Below, piece after piece: positions 1 to 64,000 of a DNA stretch of 64,000 nt; position 1 is the stretch's first letter; every line of letters starts with the position of its first letter. Source of the stretch: Bifidobacteriaceae bacterium (GTDB taxonomy: Bacteria; Actinomycetota; Actinomycetes; Actinomycetales; WQXJ01); assembly GCA_031281585.1 (NCBI GenBank), contig JAITFE010000100.1:1-64000 (forward strand), read 5' to 3'. The notes beneath the pieces are model-generated. The model made no database searches. It saw only the letters and a list, made by a program, of their open reading frames with translations, and was not told the origin of the DNA. The position numbers were made by a program, and so were the translations under genes.

Positions 1-87
1 TTGCGGCTCCAGTGCTCGACGGGTGGGTGCCCTTGGCGCTGCCGGGCGCCGCGACCAGCCCCTAACCCGCCGCGGGGCGTGAGCCCC

Positions 88-398
88 GGCACATAATCCG
101 CCAGTGGAAGAGCTGGCGGCACATAATCCGCCACTCGCCGGAGAATGCATAACAAAATCTGCCGCTGGACAGCAGAGTGGCACAAGATCCGCCAGTCGCT
201 GGACCCCCGGTCCACAATCCACCAGTCGATGAACCGGCGGCACAAAATCTGCCACTGGGCGAGAGCTGTGACAACAGCAACGGAGGCGGCACAGGCGTGG
301 CGTTGGCGCGCTGGGTGTGCTGAGTGGCCCATCATCCGCCAATTGATCAGCGGCGGCGGCAAGTCCGCCACTTGATGGCACGAAGCCCGCCGGTCAGC
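88..398. repeat. Degenerate ~30-bp tandem repeats
   Basis: A core resembling CACAAAATCCGCCAGT recurs at about 90, 120, 151, 181, 211, 241, 328 and 358, so the copies sit on a near-exact 30-bp grid with one stretch (about 260-325) where the core has decayed. A weaker copy may lie at about 377. Both the core and part of the flank vary, which fits old tandem copies. No open reading frame here looks real. Arrays like this could be transposase-binding sites at the end of an insertion sequence lying left of the window (IS21-type elements carry repeated sites at their ends), but no transposase is visible, so this is only a hypothesis. Bases 1-87 hold no recognised gene. Confidence 0.7.
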
Positions 399-442
399 GC
401 GGGGCGCATGCAGGCACCCAGGAATCAGGTGAGACAGAATCT

Positions 443-485
443 GTCTGCTCGGAGCAGACCCTTCGGCGGTGGTGGTCAGTAGTCT
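443..485 (+). promoter_or_regulatory. 17-bp palindrome plus -10-like box
   Basis: A perfect inverted repeat, GTCTGCTC-G-GAGCAGAC, lies at 443-459, and a TANNNT-type box (TAGTCT) lies at 480-485. The arms would overlap the -35 area, as expected of an operator. The same palindrome, with a different central base and the same spacing to a TAGTCT box, occurs at 23288-23331 before a lipoprotein gene. The regulator is unknown. Confidence 0.55.
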
Positions 486-544
486 CTGAGTGAGGGGCAA
501 CTCAGGCCGGGTGTTTCAGACGGTCGAACGAAAGGGGCAACAAC

Positions 545-1591
545 GTGTTTTGCACTCAATGCGGTTCGAAGTTGCAGGCCGATGCCAAGTTCTGCGGCTC
601 CTGCGGACAGCCGGTGCCCCAGGCCGGGCCAAGCTCCCCGCCGCAGTCTGCCCCGGCAGCAGAGCCCGGCACGGGGGCCGTGTCCCCTGAGCCACCACCG
701 CCACCCGACCCGTCGGCACCTCCTGGCCCGCCTGCGTCTCCCTACCCGCCCGCGCCCCCTGGTCCGCCGGTGCCCCCTGGCTCGCCTTCGGCGTACGAGG
801 CCGGCTACCCACCTGGGGCGGGTTATGTGCCGCCCGGGGTCGGCTATGCGCCAGCGCCCAATCCGGGTCTCGCGGATGAAAAGCGCTACAGCGTCGGGGC
901 GGCCATTTGGTTCTGTGTCGGGCTGGCGCTCTACGCGGTAGCGTACGTGGTCACCATGATCGCGTTCACCTCCGCCGGGGGAGACTCGGACGCGCTAGTC
1001 GTGTTTTTCGTGCTCGGCGTGTGGAATGGCTTCCTCGGGATCACGGGCATGATCCTGCTCCTGTGCGCCAAGAGGATGGGCTTGATCTTCGTGTGTTCGG
1101 CTGCGCTGATCGCGGCCGTCTCAAACGCCATCCTCGGCGGCTATCTCCAGATGGCTCTGAACACGGTTGTTCCGGTGGTCACCTATCTGGTGGTGCGGCC
1201 CAGTTGGGGTCGGTGGAAGGCCATCAACCGGGCTCGGCGTGCCCGGCAGTGGGTCCGTTTCGGGAAACAATGGGTGTCGCGGGCTCAGCGCGATTGGTCG
1301 CAGCGTGCGATGACGCCGGGGCAGTCGGCCCCGCCATGGAGCCCGGCCACCCCGGCGCTGAGTCTCGACACTTGGCGCCGCGCGCGGCGGCAGAAGATCT
1401 GGGCGATCGTCAATTCCTGCGTGCTGCCCATAATCGTGCCGTTCTTCGCCATCGCCTGGGCATACAAGGCCCAGAACGCCCCGGACGACGCGTCCAGCGC
1501 CAAGCTGCGGCGAACCGCTTTCATCCTGAACCTGGCGCCCTACGGCCTGTGGATTGTGGTGGGTGCCATCAGCGGAGCCTTCGCCCAGTAG
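545..1591 (+). CDS. Zinc-ribbon, proline-rich membrane protein
   Basis: The protein has 348 residues. It opens with a four-cysteine zinc ribbon (CTQC at residues 3-6, CGSC at 17-20), followed by about 90 residues rich in Pro, Ala, Gly and Tyr. The C-terminal half has about four to five hydrophobic segments: roughly residues 118-143, two or three between 150 and 225, one at about 285-305 and one at the end. A basic cytosolic loop lies before the last pair. The GTG start follows AAAGGGG by a suitable distance. Small actinobacterial membrane proteins with an N-terminal ribbon and proline-rich linker are common but mostly uncharacterised, so no function is assigned. Transcription probably starts from the promoter at 480-485 with its palindromic operator. 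Confidence 0.75.
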   Translation: MFCTQCGSKLQADAKFCGSCGQPVPQAGPSSPPQSAPAAEPGTGAVSPEPPPPPDPSAPPGPPASPYPPAPPGPPVPPGSPSAYEAGYPPGAGYVPPGVGYAPAPNPGLADEKRYSVGAAIWFCVGLALYAVAYVVTMIAFTSAGGDSDALVVFFVLGVWNGFLGITGMILLLCAKRMGLIFVCSAALIAAVSNAILGGYLQMALNTVVPVVTYLVVRPSWGRWKAINRARRARQWVRFGKQWVSRAQRDWSQRAMTPGQSAPPWSPATPALSLDTWRRARRQKIWAIVNSCVLPIIVPFFAIAWAYKAQNAPDDASSAKLRRTAFILNLAPYGLWIVVGAISGAFAQ

Positions 1592-1603
1592 CGCTGTGCC
1601 CGC

Positions 1604-1849
1604 TGTCCTGCCTGCCACGCGCAGGACGGTGAGTTCGGGATCCAATGTGACAACGGCCGCAGCCTCGACGTGATAGCCAGCCACCTTGTCCCGGCGGAGG
1701 AGCGCCAGATTCCGGTCTGTGGAGAGCACAGACTCAAAGCTGAAGTCCCGTCCAGAAGCCGGGCAGGTCTCGCGGAGGCGCTCCGCCTTTTGGTCCGCCC
1801 CCCATTCGGACAATCCCGATCTCGCCTTGATGTCGTCAGCGTCTACGAC
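1604..1849 (-). pseudogene. Remnant of a zeta-toxin-like P-loop kinase gene
   Basis: Read on the minus strand, about 80 codons encode a peptide resembling the middle of zeta-toxin-family ATPases: VVDADDIKA, then SEWGADQKAERLRE, then GRDFSFESVLST, then DRNLALLRR and AGYHVEAA, ending near TLDPELTVLRVAGR. The family places a Walker A loop about 30 residues before the DADDI element. That part is absent upstream, and similarity stops before the C-terminal half. The reading frame continues only by accident into sequence antisense to the zinc-ribbon gene. The fragment is therefore a decayed gene with no catalytic P-loop. No antitoxin-like ORF lies beside it. The family call comes from motif memory, not a database search. 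Confidence 0.6.
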
Positions 1850-1875
1850 CTCCTGCCGACTTGTCCGCGATGAGT

Positions 1876-1895
1876 GCCCACGTGCCCGCGTGGGC
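1876..1895 (-). terminator. Possible terminator hairpin of the sensor operon
   Basis: GCCCACG (1876-1882) pairs with CGTGGGC (1889-1895) around a 6-nt loop. It lies about 55 bp past the stop of the last gene of the minus-strand operon. There is no T-tract, so it would be an atypical terminator. Confidence 0.35.
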
Positions 1896-1948
1896 AAGGG
1901 GCCGAACCGGGGACCTTGCTCCGGACCGAGGTGCTTGCCCCGGATCAG

Positions 1949-3256
1949 TCACAAAGCGAAGCTGAAGCCCGGCGCGTAGCGCAGGGCGCGGGCCAGGCCC
2001 GTGGCGGCTTCGGAGACGCCGCTGGCCCCGGCCCCGGTCCGGGCGATCGCGCCGCGGGCCAGGTCGCGCATGTCGTCCAGTTTCGCGGCGGCGGCCTTGG
2101 CGTCCAGGTCCTCGGGAATCAACGAGGACGGCAGGTCGAACCGCTGGGCTAGCAGTTCCCAGGAGGTCAAGCTCGTGTCGAGCATCCGGACCTGGCCGGC
2201 CGCCTCGGTGGCCTCGCGCGCCAGGCGGGTCAGGTTGGCGGAGATGCGGGCCGTGCCCATGGCCAGCGGCGGCGCCAATGTGTGCAGGGCCCCGACCAGC
2301 GGCACCACCAAGCCGAGGTCTGAGGATCCGAGTTCAGAGGACCGCGACAGCGTGTCCAACAGGGCCCGGTCGACCAGCCGCGCGATTGCCAGCATCAGAC
2401 GCTGATTCGCCACCATCTCCCTGGACCGCTCCACTCCCAACGCGAGGGCGCGCAGCCGGATGCCGGTCTGCTCCACGGCGGTCTGAATGCGGTGCGCGGC
2501 GGTCAGCGGCGTGGCTGACCCGGACAGGGAGCGCGCGGCGCCCATGACCTGGGCGGCGCCTTCGGCCATGGGTTCGACCTGCTCCAGCAGCCCGGCGGCT
2601 GCGTCGATCAGCCGTTTGGTCGCGTCAAGCAGTTTCGCATGGGCAATCTGGAGGCGCTCAACCTGCCGGTCTGCGGCGACGGCGGCGGCCCAGACGCTGG
2701 CCAGGGCAGAATCCGAGGGCGGCTCCGGCACGGGCTGGGTGGGCGCCACCTCGGCGGGCAGGGCCGTCCGGAGCAGGTCGTCGTATGCCGCGAAGCCCAG
2801 CGATTTGAGTCCGGCCACGATCTCCTCGGCACCGGCCTGGGTGGCCTTGTCCAGCGAGGTTCCGGACGCGGTCGCGTCCGATTCGCGGGCGTTGGCCGCC
2901 GCGTAGATGGACTCCAGGCGCTCGGTGGCCCGGTCCTGCGCAGACGGGATGGCCACGCAGACCCGCGTGCCCTGGGTGGCCACCGCCGCCAGCAAGAACC
3001 AGTCCTCGCGAGCGGCCGGACCGCCGAGCTTGATGTACGCGCCGGTGTGGGAAGAGGCGTCCAGGCCGGCGGTGATCAGGCTCGCGACTCCCCACGGAAT
3101 GTCGTCGGCCAGCACCGCCGCGGCCGGCCCGCCCAGCAGTTGCGGCGGTCCCAGACCGGTGGTCTGGGCCAAGGCGTTGTTGACGCCGATCACGGCGCCC
3201 GAAGAGTCGGCGACAAAGATGACAATGCCGAAGGCGGGGTCCTCGCTGCTGGTCAC
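1949..3256 (-). CDS. Aer-like PAS-domain protein with long helical tail
   Basis: The protein has 435 residues. Residues 1-105 look like a PAS domain of the Aer/energy-sensing type: a ...GVNNALAQTTG... element, then DIPWGVASLITAGL and a WFLLAAVATQ strand, which match the DMP...F..L...G and Y-W-V-L-A-T-V pattern of that group. The remaining ~330 residues are Ala-rich, predicted helical and lack membrane segments. No kinase, HAMP or typical methyl-accepting hairpin was recognised. It is the third gene of a minus-strand operon, and its GTG start lies 9 bp after the preceding stop. By context it is probably a cytosolic sensor or partner of the two membrane proteins encoded upstream. Cofactor and output are unknown. 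Confidence 0.65.
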   Translation of the reverse strand: MTSSEDPAFGIVIFVADSSGAVIGVNNALAQTTGLGPPQLLGGPAAAVLADDIPWGVASLITAGLDASSHTGAYIKLGGPAAREDWFLLAAVATQGTRVCVAIPSAQDRATERLESIYAAANARESDATASGTSLDKATQAGAEEIVAGLKSLGFAAYDDLLRTALPAEVAPTQPVPEPPSDSALASVWAAAVAADRQVERLQIAHAKLLDATKRLIDAAAGLLEQVEPMAEGAAQVMGAARSLSGSATPLTAAHRIQTAVEQTGIRLRALALGVERSREMVANQRLMLAIARLVDRALLDTLSRSSELGSSDLGLVVPLVGALHTLAPPLAMGTARISANLTRLAREATEAAGQVRMLDTSLTSWELLAQRFDLPSSLIPEDLDAKAAAAKLDDMRDLARGAIARTGAGASGVSEAATGLARALRYAPGFSFAL

Positions 3257-3265
3257 GAGCCCAAC

Positions 3266-5341
3266 TTAGCCGATCTTCCGGGCCTCGGCCGGGATCGCGA
3301 GCGTCAGGATCGTGTCTGTGCCGTCGCCCGTCAACGCCGGCGATGCCGTCAACGACCCCCCCAACCGCCGGATCAGGGATAACACCGCGGTCGGTTTTGG
3401 CCCCAGGGCCAAGCGTCCGGGCGGTGCCTCGGCCGCGCGGTCTGAGATGGTGATGACCAGTTGCGACGCGGTGGACCGGGCCGCCACTTGCACCGCCAGC
3501 GTCGGCGACTTGGCGGCCGCCGCGTCGATCAGCTCCGCCACGGCGTGGGCCAGCCGGGCTGCCACCGGCTCCGGCACCGACGCCATGGTTTGGATCGCCC
3601 AACGCACTTGCCGGGGCCGCGCCACTTGCGCCAACGCTTCCTTCAGCACGTCGGTCACCAACAACGGCCCACCCGGTGCCGTGACTCCCAAAGCCGCGAT
3701 TTCCTGCGTCGCGGGGTACCCCTCCGCGTCCGATGCCGTCCGGTCGCCCCCCGGCAAACCCTCGCCCGCCGCAGGGGAGGGGACCGGCGCGCCCAAACCG
3801 GGCTGCGGAACAGGGACAGCCGGCGTGGCCGGGGAAGAAGGCGCTGGGGTGGCCTCCGGCGCGGCGGCTGGAGACGGCGCGGCCGCGGCCGAAGTTGCCG
3901 CGGGTGGGGATGGCGCGGGCCTGACTGGAGACGGCCTGGCTGGGGACGGCCTGGCTGGGGACGGCGCCTGGGTAAACACAAGGACGGCTTCCGGGGTTTG
4001 GCTGGGGACCGGCGTGGCACTAGGTCGTGGGAGCGGGAACGCGGGAGGAGCCGTCGCCGTCGGCGAGGCGTCCGGGGCGGGCGCGGGGGCCGGGCCGGAA
4101 GGGGCCGGATCGGCGGCTTCGGGGGCCCGCGCCTCGGGAGTTCCCGACACGGCGGGGACAGGAGGGGTGTTGGCCTGGACGGGAGAATTGGGAACTTGGG
4201 GCGAGAACTGCGGGGCAGCGGCCGGGGCCGGAGGGCTGGCGGGATCTGCCGGATCGGCGGGTCCGGGAGCCCAGGCTGCGGGAGCATCCGAAACGGCAGG
4301 TATTGCAGGAGGGGCGCTGGCTTGGACGGAAGCATCGGGAACTTGGTGCGAAAACTGCGGGGCGGCGGGATCAGCGGGTCCGGGAGCCCAAGCTTCGGGA
4401 GTCCCCGAAGCGGCGGGTGTCGGAGTGACGGAGGCTTGGGCGGGCGCGTCGGGGATCTGCGGCGAGGCCTGTGGGACAGCGGTCGGGGCCGGAGCGGGGG
4501 CGGCGGCTTGGACGGCATCGGGCGCGGCGGGCGCCCAGGCGCTGGGAGCGCCGACGGCCGGGGGCTGGTAGGAGACGGGGGAGGCGGGCTCCATTCGGCG
4601 GTAGACCGCGCGGCCGGGCCCGGCGCCGTGGCGGCCGGACCTTGGCCCCGCGAAACCGCTCAGACGCTGGGCCAGCGCGAGGCCGGGCGGGCTCAAGCGG
4701 TTGGCGAGGAAAACCAGGCCGACGGCGGTGGCGAGGGCGCCGGCGAGCCCGGCCACGAGGCGGGCCCGCGACGAGTCGTAGAGAGACTCCGCGGCCCGCG
4801 TCAGGGTGTCCAAGCGGGCGGGTCCGCTGGCGGCGCCAACCGACCGCGACGAGGACTCCGCGTAGGCGCGCGCGTGGCCGGACAGGGCGCCGTTGGCGAC
4901 GCTGGCCGCGAGTTGCTCGGGCGTTGAGGCCAGTTCGGCCGCCAAATCAGGCAACTGGCTCTGAATGCGAGCCTGCTCAAGCGCGGCGGAGGGATCCGCG
5001 AGCAACGTTCTGAGCGGCTCTGATTCGCCGCCGCTGAATTGCAGGCCGTCCAGCCCGGCCGCCTCCGCCGCGGCATTGAGGGAAGCGAAGACCGCGTCGG
5101 TGACCGTCGGGTCGGCCGCTCCGGCGAATTCGGCCTCGACGGCGGAGCCGGCTTGGTCGGCGGCCTGCATCAGCGCGACGATTCGCCGGTCTTCCGAGGC
5201 GGCCGCGACCGTGCGGGCTCCCGTGACGGTGGTGTAGACGCAGGTGCAGAACGCGATGGCGAGGAGAACCGCGGTGGCGCGAAGAACTTGCCGATGTCCG
5301 GGGTCCGGACTCGGCCGCGGGGCTTCCTTGTGCGCGGTCAC
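3266..5341 (-). CDS. Membrane sensor-like protein with degenerate HATPase domain
   Basis: The protein has 691 residues. Membrane helices at about 21-41 and 195-213 flank a ~150-residue, probably helical, external domain. A very long Pro/Ala/Ser linker (about 250-545) follows, containing three imperfect ~40-residue repeats. Residues ~570-686 resemble the ATP-binding domain of CvnA-type actinobacterial histidine kinases: HAVAELIDAAAAKSP, then LVITISDRAAE, ending GTDTILTLAIP. The N-box asparagine expected after ELID is alanine, and the G1 box (normally DxGxG) reads DRAAE. No phosphorylatable histidine block is apparent. ATP hydrolysis is therefore doubtful, and it may be a pseudokinase-like sensor or scaffold. 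It is the middle gene of a three-gene operon. The external ligand is unknown. Confidence 0.7.
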   Translation of the reverse strand: MTAHKEAPRPSPDPGHRQVLRATAVLLAIAFCTCVYTTVTGARTVAAASEDRRIVALMQAADQAGSAVEAEFAGAADPTVTDAVFASLNAAAEAAGLDGLQFSGGESEPLRTLLADPSAALEQARIQSQLPDLAAELASTPEQLAASVANGALSGHARAYAESSSRSVGAASGPARLDTLTRAAESLYDSSRARLVAGLAGALATAVGLVFLANRLSPPGLALAQRLSGFAGPRSGRHGAGPGRAVYRRMEPASPVSYQPPAVGAPSAWAPAAPDAVQAAAPAPAPTAVPQASPQIPDAPAQASVTPTPAASGTPEAWAPGPADPAAPQFSHQVPDASVQASAPPAIPAVSDAPAAWAPGPADPADPASPPAPAAAPQFSPQVPNSPVQANTPPVPAVSGTPEARAPEAADPAPSGPAPAPAPDASPTATAPPAFPLPRPSATPVPSQTPEAVLVFTQAPSPARPSPARPSPVRPAPSPPAATSAAAAPSPAAAPEATPAPSSPATPAVPVPQPGLGAPVPSPAAGEGLPGGDRTASDAEGYPATQEIAALGVTAPGGPLLVTDVLKEALAQVARPRQVRWAIQTMASVPEPVAARLAHAVAELIDAAAAKSPTLAVQVAARSTASQLVITISDRAAEAPPGRLALGPKPTAVLSLIRRLGGSLTASPALTGDGTDTILTLAIPAEARKIG
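4106..4465 (-). repeat. Three imperfect ~40-residue repeats in the linker
   Basis: Residues ~293-412 of the protein contain three versions of a unit: QIPDAPAQAS, QVPDASVQAS or QVPNSPVQAN, followed by P-A-[AV]-S-G/D-[TA]-P and then EAWAPGPADP or a variant. The DNA copies are diverged, so this is an older expansion rather than a fresh tandem duplication. Confidence 0.65.
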
Positions 5342-5369
5342 CTAACTCGGCGCTAGTCGGAACCGCCGG

Positions 5370-7019
5370 TCACTTGTCGCCGGTGGTGCGCCACGGCACT
5401 CGGGGCTTGCCGCTGGCCGGCTTCGGCTTTTCGGTGGCGTCCTCGGGCTTCGGGGCGGTTGGAGCGGATGAAACGGGCGGGGCTGGGGCGGCTGGCGGCT
5501 TGGCGCCGGTCGGTCGGGCCCCCGTGGGCGGCGGCGTTGTCGTTGCCTTGGGAGCGGCGGCGGGCTTGGCGACCGGGGCGCCCGGAGCCGAGCCTTGAGC
5601 GGGTCGCGGGCTGGGGGGCTTGGGGCCGGCCGGAGCGCCGGTGGGGGCCGGTCCAGGAGAAACTGGCTTGGTGGCTGCAGGCGTCGCCGCGGCCCCGGCT
5701 GTCGGCGCGGCGGCGGGGGCTTGCCCGGCAGAAGAGGGTTTGACGGGGGCGGAGGCCGGCTTCGTGGAAGCCGGGGCCGGCGCTAGGGACGCCGCAGCCG
5801 GAGCGGCGGCAGCGGGAGCGGCTCCGGTGCTGGGCTGGGCCCCTGCCGTCTTTTGTCCGCCGGGCGCCGGGGCGAAGGGCACGCGGCGCTTCTTGCCTCC
5901 CGGCTGGCCGACGGGGGTGGACTCGGTGGCCTGGGCGCCGGCGGGTGCCTTGGGGACTGCCGCGGCTGGCGCGGCAGCCGCAGTTGCCGGTTTGGCCGAG
6001 GAAACGGGGCCCTTGCCGGGGGCGTCTTCAGCCTTGGCGGGCTTCGCCTCTGCGGGTGGCTTCTTGTCCCGCCCGAGGGGCAAGCGCTTGGCTTTGCCAC
6101 CGCCGCCGTCCTTGGTCCCGGCCGGGCCGGCCTTCGGAGGCGCTCCGGCCGCTGCGGCCTTCTTGGGCGCGGGGGCGGACGCGGGCGCCCACTGGGAGCC
6201 CTTGATGAAGTACACCAGCCAGAGCGCGATGGCGATCAGCAGGAGCACGCCGGCGACAATCCAAAGGGCCACGGGCAGCTTGCCCGTTTGCTCGGCGGCC
6301 GTCTTGGCCGTTTCCGCCAAAGTCTTCAGGGCGACGGCCCGGCCGTCGCTCTCAGGCACATCCTGGTCGATCCGCACGGGAATGGACTGATCCGGGTTGC
6401 CCATCGCCTGAGCGAAGGTTCTGGCCTGCGGTCCCAAAACGGGGTCGTGGAACAGAGCGGGCGCCTTGCTGGCGAAGGCGTAGAGCGACTTCCGCAGAGC
6501 GGTGAAGGTGGCCTGGCAGGGACCGTCCGCCTTGGCGCACTCGTCGGCGCCGGAGACATGTCCGCTCGTCAGCTCTTCGCGAGCCATCTTGATGCGGTCC
6601 GCCGGGTTCTCCACGAGCAGCTTGAACTGCTTCTCGCTTCCCTTGTCCTCAAGTTTCATGGCGTCAACGCCGTATTTGGCCGCCTGTTCGCCGAGCTTCT
6701 TCGCCGCATCGTCGACGGCTTCCGGCTCCGGCTGGCGCCCGGTGGCGTGGGCGCTGACCCAGTCGCTCCGCTCGGTGTAGAGGGCGCGGTCCGCCTCGTT
6801 GACCGCCTCGAGGACCTGGACAAGCTGCTGGTCTTGAGTCGCGTCGCCCTCTTCGCGGGCGCCGGCGGCGGACCGGATGACGGCGAACACGCCCGTGGCC
6901 GCCGCCACGACTGAGACCACAATGGCCGAAATTAGGACCAGTTGGCGCAATTGGCGCCGGTCGCCGCTGGCTGGATCGACAGGCTTGGATGCGCCGGGTG
7001 AGGTCGAGGTCGATGTCAT
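5370..7019 (-). CDS. Double-spanning membrane protein with Pro/Ala/Lys-rich tail
   Basis: The protein has 549 residues. One helix at about 27-48 and another at 249-272 enclose a ~200-residue helical external domain with two cysteines (C161 and C168) that could form a disulphide. The cytosolic C-terminal half (273-549) is low-complexity Pro/Ala/Lys/Gly and ends in a short basic segment (GKPRVPWRTTG). Topology and order match the next gene in the operon, but no HATPase-like domain is present. The pair looks like related sensor or receptor subunits whose external domains may share a fold. It is the first gene of the operon, with a 28-bp gap to the next. The ATG start has only a weak ribosome site. 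No function can be assigned. Confidence 0.65.
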   Translation of the reverse strand: MTSTSTSPGASKPVDPASGDRRQLRQLVLISAIVVSVVAAATGVFAVIRSAAGAREEGDATQDQQLVQVLEAVNEADRALYTERSDWVSAHATGRQPEPEAVDDAAKKLGEQAAKYGVDAMKLEDKGSEKQFKLLVENPADRIKMAREELTSGHVSGADECAKADGPCQATFTALRKSLYAFASKAPALFHDPVLGPQARTFAQAMGNPDQSIPVRIDQDVPESDGRAVALKTLAETAKTAAEQTGKLPVALWIVAGVLLLIAIALWLVYFIKGSQWAPASAPAPKKAAAAGAPPKAGPAGTKDGGGGKAKRLPLGRDKKPPAEAKPAKAEDAPGKGPVSSAKPATAAAAPAAAVPKAPAGAQATESTPVGQPGGKKRRVPFAPAPGGQKTAGAQPSTGAAPAAAAPAAASLAPAPASTKPASAPVKPSSAGQAPAAAPTAGAAATPAATKPVSPGPAPTGAPAGPKPPSPRPAQGSAPGAPVAKPAAAPKATTTPPPTGARPTGAKPPAAPAPPVSSAPTAPKPEDATEKPKPASGKPRVPWRTTGDK

Positions 7020-7115
7020 TGTTCACCAATCCGTAGTGCGTTGAGCCCGAGGGAACTGCTGGCGGGGTCCCGGTCCCAGTTGGTAATTTCACCTACCGGA
7101 GACGCTACCCTACCA

Positions 7116-7131
7116 GGTGACCTGGGTCACA
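7116..7131. promoter_or_regulatory. CRP/GlxR-like palindrome
   Basis: GGTGACCTGGGTCACA matches the TGTGA-N6-TCACA pattern of actinobacterial CRP/GlxR sites at all but one position. It lies in the divergent gap between the sensor operon (start 7019) and ligA (start 7327). Seventeen bases starting at 7117 are identical to a site at 41634-41650. Which gene it controls is unclear; it lies about 100 bp upstream of the sensor operon. I see no gene in the rest of 7020-7326. Confidence 0.5.
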
Positions 7132-7185
7132 GGGGAACGGGGGAGAATCCTATTCGGAATTTGGCGTCTTTGGCCATCGGCGTAA

Positions 7186-9549
<2,364 letters not shown>

Positions 9550-9583
9550 CCGCCAGCATCCGCTCCGTCGTGGGGAGGTTCGG

Positions 9584-11152
9584 TCAGGGGCAGCTGAGGA
9601 GGTAGCCGGAGAAGCGGGCGCGGATGACCCGGTCCTTGACTTCGCAGCCTTGGGGCGCGGCCACCTCCGCCTCGAACCGGTCGGCCAGGCCGGGTTGGTC
9701 GGTGGGGAAGTAGAAAGCCACCAGGCCGCTTCCTGCCATGTTGGGCGGCACGTCCGTCGCAGCTATGGCGCCGGACGGGATCAAGTCGGCCGCCCGCAAG
9801 AACTGGCCGGGATACGCGGTTTCGAGCAGTCGGGTGGCGTCGTTGGCGTGGACAAAGCCGTCTGCGGCAGCCGCCAAACCGGCCAGGGACCGGAAATCCT
9901 CGCCGAACTTGGCGGTTTGGGCGTGCTGGATGGCGCAGGAGGCGGCCATCGGCGCCAGCAGGGCGACGGCGGCGACCGCGCCAAGACGCGGGCGGGTCCG
10001 CCAAAGCGCCACGAGGCCCTCGGCGAACAGCCAGACGGCGCCTGGCACCGCGAACACGACATAGCGTTCAAGGTAGGAGGGCGTGTAGACCACGCTGAGC
10101 CCGATCAGCGCGGCGGAGGGTAGGGCGAACCAGATCAGGGCGGTGACACCGGCGCGGCGGGCGCCAAGGTCGTTCCGCGACCGGGCGGCGAGGGCCGCGA
10201 CCAACGCCAGCCCGACCAAGAAGGCCATGACCGCGGAAGCGATGTGCCAGCCGACCAACCCGCCGTCCCGGTCGCGCGGGAACATGAAAAGCTGGCCGAC
10301 TGCGAACCTGGCGGCGAGTTCCGCCAGGCCGTCCGGCAGCCAGCCCACCTGCCCGCGCTGGGTGCCAACGCGGATGGCGAACGGGAGGGTCAAGGCGCCG
10401 ATCAGGGCCCAAGAGGCGGCGAACCCGAGCCACGGCCGCCGCCAACGGCGAAACCGCGAGGGCGGTTCGGAGCCGGCGCCGCGGCGAGCAGCGTGTCGCG
10501 GGCCGGCGGCCCAGTTCCAGATGATCGCCATATGGGCCGCCGCCAACAGCGGCACATAGATGAGGAAGACAGTTCCGGCTGTCATGGCCAGGGCATACGC
10601 GATCCACCAAAGGGCGGCCCTGGAACCCGCCCGACAGGCCTTGACCAGGAAATAGGTCGCCCACACGGCGAACGCGAGGGCGAGCGCGAAACTGCGGGCC
10701 TCGTCGCCCGCCCAGTTCAACCCCGGCGTGAAGGCGAAGACCACGCCGCCGGCGAGGGCCACAGCGCCTCCGCGCAGGGCGCGCAGAAGTAGGACGAATC
10801 CCGCTCCGGCCAAGGCCACGGCGATAAGCGAGAGCGAGCGTGTCGCCACCTCCGACCAGCCGAACGCCTGGCCCCAGTAGTGGAGTGTGGCGTAGTAGGC
10901 GGCGTGGACCAGGTCATGGCTCCGAACCAGGCCCGGCAGATCGGCTATGGGGGCCTGCGCGTGCTCCAAAGAGACGACCTCGTCATACCAGTAGGAGGGG
11001 CCGCCCAGTCCAATCAACCCGGTCAGGGCGACCAGGGCGAACTCGCCGCCGGCCAGGGCCAACGGCGGCAACCGCAGCACGCTCCCGGCCAAAGCACGGG
11101 GCCGCGAACGCGGAAGGTTCGGCCCGTCGCCGGGATTCGTAAGACCGGTCAC
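9584..11152 (-). CDS. PMT/ArnT-like membrane glycosyltransferase
   Basis: The protein has 522 residues and about 10-12 predicted membrane helices. The first external loop contains YWYDE, the Asp-Glu pair that lipid-linked-sugar-dependent GT39/GT83-type enzymes use near the N-terminus. A second loop element, RSFALALAF after GDEA, also fits. It probably transfers a sugar from a polyprenyl-phosphate donor to a protein or envelope glycan on the outer face of the membrane. Acceptor and sugar cannot be told. It starts 12 bp after the stop of an LCP-family gene on the same strand, so the two are likely co-transcribed and may act on the same envelope polymer. Confidence 0.7.
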   Translation of the reverse strand: MTGLTNPGDGPNLPRSRPRALAGSVLRLPPLALAGGEFALVALTGLIGLGGPSYWYDEVVSLEHAQAPIADLPGLVRSHDLVHAAYYATLHYWGQAFGWSEVATRSLSLIAVALAGAGFVLLLRALRGGAVALAGGVVFAFTPGLNWAGDEARSFALALAFAVWATYFLVKACRAGSRAALWWIAYALAMTAGTVFLIYVPLLAAAHMAIIWNWAAGPRHAARRGAGSEPPSRFRRWRRPWLGFAASWALIGALTLPFAIRVGTQRGQVGWLPDGLAELAARFAVGQLFMFPRDRDGGLVGWHIASAVMAFLVGLALVAALAARSRNDLGARRAGVTALIWFALPSAALIGLSVVYTPSYLERYVVFAVPGAVWLFAEGLVALWRTRPRLGAVAAVALLAPMAASCAIQHAQTAKFGEDFRSLAGLAAAADGFVHANDATRLLETAYPGQFLRAADLIPSGAIAATDVPPNMAGSGLVAFYFPTDQPGLADRFEAEVAAPQGCEVKDRVIRARFSGYLLSCP

Positions 11153-11164
11153 CGGCGGCCGGCG

Positions 11165-12568
11165 TTAGTCGTCGCCGTCTTGACCGGCCGGCGGGCAGGT
11201 GACGGGCGCGGTCAGCGGGGTCACAAAGTCGGGATCGGCTGGCGGAACGGTCGTTTGGGGCACCGCGCCGTCGGTTCCCGTCGCGCCGCCAGCGCCCTGG
11301 CTCGCCTCGCCGGTCGGATCCTGGCCGATCGGGTCCCCGCCGGACGGATCGGACGGGTCAGACGTGTCGTCGAGGGGCTCCGGATTCGCCACCTTGTAAG
11401 GCGTGGTGCCGGGAATCGGCTGATCCAGCGCGATCAGTTCGAAAACCTCGGCTGCGTTGAGGCCCCCGAAGCGGTTCGGAGCCCCCCATGAGGCCAGCCT
11501 GACTCGGTTCGTGTCTTGCGTGTCCTGCACCCAGGGAGCAGTGAACAGGGACACGTTCTCCATCTTGATGTTCCTCAGCGCGTAGGCAAGGCCGGCCAGG
11601 TCCATGACCGAGCCGAGCTCCGGGCCAACGTAAAGGGAGCGCGTGACGGCGGTGGCGGTGGCGTTCAGCTTGCCAAGGGATTGGAGGTTGCCGGAGGCCA
11701 AGACCTTGTTGATGACGGTGGCGATCAGTTCCTGTTGGCGCGAGATGCGCTCGGTGTCCGCGCCGGTCAGCCAGTCGCCGTAGTAGGTCTTGCCTTCCCG
11801 TGTGCGGGCGAAGGCAAGCGCCTTCCGGCCGTCGAGATGGTTCATGCCGGGGGGAAGGTCAACACCCGACTTCTTCCCGACCAGGCCTTCGGGAACGCAA
11901 ATACTCACGCCCCCCAGTCCGTCCACCACATTGGCGAAGCCCGCAAACTGGACCAGCACAAAGGTGTCGAGGCGGATGTCGGTGGCCAGTTCCACGGTTT
12001 TCATGACGCAGGCCACGCCCTCGTCTTTGGCAGTGAAGTCGTTGTCGGACCCGCGCTGGAACGCCACGTTGATCATGCGGGTCGAGCCGCCGTGGGTTTC
12101 GGTGCCGTCCGGGCGGGTGCAATCGGGAGTCTCCAGGAGCGTGTCGCGGGGGATCGCCACCACGTCGACGCGGGAGCGGTCGGCGGACAGGTGCGCGATC
12201 ATGTTGACGTCGTTCAGCACCGTCTCCATGGTGTCCCCGGAGTAGGCCGCGTTCTCGCCCTCCCGGCTGTCGATCGCGGTGATCAGGATGTTGACGGCGC
12301 GGCCGCCGAACGGGTCGTTCGGGGCGGCTTGCGCGCTGGTGGTGGCCCGCTGCTCGGGCCGGTCATCCATGCCGATAAGCTCCTTGACCCGGTCCAGGGT
12401 GGTGATGTTCGCGTCAAGTTGGCGAATGCGCTCGCCCACGGCCACGCAGGCTGCCAGCATGGAGGCCGCGACCAGGGTGGCGGCGACCTTCAGCGGGCGG
12501 CGCCGCCGCGCCTTCGCCCGGTGCTGAGACGGGACCGGGGCTCGGCCGGCCGCGTGGCGCGGATGCAC
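11165..12568 (-). CDS. LytR-CpsA-Psr family glycopolymer transferase
   Basis: LCP proteins move polyprenyl-pyrophosphate-linked glycopolymers (teichoic acid, arabinogalactan, capsule) onto peptidoglycan outside the membrane. After a short basic cytosolic end there is one membrane helix (PLKVAATLVAASMLAACV). The LCP domain follows, with YSGDTMETVLNDVNM, the VVAIPRDT element and FARTREGK followed by the ERISRQQELI helix. The C-terminal ~90 residues are Pro/Asp/Gly-rich. I place the start at the GTG at 12568 (467 residues) because AAGGAGG lies just before it. The reading frame stays open further upstream, but that part is an Arg/Pro-rich shadow. The gene is followed by a second LCP gene's neighbourhood, and the downstream gene is a membrane glycosyltransferase. 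Confidence 0.88.
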   Translation of the reverse strand: MHPRHAAGRAPVPSQHRAKARRRRPLKVAATLVAASMLAACVAVGERIRQLDANITTLDRVKELIGMDDRPEQRATTSAQAAPNDPFGGRAVNILITAIDSREGENAAYSGDTMETVLNDVNMIAHLSADRSRVDVVAIPRDTLLETPDCTRPDGTETHGGSTRMINVAFQRGSDNDFTAKDEGVACVMKTVELATDIRLDTFVLVQFAGFANVVDGLGGVSICVPEGLVGKKSGVDLPPGMNHLDGRKALAFARTREGKTYYGDWLTGADTERISRQQELIATVINKVLASGNLQSLGKLNATATAVTRSLYVGPELGSVMDLAGLAYALRNIKMENVSLFTAPWVQDTQDTNRVRLASWGAPNRFGGLNAAEVFELIALDQPIPGTTPYKVANPEPLDDTSDPSDPSGGDPIGQDPTGEASQGAGGATGTDGAVPQTTVPPADPDFVTPLTAPVTCPPAGQDGDD

Positions 12569-12713
12569 ATGCCCTCCTTCGGCAATTGTCAAGAAAGATC
12601 GGTTCCAGGGTAGAGCCACGGCTTGGCGGAACCGCGAAGGCGCAGGTCGAGGCCGGTAAAGGTTTGGTGGAGATCGGGCGAGGGGTCGCCGGGCCGGCCG
12701 TCGCGGGCGGCGG

Positions 12714-14129
12714 TCACGGCGTGGGAGCGGTCCACGTGCCGTCCCGGATCTGTTGGAAGTCGCGGGGCGCCTGCTCCGGGTCCAGCAAGACCGCCTGGCC
12801 AATTCCGCCGGGCTGGTAGTCCGTGGTCTTGATCGCGGGAGTGCCCTGAATGCCGTCCGGCCCGGCCGCCGCGCGGAAGTCGAGCACCAGTCGGCCCAGG
12901 CTCCAAATGGAGGCGTCTTGGTCCACGGTCAGGGAGCCGGTGCCGGCCCTGACCAGGTCCACTTGGCGGTCTGGGCGCCACAGCAGCGACGGCTCGATCG
13001 CTTTGCCAATGACCGCGCCCAAGACTTGGCGCTGGCGGTTGCCCCGGCCTATGTCGCCGGTGGGATCGGCTTTGCGCATCCGGCTGAAGGCCAACGCTTG
13101 GACGCCGTCTACGTCGTGGCAGCCGGCCTGCCAGTCAAGTCCCGAATCGTGGTCGGAGACGTTCTGGTCCAAGCAGAGGTTGACGCCGCCCACCGCGTCG
13201 ACCAATTCCGTGACCGACCCGAAGCCCACCTCCACATACCGGTCGACATGCATTCCGGTGAGCGTCTGAACCGTCTCCACGAGCAGGCGAGGCCCCCCGA
13301 ACGCGTAGGCGGCGTTGATCTTCTGCCCGCCGTAGCCGGGGATTTCCACGTAGGTGTCGCGGGGCAGCGAGATCAGGTAGGCCTGGCCGTTCGCCGCCCG
13401 GTGGACCAACAGCAGCGAGTCCGCCCGGGCGCCTTCGGTGGTGTCCGCCACGCCCCCCGTGCCCCGTTTGTCCGAGCCCGCCACAAGATACGTGCGGCCC
13501 TCGTCGGTTCCGCCCGCCGCCAGCGCGTCAACGTGCTGCAGCTTGCCGTTGGCCCAGATCGCCAGGCCGACGGGCCACGCCAGGGCCAACACCAGCAAGA
13601 AGGCCAGCGTGACCAAAACTTTGCGCCCACGCCGGCGCCGCCTCGGCCGGGCCGGGAACCCGCCCGCCGCCGATGCCGTGCCGCCCAGCCTTTCCCCCGC
13701 CCCCGCTTGGGGGTTTCCCCGGCCGGGGCGGGGGCTGCCTGTGGCGGGCGTGGGGGAGTAGACGCGGGGTTGTCCCGCCGCCCGCCGCGGCGCGGCCGCA
13801 AAGCCGGAAGCCGGCCCGGTTGGCGGATTGGCAGCTGGATCGGCTGTGGGGAGCGGTTGGCCGGCTACCCGTCGGGGCTTTGGCGGGGCTGGGAACGGCT
13901 CGGCGGCATCGTGCGAGCCGGCGGCGGGACCGGGCTCGGGTGGAAACCGGCGGGGGGCTGGGAACGGCTCGGCGGCGGGAGACATGCGGGCGAGGCGGGT
14001 GGCGGACGTGTCGGCGGCGAGTCCGGGCGGCGGCTGGAGCGGCTTGGCGGGACCGGCCGTGCGACGGCTCGGAGCGCTCGCTGGCGCGCGGGCCGGACGG
14101 TAACGGGGAAGGTCGCGGTCACTGCTCAT
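12714..14129 (-). CDS. LytR-CpsA-Psr family protein, second copy
   Basis: The protein has 471 residues. A ~165-residue Pro/Arg/Ala-rich cytosolic N-terminus ends in a run of arginines before one membrane helix (~171-192). The external LCP domain shows GARADSLLLV, the ISLPRDTYVEIPG element, KINAAYAFGG, VDAVGGVNLCL, and FSRMRKADPTGD followed by GRGNRQRQVL. The charged Arg and Asp residues that bind the pyrophosphate are kept. Divergence from the neighbouring LCP protein suggests they act on different polymers or at different times. The ATG at 14129 is preferred over one three codons upstream because a TACTAT box sits 7 nt before it, as in other leaderless genes here. The 145 bp between the two LCP genes show no other gene. 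Confidence 0.88.
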   Translation of the reverse strand: MSSDRDLPRYRPARAPASAPSRRTAGPAKPLQPPPGLAADTSATRLARMSPAAEPFPAPRRFPPEPGPAAGSHDAAEPFPAPPKPRRVAGQPLPTADPAANPPTGPASGFAAAPRRAAGQPRVYSPTPATGSPRPGRGNPQAGAGERLGGTASAAGGFPARPRRRRRGRKVLVTLAFLLVLALAWPVGLAIWANGKLQHVDALAAGGTDEGRTYLVAGSDKRGTGGVADTTEGARADSLLLVHRAANGQAYLISLPRDTYVEIPGYGGQKINAAYAFGGPRLLVETVQTLTGMHVDRYVEVGFGSVTELVDAVGGVNLCLDQNVSDHDSGLDWQAGCHDVDGVQALAFSRMRKADPTGDIGRGNRQRQVLGAVIGKAIEPSLLWRPDRQVDLVRAGTGSLTVDQDASIWSLGRLVLDFRAAAGPDGIQGTPAIKTTDYQPGGIGQAVLLDPEQAPRDFQQIRDGTWTAPTP

Positions 14130-14136
14130 CGCAGCC

Positions 14137-14142
14137 ATAGTA
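14137..14142 (-). promoter_or_regulatory. -10-like box for the second LCP gene
   Basis: On the minus strand TACTAT is followed by 7 nt and then ATG at 14129. It overlaps the alternative upstream ATG, which argues against that one. Confidence 0.45.
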
Positions 14143-14250
14143 AGGCGGCGGCGCGCGGTTCGGGCCGTCCTGCAGGGGGAGGGCGCGAATTGCCGGTGGG
14201 GCGGAGGCGGACAACCGAGGCCGGCGCCCCTTGTGGCGGAGAGGCTGACT

Positions 14251-14256
14251 TAGGAT
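14251..14256 (+). promoter_or_regulatory. -10-like box, leaderless glycosyltransferase start
   Basis: TAGGAT is followed by exactly 6 nt and then the GTG at 14263. No Shine-Dalgarno sequence is present. Confidence 0.5.
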
Positions 14257-14262
14257 TGTCCG

Positions 14263-15354
14263 GTGGGCACCGACCGGGACGTGAACGCACCTGACGGGCC
14301 CAGCGCCGCCGCGCTCGCCCCTGACCGGGCCTCGACCGGGCCGGGAGCGGAGAACTGGCCGGCGGTCAGCATAATCGTGCCGGCGGTTGATCACGACCAC
14401 GCGCGGCGGGTCGTCGCGGACCTGCTGGCGGACCCCTATCCGGGCGCGTTCGAGATTTTGCTGGCCGTGCCGGGGCCGACCGGCCACCCGGCGGCGGGCG
14501 ACCCGCTGGCCGGGGATGCGTCCGACCCACGGGTGACCGTGGTCCACGCAAAAAGCCAGTCGAAGGCCGCGCTCGTCAACGCGGCCGCGTTCGCGGCCCA
14601 GTACCCGGTCTTATCCCAGGTCCGGCGGGGCGCGGGCAACTGGACCGCGCTGCTCAAACACGCCGTCTCGGCGATGGAGGTGACGGGCGCGGACGTGGTC
14701 GGGGGCTCTTCGGTGGCGTTCGGGCTCGGGTCGGCCGAACAGGCGATCTCGCAGGCGCTGAACTCCTCGCTGGGCGTGGGGCCCCGGCCGTCGCGCGCCG
14801 GGGTGGGCAAAGGCCCCGTCGACTCGGTGCGGATGGTGGCCATCCGGCGCGAAGCTTTCGAGCGGGCCGGGGGCCTGGTGGAGGCGTTCGCCGGGGCTCA
14901 GGACTGGGAGCTGCAACACCGGGTGCGGCGGGCGGGCGGCATGGTCTGGCTGGACCCGTCGCTGGCGTTGCGGGGACGCACCCCCGGTTCGGTCGGGGAA
15001 CTGGCCCGCGTCATGTTCCGGTCTGGCGCCTGGCGGCGCAAAGTCATCTTCGCCCACTCCGACACCTCCACGCTGCGTTACGCCGTGCCGCCCATTTTGG
15101 TGGCGGGCCTGACCCTGGCGTTGGTCGCCGCCGTGGCGGGGGGAGCGCTGGTCTCGCCGTGGGCGTGGTGGCTGGCGGCGGCGCCGCTGGTCTACGCGGC
15201 GGCCATGGCTGTGGGCGTGGCGATCGCCGGGCGCGGACTGCGCTTTGGCGGCCTGGTCCGCATGTGGTGGGCGGTCATGGCGATCCACCTGTCGTGGGGC
15301 GCGGGCTTCCTGTTCGGCCGCAGTCGCGGCCGCGCTGCCCGAACGCCTGCCTGA
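14263..15354 (+). CDS. ExoA-like GT2 protein lacking the DxD-type site
   Basis: The protein has 363 residues. It resembles membrane-associated family-2 glycosyltransferases of the ExoA (succinoglycan) type: VSIIVPAVD near residue 35, TGADVVGGSSV, DSVRMVAIRREAFERAGGL, then AQDWELQHRVRRAGG and VWLDPSL, ending in two or three membrane helices and a short basic tail. In active relatives the block before TGAD contains VDGH or similar, which binds nucleotide-sugar and metal. Here the equivalent stretch reads YPVLSQVRRGAGNW, with no acidic residue. The acidic EL pair of the later ED-like motif is kept. The protein may be inactive or bind a different substrate. It is divergently placed from the LCP gene, so an envelope role is likely. 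Confidence 0.7.
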   Translation: MGTDRDVNAPDGPSAAALAPDRASTGPGAENWPAVSIIVPAVDHDHARRVVADLLADPYPGAFEILLAVPGPTGHPAAGDPLAGDASDPRVTVVHAKSQSKAALVNAAAFAAQYPVLSQVRRGAGNWTALLKHAVSAMEVTGADVVGGSSVAFGLGSAEQAISQALNSSLGVGPRPSRAGVGKGPVDSVRMVAIRREAFERAGGLVEAFAGAQDWELQHRVRRAGGMVWLDPSLALRGRTPGSVGELARVMFRSGAWRRKVIFAHSDTSTLRYAVPPILVAGLTLALVAAVAGGALVSPWAWWLAAAPLVYAAAMAVGVAIAGRGLRFGGLVRMWWAVMAIHLSWGAGFLFGRSRGRAARTPA

Positions 15355-15435
15355 GCCCAGCCCGCGGGCGCGGAGACGGCGAGGCGACCGGCATCCGCCC
15401 CGCGCGCCGCTGCCGACCGGCGGCGTTCTCACGGC

Positions 15436-15441
15436 TACCAT
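15436..15441 (+). promoter_or_regulatory. -10-like box of the parA-der operon
   Basis: TACCAT lies 6 nt before the GTG of parA. It would drive the whole coupled run to 22671. Confidence 0.5.
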
Positions 15442-15447
15442 TGGCGG

Positions 15448-16284
15448 GTGACCAAGCCTGCTGACAGCCTCAAGGACTTCCCTGAGCCGGCGGCCCTGGA
15501 AGGCCACGGGCCCGCCCGCGTGATCGCCCTGTGCAATCAGAAAGGCGGCGTGGGCAAGACGACCACGTCGGTCAACCTGGGCGCGGCGCTGGCCGAATAC
15601 GGCCGACGCGTCCTGGTTGTGGACTTCGACCCGCAGGGCGCCGCCTCGGTGGCGCTCGGGGTGACCACCAGGGAAGACCAGGCGACGGTCTACGACGCGC
15701 TGATGAGCTCATCGGTCGCGGTGACGGACATCATTGTGCCGACCGCCGCCGCCGGGCTGGACATGGCCCCGGCGAACATTGACCTGTCCGCGGCCGAGGT
15801 GCAACTGGTGGGGGAGGTCGCCCGCGAAACCGCGCTGGCCAGGATGCTTCGCCCGGTCCTCGACACCTACGATGTCGTGCTGATCGACTGCCAACCGTCG
15901 CTCGGGTTGCTGACCGTGAACGCCTTGACGGCATCGCACGGGGTGATCATCCCCCTTGAGACGGAGTATTTCGCGTTGCGCGGGGTGGCGCTTCTGGTGG
16001 AGACCATCGCGAAAGTGGCGGACCGCCTCAACCCGCGCCTGAAGATCGACGGCATCTTGGCGACCATGGTCGACTTGCGGACGCTGCACTCCCGCGAGGT
16101 CTTGGAACGGGTGCATGAGGCGTTCGGGGCGCAGGTTTTCGACACGGTGATCGCCCGGACGGTCAAGTTCCCCGACTCGTCGGTCGCCGCGGAGCCCATC
16201 TTGACGTTCGCGCCGGACCACCCGGGCGCCCTGTCCTACCGGCGGTTGGCCCGCGAGCTCATCGCGCGGGGCGATGCCGCCTGA
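15448..16284 (+). CDS. ParA/Soj-family ATPase
   Basis: The protein has 278 residues and a deviant Walker A motif KGGVGKTT at 32-39, DFDPQG and the DCQPSLG Walker B region, typical of ParA/MinD-type ATPases that dimerise with ATP on DNA. No ParB gene or parS-like cluster is adjacent, so it is not the classic oriC-linked parAB pair. In Actinobacteria this orphan homologue (like the M. tuberculosis gene just before scpA) regularly heads the scpAB operon, which suggests a job in chromosome organisation with condensin. Its end overlaps scpA by 11 bp, consistent with translational coupling. Confidence 0.9.
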   Translation: MTKPADSLKDFPEPAALEGHGPARVIALCNQKGGVGKTTTSVNLGAALAEYGRRVLVVDFDPQGAASVALGVTTREDQATVYDALMSSSVAVTDIIVPTAAAGLDMAPANIDLSAAEVQLVGEVARETALARMLRPVLDTYDVVLIDCQPSLGLLTVNALTASHGVIIPLETEYFALRGVALLVETIAKVADRLNPRLKIDGILATMVDLRTLHSREVLERVHEAFGAQVFDTVIARTVKFPDSSVAAEPILTFAPDHPGALSYRRLARELIARGDAA

Positions 16285-17119
16285 CTTCTTGGCGCCGCCC
16301 CCGGCCGGAGCCGCTGGCGGGACCGCCGTGGCCGAACCCCCCGCCCCGCCGCAGGCCTTCGCCGTCACCCTTGAGAACTTCGAGGGCCCTTTCGACCTCC
16401 TGGTTTCGCTGATCACGAAGCGTCAGCTTGACATCACAGAAATTGCCTTGGCTGAGGTGACGGACGAGTTCATCGCCTACGTCGAATCCCGCCCCGACAA
16501 CTGGCCGCTGTCGCAGGCGTCGGAGTTCCTGGTCGTGGCGGCGACCCTGCTGGACTTGAAGGCGGCCTCTTTGCTGCCCGGCGGAATCGCGGACAGCGAG
16601 GACCTGGAATTGCTTGAGGCCCGCGACTTGCTGTTCGCGCGCCTGCTGGAGTACCGCGCGTTCAAGGAGTTGTCCGGCTCCATTGCGGCCCGGTTCGCGG
16701 AGCAGGCCCGCCACGTCCCCCGGCTGACCAGCTTGGAGCCGCAGTTCGCGCGTTTGCTGCCGGACTTGGTCTGGTCGATCGGGCCAACACAGTTGGCGGT
16801 TATCGCCGCGGCCGTCCTGTACCGCCCGCGAACGGCGCCCGAGGTGCCGCTGGGCCACCTGCACGCGCCCGCGGTTTCGGTGAGCGTCCAGGCCGGCCTC
16901 ATGGCCGAACATCTGGCGGCCCAGGGCCGGGCGACCTTCCGGGCGCTGATAGCGGACGCGGACAACTCGCTGGCTGTGATCGTCGCCCGGTTCTTGGCCC
17001 TGCTGGAGATGTTCCGGGCCGGTCAAGTCACTTTTGAGCAGCCTGAGGCCCTAGGGGAGTTGGCCATCGCTTGGACGGGAGCGGCCACCACAGTGGAGAT
17101 CTCGGAGGAATTCGCGTGA
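16274..17119 (+). CDS. scpA: Segregation and condensation protein A
   Basis: ScpA is the kleisin that bridges the two SMC heads and recruits ScpB in bacterial condensin. The 281-residue protein has the family opening (FAVTLENFEGPFDLLVSLI), the LDITEIALAEVTDEF helix, the SEFLVVAATLLDLKAASLLP segment and a winged-helix C-terminus. The first ~30 residues are a Pro/Ala-rich extension. It overlaps parA and is followed by scpB with a GTGA overlap, so the three are made together. The SMC gene itself is not in the window. Confidence 0.95.
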   Translation: MPPDFLAPPPAGAAGGTAVAEPPAPPQAFAVTLENFEGPFDLLVSLITKRQLDITEIALAEVTDEFIAYVESRPDNWPLSQASEFLVVAATLLDLKAASLLPGGIADSEDLELLEARDLLFARLLEYRAFKELSGSIAARFAEQARHVPRLTSLEPQFARLLPDLVWSIGPTQLAVIAAAVLYRPRTAPEVPLGHLHAPAVSVSVQAGLMAEHLAAQGRATFRALIADADNSLAVIVARFLALLEMFRAGQVTFEQPEALGELAIAWTGAATTVEISEEFA

Positions 17120-17727
17120 CCGATTCCAAACTGGCCGCCCTTGAGGCCGTCCTGATGGTGGTGGACCAACCCGCCTCCACCACCGATCTGGCGATCGCGG
17201 TCGGCTTGCCCGTAGAGGAGGCCCGTCGCCTGCTTGAACTCCTGGCCGCCGAATATCGCGGCGCGGACGGCGCCCGCCCGCGTGGCTTCGAACTGCGGGA
17301 GGTCGGGGGCGGTTGGCGGATCTACTCCCACCCCGACCAGGCCGGCGTGGTGGAGCGGTTCGTCCGCGACGGCGCGACGGCCAAGCTGACCCAGGCGGCC
17401 CTCGAGACCCTGGCGATCATCGCCTACAAGGGCCCTATCAGCCGTGGGCGCGTCTCCCAGGTCCGCGGCGTGAGCGTCGACTCGGTGGTCCGCACCCTGG
17501 CCAGCCGGGGCTTGGTCGAGGAGGTCGGGGTCGAGGAAACCTCAGGCGCCTCCCTTTACGCCACCACCAACCTGTTCCTGGAGCGCATGGGCATCTCCTC
17601 GCTCCGCGAGTTGGAGCCCTTGACCCCCCACCTGCCGACGGGGGAGGCGCTCGAGGAAATCAAGGACCAGGTGGAGGAGCAACCGCCCGTCCTCGGGGCA
17701 GCGCCGGCGAACTCCTTGGTGGGCTAG
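17116..17727 (+). CDS. scpB: Segregation and condensation protein B
   Basis: ScpB dimers bind ScpA and form the SMC-ScpAB complex that compacts and segregates chromosomes. The protein has 203 residues with two winged helices; the family block QAALETLAIIAYKGPISRG, then VRGVSVDSVVRTL and RGLVEE, is clear. The start is taken as the GTG at 17116, which overlaps the scpA stop as GTGA. A longer frame beginning at 17071 would only add residues within scpA. The C-terminal ~25 residues are acidic and non-conserved. Confidence 0.95.
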   Translation: MTDSKLAALEAVLMVVDQPASTTDLAIAVGLPVEEARRLLELLAAEYRGADGARPRGFELREVGGGWRIYSHPDQAGVVERFVRDGATAKLTQAALETLAIIAYKGPISRGRVSQVRGVSVDSVVRTLASRGLVEEVGVEETSGASLYATTNLFLERMGISSLRELEPLTPHLPTGEALEEIKDQVEEQPPVLGAAPANSLVG

Positions 17728-17776
17728 CCTATTAAGCTGCGTGTGGGCCAAGCACGGTCCGCGCCAGCTTTTCAGG

Positions 17777-17795
17777 GCCGTCCCCGGGGGACGGC
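17777..17795 (+). other. 9-bp perfect hairpin between scpB and rluB
   Basis: GCCGTCCCC-G-GGGGACGGC is a perfect inverted repeat in the 103-bp gap after scpB, followed by GTTTCC rather than a T-run. It could slow or partly end transcription between the condensin genes and rluB. Confidence 0.4.
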
Positions 17796-17830
17796 GTTTC
17801 CGCTGAATCACAATCAGGAGAGACCGCAGC

Positions 17831-18712
17831 ATGACTCCATCGCGTCCCCGTGGCGCCCAGGCAGGCGAAAGCCGGGGCAAGAAGGGCGGCGGGCAACGGG
17901 AACGGCGCGCGCAGGGCCGCGCCGCGGGCGGGCGGACGGCCGGCGGGAGGCGTGAGCGCGGCCCCCGCGAAGAGCCGCCCTATGACGAAGAGGGCGTCCG
18001 CCTTCAGAAGATCCTGGCCGAGGCCGGCGTGGCCTCCAGACGAGCCGCCGAAGACATGATCCTGGCGGGGCGGATCCAAGTGGACGGCGTCCGCGTCCGT
18101 GAACTCGGCCTCAGAGTGGACCCGGACCGGCGCCGCATCGAGGTGGACGGCCTGCCCATCGAGACAGACTCCAGCAAGCTGACATTGGCCCTCAACAAAC
18201 CAGTTGGCGTGGTGTCCACAATGGACGACCCAGAAGACCGCCCCACACTGGCCGCCCTGGTCCAGACCAGGAAGGAACGGCTCTTCCATGTTGGCCGCCT
18301 GGACCGGGACTCGGAGGGTTTGATCCTCCTCACCAATGACGGCGCGCTGGCCAACGCGTTGGCCCACCCCTCGCACGAGGTCCCCAAAACCTACCTCGCG
18401 ACCGTCGAGGGCCGGGTGTCCAGGGGCGTGGGCAGGCGCTTGCGCGAGGGGATCGAGTTGGAGGACGGCGTGGCCGCCGTCGACTCGTTCCGCTTGGTCG
18501 ACTCGATCCCCGGATACACCCAGGTCGAATTGACGCTCCATTCAGGCCGCAACCGGGTGGTGCGCCGCATGTTGGCCGAGGTTGGCCACCCAGTGACGCA
18601 ACTGGTCAGGACCAAAGTCGGCCCAATCGCCCTGGGGGACCTCAAGTCCGGCCGTTGGCGCGTCCTGTCCGGCCCGGAGTTGGCCTCGCTGAAGAAGGCG
18701 GCCAACTTGTGA
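17831..18712 (+). CDS. RsuA/RluB-family rRNA pseudouridine synthase
   Basis: The enzyme converts a specific uridine of rRNA to pseudouridine. The protein has 293 residues. About 50 Arg/Gly-rich residues come first, then an S4 RNA-binding domain (57-103, VRLQKILAEAGVASRR), then the catalytic domain with aspartate D158 in GRLDRDSEGL. RNRVVRRMLAEVGHPV and LVRTKVGPIALG follow as expected. Orthologues in this operon position are usually called RluB, acting on 23S rRNA, but the exact target cannot be read from sequence. The ATG follows AGGAG at a longish distance (~12 nt). Its stop overlaps tyrA as GTGA. Confidence 0.9.
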   Translation: MTPSRPRGAQAGESRGKKGGGQRERRAQGRAAGGRTAGGRRERGPREEPPYDEEGVRLQKILAEAGVASRRAAEDMILAGRIQVDGVRVRELGLRVDPDRRRIEVDGLPIETDSSKLTLALNKPVGVVSTMDDPEDRPTLAALVQTRKERLFHVGRLDRDSEGLILLTNDGALANALAHPSHEVPKTYLATVEGRVSRGVGRRLREGIELEDGVAAVDSFRLVDSIPGYTQVELTLHSGRNRVVRRMLAEVGHPVTQLVRTKVGPIALGDLKSGRWRVLSGPELASLKKAANL

Positions 18713-19842
18713 CGGCAGGGCAGGCCGCCGATGCCGTCCGGCCGGTTTCCGCCGCCACCCTGGGCCCGGTCCACATCGTTGGGACGGGTTTGATCGGCGC
18801 GTCGGTGGGGCTGGGACTGGTGGGGCACGGCATCGTCGTCACGCTTGAGGACCCCTCGCCGGCGGCGCGCGAGGTGGCGGTCCAGATCGGGGCGGGAAGG
18901 GCGCGCGTCCACGAAGACGGGGAGCCAAGGCTGGTGGTGGTGGCCTGCCCGCCGGACGTGACGGCGCCGGTGGTGGCGCGCCAATTGGAGCGTTTCCCGA
19001 ACGCGGTCGTGACGGACGTCGCGTCGGTCAAGGCGATCATCCTGGAGCAACTCACCGGCCTGGGGGCGGACCTGAGCCGCTATGTGGGCTCGCACCCGAT
19101 GGCGGGGCGGGAGAAGACCGGTCCGGCTGCTGCGACGGGCGACCTGTTTGTGGGCCGGCCCTGGGTGGTCGCGCCGCCGCCAAACGCCCGCGCGGGCGCC
19201 GCGTTGCAGGTCAGGGAACTGGCCAGCGACCTTGGCGCCCATCCAACCTACCTTGACGCCCACGCCCATGACAGGGCGGTGGCGTTGGTGTCCCACGTGC
19301 CCCAGCTGATGTCGAGCCTGACCGCGAAGCGCCTGATCGAGGCGGAGACCGGGGCGCTCGACCTGGCGGGCCAGGGGTTGCGGGACATGACCCGCATCGC
19401 GAATTCGGACCCCAGCTTGTGGTCCATCATCTTGACGGGCAACGCGGCCGCGGTCGCCACCGCGTTGCGGGCGGTGCGCGAGGATCTGGACGGCGCCATC
19501 GCAGCCCTGGAGGGCGGCGCCGGGGCGGGCGGGATTGGGCGGGCGCTGGTCGAACTGGCCACGCTGATCGGCGAGGGGGCCAGGGGCGCCGAGCGGATCC
19601 CCGGCAAGCACGGCGGCGCCCGGCGGCGGTTCGACAAGGTCACGGTGATGGTGCCGGACAAGCCCGGAGAATTGGGGCGGCTGTTCCAGGAGATGGGCCG
19701 GCTCGGGGTCAACTTGGAGGACCTGGCGTTGGAGCACGGCGCCGGGCAACTGGTCGGCTTGGCGGAGATTTCGGTGGCGGAGGGCGCCGGCCCGGCGCTG
19801 GCCCAAGACTTGCAGGAGCAGGGTTGGAGGATTCTCGAATGA
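18709..19842 (+). CDS. tyrA: Prephenate dehydrogenase with ACT domain
   Basis: TyrA oxidatively decarboxylates prephenate to 4-hydroxyphenylpyruvate in tyrosine synthesis. The protein has 377 residues. The NAD-binding motif GTGLIG lies near residues 25-30, the substrate-site SHPMAGREKTG follows, then YLDAHAHDRAVALVSHVPQL. A C-terminal ACT domain (VTVMVPDKPGELGRLF) fits feedback control by tyrosine. The GTG at 18709 is chosen because it overlaps the rluB stop and has AAGAAGG upstream. Insertion of tyrA between rluB and cmk is seen in some actinobacterial groups and not in mycobacteria. Confidence 0.93.
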   Translation: MTAGQAADAVRPVSAATLGPVHIVGTGLIGASVGLGLVGHGIVVTLEDPSPAAREVAVQIGAGRARVHEDGEPRLVVVACPPDVTAPVVARQLERFPNAVVTDVASVKAIILEQLTGLGADLSRYVGSHPMAGREKTGPAAATGDLFVGRPWVVAPPPNARAGAALQVRELASDLGAHPTYLDAHAHDRAVALVSHVPQLMSSLTAKRLIEAETGALDLAGQGLRDMTRIANSDPSLWSIILTGNAAAVATALRAVREDLDGAIAALEGGAGAGGIGRALVELATLIGEGARGAERIPGKHGGARRRFDKVTVMVPDKPGELGRLFQEMGRLGVNLEDLALEHGAGQLVGLAEISVAEGAGPALAQDLQEQGWRILE

Positions 19843-20501
19843 CGGTGATCGCCATCGACGGGCCGTCCGGCTCGGGCAAGTCGACCGTGGCCAAGGCGGT
19901 GGCCCGGGAACTCGGCCTGGCGTATCTGGACACCGGCGCGATGTACCGGGCGGCGGCACTGGCGGCCGAGCGGGCGGGCCTGTTGGACCAGCCCGAACGC
20001 CTCCCCGAACTGGTCCGGCGCCTGCCTTTGGACGTGCCCCTCGACCCGGCGGACCAGCGGGTGACGCTCGCAGGGGAGGACGTCACGGCGTTGATCAGGA
20101 CCAGCGCGGTGAGCGGCTACGTCTCCAAGCTGTCCACGGTCATACCGGTCCGCGAGGTGCTGGTGGCCCGCCAACGGCAGATCGTCGCCGCGAACCGGCG
20201 CCCGGGGATCGTCGTGGAAGGGCGCGACATCAACACAGTTGTGGCGCCCGATGCCGACGTCCGCGTTTTGATCACAGCCTCCGAAGCCGCCCGGTTGCGT
20301 CGGCGCGCCCTGGACCAGCGGGGCGGGGCGGACGCCGCCGCGATCGAGGCCACCCGCGACGAGGTCTCGCGGCGGGACAGCCAAGACGCCACCGTGGCCC
20401 GCTTCATGGAGGCGCCGCCGGGGGTGACCCTGATCGACTCGTCCGACCTGAGCGTGGAACAGACGGTGGCGGCCGTCTTGGCGCTGGTGCCGGTCCCATG
20501 A
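19839..20501 (+). CDS. cmk: Cytidylate kinase
   Basis: Cmk phosphorylates CMP and dCMP with ATP, recycling pyrimidine nucleotides. The protein has 220 residues with the P-loop GPSGSGKST at 8-16, [10 protein letters not shown] for CMP binding, and [11 protein letters not shown], where family members often have GRDIGTVV. RRDSQD supplies the LID arginine region. The ATG overlaps the tyrA stop as ATGA and the end overlaps plsC, so it sits in the middle of the coupled operon. The length is normal for the short (non-RpsA-fused) type. Confidence 0.95.
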
Positions 20502-21199
20502 CGGAGCGGGCCCAGGGCCGCGTCGAACCCAGACTGCCCGGGCGTTGGCAGGCGGGCTGGGCCAGATGCGTGGCGGCCTTCGCCGAGCACGCTTACGTCT
20601 CCACAAAGGTGGTTGGACGCGAGAACGTGCCCCGCTCCGGCGCCGCCATTCTGGCCGGGAACCACACGGGCCTGGTGGACGGTCCCGTGGTGTTGGGCGC
20701 GTCCCCGCGCGGCGTGCACTTCATCATGAAATGGGCCCTGGGGCAGGGACTGGGCGGGCGGATCCTGAAAGCGGCGGGCCAGGTGTCCCTGGCCAAGGAC
20801 TCCGGGCGCGAGGCGCTGCGAACCTGCCTGGCGCTGCTCGAGCGCGGCTCGCTGGTCGGCATCTTCCCGGAGGGTTCCCGCGGCGACGGCAAGATGCGCC
20901 AGATCCACCCGGGCGTGGCCTGGCTGGCCGTCAACTCGGGCGCGCCGGTGATCCCTTTCGCCTGCCTGGGCACCCGGCGCCAGGGGGAGAGCGCCTTCCG
21001 GCTGCCGCCCTTCCGCCGCAAGCTGTACGTGTCGTTCGGCCCGGCCTTGGAACTTGGTTTGGACGGCACCGCGCCCAGGCGCGAGCAAATCGCGGCGGCC
21101 ATGGAGCGGATCGGGGCCGGCCTGGCGGCGCACGTCCAGGCAGCCGTCGCCGCCAGCGGGATCGCGCTGCCAACCGACTCGGGGAGGAAACCAAAATGA
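20498..21199 (+). CDS. plsC: 1-acyl-glycerol-3-phosphate acyltransferase-like
   Basis: The protein has 233 residues and belongs to the PlsC/LPLAT family, which acylates lysophosphatidate at the inner membrane face to make phosphatidate. The catalytic HX4D motif is NHTGLVD (H56, D61), and FPEGSRG forms the glycerol-phosphate binding block. [10 protein letters not shown] follows as in the family. No long membrane helix is evident, so membrane association is peripheral. It overlaps cmk (ATGA) and der (ATGA). The exact acceptor is inferred from the family; an acyltransferase beside der is a recurrent actinobacterial arrangement. Confidence 0.85.
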
Positions 21200-22671
21200 C
21201 CAGCCAACCGCCAATCGAGGGCATTGAGGGCATCGAGGGCATGGACAAGGCGGCGGCGCTGCGCTCGGCGCTCGAAGACTACGAACTGGAGCCGGAGGAC
21301 CTTGCGCTGTTGGACGGCCAGGGCGAGCGGGCTGGGGGCGACGCGGTGGCGTCGGCCGGGACACTCGCCATCGTCGGCCGGCCAAACGTCGGCAAGTCGA
21401 CGCTGGTCAACCGGATTCTGGGGCGCCGGGAGGCGGTGGTCCAAGACCAGCCGGGCGTGACCCGGGACCGGGTGTCCTACCCGGCGGAATGGACCGGCCG
21501 CCACTTTACGGTGGTTGACACGGGCGGCTGGGAAATCGACGTGTCGGGGCTGACGGCGCGGGTGGCCGAACAGGCCGAACTGGCGGTCGAACTGGCGGAC
21601 GCCGCGGTCTTGGTGGTTGACGCGACGGTGGGCGTCACCGACACGGACGAGGCCCTGGTGCGGGTCCTCAGGCGGGCGGGCAAGCCGGTGGTGCTGGCGG
21701 CGAACAAAGTGGACGGCCCCCGCGCGGAGGCGGACGCGGCCCAGTTGTGGTCGCTGGGGCTGGGCGAGCCGTACCCCGTCTCCGCGTTGCACGGCCGCGG
21801 GGTCGGCGACTTGTTGGACGCCGCCGTGGCCGCCTTGGTCCAAGCCGACGGCTCGGGCCCGGCGGTCTTGGACCCGCCCGGCGTGCGACGCGTGGCGTTG
21901 ATCGGCCGGCCGAACGTGGGCAAATCCTCGCTGCTCAACAAGCTGGCGGGCGCTGAGCGCTCCGTCGTGGACCCCCTGGCTGGGACCACGCGCGACCCGG
22001 TGGACGAGCTGATCCAACTGGACGGGCGCGACTGGCGGTTCGTGGACACCGCCGGAATCCGGCGGCGGATCCACCGCACGCAAGGGGCGGACTTCTACGC
22101 CTCGCTGCGCACGCAGACGGCCATCGAACGGGCCGAGGTGGCGGTCGCCCTGATCGACTCCTCCCAGGATGTCGCGGAACAGGACGTGCGCATTTTGCAG
22201 ATGGCCAGCGAGGCGGGGCGGGCCTTGGTGATCGGGTTCAACAAGTGGGACCTGATGGACTCCGAGCGCCGCTTCTACTTGGAGCGCTCCATTGAGCAGG
22301 ACTTGGCGCCCTGGGCCTGGGCGCCCCGCGTGAACCTGTCGGCGGTGACGGGCCGGCGGGTCGACCGCCTGGTCGGCGCTTTGGACACGGCTCTGGCCGG
22401 GTGGCAGCGCCGCGTTCCGACGGGGCGGCTGAACTCCTTCCTGGGCGAGTTGGTGGCGGCCCAACCGCATCCTCTGCGCGGCGGCAAACAGCCGCGCATC
22501 TTGTTCGCCACCCAGGCCGCGACCCGGCCTCCCCGCTTCGTCATTTTCACCTCCGGCTTCCTGGAGGCGCCCTACCGCCGCTTCATTGAGCGCTCTCTGC
22601 GCGAGTCGTTCGACTTCACCGGCACGCCGATCCAAATCTCAGTTCGGGTCCGGGAAAAGCGCCGCCGCTGA
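21196..22671 (+). CDS. der: Ribosome biogenesis GTPase Der (EngA)
   Basis: Der carries two GTPase domains in tandem and is needed for maturation of the 50S subunit. The protein has 491 residues. An acidic ~55-residue N-terminal extension precedes the first G1 motif (GRPNVGKST, 61-69) with DTGGWE and NKVD. The second domain has [17 protein letters not shown] and NKWD, and a KH-like domain ends the protein ([12 protein letters not shown]). The N-terminal extension is usual in actinobacterial Der. The start at 21196 overlaps the plsC stop (ATGA). It is the last gene of the coupled run that began at parA. Confidence 0.96.
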
Positions 22672-22695
22672 GCGGCGCGCCGGGCGGGCGTCGGG

Positions 22696-22701
22696 TAGGG
22701 T
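22696..22701 (+). promoter_or_regulatory. -10-like box, decides the next start
   Basis: TAGGGT is followed by 6 nt and GTG at 22708. A GTG at 22702 directly abuts the box and could not be translated from such a transcript. Confidence 0.45.
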
Positions 22702-22707
22702 GTGGCC

Positions 22708-23241
22708 GTGGTCGATTGGATTCTGGCGAAGCCGTTCGCGGTCGCTTTTGTCTTTCTGACCCTGGTGGCGTGCGTCCGCTCCCAGTGCACCTATTGGCTG
22801 GGCCGCGCGGTCCGCGCCGGATTGGTGCGCGCGGCCTGGGCCAAGCGTCTCACCAGCGAGGGAGCGGGCAAGGCGCGCGACAAGCTGGAACGCTGGGGCT
22901 GGCCGGCCATTCCCGTCTCTTTCTTGACCGTCGGCTTCCAGACGGCCGTGAACCTCTCGGCCGGGCTGATCGGCTGGCGCTGGTGGCGTTACACACTGGC
23001 CGCCGTGCCTGGTTGGCTGATGTGGGGGAGCGTCTACGCCGCCGGCGGCCTGGCGGTCTTCGCGGGCCTGGCCCGGGTGGCCCAATCCTCCCCCGTCCTG
23101 GCCGCCGCGATCATCCAGGCCCTGATCGTGGTAGTCCTGTCGGTGATCGCGTGGACCCGCTACCGCAAGACCCGCCGCGCGGGCGCCGCCGGCCCCGCGA
23201 CGATTTCCCCGCACCTTGAGGCCGACTCGGCCACCGCCTGA
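22708..23241 (+). CDS. Small VTT/DedA-like membrane protein
   Basis: The protein has 177 residues with about four to five hydrophobic segments. The central part (WGWPAIPVSFLTVGFQTAVNL followed by AGLIGWRWWRYTLAAVPGW) resembles the re-entrant region of VTT (SNARE-associated/DedA) proteins, including the F..G...R-like spacing, but the usual full-length pattern is not complete. DedA relatives help flip undecaprenyl phosphate or phospholipids. That role is only a possibility here. The start follows the leaderless rule. The C-terminal ~25 residues are polar and cytosolic. Confidence 0.6.
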   Translation: MVDWILAKPFAVAFVFLTLVACVRSQCTYWLGRAVRAGLVRAAWAKRLTSEGAGKARDKLERWGWPAIPVSFLTVGFQTAVNLSAGLIGWRWWRYTLAAVPGWLMWGSVYAAGGLAVFAGLARVAQSSPVLAAAIIQALIVVVLSVIAWTRYRKTRRAGAAGPATISPHLEADSATA

Positions 23242-23287
23242 CGCGGGCAGGCCGGGCGTTAGAGCCCTGGGGTATGGCGTGGCAATT

Positions 23288-23331
23288 GTCTGCTCTGAGC
23301 AGACCATTGCGGCGGGGCGCACCCATAGTCT
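23288..23331 (+). promoter_or_regulatory. 17-bp palindrome plus -10-like box, second copy
   Basis: GTCTGCTC-T-GAGCAGAC lies at 23288-23304 and TAGTCT at 23326-23331, 22 bp beyond the palindrome (21 bp at the first copy, 443-485). The flanks are otherwise different, so the matching part is likely functional. It lies ~121 bp before the lipoprotein start. Confidence 0.55.
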
Positions 23332-23424
23332 GGGAAGAGACAGTCGGCAATGATGGCGTCGACAATGAGGGGTGGCGGACACGACTGGCGATGGAGCCTT
23401 TGTGGCAAAAGGAAAGGGATGGCG

Positions 23425-24837
23425 ATGAGCAGGCGAATCATGGTTGCGGCGGTGGCGGCCGCTCTGGGCGTTGGCTGGCTGGCCGGGTGCGCGAAGTCGG
23501 GGCCCGAGGCGGCCCCGGAGGTTTTGCCCAGCCCCACGCCGCGGCCGACTTGTCCCGCCGTGAAAGAGTTGGACCAGGACCAGGTGGCCGAGTTCGCCCA
23601 GGCCGTCTCCGCCGAGGTGGAGGGCATCGCCCTGGAATTCGCGGCCGTCGGGACAAAGTCTGGTCGTCTCGAGATTGAGGCGGACGCGCCGGACTCGGCG
23701 GCGCTGGCGGAACTCGCGAAGCGGGCCGAGGCACCGCTCGGGTGCCGTTCTTTGGAGATTTGGGTCAACTCGGCCGAAGATTTGGCGGCGGCGCAGGCTC
23801 TGGGCCTTGCCGAGGCGCGGGTCACCTTCATAAGCCTGGTGAAACCGAACGAAAGGTCGGTGGTCGACGCCTTGAACGCCTTACCGGGCGTGGTTGCCCT
23901 GGACACTGTGAGAAACCCCTTCCCGTGGGACCTGATTGCGCCCCAACCGGTACTGTCGCGGGTGGAAACTGCGGTCAGCGGAGACGGCCAATGGGAGACG
24001 CTGAAGAACGCCGCCCCCAAACTGCCTGTCCTGGCCCAACTGAGATTGAGAATCGACCCAGACGATGACTGGCACTGGGACGCGCTGAAGGGCTTTCGCG
24101 AATTGGCCGCCGTCATGATCTGCACCGACTCGTGCTGGTTTGGCGACACTGGCACCTTGGAAGACGTGTCGGCCGAGACGCTGGAACAGATCCTGGCTGT
24201 GCCTCCGGTGTTGGCGAAGCTTGAGACGGTCAACACCATTCCGGTGGGCGAACTGAGCGCCGCCGCGTTGGGCTTCTCCCAGCCCCAGACCCGCGCGGAA
24301 AGGCGGGCCGCGCGCGAGGCGGAGGAGCAAGCGGAGAGGGAAGCGGCCGAGGCCGAGAAGCATGCATACGACCTCGAGCCGTGGCTGGTTCAGGCGCTCC
24401 GCGCCCAGTACGAGCCAGGCGGCGCGGTCACCACCATAGCCAGCCCGGCCCTGGTGGCAATAGAAGAGGATGGGACAGCCGGGCCGCAGCTGGCCACCGT
24501 CCCCACGTGGCGCGACGACATCCTTGAAGACTGGTTCTGCCGGAGGCGGGACGCCTGCGTCAGCGTGGTGGTGGTGTCGCGTCGAGTCGGGGCCGAATCC
24601 GGGTCTTATCGGTTGGAAAACAACCGCTCTGGGCAAGAGGAGTTCACGGGCAACCTCGGCGAAACCGTGGTCACCATCTACAACACGGCCGACAAGACCG
24701 TGTCGGATCCGATTGTGGTGGCGACAACTCTGCCGCCGAACATGGTGGGCTCCAAAGCCGAGGCCATCGGGGCGCTAAACGAGGAGGCCGCTTGGGCGTG
24801 GATCGCGGCGCACATGACGGCCCCGGCCGGCTCCTGA
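23425..24837 (+). CDS. Secreted lipoprotein of unknown function
   Basis: The protein has 470 residues with a type II signal peptide and lipobox LAGC (C22), so it is anchored on the outer face of the membrane. The mature part has no domain that I recognise. It is acidic, with a highly charged Ala/Glu/Arg helix at roughly 290-320 (RAAREAEEQAEREAAEAEKH). Two pairs of cysteines, CTDSCW and CRRRDAC, may form disulphides. The ATG at 23425 is preferred because AAAGGAAAGGG lies upstream. An in-frame ATG at 23419 would add two residues. Control is probably through the palindrome at 23288-23304, shared with the zinc-ribbon protein at 545. Confidence 0.75.
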   Translation: MSRRIMVAAVAAALGVGWLAGCAKSGPEAAPEVLPSPTPRPTCPAVKELDQDQVAEFAQAVSAEVEGIALEFAAVGTKSGRLEIEADAPDSAALAELAKRAEAPLGCRSLEIWVNSAEDLAAAQALGLAEARVTFISLVKPNERSVVDALNALPGVVALDTVRNPFPWDLIAPQPVLSRVETAVSGDGQWETLKNAAPKLPVLAQLRLRIDPDDDWHWDALKGFRELAAVMICTDSCWFGDTGTLEDVSAETLEQILAVPPVLAKLETVNTIPVGELSAAALGFSQPQTRAERRAAREAEEQAEREAAEAEKHAYDLEPWLVQALRAQYEPGGAVTTIASPALVAIEEDGTAGPQLATVPTWRDDILEDWFCRRRDACVSVVVVSRRVGAESGSYRLENNRSGQEEFTGNLGETVVTIYNTADKTVSDPIVVATTLPPNMVGSKAEAIGALNEEAAWAWIAAHMTAPAGS

Positions 24838-24839
24838 GG

Positions 24840-25760
24840 TCAGAACCTGCCGGAGGAGCCGCCGAAGCGGGAGCCGGAGGAGCCGAAGTGGATTGAGGAG
24901 CCTCCGCCTCCGCCCCCGCCCCAGCCGGAGCGGCCGTGCTGCTGGTTGTAGTGGACGGAGGTGTTCTGGCTGACCAGGACCTCGGTCTGGGCGGTTAGGC
25001 GGAGGGAGGCGGGGTCCAAGTAGTCGCTGGCGTCCGGGGCTGGCCGCACGGTCTTGAGTTGGCGCCGCCAGAGGGTCACGGGCACAAAGCCGCCGATCAG
25101 TCCGCCCGCCACCGCCGCCAGGGCCACGATCTCCCAGCGGAAGCGGCCGGCGTCTGAGTAGGCCTGGCCAGCCCCGCTGAGGAACTCTTGGAAGCCCCCG
25201 TACCAGTCATCCCGCCCCAGGTAGGGCAGGACTTGGCCCATGATCCGGTCCTGGACGGCGTCTGTGTAAACGTCGATCGCGTCACCGTGGGTGGCCAGGG
25301 CCCAATGGCGCCCCTCCGGGGCCACCAGGAAGAGGATTCCCGACTTGTCGCCGCCCTGCCCCCAGCCAGCGTCCGGATTGCGGCCAGGCTGGTCGGGGTT
25401 CTCCGGGTCGGGGCCGAAGCTGAAGTAGTCGTCCGCGAACTCGGTGGCCGTGCGCATCCCCAGCGAAGGCACGGTCACTATCACGAAGTCCGCCCCGTGT
25501 TCGGCGCTGAGCCGCTCAAGTTCCTGCTCCAGGGTCGCCTCCTGCACGCCAGTCAGCAGGCCGGCTCTGTCCCAGAGGTGCGCCCGGACGTCGCCGGTCC
25601 CAGCGGAGCCGTCCGCCCACGCGCCCGATGCCGTCGCCACCGTCAGCCAAACCGCCGCCAGTCCCAGCGCGGCCAGTCGCAGAGCGGCCAGTCGCAGAGC
25701 CGCCAGTCGCAGAGCCGCAAGGCGGGCAAGGCCCCGGCGGATCGCGCCCGCCCCGGTCAC
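24840..25760 (-). CDS. TPM-domain membrane protein with glycine-rich tail
   Basis: The protein has 306 residues. A long signal peptide (1-~45) carries LAALR repeats. The TPM domain (~50-195) follows, with DRAGLLTGVQEATLEQELE, GADFVIVTVPSLG, DKSGILFLVAPEGRHWALA and the GQVLPYL helix. A membrane helix (~EIVALAAVAGGLIGGFVPV), a cytosolic stretch and a Gly/Ser-rich C-terminus (HFGSSGSRFGGSSGRF) complete it. TPM proteins are linked to membrane quality control and photosystem repair in other organisms, sometimes with phosphatase activity. The function here is unproven. GTG at 25760 overlaps the upstream zinc-ribbon gene as GTGA. Confidence 0.8.
   Translation of the reverse strand: MTGAGAIRRGLARLAALRLAALRLAALRLAALGLAAVWLTVATASGAWADGSAGTGDVRAHLWDRAGLLTGVQEATLEQELERLSAEHGADFVIVTVPSLGMRTATEFADDYFSFGPDPENPDQPGRNPDAGWGQGGDKSGILFLVAPEGRHWALATHGDAIDVYTDAVQDRIMGQVLPYLGRDDWYGGFQEFLSGAGQAYSDAGRFRWEIVALAAVAGGLIGGFVPVTLWRRQLKTVRPAPDASDYLDPASLRLTAQTEVLVSQNTSVHYNQQHGRSGWGGGGGGGSSIHFGSSGSRFGGSSGRF
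25654..25713. repeat. Four 15-bp tandem repeats in a signal peptide
   Basis: The unit GCGGCCAGTCGCAGA (with one or two variants) is repeated four times in a row, encoding LAALR-type units that lengthen the hydrophobic signal sequence of the TPM protein. Slippage here could vary signal length. Confidence 0.8.
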
Positions 25761-26827
25761 AATCCCACCGCCAGCGCCGCGATCGCCCCGGCCACCACGG
25801 CGGCCGAGCTCGCCAGGATGGCGAACCACCGCCAATAGGCGGCGCGGTCCAGTGGCAGGTCTCCGACTATCCGCCCGGTCTGGCCGTTCATGGCGAACGT
25901 GAAGCGTTCGCCTCTCCAAACCGTTGTGAGCACCCAGACCGGCAGAAGGGCCAAGTGCAGGCGCGTCTCGTTGACCGTCACCTTCGAGCCGACCAGGGAG
26001 ACGCTCTGGTGTCCCGTGACGGTGTTCCGAAAGATCGAACCCGCGGTCTTGTCCAGGCGTTCGCGCGCCCGCACGGTCGCCATCTCGGAGTCCACGTTGT
26101 AGCGTTCGGCCAGGAAACCGGGCAGATAGGTCGGTTTGAACGGGACGGCGCGGGTGAGGTCGAAGGGTTCGATCGACTCCATGATGGCGTCCGGCATGTT
26201 GATCGAGCCGTCCACCGGGACGCCCAGGAAGCGGGCCTCGCCGACCCGGTGGGCGGCATAGTGCCTGGTGGTGGTGTGACTGGTGTTGCCCCAGTGCTGG
26301 GTCGACACGTCTCTGGCGTCGTACTGCTCCAGAATCTTGGTCTCGAAGTCGAACAACCAGAACGGGACGTAGACGCCCTTGACCTCGTCGATGAAGTTCT
26401 GAGCGGAGAAGACTTTGGGCAGCAGGCGCTTCTTGCCGTAGAGGCCGTTCAAGGCGGCTACGGCCTGCTCGCGCGTGGTTCTGAAGGGGACCACCAATTC
26501 CGGGGCGAGCTCGCCGGCCAGCTGCTCGGCGATCACTATTGGGCTGCGGCAGTAGGGGCAGGTCCCGGCGGCTTCGGTCGCGGCGGCCGCGACCACGGCA
26601 CCGCAGGAGCGGCAGGCGTACTGGTTGAATTGGGGTGGCGGCCAGGGCGCGGGCGGCTCCTCGGCCTCGGGCGCCGGGGTAGGTCCGGGCTGGGCCTGTT
26701 GGGGCGTCTGCCACGCGGTGGGGTCAAACCTTGAGCCGCAGTTGTCGCAGACCAGCAGGCCCGCCTCGGCGTTGTAGGCCAGATTGCCCCCGCAGTGGGG
26801 GCACTTGTAGTCCAGGCCTTGCGCCAC
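25757..26827 (-). CDS. Two-zinc-ribbon membrane protein
   Basis: The protein has 356 residues. The first ribbon has cysteines at 9, 12, 27 and 30 (CPHC, CDNC), then a Pro-rich spacer and a second ribbon (CRSC, CPYC). A ~220-residue conserved domain follows, with the GVYVPFWLFDFE strand and several aromatic residues, ending in two membrane helices. Such proteins are often annotated as helicase/primosome-like because of the ribbons, but no helicase domain is present. The GTG at 26827 is chosen over one at 26893 because AAGGAG sits 6 nt upstream of it. It is coupled to the TPM gene, a pairing seen in other Actinobacteria that suggests a joint membrane role. The divergent 238-bp gap to the symporter has no other gene. 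Confidence 0.7.
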   Translation of the reverse strand: MAQGLDYKCPHCGGNLAYNAEAGLLVCDNCGSRFDPTAWQTPQQAQPGPTPAPEAEEPPAPWPPPQFNQYACRSCGAVVAAAATEAAGTCPYCRSPIVIAEQLAGELAPELVVPFRTTREQAVAALNGLYGKKRLLPKVFSAQNFIDEVKGVYVPFWLFDFETKILEQYDARDVSTQHWGNTSHTTTRHYAAHRVGEARFLGVPVDGSINMPDAIMESIEPFDLTRAVPFKPTYLPGFLAERYNVDSEMATVRARERLDKTAGSIFRNTVTGHQSVSLVGSKVTVNETRLHLALLPVWVLTTVWRGERFTFAMNGQTGRIVGDLPLDRAAYWRWFAILASSAAVVAGAIAALAVGL

Positions 26828-27065
26828 GGCGGCTCCTTCGGGCAACGAGTGGGGGTCAATCAATTCTCGCAGAGCGCCAACGGTTATCAGCACGTCAAAT
26901 CATTGTTACAGGCAGGTTTCAGTTCCCCTCTGGGGTCGTCTTCACACTTTCCACACGCTTATTGTTGGGCTGAACGAATTGCTCGCCCCAGAGCCAGGTT
27001 CGGACTGGGGCCGAGCCACCGCACCCGTTCCCGCGCTGGCGGGACGGCCCGACGGAAGGCCCAAC

Positions 27066-28541
27066 GTGCAAGGTTTCTCTGATGTCGTCACCAAGATCGA
27101 CGATTTCGTCTGGAGCATCTGGCTTCTCATCCCGCTGCTGTTCATCACCGGCCTGGTGCTGACCATTCGGCTCAAAGGCATGCAGTTCACCAAACTGTGG
27201 CCCGCGCTGAAGCTCGGCCTGTTCACGCGCAAAGATCCGGGTTCTGCGGGCGACATCTCGCAGTACCAGGCGTTGACCACCGCGTTGGCGGCGACTGTGG
27301 GCGTGGGCAACATTGTGGGCGTGGCGACGGCCATCGGGATCGGCGGCCCGGGCGCCTTGTTCTGGATGTGGATCACGGGCCTGCTGGGCATGGCCTCGAA
27401 GTACGCGGAGGCCTTCCTGGGCTCCAAGTACCGGGAAACGGACGCGCGCGGCGAGGTGGTCGGCGGACCGCAGGTCTACCTGCAAAAGGCGATCAAGGGA
27501 CCGCTCGGCAAGATCCTCGCTCTGAGCTTCGCGGTCTTCGGCGCGTTGGCGGCGTTCGGGATCGGCAACGGCACCCAAGTCGACGCGATGACCACAAACA
27601 TGAAGGAGGCTTTCGGAATTCCGGAGCTTGCCACAGGCGTCCTGGTGATGATTCTGGTCGGGTTGACCCTGATCGGCGGCATCAAGTCGATCGGCCGCGT
27701 GACGGCGGCCTTCGTTCCGTTCATGATCGTGGTCTACATCCTGGCCGGCCTGGTCATCCTGGCCATGAACGCGACCGCCATCCCGGAGGCCTTCGCGTTG
27801 GTGTTCACCGACGCGTTCACCGGCACCGCCGAGACGGGGGAGGCAGTCGGCGACTTCCTGGGCGCCGGAATCGGCCTGGCGATCCAAAAGGGCATGGCCC
27901 GGGGCATCTTCTCCAACGAATCCGGGATGGGTTCGGCCGCCATTGTGGCCGCGGCCGCCAAGACCTCGCACCCGGTGCGCCAGGGGCTGGTGTCAATGAC
28001 CCAGACCTTTATCGACACGATCATCGTGGTGTCCTTCACCGGCCTGGTGATCCTGACCAGCGGGGTGTGGCAGAACACGGCGGTCAAGGATGACGGCGAG
28101 CGGCTGAACGGGCAGTTGACCAATGCGGCGTTCGAGCAGACCATTGGCAGCCCGGGCCCCGCGATAGTGGCCATTTGCGTGGTCTTCTTCGCCCTGTCCA
28201 CCGTGATCGGCTGGTCCTATTACGGCGAGCGTTGCGCGGTCCGACTGCTCGGTATCAAGGCGCAGATGCCGTATCGGATTGTTTTCACGGCGCTGATCGT
28301 GGTCTGGGCGGTCTTGCCGGCCAGCACCATCTGGAACATCGCGGACATCCTGAACGGCCTGATGGCGCTGCCCAACCTGATCGGCCTGCTGATCCTCAGC
28401 GGAATGATCGCGCGGGAGACCAAGCACTACCTGTCGCTGGACCCGGACTTGACCAAGAACAACGTCAAGCCTTCGGCGCTGGAGGCGATCTCCTTCGAAG
28501 TCAAGTGGACGCCCGCTCCAAAGCGGGTCGCACACCGCTAG
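27066..28541 (+). CDS. AGCS-family sodium:alanine/glycine symporter
   Basis: The protein has 491 residues and 10-11 predicted membrane helices. Family motifs are clear: ALTTALAATVGVGNIVGVAT, GPGALFWMW, GMASKYAEAFLG, FSNESGMGSAAIVAAAAKT and the GWSYYGERC segment. Members take up alanine, glycine or related amino acids with Na+ or H+. The substrate is not fixed by sequence. The GTG at 27066 is preferred because GGAAGG lies 7 nt upstream. A longer frame from 26979 adds only a polar stretch. The gene is convergent with the DUF805 gene, with 17 bp between stops. Confidence 0.92.
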   Translation: MQGFSDVVTKIDDFVWSIWLLIPLLFITGLVLTIRLKGMQFTKLWPALKLGLFTRKDPGSAGDISQYQALTTALAATVGVGNIVGVATAIGIGGPGALFWMWITGLLGMASKYAEAFLGSKYRETDARGEVVGGPQVYLQKAIKGPLGKILALSFAVFGALAAFGIGNGTQVDAMTTNMKEAFGIPELATGVLVMILVGLTLIGGIKSIGRVTAAFVPFMIVVYILAGLVILAMNATAIPEAFALVFTDAFTGTAETGEAVGDFLGAGIGLAIQKGMARGIFSNESGMGSAAIVAAAAKTSHPVRQGLVSMTQTFIDTIIVVSFTGLVILTSGVWQNTAVKDDGERLNGQLTNAAFEQTIGSPGPAIVAICVVFFALSTVIGWSYYGERCAVRLLGIKAQMPYRIVFTALIVVWAVLPASTIWNIADILNGLMALPNLIGLLILSGMIARETKHYLSLDPDLTKNNVKPSALEAISFEVKWTPAPKRVAHR

Positions 28542-28558
28542 CCGCAGTGCCGGGCCGG

Positions 28559-29281
28559 TCAGCCGGGGTATCTAGGCAGGCCGTCCGGGCCGATCTCGGG
28601 CGCAGGGACCGGAGGCTGGGGCGGAGCGCCGTAAGGCTGGGCCGGTGGCGGAGCGGCCGGCGGGGGGTAGCCGTAGCCGGGCGGCGCGTAGGGCTGGCCA
28701 TAGCCGGTTGGCGGGGGGCCGTAACCCGCTGGCGGCGCCGTTGGATAGCCGGTGGCGTTCTGGTCGAAACGGGCACCCTGAGGCTTCGAGGCCAAGATGC
28801 ACATGATCAGCGGAACAATGCCCAGGTTGGCCAGGTTGAGCAGATAGAACGCGCCTGAAAAGCCCGCGTCGTGAAGGCGCCGCCAGTTGATGGCCAGAGT
28901 CGGAACGAAAGTTGCCAAGCTCCAGATGGAGGCTGCAGCGAGGGACGCCATGGCCAGGCCGCCCGGCTCGTGGCCGCGCAGGTACAACGCCGGGTCGGGT
29001 TCCGAATAGCCGTAGGACTGGGCGTCCATGGTGTCCGCCAGCAACTCGAAAAAGGACGGCAGCATCCCGAACAGCCACACCACGAACGGAATGGTGATGA
29101 CAAAGCCGACAATGGTCGCGAATAGGAACCACCACCAGTATTCGGACCTGGAGGCGCGGCCGGAGAACGTGGCGTATTTCTTGAAGAAGCGCACAATCGC
29201 CACGCCCATCGAGGCGCCGTAGTAGGGCTGGTCTAGCGGCACCGGGGCGCCGGCGGAAGCGGGTGGACCGGGATATGTCAT
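28559..29281 (-). CDS. DUF805 membrane protein with proline-rich tail
   Basis: The protein has 240 residues. The DUF805 signature is present: SGRASRSEYWWWFLF, then four hydrophobic segments, and NWRRLHDAGFSG before the last pair. The C-terminal ~70 residues consist of Gly/Tyr/Pro repeats such as GYGPPPTGYG and would lie in the cytosol. DUF805 proteins are widespread inner-membrane proteins of unknown function. There is also a short Pro-rich N-terminus. The ATG lies 6 nt after a GACAAT box, so the transcript is probably leaderless. Confidence 0.85.
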   Translation of the reverse strand: MTYPGPPASAGAPVPLDQPYYGASMGVAIVRFFKKYATFSGRASRSEYWWWFLFATIVGFVITIPFVVWLFGMLPSFFELLADTMDAQSYGYSEPDPALYLRGHEPGGLAMASLAAASIWSLATFVPTLAINWRRLHDAGFSGAFYLLNLANLGIVPLIMCILASKPQGARFDQNATGYPTAPPAGYGPPPTGYGQPYAPPGYGYPPPAAPPPAQPYGAPPQPPVPAPEIGPDGLPRYPG

Positions 29282-29287
29282 GGGCTC

Positions 29288-29293
29288 ATTGTC
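29288..29293 (-). promoter_or_regulatory. -10-like box of the DUF805 gene
   Basis: On the minus strand GACAAT, 6 nt, then ATG at 29281. It keeps the A2 and T6 of the -10 pattern. Confidence 0.35.
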
Positions 29294-29373
29294 GCAGACG
29301 CTCAGCCGCCGCGCCCTCCGGAAGTCCCCAGGGCGCAGTGTTTGGACTGGGCCACGCCCGCTCGCCGGTCCGG

Positions 29374-29379
29374 TAAGGT
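29374..29379 (+). promoter_or_regulatory. -10-like box, leaderless nucleotidyltransferase start
   Basis: TAAGGT lies 6 nt before GTG at 29386. An out-of-frame ATG lies between them, so the geometry helps set the start. Confidence 0.45.
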
Positions 29380-29385
29380 CATGGC

Positions 29386-30237
29386 GTGCCTACCAATTAC
29401 CGCGAGATCATCCGCCAATTGACGCCCCTCCTGCGGGATTCCGAAGCGGTGCTTGGCGCCGCGGTGATCGGGTCGCGCGCCTCGGACGCCCCCGACTCCG
29501 CCGCCGACCTCGACCTGTTGGTCTTCGCCGCCGAACCGGAGGCGTTGTTGGCGGACAACGCTTGGATCAGCCGGTTGGGGCGGATCTGGGCCTCCACCGT
29601 GGACCGCACGTTCCCGGAGCTGCCGGTCAAGCGGCTCTTGTTGGACGATGCCGCCCAGGTCGACCTGCTCATCCTCGCGCCGGAGGCGCCCGACCAGTTG
29701 GGTCCCGGCGCCCGCGCGGTCCTGGCCGACATTGCCCGGCGCGGGTTTGACGCGCTGAAGGAGGGCGGCCCCGTTCCGGAAGGGCTCGCGAAGCTGGCGG
29801 AGGAGTCCGGCGCCGGCTTGCGCGCCCGCCCCTCGCAGGACCAGTTTTCGCAGCTGGTGGCTCGGTTCTGGATCGACGCCGCGCGGGCGGCCCGCCGCCT
29901 GGGACGGGGCGAGGTGTGGGCCGCCAGACGCATAGTCGACGGATTTATGAAGGACGCCCTGGTCGAACTCCAGGCCTGGGTGATTCGCGCGTTGAAGGGT
30001 CCCGACTGCGACACCTATTGGCGCGGGCGCCACCTCGAGCAATGGGTGACCCCGCGCTTCGCCGAGGACCTGGCGGCGACGTTCGGGCCGTTGGAGGCGG
30101 AGGCCGTGCGCCGCGACCTGACTGAAACCATGGACCAATTCCGTTTGCTGGCCATCCAGGCCGCCAGTCGTTGGTCGTTGGATTACGCCGAAAACCTGGA
30201 CCGGCGTGTCACCGTTTGGGTGCGAATCTGGGAGTGA
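29386..30237 (+). CDS. Aminoglycoside 6-adenylyltransferase-like protein
   Basis: The protein has 283 residues and resembles the ANT(6)/AadK family: GSRASDAPDSAADLDLLVF has the GS...D-x-D nucleotidyltransferase core, KRLLLDDAAQVDLLIL gives the third acidic residue, and the C-terminal half is helical with FWIDAARAARRL and HLEQWVTP. Several chromosomal relatives do not confer resistance, so an aminoglycoside substrate is not assured. Sequence around the active site looks intact. The gene is monocistronic and followed by a 128-bp gap. Confidence 0.7.
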   Translation: MPTNYREIIRQLTPLLRDSEAVLGAAVIGSRASDAPDSAADLDLLVFAAEPEALLADNAWISRLGRIWASTVDRTFPELPVKRLLLDDAAQVDLLILAPEAPDQLGPGARAVLADIARRGFDALKEGGPVPEGLAKLAEESGAGLRARPSQDQFSQLVARFWIDAARAARRLGRGEVWAARRIVDGFMKDALVELQAWVIRALKGPDCDTYWRGRHLEQWVTPRFAEDLAATFGPLEAEAVRRDLTETMDQFRLLAIQAASRWSLDYAENLDRRVTVWVRIWE

Positions 30238-30365
30238 CGCCGCGTTGCGCGGCCGGGCCGGACGGGATCGTGCGAAATGGCGAGACGAACCGGAGCCCAG
30301 ACGAAATCTCCGGCTGGTACTGTCAGGCTGTTCCAATGATGCGTTGACTTGTAAAGGAAACGGCG

Positions 30366-31205
30366 ATGAAGAAACTTTCGGCCCTGATCGCATTGTCCTT
30401 CGCGCTGCCGTTGGGGCTGGCGGCCTGCGGCGGATCCGGGGATCAAGACGGCTCTGGCGAGGGCGGCGAGACCTCCAAGACTCTCCGCGTCGGCATGGAG
30501 GCGGCGTACGCGCCGTTCAACTGGACTCAGAAGGACGATTCGAACGGCGCGGTCAAGATTGACGGCGGCGGCTGGGCGGGCGGCTACGACGTGCAAATGG
30601 CGAAGCTGGTGGCCCAGCACATGGGCCGGGAGATCGTGGTGGTGAAGACCAGTTGGGACGGGTTGATCCCGGCCCTGCAGTCCGGCAAGATCGACATGAT
30701 CGTGGCCGGGATGAGCCCAACCGAGGAACGCAAAGAGGCGATCGACTTCTCCGAGGACTACTACACCTCGGACGTGGTGATCGTGGTCAAGAAGGACTCC
30801 CCGCTGGCCGGCGCCAAGTCGCTGGAGGATTTCAAGGACGCCAAGATCACCGCCCAGATCTCGACCATCCATTACGACCAGTACCTGGATGAGATCGCGG
30901 GCGTGAACAAGCAGACGGCGCTGCAGGACTTCCCCACCATGATCCTGGCGGTCAAGTCCGGCAAGGTTGACGGCTACATCTCGGAGCGGCCGGGCGCGCT
31001 GAGCGCGGTCGCGTCGAACCCCGACCTGGCGTTCGCGGCGTTTGAGGACGGCGAGGGATTCAAGGACCACCCGACAATCGCGATCGGCTTGAAGAAGGGC
31101 TCCGACCTGTTGGAAGACGTGAACGCGGCACTGGGGTCGATCTCCGAGCAGCAGCGGGAGCAACTGATGGAGCAGGCGGTCAAGGACCAGCCCGGAACAG
31201 AATGA
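30366..31205 (+). CDS. Amino-acid ABC transporter substrate-binding lipoprotein
   Basis: The protein has 279 residues: a lipoprotein signal with LAACGG (C21), then a family-3 periplasmic-binding fold (KTLRVGMEAAYAPFNWTQKD, GGYDVQMAKLVAQHMG, GKIDMIVAGMSPTEER, then AIDFSEDYY). This family captures polar amino acids such as histidine, glutamine or arginine. The ligand is not read from sequence. The RBS AAAGGAAA precedes ATG, and a possible -10 (TGGTACTGT, 30316-30324) lies upstream. The stop overlaps the permease start (ATGA), and permease and ATPase complete the importer. Confidence 0.92.
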   Translation: MKKLSALIALSFALPLGLAACGGSGDQDGSGEGGETSKTLRVGMEAAYAPFNWTQKDDSNGAVKIDGGGWAGGYDVQMAKLVAQHMGREIVVVKTSWDGLIPALQSGKIDMIVAGMSPTEERKEAIDFSEDYYTSDVVIVVKKDSPLAGAKSLEDFKDAKITAQISTIHYDQYLDEIAGVNKQTALQDFPTMILAVKSGKVDGYISERPGALSAVASNPDLAFAAFEDGEGFKDHPTIAIGLKKGSDLLEDVNAALGSISEQQREQLMEQAVKDQPGTE

Positions 31206-32020
31206 CCTATTTGGCCGCCGCGGCGGGTGACCGGACCTTCCTGGAGTGGATCGCCTACATTTTCCAGGAGTACTGGCCGTGGCTGTTGAAGGGCGTGGGA
31301 GTGACCATGTTCCTGGCCCTCACCGGAACGGTGGTGGGCGTTGTGCTGGGATTGGGCGTCGGGGTGGTGCGGACCATCCCGGCGGACCGCCACAGCTCCG
31401 GTCCGGCCAAACGCGTGCTGCTGAAAGCCGTGAGCATTCTCTTGGGAATCTACGTTGAGGTGTTCCGGGGGACCCCCATGATGGTTCAGGCGATGGTTGT
31501 GTACTTCGGCCTGGGCATGGCGTTCCAGATCGACTTCAACGTGGTGACGGCGGGGCTGCTGGTGGTCTCGATCAACACGGGCGCTTACATGGCGGAGATC
31601 GTCCGCGGCGGGATTCAGTCGGTGGACGTCGGCCAGACGGAGGCCGCCAAAGCCGTCGGTATGGGCCACTGGGCCACCATGCGCGGGGTCATCTTGCCGC
31701 AGGCGATCCGCAACATCCTGCCCGCCACCGGCAACGAGTTCGTCATCAACATCAAGGACACTTCGGTGCTGATGGTGATCGGCACCTCGGAGTTGTTCTT
31801 CCAAGGCAAGTCGATCGACGGCATCCTGTACCAGACGTTCCCGGTCTATTTGCTGGTGGCGGCCATCTACCTGGTGCTGACTTTCTCCACGACGCGGTTG
31901 CTCCGCCTCTTGGAGCGCCGACTGGAGGGACCGGAGAACTTCACGCTGGCGACTTCCTCGACCGTCCCGGAGTCGATTCTGCGCCCTGGGGGTGACAACT
32001 ATGGCAGCCGAACCCGCTGA
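31202..32020 (+). CDS. Amino-acid ABC transporter permease
   Basis: The protein has 272 residues with about five membrane helices. The HisM/GlnP family pattern is clear: [20 protein letters not shown] near the start, [13 protein letters not shown], the EAA loop around [24 protein letters not shown], and [13 protein letters not shown]. The EAA loop contacts the ATPase. A basic loop at ~60-80 ([15 protein letters not shown]) is slightly longer than usual. It overlaps the binding-protein gene, and the ATPase gene starts 20 bp before its end. Confidence 0.92.
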
Positions 32021-32774
32021 CCGCGCCCAGACCGCGGCCGGCCCGATCGTCGAAACCCGCGGCCTGCGCAAGTCTTTCGGCCAGAACGAGATCCTCAAAG
32101 GCATTGACTTCACGGTGCGGCCGGGCGAGGTGGTGTCCGTGATCGGGGCGTCCGGCTCCGGCAAGTCGACGTTCCTGCGTTGCGTCAACCTGCTCGAATG
32201 GCCCACGTCGGGGGAGGTCCTGTACCACGGCCAGAACGTACTGGCGCGAGGCTACAACGTCAGGCGTTTCCGCACGCATCTGGGCATGGTGTTCCAGCAA
32301 TTCAACCTTTTCAACAACCTGAACGTGCTGGACAACTGCGTGATAGGGCAGGTTCGCGCGGCCGGGCGGAGCGTGGCCGAGGCGCGCGAGCGGGCGCTCG
32401 GCTACCTCGCCAAGGTCGGCATGGACCGGTACGTTGACGCCAAACCCCGGCAGCTTTCGGGCGGCCAGAAGCAGCGGGTGGCGATCGCGCGGGCCCTGTC
32501 GATGGAGCCCGAAGCCCTGCTCTTCGACGAGCCGACCTCCGCCCTGGACCCGGAAATGGTCGGCGAGGTCTTGGCGGTCATGGGCGAACTGGCGGCGTCC
32601 GGGTTGACCATGGTGATCGTGACCCATGAGATGGCCTTCGCCAGGGACGTGTCAGACCGTGTGGCGTTCATGGACAACGGGGTGATCGCGGAGGAGGGTG
32701 TGGCCTCAGAGGTCTTCGCCAGCCCGCGCGAGGCGCGGACAATCGAGTTCCTGGCCCGCTTCCACGCCGGTTGA
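32001..32774 (+). CDS. Amino-acid ABC transporter ATP-binding protein
   Basis: The protein has 257 residues and is typical of GlnQ/HisP: Walker [11 protein letters not shown]-loop [12 protein letters not shown], signature LSGGQKQR, Walker [13 protein letters not shown] and the H-loop VTHEM. The ATG at 32001 is chosen because GGGGGTG lies 7 nt upstream. The GTG at 31992 would lie within that ribosome site. Gene order (binding protein, permease, ATPase) and overlaps show one operon for uptake of a polar amino acid. It is followed after 75 bp by an aldehyde dehydrogenase gene, possibly under a separate promoter. Confidence 0.95.
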
Positions 32775-32849
32775 CCCGCAGGTTGGCTGACACGGCCCGC
32801 GGGCGTCTCTATGCTTGGTTGGCGTCGCCCTGCGAAGAAGGAGAGCATC

Positions 32850-34445
32850 ATGACTGTGACTTCCCCCAACCCCGCGCTCTACCGGGTCGATCCGGCTTGG
32901 AACGACCTCGCGGAGCAGGTCACCGTGTCGGCTGGACGCCCCTGGCGGCCCATCGTCAGCCCGATCGACAACGCCGAGTTGGGCCGGGTTCCGGTCTGCA
33001 CGCCGGAGGACGTGTGGGAGGCGGCCCGGCGGGCGCGCGCGGCGGGCCGGCGGTGGGCGGCCGCGTCCCTGGACCGGCGCCGCGGCGTGATCGAGCGGTT
33101 CAAGGACCTGTTGGTCGCCAACCGCGACGACCTCCTCGACCTGGTGCACGCCGAGAACGGCAAGTCCCGCACGGACGCCTTTGAGGAGTTTCTCGATGCG
33201 GTGCTGACTGCCGGCTACTACGCGGCGAAAGCTCCCAAAGTCCTTGGACGGCATCGTCGGCGTGGCGCTTTACCGGTGCTGACCAGCACCTACGTCCATC
33301 ACGTTGCCAAAGGCGTGATCGGGATCATCTCCCCTTGGAACTACCCGCTGACTTTGGCGGTGTCAGACGCCGTGCCGGCGCTGTTGGCCGGGAATGGCGT
33401 GGTGCTCAAACCGGACTCGCAGACGCCGCTGACGGCGTTGCACCTGGTCAAACTGCTGCGCCAGGCTGGACTGCCGGAAGATCTGATGCAGGTGGTTACG
33501 GGGCCGGGCGCCGAGTTGGGCCTGCCGATCATAGACGGCTCGGACTACCTCATGTTCACCGGCTCGACCGCCACCGGGCGGACCATCGCGGCCCAGTGCG
33601 GGGAGCGTCTGGTGGGGTGCAGCGCGGAACTGGGCGGCAAGAACCCGCTGCTGGTGCTGGGAGACGCGCCGCTGGGGCGGACCGTCGAGGGGGCGGTGCG
33701 GGCGTGCTTCGCGAATAGCGGCCAGCTTTGCATCTCGGTCGAGCGGATTTACGTGGCGCGCCCCTTGTTCGAGGCGTTCGCGGGGGCTTTCGCCGCCCGC
33801 GCCGCGGAAATGGTGCTGGGGGGCGGCGGCGGTTGGGACGTGGACATGGGTCCGCTGATCAGCCAGGCCCAGTTGGACAAGGTGAGGGACCACGTCGACG
33901 ATGCCGTCGCGAAAGGCGCCACCGTTTTGACCGGCGGCCAGCGACGGGCGGACTTGGGAGCCTTTTTCTACGAGCCCACGGTCCTGACCGGCGTGACTGA
34001 CGCCATGACGGTCTCGCGGGATGAGACCTTCGGGCCTGTCGTGTCGATCTACCCGGTGGACTGCGACGAAGAGGCGATCCGGTTGGCGAATGACACGGAA
34101 TACGGGTTGAACGCCTCGGTCTGGACGTCCTCGGCGGGGCACGGCCGGTCGGTCGGCGAACGGCTGCGGGCCGGCACCGTCAACATCAACGAGGGCTACG
34201 CGGCGGCGTGGGGCTCCACGGACGCGCCGATGGGCGGCTTTGGCATTTCCGGCCTCGGCCGGCGCCACGGCGCGGAGGGCCTGCTCAAGTACATGGAGGC
34301 GCAGACGGTGGCGACTGAGCGGCTGTTGGCGATCGGCCCGCCCAGTTGGGCGCCGCGTCCGGGCTACGCCGCCGTCATGACCGTGGGGTCGCGGTGGCTC
34401 CACACGACTGCTGGGGAGCTGATCAGGAAGGTGGCGAGGTCATGA
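32850..34445 (+). CDS. NAD(P)-dependent aldehyde dehydrogenase
   Basis: The protein has 531 residues of the ALDH superfamily. It has SPWNYPL (catalytic Asn), FTGSTATGR, the general base in SAELGGKN and the nucleophile cysteine in NSGQLCIS. ETFGPVV and GFGISGLGRRHG follow as expected. The closest memory match is the succinate-semialdehyde dehydrogenase group of Actinobacteria. The true substrate is uncertain. AAGGAG 5 nt before the ATG at 32850 fixes the start. Its stop overlaps the SDR start (ATGA), so the two oxidoreductases are made together and may act in sequence on an alcohol and an aldehyde. Confidence 0.88.
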   Translation: MTVTSPNPALYRVDPAWNDLAEQVTVSAGRPWRPIVSPIDNAELGRVPVCTPEDVWEAARRARAAGRRWAAASLDRRRGVIERFKDLLVANRDDLLDLVHAENGKSRTDAFEEFLDAVLTAGYYAAKAPKVLGRHRRRGALPVLTSTYVHHVAKGVIGIISPWNYPLTLAVSDAVPALLAGNGVVLKPDSQTPLTALHLVKLLRQAGLPEDLMQVVTGPGAELGLPIIDGSDYLMFTGSTATGRTIAAQCGERLVGCSAELGGKNPLLVLGDAPLGRTVEGAVRACFANSGQLCISVERIYVARPLFEAFAGAFAARAAEMVLGGGGGWDVDMGPLISQAQLDKVRDHVDDAVAKGATVLTGGQRRADLGAFFYEPTVLTGVTDAMTVSRDETFGPVVSIYPVDCDEEAIRLANDTEYGLNASVWTSSAGHGRSVGERLRAGTVNINEGYAAAWGSTDAPMGGFGISGLGRRHGAEGLLKYMEAQTVATERLLAIGPPSWAPRPGYAAVMTVGSRWLHTTAGELIRKVARS

Positions 34446-35272
34446 GCAAGTATCGTCAAGAGGGGCTGGCGCTTGACGGGGCCAGGGTGGTCGTCACCGG
34501 CGGCGGCAGCGGGATTGGCCGGCGGATGGCGGTCGGGGCCGCCCGCAAGGGGTCCACGGTGGCGGTCTGGGACCTGGACCGGGGCCGGGCCGAATCGGTG
34601 GCGGCGGAGATCGTGGCCGAGGGCGGCCGGGCCAGCGCTTTTGCCGTGGACGTGGCTGATCGCGCCGCCGTCGCCGCCGCGGCGGAGCAGACCGGGCCGG
34701 CCGACATTCTGATCAACAACGCCGGGGTTGTGTCGGGTCGGCCGCTGCTTGAGGACACCCCCGCCTCGATCGACCGGACCCTGGACGTGAACCTGCGGTC
34801 GCTGTTCTGGGTCACGCAGGCCTTCCTGGGCGGCATGATCGAACAGCGGACCGGCTACGTGGTCACGGTCGCCTCGGCCGCGGGCCTGGTCGCGGGCTCG
34901 AAGATGACGGACTACGCCGCCTCGAAGGCCGGGGCGATCGCCTTCAACGAGGCTTTGCGGAATGAGCTGAGGGAGGCGGGCACGGGGGTGGCCACCATGG
35001 TGGTGTGCCCCTTCTACATCGACACGGGCATGTTCGCGGGGGTCCGCTCCCGCTATCCGCTGCTCCTCCCGATCTTGGAGCCCCGCCAGGTGGCGGGCGC
35101 CATCCTGCGGGGTATTGAGCGCGGGACCAAGCAACTGATCATGCCGCCCTTGGTGCGCTCAGTCCCACTTCTCCGCCTGCTGCCGGTGGGCGCCTTCGAC
35201 TGGGTGGCGGACCAACTGGGCATCAACGAGTCGATGGCAGACTTCGCGGGCCGCGAGGGCGACCGCCTATAA
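34442..35272 (+). CDS. Short-chain dehydrogenase/reductase
   Basis: The protein has 276 residues. Classical SDR motifs are present: TGGGSGIG for cofactor binding, NNAG, the catalytic serine within VASAAG and YAASK. The aspartate after the second strand (VWDLDRG) suggests NAD(H) rather than NADP(H). The C-terminal ~50 residues are hydrophobic (LVRSVPLLRLLPVGAF) and may touch the membrane or a lipid-like substrate, as in retinol-dehydrogenase-like members. Translation is coupled to the aldehyde dehydrogenase through ATGA. A 92-bp gap without any gene separates it from the convergent LtrA gene. Confidence 0.9.
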   Translation: MSKYRQEGLALDGARVVVTGGGSGIGRRMAVGAARKGSTVAVWDLDRGRAESVAAEIVAEGGRASAFAVDVADRAAVAAAAEQTGPADILINNAGVVSGRPLLEDTPASIDRTLDVNLRSLFWVTQAFLGGMIEQRTGYVVTVASAAGLVAGSKMTDYAASKAGAIAFNEALRNELREAGTGVATMVVCPFYIDTGMFAGVRSRYPLLLPILEPRQVAGAILRGIERGTKQLIMPPLVRSVPLLRLLPVGAFDWVADQLGINESMADFAGREGDRL

Positions 35273-35364
35273 GAAGGCGGGGCCGAACGCCTGGTCCGGT
35301 GCCGTGGTCTGGGGTCTGGGCGCGCGAGTGGTTCGCCGGTTAGGGCGGCGGTCAATCGGTCGGG

Positions 35365-36603
35365 TTAGCTGTCGACCAGGTCCTCGTGGTCGGTGTCCGG
35401 GAGGCCGGCGTCCGCGCGGCGCACCATCACAAGGATGGTCAGGCCGATCGTGACCAGCGCGCTGGTGCCTACGGGGCCGGCCACGCCGACCGGGGTGGTG
35501 GCCAACCAGGGCGCGGCGGCCAGGATGGCGAGGGCCGCGACCAGCGGCGACACGCCGAAGAAGGTGCGCCTGGCCCAGGCCTCCAGGCCCCACAGACCGG
35601 AAACGAACAGCGCCACAGGCGCGCAAACCAGGTATCCGATGGCGACCACGCCAATGTGGAGTTCGTTGGCGTGGGAGACTTCGACCGCCAACTCGAGGCC
35701 CGAACCCAGGACGGCCAGTCCCAAGAAGATGGAGACGTGCCCGTAGCCCCAGGGGAAGGCCAGCTCCCGGCGTTGTTCCAAGTGGTCGGCCATCGGTGTG
35801 GAGAAGTAGAGCCACCACATGGCGAACAGCAGCAGCAGAGCTGACGCAGAGACGCCGGTGAGGCCCGGCGTCAGGCCGGTCGAGTCCAGTTCCACTTGGA
35901 CGCCCGCCACGGCCACCGTCACCAGTTCGCCCAACAAGATGAGCGTGAAGAGGCCGTAGCGTTCGGCTATGTGGTGCGGGTGCCAGGCGGTCCGCTGCGC
36001 CCGCTCGGCGATTGCCGGGACCATCATTTCGGCCGCTGCCAGCACCGCGAATGAGGCCACGGTCCACCCAAGGGTGTGGGGGAGCGCCAGGCGGGCCAGC
36101 CATCCGACCTGGGCCAGCCCAATCCCGATCGCGTAGCGCCGGGTGGTGGGCCGTCGGTCGGGGTCGGAGGCGCCGGCGCGCAGCCATTGGCAGATTTGGG
36201 CCACGCGCATGACCACGTAGCCAATGGTCCCGGCGGTCCAGTCGAAGTCCCGGAAAGCCTGGACCAGGCTGGCGGAGAGGATCAATACCCCGGCCATCTG
36301 CAACAGGACCATGAGCCGGTAGGGGCCGTCGTCAACGTCATAGGAGGAGGCGAACCAGGTGAAGTTCATCCAGGCCCACCAGACGGCGAAGAAGACCATG
36401 AGGAAGCTGATCAGCGATCGTCCCAGAGCGCCTCCGGCCGCCCCGCTGGCGAGCTGATCCACCGCGCTGCCCACCGCCACCACGAAGATCAGGTCGAAGA
36501 GCAGCTCGAGCGGGGTGGAGGTGCGCCCGGCCTCGTGGATGGGGCGAGGTCGCATCAATTTGCGCCACTGGAAGGGAGTCGCGGGCGCGGCGCCGTCAGA
36601 CAC
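35365..36603 (-). CDS. LtrA (low temperature requirement A) family membrane protein
   Basis: The protein has 412 residues and about 12 predicted membrane helices. It matches the LtrA family: ELLFDLIFVVAVGSAVDQLA at the start, FFAVWWAWMNFTWFASSYD, HIAERYGLFTLILLGELV and WWLYFSTP. The family is named from a Listeria mutant unable to grow in the cold. Its molecular function is unknown. It starts with GTG and is divergent from the furA-like gene across 121 bp. Confidence 0.85.
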   Translation of the reverse strand: MSDGAAPATPFQWRKLMRPRPIHEAGRTSTPLELLFDLIFVVAVGSAVDQLASGAAGGALGRSLISFLMVFFAVWWAWMNFTWFASSYDVDDGPYRLMVLLQMAGVLILSASLVQAFRDFDWTAGTIGYVVMRVAQICQWLRAGASDPDRRPTTRRYAIGIGLAQVGWLARLALPHTLGWTVASFAVLAAAEMMVPAIAERAQRTAWHPHHIAERYGLFTLILLGELVTVAVAGVQVELDSTGLTPGLTGVSASALLLLFAMWWLYFSTPMADHLEQRRELAFPWGYGHVSIFLGLAVLGSGLELAVEVSHANELHIGVVAIGYLVCAPVALFVSGLWGLEAWARRTFFGVSPLVAALAILAAAPWLATTPVGVAGPVGTSALVTIGLTILVMVRRADAGLPDTDHEDLVDS

Positions 36604-36687
36604 GCCACCAACTCTGTCATATTCGCCGGCCGGAGGTGCGCCGGCGGCTCCTTGACCAGATGGCGAGAGGCAGAACGGATCGTAGAT

Positions 36688-36700
36688 TGGAATAATTCCA
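36688..36700 (+). promoter_or_regulatory. Palindromic operator of the furA-catalase operon
   Basis: TGGAATAATTCCA is a perfect 6-1-6 inverted repeat overlapping the -35 region (TTGGAA at 36687-36692). It lies 11 bp from a TACAGT -10 at 36711. FurA/CatR repressors autoregulate through AT-rich palindromes at this position, so it is probably their operator. Confidence 0.65.
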
Positions 36701-36710
36701 GAAAACAGGC

Positions 36711-36716
36711 TACAGT
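36711..36716 (+). promoter_or_regulatory. -10 box of the furA-catalase promoter
   Basis: TACAGT with an upstream TTGGAA at 18-bp spacing. GTG of the regulator lies 8 nt further, so transcription may begin at or near the start codon. Confidence 0.5.
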
Positions 36717-36724
36717 TGGCGACT

Positions 36725-37189
36725 GTGACAAGGACCGACCAGGATCATCAAGCCCGCCTGAAAGCGGTGGGCCTCCGCGTGACCGCGGCGCGCCTCGCGG
36801 TGCTTGAAGCCTTGGCGGCGGATGGGCACTTAGGCGCCGACCAGGTGGCCAAGGCGGTCCGGGGGAAGCTCGGCGCGGTCGCCACCCAGACGGTTTATGA
36901 CGCGCTTGCCACTCTGACCGAACACGGACTGATCCACCAGATTGAACCCGCCGGCCACAGCCGCCTGTTCGAGGGGCGGACGGCGGACAACCACCATCAC
37001 GTCATCTGCCGTCGCTGCCACAGGATAGAGGACGTCGACTGCGCCGTCGGCTACACGCCGTGCCTGGAGGCCTCGGACAGTCACGGCTTTTCGATCGACC
37101 AGGCCGAAGTCATCTATTGGGGCGTGTGCCCGCAATGCCAGACGCGAGGTCGTCAGGGCGCCAAGCCCGGGGCCCGGGCCAGTTCCTGA
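36725..37189 (+). CDS. furA: FurA/CatR-type peroxide-responsive regulator
   Basis: The protein has 154 residues of the Fur superfamily: a winged helix (LRVTAARLAVLEAL, TVYDALATLTEHGLI), the metal-binding DNHHHVICRRC block and a second CxxC (CPQC). The two CxxC pairs form the structural zinc site. Members beside a catalase gene repress it and are released on oxidation by peroxide. The GTG at 36725 is preferred over an upstream TTG because the -10 box overlaps the TTG. The catalase gene follows after 72 bp, and the operator at 36688-36700 would control both. Confidence 0.88.
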   Translation: MTRTDQDHQARLKAVGLRVTAARLAVLEALAADGHLGADQVAKAVRGKLGAVATQTVYDALATLTEHGLIHQIEPAGHSRLFEGRTADNHHHVICRRCHRIEDVDCAVGYTPCLEASDSHGFSIDQAEVIYWGVCPQCQTRGRQGAKPGARASS

Positions 37190-37261
37190 CCAACCGAGAT
37201 CGACCGCAAGCAACGAAGACCCGAAGACCCAACCAACCAAAACCTGACCGAAGGAGCCATC

Positions 37262-38734
37262 ATGAGCGAGAATCCAACCGACAGGGGCGCCGCCCCGCCG
37301 CCCACCACAACCTTGACCGGCGAACCGGTCGCCTCTGACGCGCACTCGCTGAGCGTGGGGGCGGACGGCGCCATCGCGCTGCATGACCATTACCTGGTCG
37401 AGAAACTGGCCCAGTTCAACAGAGAGCGCATCCCAGAACGGGTGGTCCACGCGAAGGGCGGCGGCGCCTTCGGGACCTTCAAAGTCACGGGAGACGTGAG
37501 CGAGTGGACAAAGGCGGCGGTCTTCCAACCTGGGACGCAAACCGAAATGCTGGCCCGCTTCTCTTCGGTGGCCGGCGAGTTGGGCAGCCCGGACACCTGG
37601 CGGGACGTGCGCGGCTTCGCGCTGAAGTTCTACACCACCGAGGGAAATTACGACATGGTCGGCAACAACACGCCGGTCTTCTTCATTCGGGACGGCATGA
37701 AATTCCCTGATTTCATCCACTCCCAAAAGCGCTTGCCGGGCTCGCATCTGCGGGATCTTGACATGCAGTGGGATTTCTGGACCTTGTCGCCCGAATCGGC
37801 TCACCAGGTCACCTATTTGATGGGCGACAGGGGCGTGCCCGCCAGTTGGAGGCACATGCAGGGGTACTCCTCCCACACCTACCAATGGCTGAACGCCGCC
37901 GGCGAGCGGTTCTGGGTCAAGTACCACTTCGTGTCTGACCAGGGCGTTCGCAATATCACCGCAGCGGAGGCGGAGACGCTGGCGGGGACGGACGCGGATC
38001 ACTACCTGCGGGATCTGTGGGACGCGATCGCTCGCGGCGAATACCCGTCATGGACAATGAAGGTGCAGATCATGCCTTACGCGGACGCCAAGACCTACCG
38101 CTTCAACCCGTTCGATCTGACCAAGGTCTGGCCGCACAGCGATTATCCGCTGGTGGAGGTGGGGCGGATGACGTTGAACCGCAACCCGGAGAACTACTTT
38201 GCCCAGGTCGAGCAGGCGGCTTTCGCGCCTTCGAACCTGGTTCCGGGAATCAGCGTCAGCCCCGACAAGATGCTTTTGGCCAGGATGTTCGCGTACCGGG
38301 ACGCGCACCGCTATCGCGTGGGCGCCAATTCCACGCAGCTTCCGGTGAACGCGCCCAAGGCGCCTGTCAATTCCTACACCAGGGACGGGGCGATGCGTTA
38401 CGCGGTCGATTCGCCGGCCGATCCGGTCTACGCGCCGAATTCGCTTGGCGGCCCGGTGGCCTCGCCGGAACTCGCGTCGGAGTCGCCCGGCTGGCAGTCG
38501 GATGGCGAGTTGGTGCGCGCCGCGGCCAGCCTCCACGCCGAGGACCACGACTTCGGCCAGGCCGGAACCATGGTCCGGGAGGTCTTCGACGATGCCGCTC
38601 GCGACCGTTTCGTAGCCACCCTCGCCGGCCAGTATCGAGGCTTGACCAGGCCGGAAGTCAAAGAGCGCTTCTTCCAGTACTGGGCGGCGGTTGACGCCGC
38701 GATCGCGGACCGGGTGCGCCAGGCGACGGCTTGA
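37262..38734 (+). CDS. katA: Monofunctional haem catalase
   Basis: Catalase dismutates hydrogen peroxide in the cytosol. The protein has 490 residues, the small-subunit (clade 3) length. The distal histidine is H63 in [15 protein letters not shown], the distal Asn lies in [12 protein letters not shown] (135/136), and the haem-ligand Tyr lies in the [14 protein letters not shown] element. [14 protein letters not shown] is the family block near residue 280. AAGGAG precedes ATG. A 17-bp perfect hairpin follows the stop. Expression should rise under peroxide through the upstream FurA-type regulator. Confidence 0.96.
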
Positions 38735-38740
38735 CCAGGC

Positions 38741-38781
38741 GGCCGGTGCTCCGGACCGCGCGGGGGTCCGGAGCACCGGCC
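38741..38781 (+). terminator. Strong hairpin after catalase
   Basis: Arms 38741-38757 and 38765-38781 (starting GGCCGGTGCTCCGG) pair over 17 perfect base pairs around a 7-nt loop. There is no T-run, as is common for high-GC terminators. Confidence 0.75.
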
Positions 38782-38847
38782 GGGGACCAGGCAAATGGTC
38801 CCATCCAAGCCGCAACCGGGGAACGGCACTGATTTCTACCTAAGGGA

Positions 38848-38861
38848 TGGAACCAATTCCA
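38848..38861. promoter_or_regulatory. Possible second Fur-like palindrome
   Basis: TGGAA-CCAA-TTCCA has the same half-sites as the furA operator at 36688-36700, with one more central base. It lies ~80 bp before the surface-protein gene. The changed spacing makes binding by the same regulator uncertain. Confidence 0.3.
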
Positions 38862-38940
38862 TGATCTGGCTGGTTGCGGCCGGTAGCTTTGATGTCAGAT
38901 TGTTGACAGCCCATCAACCGGGATTCCTGGAGTAAACGAT

Positions 38941-41523
38941 ATGCAGCCGCAAATGGCGATGGTTCGGCGGATAGCCGTCGGCCTGGTTGGGCTTGCCCTT
39001 TTGGGCGGCCTCACTGTGGTGTCCTCCAAGGAGTCCAGCGCGAACAGCGGCTGCCGGCTTCAAGCTCTGGTCGAGTACGGCGGATTGGTTGCCGTTCCCG
39101 TGGGGTGCGAGGAAGAGGGCCCAATCGTGGTCCGCCACCCCACGGAGCTTGGCGGCGGCCCCATCTACGTCACCGGCGGCTTCATCATCACTCCCGGAGC
39201 TTCGCTGACCTTGCTTGACGGCACGGCGTTGACGGGACCGATCGCGGTCCAGGACCGCGCGGAGTTGATTCTGAAGGGCACCGGCGTTCGCGCGGACGGC
39301 GCGATCTGGGTGGAGCCGGGAGGCAACGCCCAGATCAACGGAGTCGGCCCGCTTGGCGTTACCGCCACCGACTTGATCAACCAAGGCGTGACGCAAGTCG
39401 GCGGATTGGTCAAACTGGGTCAGCAGGGGCGCGGTTTCACCACGGTGACGGACGGTGACAGCCGCCTGGACGTTAGCCCTCTGGCTGTTGGGTCGCAGCT
39501 GTGGTTCGACCGGCCGGCCGTCCCAACGGTGGTGGCGCGACTGGTCGAGGGCTCGCTTGGCCCTGTCGGCGAGGGCGCGGTTTTGTGCGATGTGGGCTCC
39601 TGCGTGACGCAGACGGTGCCCTCGGATTCGGGGGAGTTGTGGATCAGCCTCGCGCCGAGCGGCGGTCCTGTTGCGCCCACTCCGAGCGCGAGCGCGTCTT
39701 CCACGCCCAGCCCCAGCGAATCGACCCCTCCGTCCAGCGAGCCGACAACGCTTGAAGAGCTGATTGCGGAGGCTTCGGATCAGGCCGTGCTGACTCTGCC
39801 CGCGCAGACGGCCGCCACGTCCTCGGTCGTGGTCGCCGACGCGGAGGGCGGCGCCATCGCCGTCACCCTGACCGGCGGCCCCATCAAGCGCGCTCACGAC
39901 GGGACGCTGATCACAGTCCCCGCCGGATCCAGCTTGACCTTGCGGGATGTGACCGTGGACGCCTCTTGGCCGCTGGCCACCAAGGCCTACGCCCCCGTCA
40001 TTGAGGTCGCTCCGGGCGGCCTGTTGGTCCTCGCGGAAGGCGCGCGGATCGAAGGCAATCAGTCTTTCGGAGTCGTCAACTTCGGCTCGCTGAACATAGT
40101 TGGACCGGACGCGACCATCGCGAATTGCCGGGTGGACGCCAGCGGGCTGGCGCCCCAAGACGGGCCGGTCGGGGGCGCCGGGGTTTGGAACCGCGCGGGC
40201 GGCGTGTTCTGGATGAGCGGCGGAGCGATTGAGGGCAACCAGGTTGTCGCGGCCGCCGGGCAGTCGGTCTTTGGCGGCGGCGTGCTGAACGCCGGCGCCA
40301 TGCGGTTGGCTGGAGGCTCAGTCGCCGGCAACCAGGTTGACGGCGGCGGCGGCGGCGTGGCGGTGGTGCGAGAGCCCGGGTCGGAGCACGGGGGGCGCTT
40401 GGACGTCGGCGGTGACTACAGCTCGGTGGCTGGCGCCGAACTGCCCAGCATCAGCGGCAACAGCGCCGAGTTCGGCGGCGGCGTGGCGGTTGTGGATCAA
40501 AGCCAGTGGGGCGGCGAAGGCGCCGCCTTGCCGGAGGCGTCCGCGCCGGACGACGTGCCCTCGGCCATTCTGGACCGGGGAGCGCTGACCGCTAACCAGG
40601 CCTTCGGGGCGGGCGGTGCAGTCATGGCCTATGGCGGCTCGGCAGTCGGCCTAGACGGGCCCTTGACCGTTTCGGCGACGAATCAGGCCGGGACAACTGG
40701 TACGGACGGCGTGGCCGTGGCGGACGCCTACTTGCGCGTGTCTGGAGACGTGGTAACGGAGCGCGGCGGCGGCGTGGCACTGCTCAAGCAGGGTTGGCCG
40801 CTGGTCTTGACGAGCGGTTTCACGGGCGCGGGCCAACTGGTGATTGAGCAGGTGGACGGCCTGGTCGCAGGCGCGGCGGTGCCGGTCATCCGGCTGGCCG
40901 ATTCGTCAGCCGGGCTCACGCCGGAGGTGCAAGCGGCCATCATCCTGGCAATTGCGGGGGTGGACGCGAGACTTGAATCGGCCGGGGAAGGGGAGTTTCT
41001 GGTCAGCAGCTACCCCGACGGCCACACAGTGACGCAGAGTCCGGATGCGGTCGATCCGCCGGTGGACTCTAGCCCGAGCGAAGCGCCCACGACCTCGGCG
41101 CCCTCAACGCAGCCCCCGGCCTCGGAGCCAGCGACGCCTGGACCGCGACCCACTGGCCCTATCCCGTTTACCGACCCTGAGCCCTCAAACCAGCCGACCA
41201 GCGGCCCCTCGCAGTCAGGCGGGCGCGCGATTGATCGGTCCGGGCTCGGCGACCAGGACACGGACGCCGAGGAGACAGTGGCGCCGCCCAGCCCTTCGAC
41301 GCCTGGGACCCCGCTTGCGAGCAAGTCCACGAGCGGGTCGGCCAGCCCCGCCGTGGTTGACACGGGCGAGGACTCGGAGAGCGGCCCGAATCTGAGCGCG
41401 CCGGAACCGCCTCCGGGGCTCTCCTCAAAGACGATCGGCTTCAGCCTGATGGCGATTGGAATCTTCGGCTTGGCCGGATTGGGAGTCTATGTGATGCGGC
41501 GAGGCGGCTTCTTCGCCGTCTGA
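38941..41523 (+). CDS. Large surface protein with beta-helix-like passenger
   Basis: The protein has 860 residues. A signal peptide (1-~34) precedes a ~220-residue repetitive beta-rich part (GGFIITPGASLTLLDGTAL, then AELILKGTGVRADGAIWVEPGG), a Ser/Pro linker, and a second part (~300-700) with many GG-, SGN- and EGNQ-type turns typical of right-handed beta-helix or pectin-lyase-like folds (VAGNQVDGGGGGVAV, ISGNSAEFGGGVAV). A long Pro/Ser/Thr stalk (~700-825) leads to a single membrane helix and the short tail RRGGFFAV. No LPXTG sorting motif was found, so anchoring would be by the helix. RBS GGAG lies 8 nt before ATG. It is probably an adhesin-like or stalked wall-spanning protein. No enzyme motif is seen. 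Confidence 0.7.
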   Translation: MQPQMAMVRRIAVGLVGLALLGGLTVVSSKESSANSGCRLQALVEYGGLVAVPVGCEEEGPIVVRHPTELGGGPIYVTGGFIITPGASLTLLDGTALTGPIAVQDRAELILKGTGVRADGAIWVEPGGNAQINGVGPLGVTATDLINQGVTQVGGLVKLGQQGRGFTTVTDGDSRLDVSPLAVGSQLWFDRPAVPTVVARLVEGSLGPVGEGAVLCDVGSCVTQTVPSDSGELWISLAPSGGPVAPTPSASASSTPSPSESTPPSSEPTTLEELIAEASDQAVLTLPAQTAATSSVVVADAEGGAIAVTLTGGPIKRAHDGTLITVPAGSSLTLRDVTVDASWPLATKAYAPVIEVAPGGLLVLAEGARIEGNQSFGVVNFGSLNIVGPDATIANCRVDASGLAPQDGPVGGAGVWNRAGGVFWMSGGAIEGNQVVAAAGQSVFGGGVLNAGAMRLAGGSVAGNQVDGGGGGVAVVREPGSEHGGRLDVGGDYSSVAGAELPSISGNSAEFGGGVAVVDQSQWGGEGAALPEASAPDDVPSAILDRGALTANQAFGAGGAVMAYGGSAVGLDGPLTVSATNQAGTTGTDGVAVADAYLRVSGDVVTERGGGVALLKQGWPLVLTSGFTGAGQLVIEQVDGLVAGAAVPVIRLADSSAGLTPEVQAAIILAIAGVDARLESAGEGEFLVSSYPDGHTVTQSPDAVDPPVDSSPSEAPTTSAPSTQPPASEPATPGPRPTGPIPFTDPEPSNQPTSGPSQSGGRAIDRSGLGDQDTDAEETVAPPSPSTPGTPLASKSTSGSASPAVVDTGEDSESGPNLSAPEPPPGLSSKTIGFSLMAIGIFGLAGLGVYVMRRGGFFAV

Positions 41524-41632
41524 GGCCCGCTCCTTGAAAGCCGGTCCGTCCGGCCGTCACGCCTGTGCCTGGCGAAGTGAGGCGCGGACGCGGCAGCCGG
41601 AACAAGCCGTCCATTGGAAGCTAGCACCAAAA

Positions 41633-41648
41633 TGTGACCTGGGTCACA
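41633..41648. promoter_or_regulatory. Perfect CRP/GlxR-like site
   Basis: TGTGACCTGGGTCACA fits TGTGA-N6-TCACA exactly. Seventeen bases from 41634 repeat at 7117-7133. The first possible start downstream is the 31-codon ORF at 41702, about 50 bp away. Confidence 0.55.
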
Positions 41649-41701
41649 GGCTCTTGGGTGATTTCGCTCAAGGCACAGGCGCCGCACCCGAAGGAGCGTC
41701 A

Positions 41702-41797
41702 ATGGCCCGGCGGGACGGTCGGCATCGACCACCCCACCGGGCCCGAGCCGAGCCCCCACGGCCAGCCGCGGCGGTCGAGTGGGCGGACACTCCATAG
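41702..41797 (+). CDS. 31-codon ORF with strong ribosome site, doubtful gene or remnant
   Basis: A GAAGGAG sequence 5 nt upstream precedes ATG, and the frame encodes a His/Arg/Pro-rich peptide beginning MARRDGRHRPPHRARAE before a TAG stop. GRHR-type N-termini occur in some actinobacterial secreted wall enzymes (for example resuscitation-promoting factors) that are also under CRP/GlxR control, so this could be the stump of such a gene. It could equally be a chance ORF. The following 131 bp to 41928 show only a 6-bp stem hairpin (41846-41869) and nothing I recognise as coding. Confidence 0.3.
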   Translation: MARRDGRHRPPHRARAEPPRPAAAVEWADTP

Positions 41798-41928
41798 TCG
41801 CCGCGGTTTGGCCGCGAGGCGAGGGACGTCCCCGGGCGCGGAACTGGTGGGGAAAGGCGGAAACCCACCGCGTCCGAACCCTGGCGGGGATGTCGGCTCA
41901 AATCTAGTTATGACGGCGACTGGCGCCC

Positions 41929-42381
41929 TTAGTGGGCGTGGCGCCGCCAATCGGTGCAGGGACCAGACGCGTCGCAGAACGGCCGGTTGGCGGTCGAACC
42001 GCACCGGCACAGCGCGGCCCTGGTCTCCGGAACCTCTTTGCCATTGTCGGCGATCGCGATGGCGCCCTCCAACCACAGCGGCTCGCCGTCCGCAGTGCGG
42101 ACGGTCACGGGCGAGTGGCCGCGTTCGACTTCCCGCGCCGGATCGGTGAACTCGTAGTGCAGGGCGCCGGACGGACAACGCCGGATCACCTGCGCGATCT
42201 CCTCGGCCTCGCCGGCGTCCGGGAGGACCCAGGGCCGGCGTTTGGTGTCAAAGACGGCTGGGATCGAGCGAACGCAGACGCCCACGTGCAGGCAACGCGC
42301 CAGTTCGAAGCGGACGGTGATGTCGTTGCCGTAATAGTCTTTGGCGCCGACGTTCTTGGTGGTGTCCTCGGTGGCAGTCAT
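41929..42381 (-). CDS. YjdI-like Fe-S protein with CDGSH-type motif
   Basis: The protein has 150 residues. The first half resembles the small DUF1271/YjdI Fe-S fold (RFELARCLHVGVCVRSIP, then RRCPSGALHYEF, with four cysteines). The second half carries a CDGSH-like iron-sulphur motif, CRCGSTANRPFCDASG, in which the usual C-terminal His is not at the standard place and GSH reads ASG. Each module probably binds one cluster. The ATG at 42381 follows AAGGAG by 9 nt. E. coli and many bacteria pair such a protein with the GNAT-type YjdJ, as here. Function is unknown. Confidence 0.8.
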   Translation of the reverse strand: MTATEDTTKNVGAKDYYGNDITVRFELARCLHVGVCVRSIPAVFDTKRRPWVLPDAGEAEEIAQVIRRCPSGALHYEFTDPAREVERGHSPVTVRTADGEPLWLEGAIAIADNGKEVPETRAALCRCGSTANRPFCDASGPCTDWRRHAH

Positions 42382-42420
42382 TCGGCTGATCTCCTTAGGC
42401 GGCTTGGTCAACTGCGGGGT

Positions 42421-42780
42421 TCACCCGGCGTCCGGGTCCTCCGCCGCGGGCTTTAGAACGGTTGGGAGCCCAAAGGCCGGCCGGTTGGCGGCGGGCACCA
42501 GGTCCTGGTACCCCGGGTGGGTTTCAACGTAGTGGCGGACGAACGAGCAATACGGCAGGACGGCCAGGCCCTTGCCGCGCGCGTCGTCGAGGGCGGCGGT
42601 GATGAGCGCCTCGCCTAGGCCGTGGCCGGTCGCGCCGGGCGCGATCACTGTGTGTACAAAGGCGAGGGCGCCGGGCTGGACTTGGTACTCCGCGACGCCG
42701 ATCACGGTGTCGTCCGCCAGTAGCTCGTACTGGCTCGCTTCGGTGTCGTTGCGGACGGTCAATTGCGGGCTGGTGGCCAT
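42421..42780 (-). CDS. YjdJ-like GNAT acetyltransferase
   Basis: The protein has 119 residues and is a minimal Gcn5-related fold: strands around VIGVAEYQVQPGALAFVHTV, the acetyl-CoA loop GATGHGLGEALITAAL, then GLAVLPYCSFVRHYVETHPGY. This YjdJ-type subgroup is short and has no assigned substrate. The ATG at 42780 is chosen because GGAG lies 5 nt upstream. Longer frames add a His-rich nonsense peptide. It is the first gene of a two-gene operon with the Fe-S protein (39-bp gap). The divergent 240-bp gap to 43020 has no further gene but may hold a promoter (TATGCT near 42873). Confidence 0.82.
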   Translation of the reverse strand: MATSPQLTVRNDTEASQYELLADDTVIGVAEYQVQPGALAFVHTVIAPGATGHGLGEALITAALDDARGKGLAVLPYCSFVRHYVETHPGYQDLVPAANRPAFGLPTVLKPAAEDPDAG

Positions 42781-43020
42781 GAGCGCTCCAAGATGGTGGT
42801 GGTGCAATACATTCAAGCGCTATCCAACTTTCTCCTGTAGCGGACATCTGTCAAACGGAGAGTAGTTTCGGCTTATGCTGTGGACAGCGGGACGCCCCCA
42901 AGACCGGTAGCATCAAAGTGACCCCTGTTGTCGCCGCAAGCGCGTCTATGGCGGCCAACCGTAAAAGTACTCCTGTCTTTGATCAGGCCTCCACTCAAAG
43001 GGCCAGGAAAGGTGTGAGCG

Positions 43021-43125
43021 ATGGAACCGATGACCGTGGACCAGATTGTCGCTTGGCTGAAGCTGAATCCGCAGCTCAGGGTGGCCGAGTGCCTAGCCGC
43101 TTGGACGCACGGGGACGTGCGGTGA
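43021..43125 (+). CDS. 34-codon ORF coupled to the helical-repeat gene
   Basis: ATG after GGAAAGG begins a 34-residue peptide, MEPMTVDQIVAWLKLNPQL followed by RVAECLAAWTHGDVR, predicted to form amphipathic helices. Its TGA overlaps the GTG of the next gene as GTGA, the same coupling used throughout this genome. Nothing recognisable as a secretion signal is seen. It may be a small partner or a leader whose translation opens the start of the next gene. It was not matched to any known family. Confidence 0.5.
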   Translation: MEPMTVDQIVAWLKLNPQLRVAECLAAWTHGDVR

Positions 43126-44300
43126 GCGAACTGGTTCTGCCGCATGTCGGCTTCGCCCGCCAACTCCTCGAGGAAATGCCGCCGGGGTTGCCCTATCCCC
43201 TTGTGCGCCGCGCGCAGATGGCGGCTTTGCCGGCCGTGCCGCAGGAGAACACCATTGAGGCGCCGACCTTCTTGATGGACATGGGGCTTCGGCGCTGGCG
43301 CGACCCGCAGGTGCTGTTCAAAGGCTCGTTGGCGAAGCAACCCGCTCTGAAGCGGACATGGGCGGCGTTGGCGGACAAGCAAGACGAGGCGTTGGTTCTG
43401 CAGACCAGGGCTTGGGAGGCGGACAAGCGGTCCAGCCACGAGATCAGCGCCGACTTGGAGTCGTTGACCATCTTCACGGGGGACGATGCCGCCGGGTCGG
43501 CTTTCGCGCAGCTCCTCGACTCGGCGGTGAAGCCGTTTGACACGCCCCGTTTGGCGACGGCGGTTGCAACAATGCTGTCTTTGACGGATCCGAGGCGGTC
43601 TTACGAATTGCTGCAACGGGCGGCCGGCCTGACCACCAACCCGGTGTCGCGTTTCCTGGTGGATCTGCGGATCGTGGCTTTGCTGATCAAGCGGCTGCAT
43701 GACTACGAGGGCGCGCTGAGCCTGATCAAGGACTTGACGAAGGTCGCCAGCGCGGCGTTGCGGCATTACGTGGTGTCAGACGCGGACGCGGAGGCAATGC
43801 AGGTGCTGCTCTTGAATCTGCGGGCGTTGATCGAGATCCGCCAGGACCGGCTCTTTGAGTCTTTGACGACCATGGAGCGGGCTCAGGCCCAGATGCCCGA
43901 CGATGGCTTCGTCATGGTCCCGACGGACATGGCGGACCGCTACCGGGCGCAGGTCCGGATCAACGTGGCTCAGGCCCTTTGGGTGTCGGGGCGCGAGTCC
44001 GAGGCGGTCACCCAGATTAACCGGCACGCCTCCATTACGCGGAACGAGCATCCATATTCTTTATCGGAGGCCTTGCTCACAGCCGCATATTTCAACGAGT
44101 TGGCAGGTGAACACTCCCTCGCCTTGTCGTATTGTTTGGAAGCGGAAAGACGTTTGATGAGGGAGGGCGCTCCGACACGCCTGGCCATGTGCCGCCGGGT
44201 CGCTGTGGCCGCGCTCAATGGGATGGGCAAGCGGGGGCGTGCCGAGAAGTTGGCTCGAGCTATCCCTAGAGATGTGCTAGGGGAGAGGTTTCTTGTCTGA
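43122..44300 (+). CDS. Helical-repeat (TPR-like) protein next to a LuxR-type regulator
   Basis: The protein has 392 residues and is almost entirely predicted alpha-helical, with no signal peptide or membrane helix. Several helix pairs at ~170-370 fit TPR-like packing (SYELLQRAAGL, LLIKRLHDYEGALSLIKDL, AQALWVSGRESEAVTQIN, ELAGEHSLALSYCLEAERRL). The start is the GTG at 43122 that overlaps the small ORF. The frame remains open upstream but there it reads antisense-like sequence. Its end overlaps the LuxR-type regulator by 8 bp, so these genes are expressed together. It could sense a signal or bind the regulator, but no direct evidence is present. Confidence 0.65.
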   Translation: MSELVLPHVGFARQLLEEMPPGLPYPLVRRAQMAALPAVPQENTIEAPTFLMDMGLRRWRDPQVLFKGSLAKQPALKRTWAALADKQDEALVLQTRAWEADKRSSHEISADLESLTIFTGDDAAGSAFAQLLDSAVKPFDTPRLATAVATMLSLTDPRRSYELLQRAAGLTTNPVSRFLVDLRIVALLIKRLHDYEGALSLIKDLTKVASAALRHYVVSDADAEAMQVLLLNLRALIEIRQDRLFESLTTMERAQAQMPDDGFVMVPTDMADRYRAQVRINVAQALWVSGRESEAVTQINRHASITRNEHPYSLSEALLTAAYFNELAGEHSLALSYCLEAERRLMREGAPTRLAMCRRVAVAALNGMGKRGRAEKLARAIPRDVLGERFLV

Positions 44301-45195
44301 TTCGACTGGAGACAACGAGGAGAGGGTAGACCCCCGGACTAAGCCGCATGCCGTCATCCACCAGGGGATACCCGCCTCGGCGCTGCGCCCGGCCACCGGC
44401 GCGGGTCCCGCTGTGGGCGGGACGCGGGCGAACCCGCAGGTCCGCGCGGGGATGTATCCGCGCTCCGGACAGTATCCGAGGTCTGGCGAGACTCCCAGGC
44501 GTCTGATCCGCACAGGGCCGCCGTATTCGGCCTCGGACGCGGCGACGGCTGGCGGCGCGATCAGACGGACGGCGCGGGTCGGCATTGTGGACCAGGAGAC
44601 GCTGTTCCGGACCATGGTTGCGGACGCGCTGTCGGAGGCGCCGGATTTGAAGGTGGTGGCTTCGCTGGACTCGGTGGCGAAGGCCCGCGAGGTGCTGCCC
44701 GGTCGGGTCGACCTGCTGATCGCGGATGTGGAGCAGAAGGACGGCTCCGGGGCGGTGCTGGCCGCGGAGCTCCAGCGCACCGACCCGAGGCTCCGGGTCA
44801 TCATCATGACCCGGCATGACGTCACGTCCCTGATCGCGTCGAGCCGCCGCCACCTGCGCCGCCCCTGGGCGAGCGTGTCGAAGCTGAGCAACATAGGCCG
44901 GGAAGGCTTGGTGGAGTTGGTGCGGCGCGTGGCCATGGACGTGCCCCAGCCGAGTTCGCCGAATGTGGCCCGTAAGGATCCCTTCGAGGGCCTGACTGGA
45001 CAGCAAATGGCGGTGCTGCGGCTGATCGCGGATGGCTATACGAACCAACAGGTCGCCGAGCAACTGGGTTTGTCCCGCCGGACTGTGGAGAACCATCTGC
45101 TGGCCATTTACCGGGGGCTTGACATAGCCGACGAGGAAGTCAACCCGCGCGTTGCCGCGGCCCTGCTGTTGCTGTCGAAGACTCTGGATCTGTGA
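44293..45195 (+). CDS. LuxR/NarL-type response regulator, orphan
   Basis: The protein has 300 residues. A ~90-residue Pro/Arg-rich N-terminus precedes a receiver-like domain (95-215): acceptor D145 in LLIADVEQKDGSG, T173 in IIMTRHD and a lysine at 197. The acidic pair is D100-Q101 rather than D-D or D-E, so phosphorylation may be weak. The LuxR HTH lies at ~233-290 (LTGQQMAVLRLIADGYTNQQ and SRRTVENHLLAIYRG). TTG is the start, with GGGAGAGG 4 nt upstream. No histidine kinase gene is nearby. It overlaps both the helical-repeat gene and gluQRS. Confidence 0.8.
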   Translation: MSDSTGDNEERVDPRTKPHAVIHQGIPASALRPATGAGPAVGGTRANPQVRAGMYPRSGQYPRSGETPRRLIRTGPPYSASDAATAGGAIRRTARVGIVDQETLFRTMVADALSEAPDLKVVASLDSVAKAREVLPGRVDLLIADVEQKDGSGAVLAAELQRTDPRLRVIIMTRHDVTSLIASSRRHLRRPWASVSKLSNIGREGLVELVRRVAMDVPQPSSPNVARKDPFEGLTGQQMAVLRLIADGYTNQQVAEQLGLSRRTVENHLLAIYRGLDIADEEVNPRVAAALLLLSKTLDL

Positions 45196-46166
45196 GCGGC
45201 GGGGCGGGCCGCTACGCGCCGTCGCCGTCCAGCGATTTGCATTTGGGGAACCTGCGGACGGCGGTGTTGGCGTACTTGGCGGCGCGGCATGACGGCTTGG
45301 CGTTCCGGATGCGCCTTGAAGACTTGGACGACCGCTGCCGTCCGGAGTTCGCGGAGCGCCAACTGGCGGACTTGGCAGCGCTGGGGCTGACCTGGGACGG
45401 GCCGGTGATGCGGCAATCGGAGCGCCGGGTGGCTTACGAAGCGGCGATTGAGCGACTGAGCGCACAGGGCCTGGTCTACGAGTGCTTCTGCTCCAGGCGC
45501 GACATTTTGGAGGCGGCGCGCGCGCCGCACCACCCTCCGGGCGCCTATCCGGGCACGTGCCGGCGCCTCAGCGCGGCCGAGCGGAGCGAGCGGCGGCGCC
45601 TCAAGGAACCCGCGATCCGCTTGAGGGCGCAGGCGCGCGAGTTCGCCGTGACGGACCGGCTGGCGGGCGAGAGCCTCCAACCGGTGGACGACTTCATTTT
45701 GCGACGGGCGGACGGTGTCGCCGCGTACAACTTGGCCGTGGTGGTGGACGATGCCGCTCAGGGCGTCACGCAGGTCACTCGCGGCGACGATCTGCTCTCC
45801 TCGTCCGGCCGCCAAGGCTACTTGGCGTCTTTGCTGGGGCTGCCAGCGGTCACGTACTTTCACGTGCCGCTGGTTTACGGCGCCCACGGGCGCCGGCTGG
45901 CGAAAAGGGACGCGGCCCTGGCCGGGGCGGCCCTGTTTGAACGCTGCGGCGGCCCGGCCGGCGTCCTGGACCTGATCGCCGCGTCGATCGGGCTGGGGGG
46001 CGAGGGCCCGGGCAACCCGACGCGGAGCGGCGGGCGCCCGGAAGGGGTGGGCAACGCGGGAGGGCTGGACGGCATCGGCGGCGTGGGCGAAATGCGCCAG
46101 CGGATGGACCGACTGGTGAAGCGGTTTGACTGGGGGCGGCTGGTGCTTGGAGCCTGGACGGTATGA
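45192..46166 (+). CDS. gluQ: Glutamyl-Q tRNA(Asp) synthetase
   Basis: This is a truncated GluRS paralogue that attaches glutamate to the queuosine of tRNA(Asp). The protein has 324 residues: the HIGH-like SPSSDLHLGNLRTAV, RLEDLD, a zinc site (CFCSRR ... YPGTCR), GDDLLSSSGRQ and the KMSKS-like RRLAKRD. No anticodon-binding domain follows, as expected. A Gly-rich insert (~270-305) is unusual. It is translationally coupled to the regulator gene upstream and to the phosphoesterase gene downstream. Confidence 0.93.
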   Translation: MSGGAGRYAPSPSSDLHLGNLRTAVLAYLAARHDGLAFRMRLEDLDDRCRPEFAERQLADLAALGLTWDGPVMRQSERRVAYEAAIERLSAQGLVYECFCSRRDILEAARAPHHPPGAYPGTCRRLSAAERSERRRLKEPAIRLRAQAREFAVTDRLAGESLQPVDDFILRRADGVAAYNLAVVVDDAAQGVTQVTRGDDLLSSSGRQGYLASLLGLPAVTYFHVPLVYGAHGRRLAKRDAALAGAALFERCGGPAGVLDLIAASIGLGGEGPGNPTRSGGRPEGVGNAGGLDGIGGVGEMRQRMDRLVKRFDWGRLVLGAWTV

Positions 46167-47860
46167 AACGGCGGCGGTGGGTTTGGTGGCTGTACGGCGT
46201 GCTGGCCTTGGCGCCGGCGCTGGTCGTGGGGCTGACGACGGCGGAGACCGACTACCCGTTCGGGCCTCACGAGGCGACTTACCACGTGACGGTGGATTCG
46301 CGCCTGAGCGTGGACTTGGGGCCGCTCGGCGCGGCTGTCATGCCCAGTCCCCTGGGATTTGTGGGCGCGCGGGTGGTGGTGGGGCCAATTCCGGCGGATC
46401 TGGCCACCAGTTCGATCCCCTCGGTGGCCACCCTGGCGGGTGACCTGACCGAATACGGCCAGGCCTACTTGGGGATTGACCAGACGCTGCGGCAGGCGGT
46501 CATCGGCCTGCTCCGGGACGGCCTGATGCGGGCGGGGATCCTTTGGGCGGGCGCCATGATAGCGTCGGTGCTGGTCAGGCTGGCTTTGGGGCGGGCGCGG
46601 CGGACCCAGCTGAGGATGTGGGCGGGCCGCCACAAGCGCGCGACACTTGGCGCGGTGGCCGGGGTGATGGTCGCGGGCCTTTGCCTGGGCGGCGGGGTGG
46701 TGGCGGCGGCCCAGCCGCGAAACGAGCCGCCGGGGGAGCCTCTGCTCAAGGGAACGCCGCTGGAGGGCGCGTATCTGACCGGCCGGTTGGGGCAGGTGAT
46801 CAGCCAGTACGGGGCGGCGGCGGTCAAGGCGTATGAGGACAACGTTGCGTTCTACGACAAGGCGGCCGCGAACGTGGAGGCCGCGTTCGCCGACCAGGCG
46901 CTGGCGGCGACCGGGCGGGTCGAGGCGACCGGAAGCGCCGCGCCGAGCCCCGAATCCGCTTCGCCCGCAGAAGACGCCGAGGGCGCCGAGGGCGCCTCCG
47001 CCTCGCCGGGGAGCGCGTCGCCTGAGCCTTCGCCAACGCCGCCGTGGCTGCGCGGCAAGGGCCCCTATGGGACGCTGCGCCCGGTGTTGTTCTTCTCCGA
47101 CCTGCATTGCAATGTGGGGATGGCGCGGGTTCTGGGGGCGGCGGCGCGAGGGCTCGGGACGCAGGTCGTGTTGGACGGCGGCGACACCACCATGGACGGC
47201 ACGGCGGTGGAGCGCTACTGCATTGACCAGATCGCGGCGGCTCTGCCGCCGGAGGCGACCTGGGTGAGCGTGTTGGGCAACCATGACACCCTTGAGACCG
47301 CCAAACAGGAGAAGGCGGCCGGAGCCACGGTCCTGGAGGGCCAGGTCGTCACGGTGGCCGGGCTGAGAATCTTGGGGGATGCCGACCCGACCCATACCGA
47401 GGTGGCGGCGGGAACCTCACTGCGCGGCGAGGAGGACTTGACGGACGTGGCCGCGCGCCTGGCGGACGTGGCCTGCGCGGACAAGCCCGTCGACCTGCTG
47501 CTTGTCCACCGGCCGGTGATGGCGATGGCGGCCTTGGAGAGGGGCTGCGTGCCCGCCGCCGTGACCGGGCACATGCACTCCCGCGCCAATCCGAGGGTGG
47601 TGGGACGCGGAGTCTTCTACACCCAGGCCTCGACCGGGCGCGACAACGCGGAGACCACCAACCTGGGCCCGCTCGGCTCGCCGGCGGAGATGACCATCTT
47701 GCTGTTCGACGCCGAGGGCCACCTTGCGGCCTGGCAGCTCCTGACGGTCAAACCGGACGCCTCGGCCAAGCTGTCGGGGATCAAAGCGTGGCCGGAACTG
47801 CCCAAACCGGTGCCGGCCGGTCCGGAGGACACCGGCGGGGCGCCGCCTGGGGCGCGTTAG
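46163..47860 (+). CDS. Membrane-anchored calcineurin-like metallophosphoesterase
   Basis: The protein has 565 residues. The N-terminus has membrane helices at about 5-25 and two more around 110-185. A Ser/Glu/Ala/Pro spacer leads to the phosphoesterase domain (~300-530): FFSDLH, VVLDGGDTTMDG, VLGNHDTLE, VHRP and GHMHSRANP supply the di-metal ligands. It probably acts outside the membrane on a phosphate ester; the substrate is unknown. ATGA overlap with gluQ. Its stop overlaps the convergent dps stop by 4 bp. Confidence 0.8.
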   Translation: MKRRRWVWWLYGVLALAPALVVGLTTAETDYPFGPHEATYHVTVDSRLSVDLGPLGAAVMPSPLGFVGARVVVGPIPADLATSSIPSVATLAGDLTEYGQAYLGIDQTLRQAVIGLLRDGLMRAGILWAGAMIASVLVRLALGRARRTQLRMWAGRHKRATLGAVAGVMVAGLCLGGGVVAAAQPRNEPPGEPLLKGTPLEGAYLTGRLGQVISQYGAAAVKAYEDNVAFYDKAAANVEAAFADQALAATGRVEATGSAAPSPESASPAEDAEGAEGASASPGSASPEPSPTPPWLRGKGPYGTLRPVLFFSDLHCNVGMARVLGAAARGLGTQVVLDGGDTTMDGTAVERYCIDQIAAALPPEATWVSVLGNHDTLETAKQEKAAGATVLEGQVVTVAGLRILGDADPTHTEVAAGTSLRGEEDLTDVAARLADVACADKPVDLLLVHRPVMAMAALERGCVPAAVTGHMHSRANPRVVGRGVFYTQASTGRDNAETTNLGPLGSPAEMTILLFDAEGHLAAWQLLTVKPDASAKLSGIKAWPELPKPVPAGPEDTGGAPPGAR

Positions 47861-48297
47861 CCCTCGATCTGGGAGCGGAGCATCCAGGCGGCCTTGTCGA
47901 GTCCGCCCACAATCCCGATCAGGAGATCCTGCGACGGCAGGTCCTCGTCGAGTTCCGGCAGGTCGGTCTCAATGCGCCGCGCCGTGTCGTAGACGCGGGC
48001 GGAGAACTCCTCGACCACCACCGGGGCGTTGATCGGGCCGGGCTCCACGGTGGGGACCTTTGAGGTGGCCGCCACCGTGGCGGCGCGGCCGTCCGGGCTG
48101 CCGCCAATCGCGGCCAGGCGCTCGGCCACGTCGTCCGAGTTGATCCGCACCTGGTCGATCACCTCGTCGAGTTCCAGGTGGACGGAGCGGAAGTTGGTTC
48201 CGCGAACGTTCCAGTGGGCTTGTTTGGCCAGCAACGACAGGTCGATCAGGTCGACCAAGGCGGCTTGCAGAATCTGGTTGGCGCGGGCAGCGGGCAT
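47857..48297 (-). CDS. dps: Dps-family ferritin-like DNA-protection protein
   Basis: The protein has 146 residues. The Dps fold is clear: LLAKQAHWNVRGTNFRSVHL followed by ELDEVID contains the ferroxidase His, His and Asp residues, and DVAERLAAIGGSPDGRAATV and WMLRSQIEG complete the bundle. Dps dodecamers oxidise iron with peroxide, store it and may bind DNA. There is no long basic N-terminus, so DNA binding could be weak. GAGGAGG before ATG fixes the start. Related peroxide defence genes (catalase, furA) are encoded ~10 kb away. Confidence 0.92.
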   Translation of the reverse strand: MPAARANQILQAALVDLIDLSLLAKQAHWNVRGTNFRSVHLELDEVIDQVRINSDDVAERLAAIGGSPDGRAATVAATSKVPTVEPGPINAPVVVEEFSARVYDTARRIETDLPELDEDLPSQDLLIGIVGGLDKAAWMLRSQIEG

Positions 48298-48372
48298 CGG
48301 TTCCTCCTCGGGGAGACAAAAACGGTCAAAATGCCGAATCCACCATAGCCTTCCCCCGTGTCGGCTGGCTTG

Positions 48373-48378
48373 TAACCT
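48373..48378 (+). promoter_or_regulatory. -10-like box, leaderless leuS start
   Basis: TAACCT, 6 nt, then GTG at 48385. No Shine-Dalgarno sequence is present. Confidence 0.5.
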
Positions 48379-48384
48379 AGAGCG

Positions 48385-51288
48385 GTGTCTGAATCCAATG
48401 TGCCCCCAGCCGAGATCCCGCAGTTCCGTTACACCGCCGCTTTGGCCGAGCAAATCGAGACCAAGTGGCAGGACGAATGGGAGCGGCGGGGCGTCTTCTG
48501 GGCGGCGAACCCGGCCGGGCCTTTGACCGACGGCGAAGGGCGCCACGCGGACCCGGCGGCGGCCAAGTTCTTCGTCATGGACATGTTCCCGTACCCGTCC
48601 GGCAAGGGTCTGCATGTGGGCCATCCGCTGGGGTACATCGCGACGGACGTGGTGGGACGCTACCGGCGGATGCAGGGCGACAACGTGCTGCACGCCCTGG
48701 GCTATGACGCCTTCGGCCTGCCCGCCGAACAGTATGCGCTGCAGACCGGCCAGCATCCGGGGGTCACCACCGAGGCGAACATCAAGACCATGCGGGCGCA
48801 GTTGCGCCGGCTGGGCCTGGCCCACGACTCGCGCCGCTCCTTCGCCACCACGGACGAGGCCTACGTGCGCTGGACCCAATGGATCTTCCTGCGGCTTTTC
48901 AACTCCTGGTATGACCCGGGCGCGCCGCGGCGGGACGGCGGCACGGGGGCAGCGCGGCCCATCGCGGAACTGGAGGAGGCCTTCGCCTCCGGCCGCAAGG
49001 CCGTCCCGGGCGGGGGGGACTGGAACGCTTTGGACGCCTCCGGGCGCCGCCGCGTGTTGAACGAGTTCCGGCTCGCCTACATCACGGACGCGCCCGTCAA
49101 CTGGGCGCCGGGCCTCGGCACCGTGCTGGCGAACGAGGAGGTGACCGCGGACGGCCGTTCCGAGAGGGGCAACTTCCCGGTCTTCACCAAGTCGCTCCGG
49201 CAGTGGAACATGCGGATCACCGCCTACGCGGAGCGTTTGGCGGCCGACTTGGACTCGGTCGACTGGCCGGACAAGGTCGTCGCGATGCAGCGGAACTGGA
49301 TCGGCCGTTCGACGGGCGCCACGGTCGAGTTCAAAGTGGCGCCGGGCGCCGCGGGGGCCGCCGATGCCGTCATCAGCGTTTTCACCACCCGCCCGGACAC
49401 GCTGTTCGGCGCCACGTTCATGGTCGTCTCGCCCGAGTATCCGCTGTTGCGTTCCGGCCTGCCGGAGGCGTGGCCGGAGGGTACCAAGCCCGTTTGGACG
49501 GGCGGGCACGCCACCCCGGCCGCCGCCGTCGCGGCCTACGCGGAGGCGGCAGCCAAAAAGACCGCCGCCGAACGGGTCGTGGACGGCCGCGACAAGACCG
49601 GCGTCTTCACCGGCCTGTTCGCCGTCAACCCGGTCAACGACCAGGCCGTCCCCGTGTTCACGGCGGACTATGTGTTGATGGGTTACGGCACGGGGGCCAT
49701 CATGGCGGTCCCGGCCGAGGACGAGCGGGACTGGGAGTTCGCCGAGGCGTTCGACCTGCCCTACGTGCGCACCATCCAGCCGCCGGAGGGCTGGGACGGG
49801 GGCGCGTGGACCGGGGCGGGGCCCACTATCAACTCCGCCAATGCGACCATCTCGTTGAACGGGCTGGGCTTGGAGGAGGCGAAGGACGGCATCGTGCGCT
49901 GGCTGGCCGAAAGGGGCCTGGGGAGCGCGACGGTGACGTACCGGCTGCGGGACTGGCTGTTCTCGCGGCAGCGTTACTGGGGCGAGCCGTTCCCCATTGT
50001 CTACGGGGAGGACGACCAGCCGGTCGCGCTGCCGGACGGGATGCTGCCGGTCGAACTGCCGGAGGTGCCGGACTACCGGCCCAGGACCTTCGACCCGGAA
50101 GACGCCGATTCCGAGCCGGAAACCCCGCTGGCGCGCAACGCCGACTGGGTCAACGTGACGCTGGACCTGGGGGAGGGGCCCAAACGCTACCGGCGGGACA
50201 CGAACACCATGCCGAACTGGGCGGGATCCTGCTGGTACTACCTGCGTTACCTGGACCCGGCGGAGGCGGACCGGGTGGTGGACCCGGTCGAGGAGGACTA
50301 CTGGATGGCGCCCCGCCGGGCGGGCGACCACGCGGGCGGGCTGGACCTGTACGTGGGGGGCGTGGAGCACGCGGTGTTGCACCTGCTCTACGCGCGCTTC
50401 TGGCACAAGGCGCTGTACGACTTGGGCTTCGTGTCCGGGACCGAGCCGTTCCACCGGCTGTTCAACCAGGGCTACATCCAGGCCCACGCCTACACGGACG
50501 CGCGCGGCCAGTACGTGCCGGCCGACGAGGTGGTGGAGGACCCGCCGGGGGTTTTCACCCACGCGCCTACCGGGGAGCGGGTCGCGCAGGAGTACGGCAA
50601 GATGGGCAAGTCGCTGAAGAACATCGTCACGCCGGACGACATGTACGCGACGTATGGCGCGGACACGTTCCGGCTGTACGAGATGTCGATGGGGCCGCTG
50701 GACGTGTCGCGGCCCTGGGACACCCGCGCGGTGGTCGGCTCGCAGCGGTTCCTGCAGCGGCTTTGGCGGAACGTGGTCGACGAGGAGACGGGCGAGGTCC
50801 GGGTCGGGGACGACGCGCCGGACGAGGCGACCTTGAAGGTGATGCACCGGGCGGTCGCGGAGGTCCGGGGCGAAATGGACGCGATGCGCTTCAACACGGC
50901 GATCGCGCGGATGATCGTGCTCAACAACCACCTGACGGCGCTGGCGGGGCCGCCTCCCCGGCTGGCGGTGGAGACGCTGGTCAAGCTGTTGGCCCCGGTA
51001 GCGCCGCACATCGCGGAGGAGCTGTGGGAGCGTCTGGGGCACGGGCGGTCGCTGGCGCGCGAGCCGTACCCGGAGGCCGACCCGGCCTACCTGGTGGAGG
51101 ACACCGTCACGGCGGTGGTCCAAATCCAGGGCAAGGTGCGGGCGCGGTTGGAGGTGTCCCCGTCGATCTCGGCCGCAGACTTGGAGGCGGCCGCGCTGGC
51201 CGACCCGGCGGTCCAGGCCGCCCTGGGCGGCAAACCCGTCCGCCGCGTGGTCACCCGCCCCCCCAAACTGGTCAACCTTGTGGTCTAG
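48385..51288 (+). CDS. leuS: Leucyl-tRNA synthetase
   Basis: LeuS charges tRNA(Leu) with leucine and edits mischarged products. The protein has 967 residues. It has the HIGH element in FPYPSGKGLHVGHPLGY, the CP1 editing domain (FTTRPDTLFGATFMV), RDWLFSRQRYWGEPFP and KMSKS as GKMGKSLKN, then the anticodon-binding domain and C-terminal extension ending in a basic Arg/Pro-rich segment. A Pro/Asp-rich insert near residues 540-590 and a Gly/Ala-rich insert near 180-215 (ARPIAELEEAFASGRKA) are extra loops. All active-site motifs are intact. Confidence 0.98.
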   Translation: MSESNVPPAEIPQFRYTAALAEQIETKWQDEWERRGVFWAANPAGPLTDGEGRHADPAAAKFFVMDMFPYPSGKGLHVGHPLGYIATDVVGRYRRMQGDNVLHALGYDAFGLPAEQYALQTGQHPGVTTEANIKTMRAQLRRLGLAHDSRRSFATTDEAYVRWTQWIFLRLFNSWYDPGAPRRDGGTGAARPIAELEEAFASGRKAVPGGGDWNALDASGRRRVLNEFRLAYITDAPVNWAPGLGTVLANEEVTADGRSERGNFPVFTKSLRQWNMRITAYAERLAADLDSVDWPDKVVAMQRNWIGRSTGATVEFKVAPGAAGAADAVISVFTTRPDTLFGATFMVVSPEYPLLRSGLPEAWPEGTKPVWTGGHATPAAAVAAYAEAAAKKTAAERVVDGRDKTGVFTGLFAVNPVNDQAVPVFTADYVLMGYGTGAIMAVPAEDERDWEFAEAFDLPYVRTIQPPEGWDGGAWTGAGPTINSANATISLNGLGLEEAKDGIVRWLAERGLGSATVTYRLRDWLFSRQRYWGEPFPIVYGEDDQPVALPDGMLPVELPEVPDYRPRTFDPEDADSEPETPLARNADWVNVTLDLGEGPKRYRRDTNTMPNWAGSCWYYLRYLDPAEADRVVDPVEEDYWMAPRRAGDHAGGLDLYVGGVEHAVLHLLYARFWHKALYDLGFVSGTEPFHRLFNQGYIQAHAYTDARGQYVPADEVVEDPPGVFTHAPTGERVAQEYGKMGKSLKNIVTPDDMYATYGADTFRLYEMSMGPLDVSRPWDTRAVVGSQRFLQRLWRNVVDEETGEVRVGDDAPDEATLKVMHRAVAEVRGEMDAMRFNTAIARMIVLNNHLTALAGPPPRLAVETLVKLLAPVAPHIAEELWERLGHGRSLAREPYPEADPAYLVEDTVTAVVQIQGKVRARLEVSPSISAADLEAAALADPAVQAALGGKPVRRVVTRPPKLVNLVV

Positions 51289-51313
51289 GCGGCCTGGGAG
51301 CTCTATCCGCGCG

Positions 51314-51322
51314 TTGTCCACA
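51314..51322. promoter_or_regulatory. Single DnaA-box-like sequence
   Basis: TTGTCCACA matches the DnaA box preferred in high-GC Actinobacteria (Streptomyces). It is isolated in the leuS-comEA gap, so not an origin. It lies ~60 bp before comEA and could be a DnaA regulatory site. Confidence 0.35.
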
Positions 51323-51363
51323 GGGCGCGGGGTTTCTGGGGCGGGCGGTCGGCGGGGGCCGCC

Positions 51364-51369
51364 TAGCGT
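51364..51369 (+). promoter_or_regulatory. -10-like box of comEA-comEC
   Basis: TAGCGT, 6 nt, then ATG at 51376. No Shine-Dalgarno sequence. Confidence 0.45.
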
Positions 51370-51375
51370 TGGCCT

Positions 51376-52182
51376 ATGCCCGATCCCGGTGGGGAGCCGC
51401 TCGGTTCGTCCGATGACGTGCTATCGAGGTTGCGTTTGAGGGCTCAGCTTGCGGCGGCCGAAGCCAGGGAGCGGCCGGGCAGCGCTCACGCCCGGCCGCG
51501 TTTGCGGCTGGCGCCGAGTCGTTGGGCGGCCGTGGGCGTGGCGGCCGTCGGGGTTGTCGCGGGGGCCGCGCTGCTGGTGCCGTCGTTGCTGGCCGCGGCT
51601 GGAAACGAGGCCGACCCGGCCGCCGTCGGCGCGGAGTCCGCGCCGGTCGCCTGGAGCGAGCAGGCAACCGCTCCGGCGAGTCCACCCGGTGAGGAGGCTG
51701 AGCCTCCCGCCAAGCTTGTGGTCCACGTGGCCGGGGCCGTCGCGAATCCCGGGGTTTACGAGTTGAAGGCGGGCGACCGGGTGGTGGACGCCCTTGAGGC
51801 GGCTGGCGGGGCGACCGACAAGGCGGATCTGGCGGCCTTGAACCTAGCCGCGTGGGTGGGCGACGGGGAACGGATCTACGTCCCGCGACCAGGAGAGACG
51901 CCGCCGCCCGTGGTCGGTCCGGCTGGCGGCGGGCAGGGCGGGGGCGGGAGCGCCGGGGCCGGCGGAAGCGGACAGGAGGCGACCGGCGGCGGCCGGGTGA
52001 ACGTCAACCAGGCCGGCGCGGAGGCCCTGACGGCGCTTCCCGGCATTGGCCCGGTGTTGGCCCAAAGGATCGTGGACTTCCGCTCCGCCAACGGGCCGTT
52101 TGGCGAGCTCAGCGATCTGGCGGAGGTCACAGGCATAGGGCCGAAGATCCTGGCCGGCCTGGCGGACTCGGTCGCCTTTTGA
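51376..52182 (+). CDS. comEA: ComEA-family competence DNA-binding protein
   Basis: The protein has 268 residues. A short cytosolic part and one membrane helix (~55-78) are followed by a Ser/Glu/Pro spacer, a SLBB-like domain (KLVVHVAGAVANPGVYELKA) and two helix-hairpin-helix motifs at the C-terminus (VNVNQAGAEALTALPGIGP and EVTGIGPKILAGL) that bind double-stranded DNA. In competent bacteria ComEA binds incoming DNA outside the membrane and hands it to ComEC. Its stop shares a base with the comEC start (TGATG). The rest of the uptake machine is not in this window, so competence is only suggested. Confidence 0.9.
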   Translation: MPDPGGEPLGSSDDVLSRLRLRAQLAAAEARERPGSAHARPRLRLAPSRWAAVGVAAVGVVAGAALLVPSLLAAAGNEADPAAVGAESAPVAWSEQATAPASPPGEEAEPPAKLVVHVAGAVANPGVYELKAGDRVVDALEAAGGATDKADLAALNLAAWVGDGERIYVPRPGETPPPVVGPAGGGQGGGGSAGAGGSGQEATGGGRVNVNQAGAEALTALPGIGPVLAQRIVDFRSANGPFGELSDLAEVTGIGPKILAGLADSVAF

Positions 52183-54509
52183 TGAACCGGACCACAGACC
52201 TGCGGTTGGCTTTGCCCGTCGCGTGCGCCTGGGCCGCCGCGGCGGTCGCCCTGGGCTGGCCGCGCCCGGTCGCCGCCGGGGTCGGATTGGCGGCGTTGGC
52301 CGGGGGAGGGGCCGTCCTGGGACTGCGCGCTGGCGGGAACCGGCGACGAGCCGACGTCCGCGCCTTCGCCGGTCTGGCTCTGGCGGTGGCGGGCGTGGTT
52401 GTCGGGGCGGTGGGCGTGCAGGGGATGGCGTGGGACCAGACCGGGTTGGGGCAAGCGGCCCAGGCTGGCGGCCGGGTCGAACTGGTGCTGCGGATGGACC
52501 AACCGGCCAAAGTCCGCGACTCGCCCTGGGGCGGAGCCCAGACGGTGACGGCCATGGGAGCCGCTTGGGTTGCCGGGGCGGAAGACGGCCCCGGCGTGCC
52601 CGCCGTGGCCTACTTCGAGGGCGAGGCGCCGCCGGCCGGTTCCGTCTTGACGTTTCGCGCGCGCCTGGCCACCGGGGAGCTGGCCGACCCGCAGCGGGTC
52701 GTGGCGCATGCGATTGGACCTGTGACGGCGCGCCGACCCGGCGGGTGGCGGGGCGTTGTGTACGGCTTGCGGGCAGGCTTGACCGGACGGGCCAATCCGC
52801 TGCTGGAAGGGATCGCGCTGGGGGACACCGGGCGGATTGGCCAGGGCCTGGACGCCGATTTGAAGACGACCTCTTTGACCCACATCACCGCCGTCTCCGG
52901 CGCGCATGTCGCCATTGTGCTGGGGGCCGTCTTGGGTCTGGCGGCCCTTGTGGGCTGCCCCAGCTGGGTCAAGGCCGGCCTGGGCGCCGCCACGCTGATC
53001 GGCTTCGCCGCGTTGATCGGCCCCGGCCCGTCGGTCTGGCGGGCGGTGGCGATGGGACTGGCAGCCCTGGCCGGGGTCGCCTTCGGCAAGACCCGCCTGG
53101 CTTTGGGAGCTCTGGCGGCGGCGGTCTTGCTGGTGCTGTTGGCGGATCCGTGGCTCGCCCGCTCCTACGGCCTGGTGCTGTCGGCTCTGGCCACCGCCGG
53201 TTTGATCGTGCTGGCGCCGCCGTTGGCGTTGGCCGCCACCCGCCGGTGGCCGCGGCTTCCCCACGCGCTGGTGGAGGCCGCCGCGCTGACGGCATCGGCG
53301 CAGCTCTTGTGCGCGCCCGTGATCGCCATCTTTGCGGGGCAGATTTCGCTGAGCGCGCTGCCGGCGAACCTGCTGGCGGCTCCGGCGGTCCCGGTGGCCA
53401 CAATCGGCGCGATGGCTTCGTTGCTGGCCGGGCCGTGGTGGGCGGCCGGAGCCAACGTGGCGGCGGCGGTGGGCAACCTCGCGTCGACCTATATCGCGGC
53501 GGTCGCGCGTTGGGTGGCCACCTGGCCGCTGGCCGCCATCGCGTGGCCGGCGGGGTTCGGGGGCTTCGCGCTGGCGGCGGCCGCGACGGCGGCGCTGGCG
53601 GCGGTCTGGTGGTGGCTTCGCCGCCGGGGCCGCCGCTGGCGGATGGTCGCGGCGGGCTTGGCCGTGGCGGCGGCGATCGTGGCGGGTCCGGCGCGCGGGA
53701 CTTTGATCAAGGCGATTGGGCGCGGTCCTCCCGCCGAATGGGTGGCGGCGGTCTGCGATGTGGGGCAGGGCACAGCGGTGGCGGTGCGCAGCGGCCCCGA
53801 AGCGGCCGTCCTGATCGACGCGGGCCCGGAACGCGGCGGCGTTGACAAGTGCCTTGAGCGGTTGGGCGTCAAGCGCTTGGACGTGGTTGTGCTGACGCAT
53901 TTTCACGCCGACCATGTGGGCGGGCTGGAGGAGGCGCTGGCGGGCCGCACGGTCGGAGACCTGGTCTATGGGACGCCGTGCGGCCTGGACCCGACGCGCA
54001 GCCTCGCGCTGGCGGAGCGGGCGGGCGCCACCGCGCGCCGGGTGGAGGAGGGCCAGCCGCTGTCCGGCCAAGCCGGATCGGCTGCGCTGGTGGTCTATCC
54101 GTCGTCCCTGGCGGGGCTCTGCCCTGACGCCGCGCAGGGCGGCGAGGACTCGGCCGCCAACGACGCTGGCCTGGCGGTGTTGGCGCGAGTGGACAGCGTT
54201 ACCGTGTGGGCGCTGGGGGACCTGGAAGGCGCGGGCCAGACCGCCCTGTTGCGCAGCCTGGGCCGGACGGCCGTTCCCGGCGCCGGAGGCCTGGTGGTGG
54301 TTGCCCACCACGGTTCGGCGGACCAATCGGAGGCCTTGGCAACCGCTCTCGCGCCGAAGGTAGCTGTCATGAGCGCCGGCCTCGACAATCCGTACGGTCA
54401 CCCGAACCCGAAGGCCCTGGACCTCTACGGCCGGATAGGCGAGGTCAGGAGGACCGACCGCGACGGCACGGTGGTGGTGACGGCGGCCGACCTGGCGCCA
54501 CCGGCATAG
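52182..54509 (+). CDS. comEC: ComEC/Rec2-family DNA-uptake channel
   Basis: The protein has 775 residues. It has an N-terminal membrane region, an OB-like part, the Competence domain with many helices (HITAVSGAHVAIVLGAVLG; GPGPSVWRAVAMG) and a C-terminal metallo-beta-lactamase domain (ICDVGQG-type DVGQGTAV, VLTHFHADHVGG, VVVAHHGSAD). The channel brings single-stranded DNA across the membrane, and the C-terminal domain may be the nuclease that degrades the other strand. The zinc-binding HxHxDH motif is intact (HFHADH). In many bacteria holA follows. Here a 22-bp repeat array and then a glycogen gene follow instead. Confidence 0.93.
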   Translation: MNRTTDLRLALPVACAWAAAAVALGWPRPVAAGVGLAALAGGGAVLGLRAGGNRRRADVRAFAGLALAVAGVVVGAVGVQGMAWDQTGLGQAAQAGGRVELVLRMDQPAKVRDSPWGGAQTVTAMGAAWVAGAEDGPGVPAVAYFEGEAPPAGSVLTFRARLATGELADPQRVVAHAIGPVTARRPGGWRGVVYGLRAGLTGRANPLLEGIALGDTGRIGQGLDADLKTTSLTHITAVSGAHVAIVLGAVLGLAALVGCPSWVKAGLGAATLIGFAALIGPGPSVWRAVAMGLAALAGVAFGKTRLALGALAAAVLLVLLADPWLARSYGLVLSALATAGLIVLAPPLALAATRRWPRLPHALVEAAALTASAQLLCAPVIAIFAGQISLSALPANLLAAPAVPVATIGAMASLLAGPWWAAGANVAAAVGNLASTYIAAVARWVATWPLAAIAWPAGFGGFALAAAATAALAAVWWWLRRRGRRWRMVAAGLAVAAAIVAGPARGTLIKAIGRGPPAEWVAAVCDVGQGTAVAVRSGPEAAVLIDAGPERGGVDKCLERLGVKRLDVVVLTHFHADHVGGLEEALAGRTVGDLVYGTPCGLDPTRSLALAERAGATARRVEEGQPLSGQAGSAALVVYPSSLAGLCPDAAQGGEDSAANDAGLAVLARVDSVTVWALGDLEGAGQTALLRSLGRTAVPGAGGLVVVAHHGSADQSEALATALAPKVAVMSAGLDNPYGHPNPKALDLYGRIGEVRRTDRDGTVVVTAADLAPPA

Positions 54510-54575
54510 CCCGCCCGGCGAGAGAGCATCGCCCGCCCGGCGAAACGGCATCGTCGGCCTGAGCGGACGGCATCG
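54510..54575. repeat. 22-bp tandem repeats after comEC
   Basis: The units are 54510-54531, 54532-54553 and a more diverged 54554-54575. Units 1 and 2 begin CCCGCCCGGCGA and all three end GCATCG, 22 bp apart. They fill much of the comEC-glgM gap and contain two copies of the over-represented CGGCATCG word. Confidence 0.6.
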
Positions 54576-54655
54576 GAAGGCGGGTCGGGCCTTGCGGTGC
54601 GCCCAAATCGGCGCCGTCCGGGCGTGGGGCGCCGGGCGGGGACGGTCCTGGCCAT

Positions 54656-54661
54656 TAGCCT
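54656..54661 (+). promoter_or_regulatory. -10-like box, leaderless glgM start
   Basis: TAGCCT, 6 nt, then ATG at 54668. No Shine-Dalgarno sequence. Confidence 0.45.
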
Positions 54662-54667
54662 GGACGC

Positions 54668-55879
54668 ATGGTGGAAACGAGACTGCGGGTCGACCTGTTG
54701 ACCCGTGAATATCCGCCGCATGTTTACGGCGGCGCGGGGGTCCATGTGGCGGAATTGGCCAAGGTGCTCAGGGAGTTGGCGGACGTGCGGGTGCTCGCGT
54801 TCGACGGGCCCCGGGAAGAGCCGGGGGTGACGGGCTACGACGGCCCGCCGGCGGGCGTTTACCCGAACGCGGCGCTGGCCACCTTCGACGTGGACCTCAA
54901 AATGGCGGGCGGCACAAACGGCGCGGACCTGATCCACTCGCACACTTGGTACGCCAGCCTTGGCGGACACCTGGGCGGCTTGCTGCACGGCGTGCCGCAC
55001 GTGCTCTCCGCGCACTCGCTGGAGCCGCTCCGGCCGTGGAAGGCCGAGCAACTCGGCGGCGGCTACGCGCTGTCCTCCTGGGCCGAGCGGACCGCCTATG
55101 AGGGCGCGGCGGCCGTGATCGCGGTGTCGGCCGGCATGCGGCGCGACATCCTGCGGGCCTACCCGTTCGTGGACCCGGAGCGGGTTGAGGTCATCCACAA
55201 CGGGATCGACCTCGACAAGTGGCGCCCGCGCCGCGACGAGGAGGCGCTGGCGAGCGTGCGGCGGCACGGGATTGACCCGGAGGTCCCAACGGTCGTGTTC
55301 GTGGGGCGCATCACCCGGCAAAAGGGCCTGCCCTATTTCCTGAGGGCGGTCCGCCGCCTGGAGCCTGGGGTGCAGGTGGTGCTGGCGGCGGGCGCGCCGG
55401 ACACCCCGCAGATCGCGGCGGAGGTCCGCGGCCTGGTGGAGGAACTCGGCCGGGAGCGCCAAGGCGTGGTGTGGATCGAGGAGATGCTCCCGCAGCGCGA
55501 ACTCGACGCGATCTTGTCGAGCGCGTCCCTGTTCGCCTGCCCGTCCGTCTACGAGCCGTTGGGGATTGTCAACCTGGAGGCCATGGCCTGCGGCATACCC
55601 GTCGTGGCGACGGCGACGGGCGGCATCCCGGAGGTCGTGGAAGACGGCGTGACGGGCTGGCTGGTGCCGATCGAGCAGGTGGAGGACGGCACGGGCATAC
55701 CGCTCGATCCGGAAAAGTTCGTGGCTGACATGGCGGCGGCCCTGAACGAGGCGTTGTCTGACCCGGCGCGCCTCAGCCGCTTCGGCGAAGCCTCGCGGCG
55801 GCGCGCGGAGGACCACTTCTCCTGGCGCGCCATCGGCGAGCGGACCATGGCGTTCTATCGAAAGGTGTTGGACCGGTGA
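54668..55879 (+). CDS. glgM: GlgM/GlgA-type GT4 glycogen enzyme
   Basis: The protein has 403 residues and GT4 architecture: LTREYPPHVYGGAGVHV binding the acceptor side, HSHTWYASLGG, VIHNGIDLDKWRP, VFVGRITRQKGLPYFL and the EPLGIVNLEAMACGIPVVAT block that binds ADP-glucose. In Actinobacteria this group (M. tuberculosis Rv1212c) makes maltose-1-phosphate from ADP-glucose and glucose-1-phosphate for GlgE-type alpha-glucan synthesis; older annotation calls it glgA. No other glycogen gene is adjacent. It overlaps an ABC ATPase gene as GTGA. Confidence 0.85.
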   Translation: MVETRLRVDLLTREYPPHVYGGAGVHVAELAKVLRELADVRVLAFDGPREEPGVTGYDGPPAGVYPNAALATFDVDLKMAGGTNGADLIHSHTWYASLGGHLGGLLHGVPHVLSAHSLEPLRPWKAEQLGGGYALSSWAERTAYEGAAAVIAVSAGMRRDILRAYPFVDPERVEVIHNGIDLDKWRPRRDEEALASVRRHGIDPEVPTVVFVGRITRQKGLPYFLRAVRRLEPGVQVVLAAGAPDTPQIAAEVRGLVEELGRERQGVVWIEEMLPQRELDAILSSASLFACPSVYEPLGIVNLEAMACGIPVVATATGGIPEVVEDGVTGWLVPIEQVEDGTGIPLDPEKFVADMAAALNEALSDPARLSRFGEASRRRAEDHFSWRAIGERTMAFYRKVLDR

Positions 55880-56664
55880 ACCACGAGGTCTTGCGGTTCG
55901 AGGACGTGCGCTTGACCCGCGGGCCGAAGACCATCCTGGACGGGATCGACTGGTCGGTCCGCGAAGGCCAGCATTGGGTCATGTTGGGGCCGAACGGCGC
56001 GGGCAAGACCACGCTGCTGCAGATCGCCGCGACCCGCCTGTTCCCCACCAGCGGCCAGGCTTGGGTGTTGGGGGAGCGGTTGGGCCGCGTGGATGTTTTC
56101 GAGTTGCGCTCACGGGTCGGTTTCGCCTCGGCCGCGTTGGCCGGGCGCATCCCGCTGGGTGAAAAGGTGTCCGATGCCGTGGTCACCGGCGCGTACGGAG
56201 TGACCGGCCGGTGGCGGGAGGCTTACGAGGCGGGGGACGAGGCGCGGGCGAGCGACCTGATGGCCGCGTTCGACGTGATCGGGCTGGCGGACCGGACCTT
56301 TGGGACCTTGTCGGAGGGCGAGCGCAAACGGGTGCAAATAGCGCGCGCGTTGATGGCGGACCCGGAGATTCTGCTGCTGGACGAGCCGTCCGCCGGGCTG
56401 GATCTGGGCGGCCGCGAGGAACTGGTCGCCGCTTTGGCGGAGCTGGCCGGCGATCCGCGTTCGCCGGTGATGGTGCTGGTCACACACCATCTTGAGGAGA
56501 TTCCGCCGGGTTTCAGCCACGGCGCGCTGATGCGTGATGGGCGGTTCACGGCGAGCGGCGAGTTGGCGGAGACTCTGACGGACGCCAACCTTTCGGCGGC
56601 CTTCGGGATGCCGCTCCAAGTCACCGCGACTGGCGGGCGTTGGGGCGCGGTGGCGAGCCTGTAA
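55876..56664 (+). CDS. Stand-alone ABC ATPase (ModF-like)
   Basis: The protein has 262 residues with Walker A GPNGAGKTT, signature LSEGERKR, Walker B ILLLDEPSAGLD and H-loop VTHH. It lacks membrane segments and no permease is encoded nearby, so the partner is unknown or it acts alone, as in ModF/PhrA-like or stress-related ATPases. LSEGE replaces the common LSGGQ. It is translationally coupled to the GlgM gene, though the functional link is unclear. Confidence 0.85.
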   Translation: MNHEVLRFEDVRLTRGPKTILDGIDWSVREGQHWVMLGPNGAGKTTLLQIAATRLFPTSGQAWVLGERLGRVDVFELRSRVGFASAALAGRIPLGEKVSDAVVTGAYGVTGRWREAYEAGDEARASDLMAAFDVIGLADRTFGTLSEGERKRVQIARALMADPEILLLDEPSAGLDLGGREELVAALAELAGDPRSPVMVLVTHHLEEIPPGFSHGALMRDGRFTASGELAETLTDANLSAAFGMPLQVTATGGRWGAVASL

Positions 56665-56803
56665 CCTGGTGGGTGAACGCGGCCGAATAGCCGCCAGAAT
56701 CCGGGCTTGCGAGCCGATCGGGGTGGTCTGAGCGGGTTTGGCAGCGCCGTGGGGGCGCGGGAGTTGGTGTGGTGTCGGAACTGTCGAATGGAAGGCCGAG
56801 GCG

Positions 56804-57253
56804 ATGGCGGAGTGGTTGTGGCTGTGGTGGCTGATCGGGGCCTTGTTGTTGGGCGTGGTAGAGATGATGACGGTCGACTTCACCTTCTTGATGTTGTCCG
56901 TTGGCGCCTTGGCGGCGGCGGGCGCGGCTTGGCTGCACGCTCCGTGGTGGGTGACGGTGATCGTGTTCGCGGTCGTGTCTGTGGTGATGCTGGCGACGGT
57001 CCGCCCGCTGTTGCTGCGCTTCCTCAAAGTCAAGGCTGACACCCGGCCCGTCAGCGGCGCCGCCGCGCTGGTCGGCAAGCCCGCGGAGGCGGTCACGGCG
57101 ATCGACGAGCACGGGGGCCGGGCGAAGATCGGCGGGGACGTGTGGACCGCCCGGCTCGAAGGCGAAGGGGTGGTGCCGCCCGGCACCGAATTGGTGGTCA
57201 CTGCGATCGACGGCGCCACCTCGGTGGTAGCCCCGGTCAACAACGAGAGGTGA
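56804..57253 (+). CDS. NfeD-family membrane protein
   Basis: The protein has 149 residues: two to three membrane helices (EWLWLWWLIGALLLGVVEM; FTFLMLSVGALAAAGAAWL; WWVTVIVFAVVSVVML) and a C-terminal OB-like beta domain (GKPAEAVTAIDEHGGRAKIG; DVWTARLEGEGVVPPGTELV). NfeD proteins are encoded beside SPFH/stomatin proteins, as here, and are thought to assist their assembly in membrane microdomains. The ATG at 56804 is preferred because it starts at the first hydrophobic helix after GAAGG. A frame beginning at 56738 would only add a polar stretch. The gap 56665-56803 has no gene. Confidence 0.85.
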   Translation: MAEWLWLWWLIGALLLGVVEMMTVDFTFLMLSVGALAAAGAAWLHAPWWVTVIVFAVVSVVMLATVRPLLLRFLKVKADTRPVSGAAALVGKPAEAVTAIDEHGGRAKIGGDVWTARLEGEGVVPPGTELVVTAIDGATSVVAPVNNER

Positions 57254-57256
57254 ATC

Positions 57257-58459
57257 ATGGACTTTGCAAACGACTTCGACGGCAGCACCGTTGTGGTCAC
57301 GGTCTTCGCGATCGCGGTTGTGATCTTCGCGTTGGTGGTGCTGAAGAAAGCGATCCGGATTGTCCCTCAGACCCAGGCCTGGCTGGTTGAGCGGCTGGGC
57401 CGCTATCAGCGCACCATGGAGGCCGGGCTGCGTTTGCTGGTGCCCTTCGTGGACCGCGTGCGGGCCATGGTCGACCTGCGCGAACAGGTCGTGTCCTTCC
57501 CGCCGCAGCCGGTCATCACCTCCGACAACCTGGTGGTGTCCATTGACACCGTCATCTACTTCCAGGTCACCAACCCGGTGGCCGCGGTCTACGAGATCGC
57601 GAACTACATCACCGGCATCGAGCAGTTGACTGTGACAACGCTGCGTAACGTGATCGGCTCCATGGACTTGGAGCAGACGCTGACCAGCCGCGACCAGATC
57701 AACGGGCAGTTGCGCGGCGTGCTGGACGAGGCGACGGGACGCTGGGGCATCCGCGTGCAGCGGGTGGAGCTCAAGGCGATCGACCCGCCCGCCTCCGTCC
57801 AGGACTCGATGGAGAAGCAAATGCGGGCGGAGCGGGACCGCCGCGCCGCCATCCTGACTGCGGAGGGCATCAAGCAGTCGCAGATTCTGAAGGCGGAGGG
57901 CGAGAAGCAGGCGGCCATCCTGACCGCCGAGGGCCAGGCTCAGGCTTCGATCCTCAAGGCCCAAGGTGATTCGCGGGCCATCCTGCAGGTGTTCGAGGCG
58001 ATCCATGAGGGGGACGCGGACCCGAAGCTGCTGGCCTACCAGTATTTGCAGATGCTGCCGCAGCTTGCCCAGGGCGCCAGTTCGAAGCTGTGGATCATCC
58101 CGGCGGAGTTCACGGACGCGCTGGCGGGTATGGGGAAGGCGTTCGCCCCGGGCGGGGACGGGCCGGGCCCGCGCCAGCCGACCGCTGCCAGCCGGGCGCT
58201 GGCGAAGCTGGCCTTCCAGGACATCGCGCTGGAGGACCCCGCGGAGGCGTTGCGCCGGGCGCAAGGGGCGGCCAACGCCGCGACCTCGGACGCCAGCCAG
58301 GCGGGCACCGGCTCCGGCGTGCCCTTCAATCCGGCTTATGAGGCGGGCCAGGCGCCGAGCGTGCCCCCGCCCCTGGACCAACCGATCGTCCCGCCGCGCC
58401 CCGCGCCGGGCGAAGGCGACCCCTACCAGGGCCGCCACGAGGGACCGTACGCCTTCTGA
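57257..58459 (+). CDS. SPFH-domain (stomatin/QmcA-like) protein
   Basis: The protein has 400 residues. One membrane helix (~13-33) is followed by the SPFH domain (VPQTQAWLVERLGRYQRT, then MEAGLRLLVPFVDR and REQVVSFPPQPVITSDN) and a coiled-coil region rich in Ala/Glu/Gln (EKQAAILTAEGQAQASIL) that drives oligomer formation. The C-terminal ~90 residues are Pro/Gly-rich and variable. Stomatin-like proteins form lipid-raft-like scaffolds. The paired NfeD gene ends 3 bp upstream. ATG with GAGAGG before it. Confidence 0.92.
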   Translation: MDFANDFDGSTVVVTVFAIAVVIFALVVLKKAIRIVPQTQAWLVERLGRYQRTMEAGLRLLVPFVDRVRAMVDLREQVVSFPPQPVITSDNLVVSIDTVIYFQVTNPVAAVYEIANYITGIEQLTVTTLRNVIGSMDLEQTLTSRDQINGQLRGVLDEATGRWGIRVQRVELKAIDPPASVQDSMEKQMRAERDRRAAILTAEGIKQSQILKAEGEKQAAILTAEGQAQASILKAQGDSRAILQVFEAIHEGDADPKLLAYQYLQMLPQLAQGASSKLWIIPAEFTDALAGMGKAFAPGGDGPGPRQPTAASRALAKLAFQDIALEDPAEALRRAQGAANAATSDASQAGTGSGVPFNPAYEAGQAPSVPPPLDQPIVPPRPAPGEGDPYQGRHEGPYAF

Positions 58460-58463
58460 CACC

Positions 58464-58488
58464 GGGAAATAGGTACCGTCCCCATTTT
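58464..58488. repeat. REP-like palindrome fragment
   Basis: GGGAAATAGGTACCGTCCCC followed by ATTTT lies directly after the SPFH stop. It contains AAATAGG and CCGTCCCC-ATTT elements often seen at RAYT/TnpA-REP sites in many genomes. No transposase is in the window. The identification rests on recollection of the motif. Confidence 0.35.
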
Positions 58489-58509
58489 CTTGGCAAGACG
58501 GAATGGCGC

Positions 58510-58535
58510 TTGACGTTACGTTGCCTTGGTACTGT
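58510..58535 (+). promoter_or_regulatory. Possible exporter promoter
   Basis: TTGACG (58510-58515) and TGGTACTGT (with TACTGT at 58530-58535). The 14-bp spacing is short, so it may be an activated promoter or two separate elements. A TGGTACTGT is also present before the ABC-importer gene at 30316. Confidence 0.3.
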
Positions 58536-58600
58536 TACACGGCATCGTCCACCGCTTAGGTGCCGTTGTCCTGCTGATCAGCCCCAAGCCCAGGAGTGCC

Positions 58601-60334
58601 ATGCTGACAAGTCTGTTGCGCGAATACTTGAAGCCCTATCGCGGCGCGGTCGCGGTGATTGTGGTGTTGCAAGCGCTGCAGGCGGGCGCGAACCTCTACC
58701 TGCCGTCGCTGAACGCCGACATCATTGACGACGGCGTGGCCGTGGGTGACACCGGCTACATTGTCGCGACGGGCGGATGGATGCTCGGCGTCTCGTTCGC
58801 GCAGGTGATCGCCGTGGTGGTGGCGGTGTTCCTGGGGTCGCGGACCGCCATGCGGCTGGGCCGGGACCTGCGCCAAGCGTTGTTCGACAAGGTCATGGGG
58901 TTCTCCGCGAGGGAACTGGCCCGCTACGGGCCGCCATCGCTCATCACCAGGACCACCAACGACGTCCAACAGGTCCAAATGCTGGTGCTGATGACGCTTG
59001 TCATCCTGATTTCGGCGCCCATGACCATGATTGGCGGGGCCGCCATGGCGGTGCGCCACGACGCGGTGCTGTCCAGTCTGATCCTGGTCATCCTGCCGCT
59101 GGTGATCGTGTTTGTGGCCCTGCTGCTGAGGCACATGAATCCGCTGTTCAGGGCCATGCAGAAGGCCATCGACTCGGTCAACCAGGTGCTCCGCGAGCAG
59201 ATCGACGGGAGCCGCGTCATCCGGGCCTTTGTGCGGGAGCCCTACGAGGAGGAGCGGTTCGACGGCGTCAACAAGCGCCTCACCAAACTGCAGATGTCCG
59301 TCGGGTACACGTTCGCGCTGATGTTCCCGTTCGTCATGCTGTTGATGAACCTGACCTCCGTCGCGGTGATCTGGTTCGGCGGCCACCGGGTCGAATCGGG
59401 CGCCATGGAGGTGGGCGGGCTGACGGCCTTCATCACCTACCTGATGCTGATCCTGATGAGCGTGATGATGGCCTCCATGATGTTCTTCTTCGTGCCACGG
59501 GCGCAGGCGTGCGCGGAGCGCATCCAAGAGGTGTTGAAGACCCGCAGCACGGTGGTGGAGGCGGCGGAGCCTGTGCGCGAGTTCAGCAAACCGGGGCACT
59601 TGAGGATGGAGGCGGCCTCCTTCCGCTATCAGGGCGCGGAGGCGCCCGTCCTGACCGACATCTCCTTCGACGCGGCGCCCGGCCAGGTCACGGCGGTAAT
59701 CGGTTCGACCGGGGCGGGCAAGACCAGCCTGGTCAACTTGATCCCGCGCCTGTTCGACGCGACGTCCGGCCGGGTCCAGGTGGGCGGGGTGGACGTGAAA
59801 GACCTCGACTTGGACATGCTGTGGGGCTCGATCGGCTTTGTGCCGCAACAGGCCTACCTGTTCTCCGGCACGGTGCGGACCAACTTGGAGTACGGGCGGC
59901 CAGGCGCCACCGAAGAGGAGCTGTGGGAGGCGCTGGAGATCGCCCAGGCCGCCGAATTCGTCCGCGAGTCGCCCGACGGGCTGGAGATGGAGATCGTCCA
60001 GGGCGGCACCAACCTTTCCGGCGGACAGCGCCAACGCCTGTCGATCGCCCGCGCCGTCATCCGCAAACCCTTGATTTACGTGTTCGATGACGCGTTCTCG
60101 GCCTTGGATTTCGCCACCGACGCGCGGCTGCGGGCCGCGCTGGCACCCATCACGAGGCAATCCACCGTGGTGCTGGTCGCCCAACGGGTCGGCACCATCA
60201 TGGAGGCCGACCAAATCCTGGTGTTGGACGCCGGGCGGGTGGTCGGGATCGGGAAACACCGCGACCTGCTGAAGACCTGCCCAACGTACCGGGAGATCGT
60301 GGAGTCCCAAATGAGCTTGGCGGAGGCGGCATGA
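58601..60334 (+). CDS. ABC exporter half-transporter, degenerate-site subunit
   Basis: The protein has 577 residues: six membrane helices and a C-terminal nucleotide-binding domain. Walker A is GSTGAGKTS and the signature LSGGQRQR is canonical. Walker B ends FDDAFSALD, where the catalytic Glu is replaced by Asp, and the H-loop reads VLVAQRVG, with Gln for His. These changes match the subunit that carries the non-hydrolysing site in heterodimeric exporters such as BmrCD and TM287/288. CAGGAG precedes the ATG at 58601. It is paired with the next gene through ATGA. Confidence 0.9.
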   Translation: MLTSLLREYLKPYRGAVAVIVVLQALQAGANLYLPSLNADIIDDGVAVGDTGYIVATGGWMLGVSFAQVIAVVVAVFLGSRTAMRLGRDLRQALFDKVMGFSARELARYGPPSLITRTTNDVQQVQMLVLMTLVILISAPMTMIGGAAMAVRHDAVLSSLILVILPLVIVFVALLLRHMNPLFRAMQKAIDSVNQVLREQIDGSRVIRAFVREPYEEERFDGVNKRLTKLQMSVGYTFALMFPFVMLLMNLTSVAVIWFGGHRVESGAMEVGGLTAFITYLMLILMSVMMASMMFFFVPRAQACAERIQEVLKTRSTVVEAAEPVREFSKPGHLRMEAASFRYQGAEAPVLTDISFDAAPGQVTAVIGSTGAGKTSLVNLIPRLFDATSGRVQVGGVDVKDLDLDMLWGSIGFVPQQAYLFSGTVRTNLEYGRPGATEEELWEALEIAQAAEFVRESPDGLEMEIVQGGTNLSGGQRQRLSIARAVIRKPLIYVFDDAFSALDFATDARLRAALAPITRQSTVVLVAQRVGTIMEADQILVLDAGRVVGIGKHRDLLKTCPTYREIVESQMSLAEAA

Positions 60335-62469
60335 GCGGCGACGGCGGCGGGGACCGCGGGATCAAAGGCGGCGGGCCCGGTTCGGTCGGGGCGAGCGCCG
60401 GGGCCAAGGCGGGCGCCAAGGCCGGGGCGAAAGGCCTGCCGCCCGCGCCCGTCCGGCCGCCCCAGCGTCCGCCCGGACCTGGTGGACCCGGTGGGCCGGG
60501 CGGCCCCGGCGGCAGGGTCATGCCCGGCGCGAAGGCGCTGCACTTCCGCGAGTCGGGGATCCGGTTCCTAGGCCTGCTGCGGCCCGAGCGGCTCAGGATC
60601 GCCCTGGCCGTCGCGTTGACCATCGTCTCGGTGGGCATGGGCGTGGTGGGGCCGAAGATCCTCGGCCAAGCGACCAACCGCGTGTTCGAGGGCTTCATCG
60701 GCAAGATGATGGGCGACCAGTTGGTGGGCGCGGGCGTGCTCAAAGAGGGCCAGACCCTGCCGAAGGCGGATGTCATGAAGCTGCTGGAGCAATTCAGCCA
60801 GCAGCCGCCGCCCGGCGCGCCGAAGATCAACCAGAATCTGTTGGACATGCTCGGGGCGATGGATTTCACCGCCGGGGTGGGGGTGGACTTCCACGCCTTG
60901 GGCATGATCCTGATCGGCGTGATCGTGATCTACCTGGGTTCGGCGCTGCTGGGCTACGTCCAGGGCATTTTGACGGCCCAGATCATCCAGAACTCCATGT
61001 ACCGGCTGCGCCGGGAAGTGGAGGCGAAGCTTGGCCGGCTGCCGCTGAAGTACTTCGACGACCAGCCGAAGGGCGAGGTGCTCTCCAGGGTCACGAACGA
61101 CATCGACAACGTTGGCCAGACCCTGCAGCAGACCATGACCCAGCTGATGTTCGCGGTGTTCAACCTGATCGGGATCCTGGTCATGATGCTGACCATCTCG
61201 TTCTGGCTGACCCTGATCGCCCTGGTCTCCATCCCGCTGGCCGGCATCATCACGGCGGTGATCGCGAAGCGCGCGCAGCCGCAGTTCGTCAAACAGTGGG
61301 CCTCCACGGGGGAGTTGAACACCCACATCGAGGAGATGTACACGGGCCACGCCGTCGTCAAGCTGTTCGGCCACCGCGCCGCCGCCGAACAGGAGCTGCG
61401 GGACCGCAACCGGGAGCTTTACGAGGCGTCCTTCAAGGCGCAGGCCATCTCGATGGCGATCCAACCGGTCATGATGTTCGTCTCCAACCTGATGTACGTG
61501 GTCATCGCGGTCCTGGGCGGCCTCCGCGTCGCGTCCGGGTCCATGTCCTTGGGCGACGTGCAGGCTTTCATCCAGTACTCGCGGCAGTTCGGCCAGCCCG
61601 TGGGCCAAATCGCGTCGATGATGAACCTTCTGCAGTCCGGGGTCGCGTCGGTGGAGCGCGTCTTCGAGTTGCTCGATGCCGAGGAGCTCAGCCCCGATCC
61701 CGCGTCGCCGGAGCGTTTGGACCGGTTTGGGGGACGGGTCGACTTCAACGACGTCGAGTTCTCCTACGACCCGGACAAGCCGCTGATCGAGGGGCTGCGG
61801 CTGTGGGCCAAACCCGGCCAGACGGTCGCGATCGTGGGTCCGACTGGCGCCGGGAAGACCACGCTGGTCAACCTGCTGGAGCGGTTCTATGAGATCGAGG
61901 GCGGATCGATCACGTTGGACGGCGTGGACATCCGGGACCTGGCGCGGTCCGATTTGCGGTCTCTGATGGGTATGGTGCTGCAGGACGCGTGGCTGTTCTC
62001 CGGGACCATCTACGACAACATCCGCTATGGGCGGCTGGACGCCACCGAGGAGGAGGTGCTGGCGGCGGCCAAGGCCGCCTACGTGGACCGGTTTGTGCAC
62101 GGCCTGCCGGACGGCTACCAGACGGTGATCGAGGACGAGGCGTCCAACATCTCGGCCGGCGAACGCCAGTTGCTGACCATCGCGCGCGCGTTCTTGGCCG
62201 ACCCGGCCATCTTGATTCTGGACGAGGCCACGTCCTCGGTCGACACCCGCACGGAGGTCCTGGTGCAGCAGGCCATGAACAAGCTGCGCCACGGGAGAAC
62301 CTCATTCGTGATAGCCCACCGCTTGTCGACCATCCGCGACGCGGACGTGATCGTGGTCATGGAGCACGGCGCGGTCGTGGAAAAGGGCGACCACGAGGAG
62401 CTCCTGGCGGCCAAGGGCGCCTACTGGCGCCTCTATCAGTCTCAATTCGCGGGCGGAGTCGAGGGCTGA
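60331..62469 (+). CDS. ABC exporter half-transporter, catalytic subunit
   Basis: The protein has 712 residues. A ~70-residue Gly/Ala/Pro/Lys-rich N-terminus, possibly disordered, precedes six membrane helices and the nucleotide-binding domain. Walker A is GPTGAGKTT, Walker B ILILDEATSSVD keeps the catalytic Glu, and H-loop is FVIAHRLS. The signature reads ISAGERQLL instead of LSGGQ. This is complementary to the partner's defects and fits the expected heterodimer. The N-terminal extension and the helical insert after helix 1 (~120-165) are longer than usual. Substrate: drug or lipid, not determinable. Confidence 0.92.
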   Translation: MSGDGGGDRGIKGGGPGSVGASAGAKAGAKAGAKGLPPAPVRPPQRPPGPGGPGGPGGPGGRVMPGAKALHFRESGIRFLGLLRPERLRIALAVALTIVSVGMGVVGPKILGQATNRVFEGFIGKMMGDQLVGAGVLKEGQTLPKADVMKLLEQFSQQPPPGAPKINQNLLDMLGAMDFTAGVGVDFHALGMILIGVIVIYLGSALLGYVQGILTAQIIQNSMYRLRREVEAKLGRLPLKYFDDQPKGEVLSRVTNDIDNVGQTLQQTMTQLMFAVFNLIGILVMMLTISFWLTLIALVSIPLAGIITAVIAKRAQPQFVKQWASTGELNTHIEEMYTGHAVVKLFGHRAAAEQELRDRNRELYEASFKAQAISMAIQPVMMFVSNLMYVVIAVLGGLRVASGSMSLGDVQAFIQYSRQFGQPVGQIASMMNLLQSGVASVERVFELLDAEELSPDPASPERLDRFGGRVDFNDVEFSYDPDKPLIEGLRLWAKPGQTVAIVGPTGAGKTTLVNLLERFYEIEGGSITLDGVDIRDLARSDLRSLMGMVLQDAWLFSGTIYDNIRYGRLDATEEEVLAAAKAAYVDRFVHGLPDGYQTVIEDEASNISAGERQLLTIARAFLADPAILILDEATSSVDTRTEVLVQQAMNKLRHGRTSFVIAHRLSTIRDADVIVVMEHGAVVEKGDHEELLAAKGAYWRLYQSQFAGGVEG

Positions 62470-64000
62470 AGGCCTGAGCCGGCTCGCGCGACCGGCGGCG
62501 AACCGCCGTTGGCCGGCTCGGGCCGCCGCGCCGCCACGCGCCGGACGGCCTCCGCGAAAACGGTTGGCGGGCTCGCCTTGATGAGGTATTCGGCGGCGCC
62601 GGCGCGCATGGCCTCGCCCAGGCGGCCGTCCGTCTCAAACACGGTCACCACCAGCACCTCGGTCTTGCGGCCGGCGCGGACCGCGTCGGCCAGGACCTGC
62701 CCGGTGGCCCACACGCCGCCCCGCCCCGGCATCTCCAGATCCATCATGACCACGTCCGGGGCGGTCTCAATGGCGAGGCGGACCGCCTCCTCGCCGGTCC
62801 CGGCCTCGCCGATCACGGCGATGTCCGGGTTGGAGTTGAGCAGTTCGACCAGGCCGCGCCGGACTATGGGGTGATCGTCCACCACCAACACTTTCACCGC
62901 CGAGAGCAGTTTCTCCTGGCCTGGCGGGGCCACCGCCGGGACGGTCTGGCGCACGTCCCCGACGGTGACCCGCAACAGCGAGCCCCGCCCGTCGGGCCGG
63001 GGGCCGAACTCGACGGCCCCGCCCAGAACGGCCACGCGGTCGCGCAGGCCGGAAAGCCCGAACCCCCCGTCCTTGGGGGCGCGGCCGCTGGGCCCAACGC
63101 CATCGTCCGCCACCTCGATCCGAAGAGCGGTGCCGAACATGGTCATCGTGGCGAGGACGTGGGCGGCCCGGGCGTGTTTGCGGACGTTCGCCAGGCCCTC
63201 CTGCAACGACCGGATGGCGAGCATGCGCAACGGCAGCCCCAAGTCGTCCGGGATGTCGATGTGGGTTCTGACCGAGATGCCGGTTTCGCGCGAAAACCGG
63301 CGCGCCAAGCTGGTGAGGGCCTGATCGAGCGGTCCCTCCACGTCCAGCCGGGCGCCTTCCGCGACCAGGGCGCGGGCGGCGGCCAGGGCCTCGTGGGCGG
63401 AGTCCGTGATGACCGCCAAGTCGAACGCCAGCCGGGCGCCCTTGACCCCGCGGTCCAGCCGGCTGTAGGGGGCGGTCGGCTGCGGGGCCGGCTCTCGGCC
63501 TCCAACGCGGGGCCCGCCCCGCAGGTCGGCGGGCGCGGGAAATCGAGTGGGGCCTTTGAGCTGGCGCGTGCGCAGGCGGTCCGCCGTCATGATGATCCCG
63601 ACCAGCGACTGCGCAATGGTGTCGTGGATCTCGCGGGCGATCCGTTGGCGCTCATGCAGCGCCCCGGCGTCCCTCTCCGCCGCAGCGAGCTGCGTCTGGA
63701 TTCGCTTCAGCGCGACCTCGGCGTTCCGCCGCTCCGCCTCCCAACGCCACGAGCTGTTCAGCCAAGTGGCCGTGAGGAGCGCGAAGATGGCGGCGCAGAC
63801 CTCGGCCATGATCGCGGACAACACGCCCCGCGTGAGGCCCAGGCTCACGCCGAGGAGGACCAAGACCGCGCCCAGGCCCGCCACCAGCGCGCGGGCGGAG
63901 GGGCCTCGCCCGGCGGCGGTGAGCAGGACTGACATCAGCGGCACTTGCAGCAAAGCCGCCATGGGCGTGAGCGCCGTCATCGCGGCGAGCATCACGGCGC
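62442..64000 (-). CDS. Histidine kinase fused to a receiver domain, no HTH (partial)
   Basis: The gene runs off the right edge, so the N-terminus may be incomplete. From the ATG at 63995, two or three hydrophobic segments (to ~80) precede HisKA_3 (IAREIHDTIAQSL, H124), an unusual Pro/Arg-rich stretch (~150-180), and a HATPase domain with its N-box Asn at N270 and ADDGVGPSG, GFGLSGL. A receiver domain follows in frame (367-490), with D373-D374, acceptor D419, T451 and K473. The receiver normally belongs to a separate LuxR-type regulator with an HTH. Here the protein ends in a Pro-rich tail and no HTH follows. Fusion may have deleted the output domain. The end overlaps the exporter gene by 28 bp, convergently. 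Confidence 0.75.
   Translation of the reverse strand, partial: AVMLAAMTALTPMAALLQVPLMSVLLTAAGRGPSARALVAGLGAVLVLLGVSLGLTRGVLSAIMAEVCAAIFALLTATWLNSSWRWEAERRNAEVALKRIQTQLAAAERDAGALHERQRIAREIHDTIAQSLVGIIMTADRLRTRQLKGPTRFPAPADLRGGPRVGGREPAPQPTAPYSRLDRGVKGARLAFDLAVITDSAHEALAAARALVAEGARLDVEGPLDQALTSLARRFSRETGISVRTHIDIPDDLGLPLRMLAIRSLQEGLANVRKHARAAHVLATMTMFGTALRIEVADDGVGPSGRAPKDGGFGLSGLRDRVAVLGGAVEFGPRPDGRGSLLRVTVGDVRQTVPAVAPPGQEKLLSAVKVLVVDDHPIVRRGLVELLNSNPDIAVIGEAGTGEEAVRLAIETAPDVVMMDLEMPGRGGVWATGQVLADAVRAGRKTEVLVVTVFETDGRLGEAMRAGAAEYLIKASPPTVFAEAVRRVAARRPEPANGGSPPVARAGSGLQPSTPPAN

Follow-up and report, generated by a model that had tools for sequence, protein, structure and literature searches.

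A CvnA-derived membrane operon encoding a predicted pseudokinase and a PAS-helical protein beside ligA in a family of gut-dwelling actinobacteria

The window, i.e. the whole stretch of 64,000 nucleotides that was analysed (contig JAITFE010000100.1, positions 1 to 64,000), comes from a 3.98 Mb draft genome, among whose named relatives Bifidobacteriaceae metagenome-assembled genomes are the closest. Three co-directional genes on its minus strand, P0001, P0002 and P0003, separated by intergenic gaps of 28 and 9 bp, constitute an operon with the following features:

5370..7019, minus strand: P0001, 549 aa; transmembrane helix (about 27-49), helical ectodomain (about 50-247), transmembrane helix (248-275) and Ala/Pro/Lys-rich tail
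3266..5341, minus strand: P0002, 691 aa; transmembrane helix, ectodomain, transmembrane helix, Pro/Ala-rich linker and C-terminal CvnA-type ATPase domain
3284..3676, minus strand: degenerate HATPase (predicted pseudokinase) domain in P0002 (residues 556-686 approximately), supported by AF2, VIA-align, hhalign and dN/dS
1949..3256, minus strand: P0003, 435 aa; N-terminal PAS domain and helical tail of about 300 residues
7020..7326, no strand assigned: intergenic region between P0001 and the divergent ligA, in which any promoter of the operon must be located

As the first-pass annotation of this DNA had stated, no roadblock or GTPase gene adjoins the operon, and no DUF742 gene does so either: its neighbours are ligA, from which it is divergent, and a gene for a zinc-ribbon protein. 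In the window genome, DUF742 and roadblock matches are confined to another contig, G000:C143. In the relatives the operon genes overlap or lie close to each other and their order beside ligA is conserved. Promoter and terminator scans at the operon gave nothing above shuffled sequences, and no sigma-70-like site was detected in 7020..7326. None of the three products matched a Pfam or NCBIfam family above cut-off, and no published description of the operon, or of the pilus-linked conservon described below, was found in the open-access literature.

The two membrane proteins had been described as sharing one layout (helix, external helical domain, helix, long cytosolic tail), and this was borne out. 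Residues 1-280 of P0001 gave an all-helical AF2 model (pLDDT 73 from an input of 4 sequences), and the N-terminal halves of P0001 and P0002, comprising the ectodomain and the transmembrane helices on both sides of it, are homologous (hhalign 98.8 % over 201 columns, rising to 99.0 % with more sequences). The best structural match of the P0001 ectodomain model, built from 4 sequences, was the NIT protein NasR (4akk_B; Z 12.9 over 173 residues, the next match reaching 8.5). Since the Foldseek match to the NasR NIT domain was weak (E 0.24) and canonical CvnA sensor-region profiles did not match the P0001/P0002 ectodomain (probability under 3, barely above the reversed control), a NIT-type ectodomain should be regarded as a lead suggested by the model and not as a result. 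This lack of sequence match to canonical sensor regions is also a difference between P0002 and CvnA proteins. P0001 has no output domain. Its tail ends with PRVPWRTTGDK, and R-[VI]-P-W-R is C-terminal in nine of the ten complete orthologues. CvnA tails carry an LPxR motif (PMC4316618); the likeness of the P0001 tail motif to it extends over four residues only and may be due to chance.

Residues 528-691 of P0002 were modelled by AF2 (pLDDT 68.5) as the CA fold of histidine kinases. The model had 267 PDB matches at E<=0.001 and aligned with 6lgq_C at a VIA-align Z of 15.5 over 128 residues (rmsd 2.2), so the HATPase assignment made from the letters passed the check by fold prediction. The ATPase domain was also matched to a set of intact CvnA proteins (hhalign 98.5 %, E 3.6e-15); the alignment with the CvnA profile begins after the DHp, and P0002 has neither a DHp nor a phosphoacceptor His. 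The loss of key residues noted earlier was confirmed: the N-box reads ELIDAAAAKS, with Ala in place of Asn, the G1 box reads DRAAE, and the ATP lid is missing too. The N-box D-A-A, the replacement of the G1 glycines and the deletion of approximately 19 ATP-lid residues were seen in 10/10 orthologues examined, which come from the window's genus (g1) and two sister genera (g4 and g5). The dN/dS between the window and the related locus L022 was 0.19 for the P0002 ATPase domain and 0.15 for P0003, with a range of 0.15-0.31 for the folded domains and values of 0.43-0.52 for the tails; the sensor halves, the P0002 CA domain and P0003 are all under purifying selection. Since the ATP-binding elements have been lost and dN/dS is low, the P0002 ATPase domain is, as judged from sequence, a pseudokinase that is catalytically dead yet kept by selection.

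The P0003 PAS domain had been described as Aer-like. Among PDB structures it does match the PAS domain of E. coli Aer (8dik) best, though with an E-value of no more than 0.005, and the residues that would contact FAD are gone. Aer is likewise the best solved match of the PAS protein encoded at the type IV pilus locus of the same genome, in this case at 1.4e-18. In Aer, FAD is contacted by R57, M69, W70, N85 and R115 (PMC9668731). Equivalents of R57, M69/W70, N85 and R115 are absent from the P0003 orthologues and present in the pilus-locus paralogue, and no retained ligand site was recognised in the P0003 PAS domain. P0003 differs from Aer also in having no chemotaxis signalling domain. The two PAS proteins of this genome are full-length homologues (hhalign 99.8 %, 450 columns), and the P0003 orthologues form a separate long-stemmed clade in the PAS-protein comparison. 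To judge from these alignments, the P0003 PAS domain is Aer-type by descent and has lost its FAD contacts. PAS proteins of this kind are also encoded as solitary genes in other Actinomycetota.

The type IV pilus locus of the window genome (L032, on G000:C143) encodes pilM, a prepilin peptidase, an RCC1-repeat protein, a CvnA-type kinase with intact N and G boxes, roadblock, DUF742 and GTPase proteins, the PAS protein, pilB and pilT. Within L032:228-13304 the kinase, roadblock, DUF742, GTPase and PAS genes make up a complete conservon immediately upstream of pilB and pilT. At the likely phosphoacceptor position, which is a His in several other CvnA proteins (LDHLA[AT]R[MI]RR), the pilus-locus CvnA (L032:6232-8811) has Asn (FALDNLMARMRR). 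The pilus loci of genus g3 have the PAS gene directly after a CvnA-type gene with degenerate N-box and G1 box, and have no roadblock or DUF742 gene. The degenerate g3 CvnA-type genes beside the PAS gene are:

L113:10702-12657, degenerate CvnA-type gene
L114:3479-5170, degenerate CvnA-type gene
L115:2338-4863, degenerate CvnA-type gene

With the g3 pilus loci and the P0002/P0003 operon, a PAS protein together with a degenerate CvnA is therefore found twice in the family, at two loci.

A search of genome contigs with P0002 returned only two close relatives. With P0001 profiles the locus was found in five of the family's genera (g1, g3, g4, g5 and g6), including G011, G015 and G017 of g3 and G014 of g6. 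In the rest of the genomes searched (396 from the order and 396 from the phylum), P0001 profiles gave no convincing locus and three marginal matches, all in the order, so that within the genomes sampled the module was found only in this gut-dwelling actinobacterial family. The P0002 orthologues of g3 and g6 were missed with the window's ATPase domain as query and were recovered only via P0001. Their boxes are intact in three genomes (VEVLDNAARFS and DYGPGM in G011, LLNNAIRFS and DEGTGL in G014, VEVLDNAARFS and DYGVGM in G017), and those of G011 and G014 match Pfam HATPase_c above cut-off. The place of the G017 gene beside ligA is inferred, since it is on a different contig from the G017 P0001 gene. 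The first-pass annotation had counted against itself any close homologues with intact catalytic boxes and a known pathway; intact N and G boxes did turn up in these sister genera, but no known pathway came with them.

The first-pass annotation had asked for a survey of whether the three genes always occur together, and they do not. P0001 and P0002 are family-wide, whereas P0003 orthologues (E<1e-100) are present in one of the two clades only, namely in g1, g4 and g5. No P0003 orthologue follows P0002 in G011 or G014, and none was found in G017 either. The position of P0003 is occupied in G011 by a cobalamin adenosyltransferase-like gene (L157:1952-2485, Pfam PF01923), with a 4-bp overlap between it and the end of the intact P0002 gene. 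In the LigA tree, g3 and g6 are on the opposite side of strongly supported branches from g1, g4 and g5. Since this tree splits both states on one branch, the combination of PAS gene presence and ATP-site loss fits one change, and we infer that the intact P0002 is the ancestral state. With a single event to go by, besides the g3 pilus locus, the PAS gene and the loss of the ATP site are correlated, which does not prove that one caused the other. All three genes are retained in G012 (96 % complete) and G013 (95 %), which have no pilT above cut-off, no DUF742 and no roadblock, an absence that is likely but not certain because these are draft genomes; no pilT, DUF742 or roadblock was found in G014 either, in which P0001 and P0002 are present. 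Since none of pilT, DUF742 and roadblock was detected in G012 or G013, the module need not act via them.

The operon is CvnA-derived, and by its parts it is neither a conservon nor a two-component system. The earlier view of a module outside the standard systems stands as regards this composition but not as regards kinship, since P0002 has a CvnA-type domain and P0003 shares homology with the pilus-locus PAS protein. The explanation that we favour, at about an even chance, is a membrane sensory complex derived from a conservon CvnA sensor kinase, in which pseudokinase and PAS protein would be coupled conformationally, without phosphotransfer. One sensor half was duplicated, as the homology of the P0001 and P0002 halves shows. 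The P0001 copy carries only the low-complexity tail with the conserved C-terminal R-[VI]-P-W-R, and the P0002 copy is joined to the CvnA-type ATPase domain, which has lost the DHp and, in the PAS-bearing clade, all its ATP-binding elements. An external signal would enter via the P0001/P0002 ectodomains. The cytosolic P0003 probably docks on the P0002 pseudokinase domain, by analogy with CvnF8, which binds and stimulates CvnA8 (PMC13343842), and the output would be altered P0002-P0003 binding and not phosphotransfer. The GTPase system or the pilus would not be strictly needed, as far as draft genomes can tell, since neither is detectable in two near-complete genera that retain the module. It is suggested more tentatively, with distinctly less than even confidence, that the PAS accessory protein replaced the CvnA-type catalytic output, erasure of the ATP site on the PAS-bearing branch leading to a phosphotransfer-free and G-protein-free complex of G-protein-system origin.

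P0002 and P0003 could instead provide a second input arm of the pilus-locus conservon, acting in trans on CvnB-CvnC-CvnD (G000:C143) and adjusting pilus activity. The CvnA-type domain of P0002, the homology of P0003 to the conservon's own PAS protein and the presence of both loci in nearly all genus g1 genomes fit such a role, but G012 and G013, which keep the three genes without these conservon and pilus components, and G014, with P0001/P0002 and equally without them, render it unlikely. The idea of a module serving type IV pili was demoted on account of the same two genomes, G012 and G013. The operon might also encode a structural membrane scaffold and not a sensor, the membrane proteins and their low-complexity tails positioning P0003 or an envelope factor and the dead ATPase fold being only a docking block. 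The loss of catalysis, the length of the low-complexity tails and the short C-terminal P0001 motif, conserved in 9/10 complete orthologues, agree with this, but the resemblance of the ectodomain model to the NasR NIT sensor (Z 12.9, next 8.5) and the purifying selection on the sensor halves speak for sensing, and we consider a pure scaffold improbable. Finally, a decaying conservon remnant heading for loss would account for the missing active site and the lack of conservon partners nearby; the open frames in three genera, the folded-domain dN/dS of 0.15-0.31 and the conserved order beside ligA make this very improbable, and pseudogene decay of the module was rejected in view of dN/dS and conservation.

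Several known systems come close to the favoured sensory complex. P0002 resembles the CvnA of conservons, the actinobacterial G-protein systems, in its order of transmembrane helix, ectodomain, transmembrane helix, long Pro/Ala-rich segment and CvnA-type ATPase domain, and differs in having no DHp, ATP-binding residues or lid and no roadblock, DUF742 or GTPase gene adjoining. P0003 is comparable to CvnF and CvnE (PMC13343842) in that it is cytosolic, of sensor type, encoded next to a CvnA-type protein and possibly a modulator of the ATPase domain, but it is PAS-helical, not GAF or P450, and its partner kinase is dead. The accessory CvnF and CvnE go with CvnA proteins that have no ectodomain (PMC13343842); the pilus-locus CvnA fits this rule, whereas P0002, which has an ectodomain, does not. 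The pilus-locus conservon shares with the operon a full-length homologous PAS protein adjoining a CvnA-type protein, but its CvnA boxes are intact, CvnB/C/D then follow and its PAS protein keeps the Aer-type FAD contacts.

How the signal is transferred from a CvnA-type kinase to the GTPase is an open question (PMC13343842). The family offers a natural experiment in which the kinase of the same locus is live and lacks a PAS partner in one clade but is dead and has a PAS partner in the other, and in which a related PAS-CvnA pair occurs with and without G-protein parts at the pilus locus. The comparison suggests that the signal can consist in an accessory protein binding to the ATPase domain.

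The position of the conservon directly upstream of pilB and pilT hints that type IV pili of Actinomycetota may be controlled in an MglA-like way. In the pilus loci an RCC1-repeat gene (L032:8890-10896 and L113:12633-14465) has the pilM/pilN-type genes on one side and the CvnA-type gene on the other, and its product is possibly a surface protein. G003 has two pilus-conservon loci (G003:C148 and G003:C354) with PAS proteins 86-88 % identical to that of the window genome, which reflects either duplication or mixed bins, this draft being 7 % contaminated. A second PAS paralogue of the window genome (L120:9679-11238, G000:C143), 57 % identical to the pilus-locus one, is solitary and lies just downstream of large reading frames resembling rpoB and rpoC.
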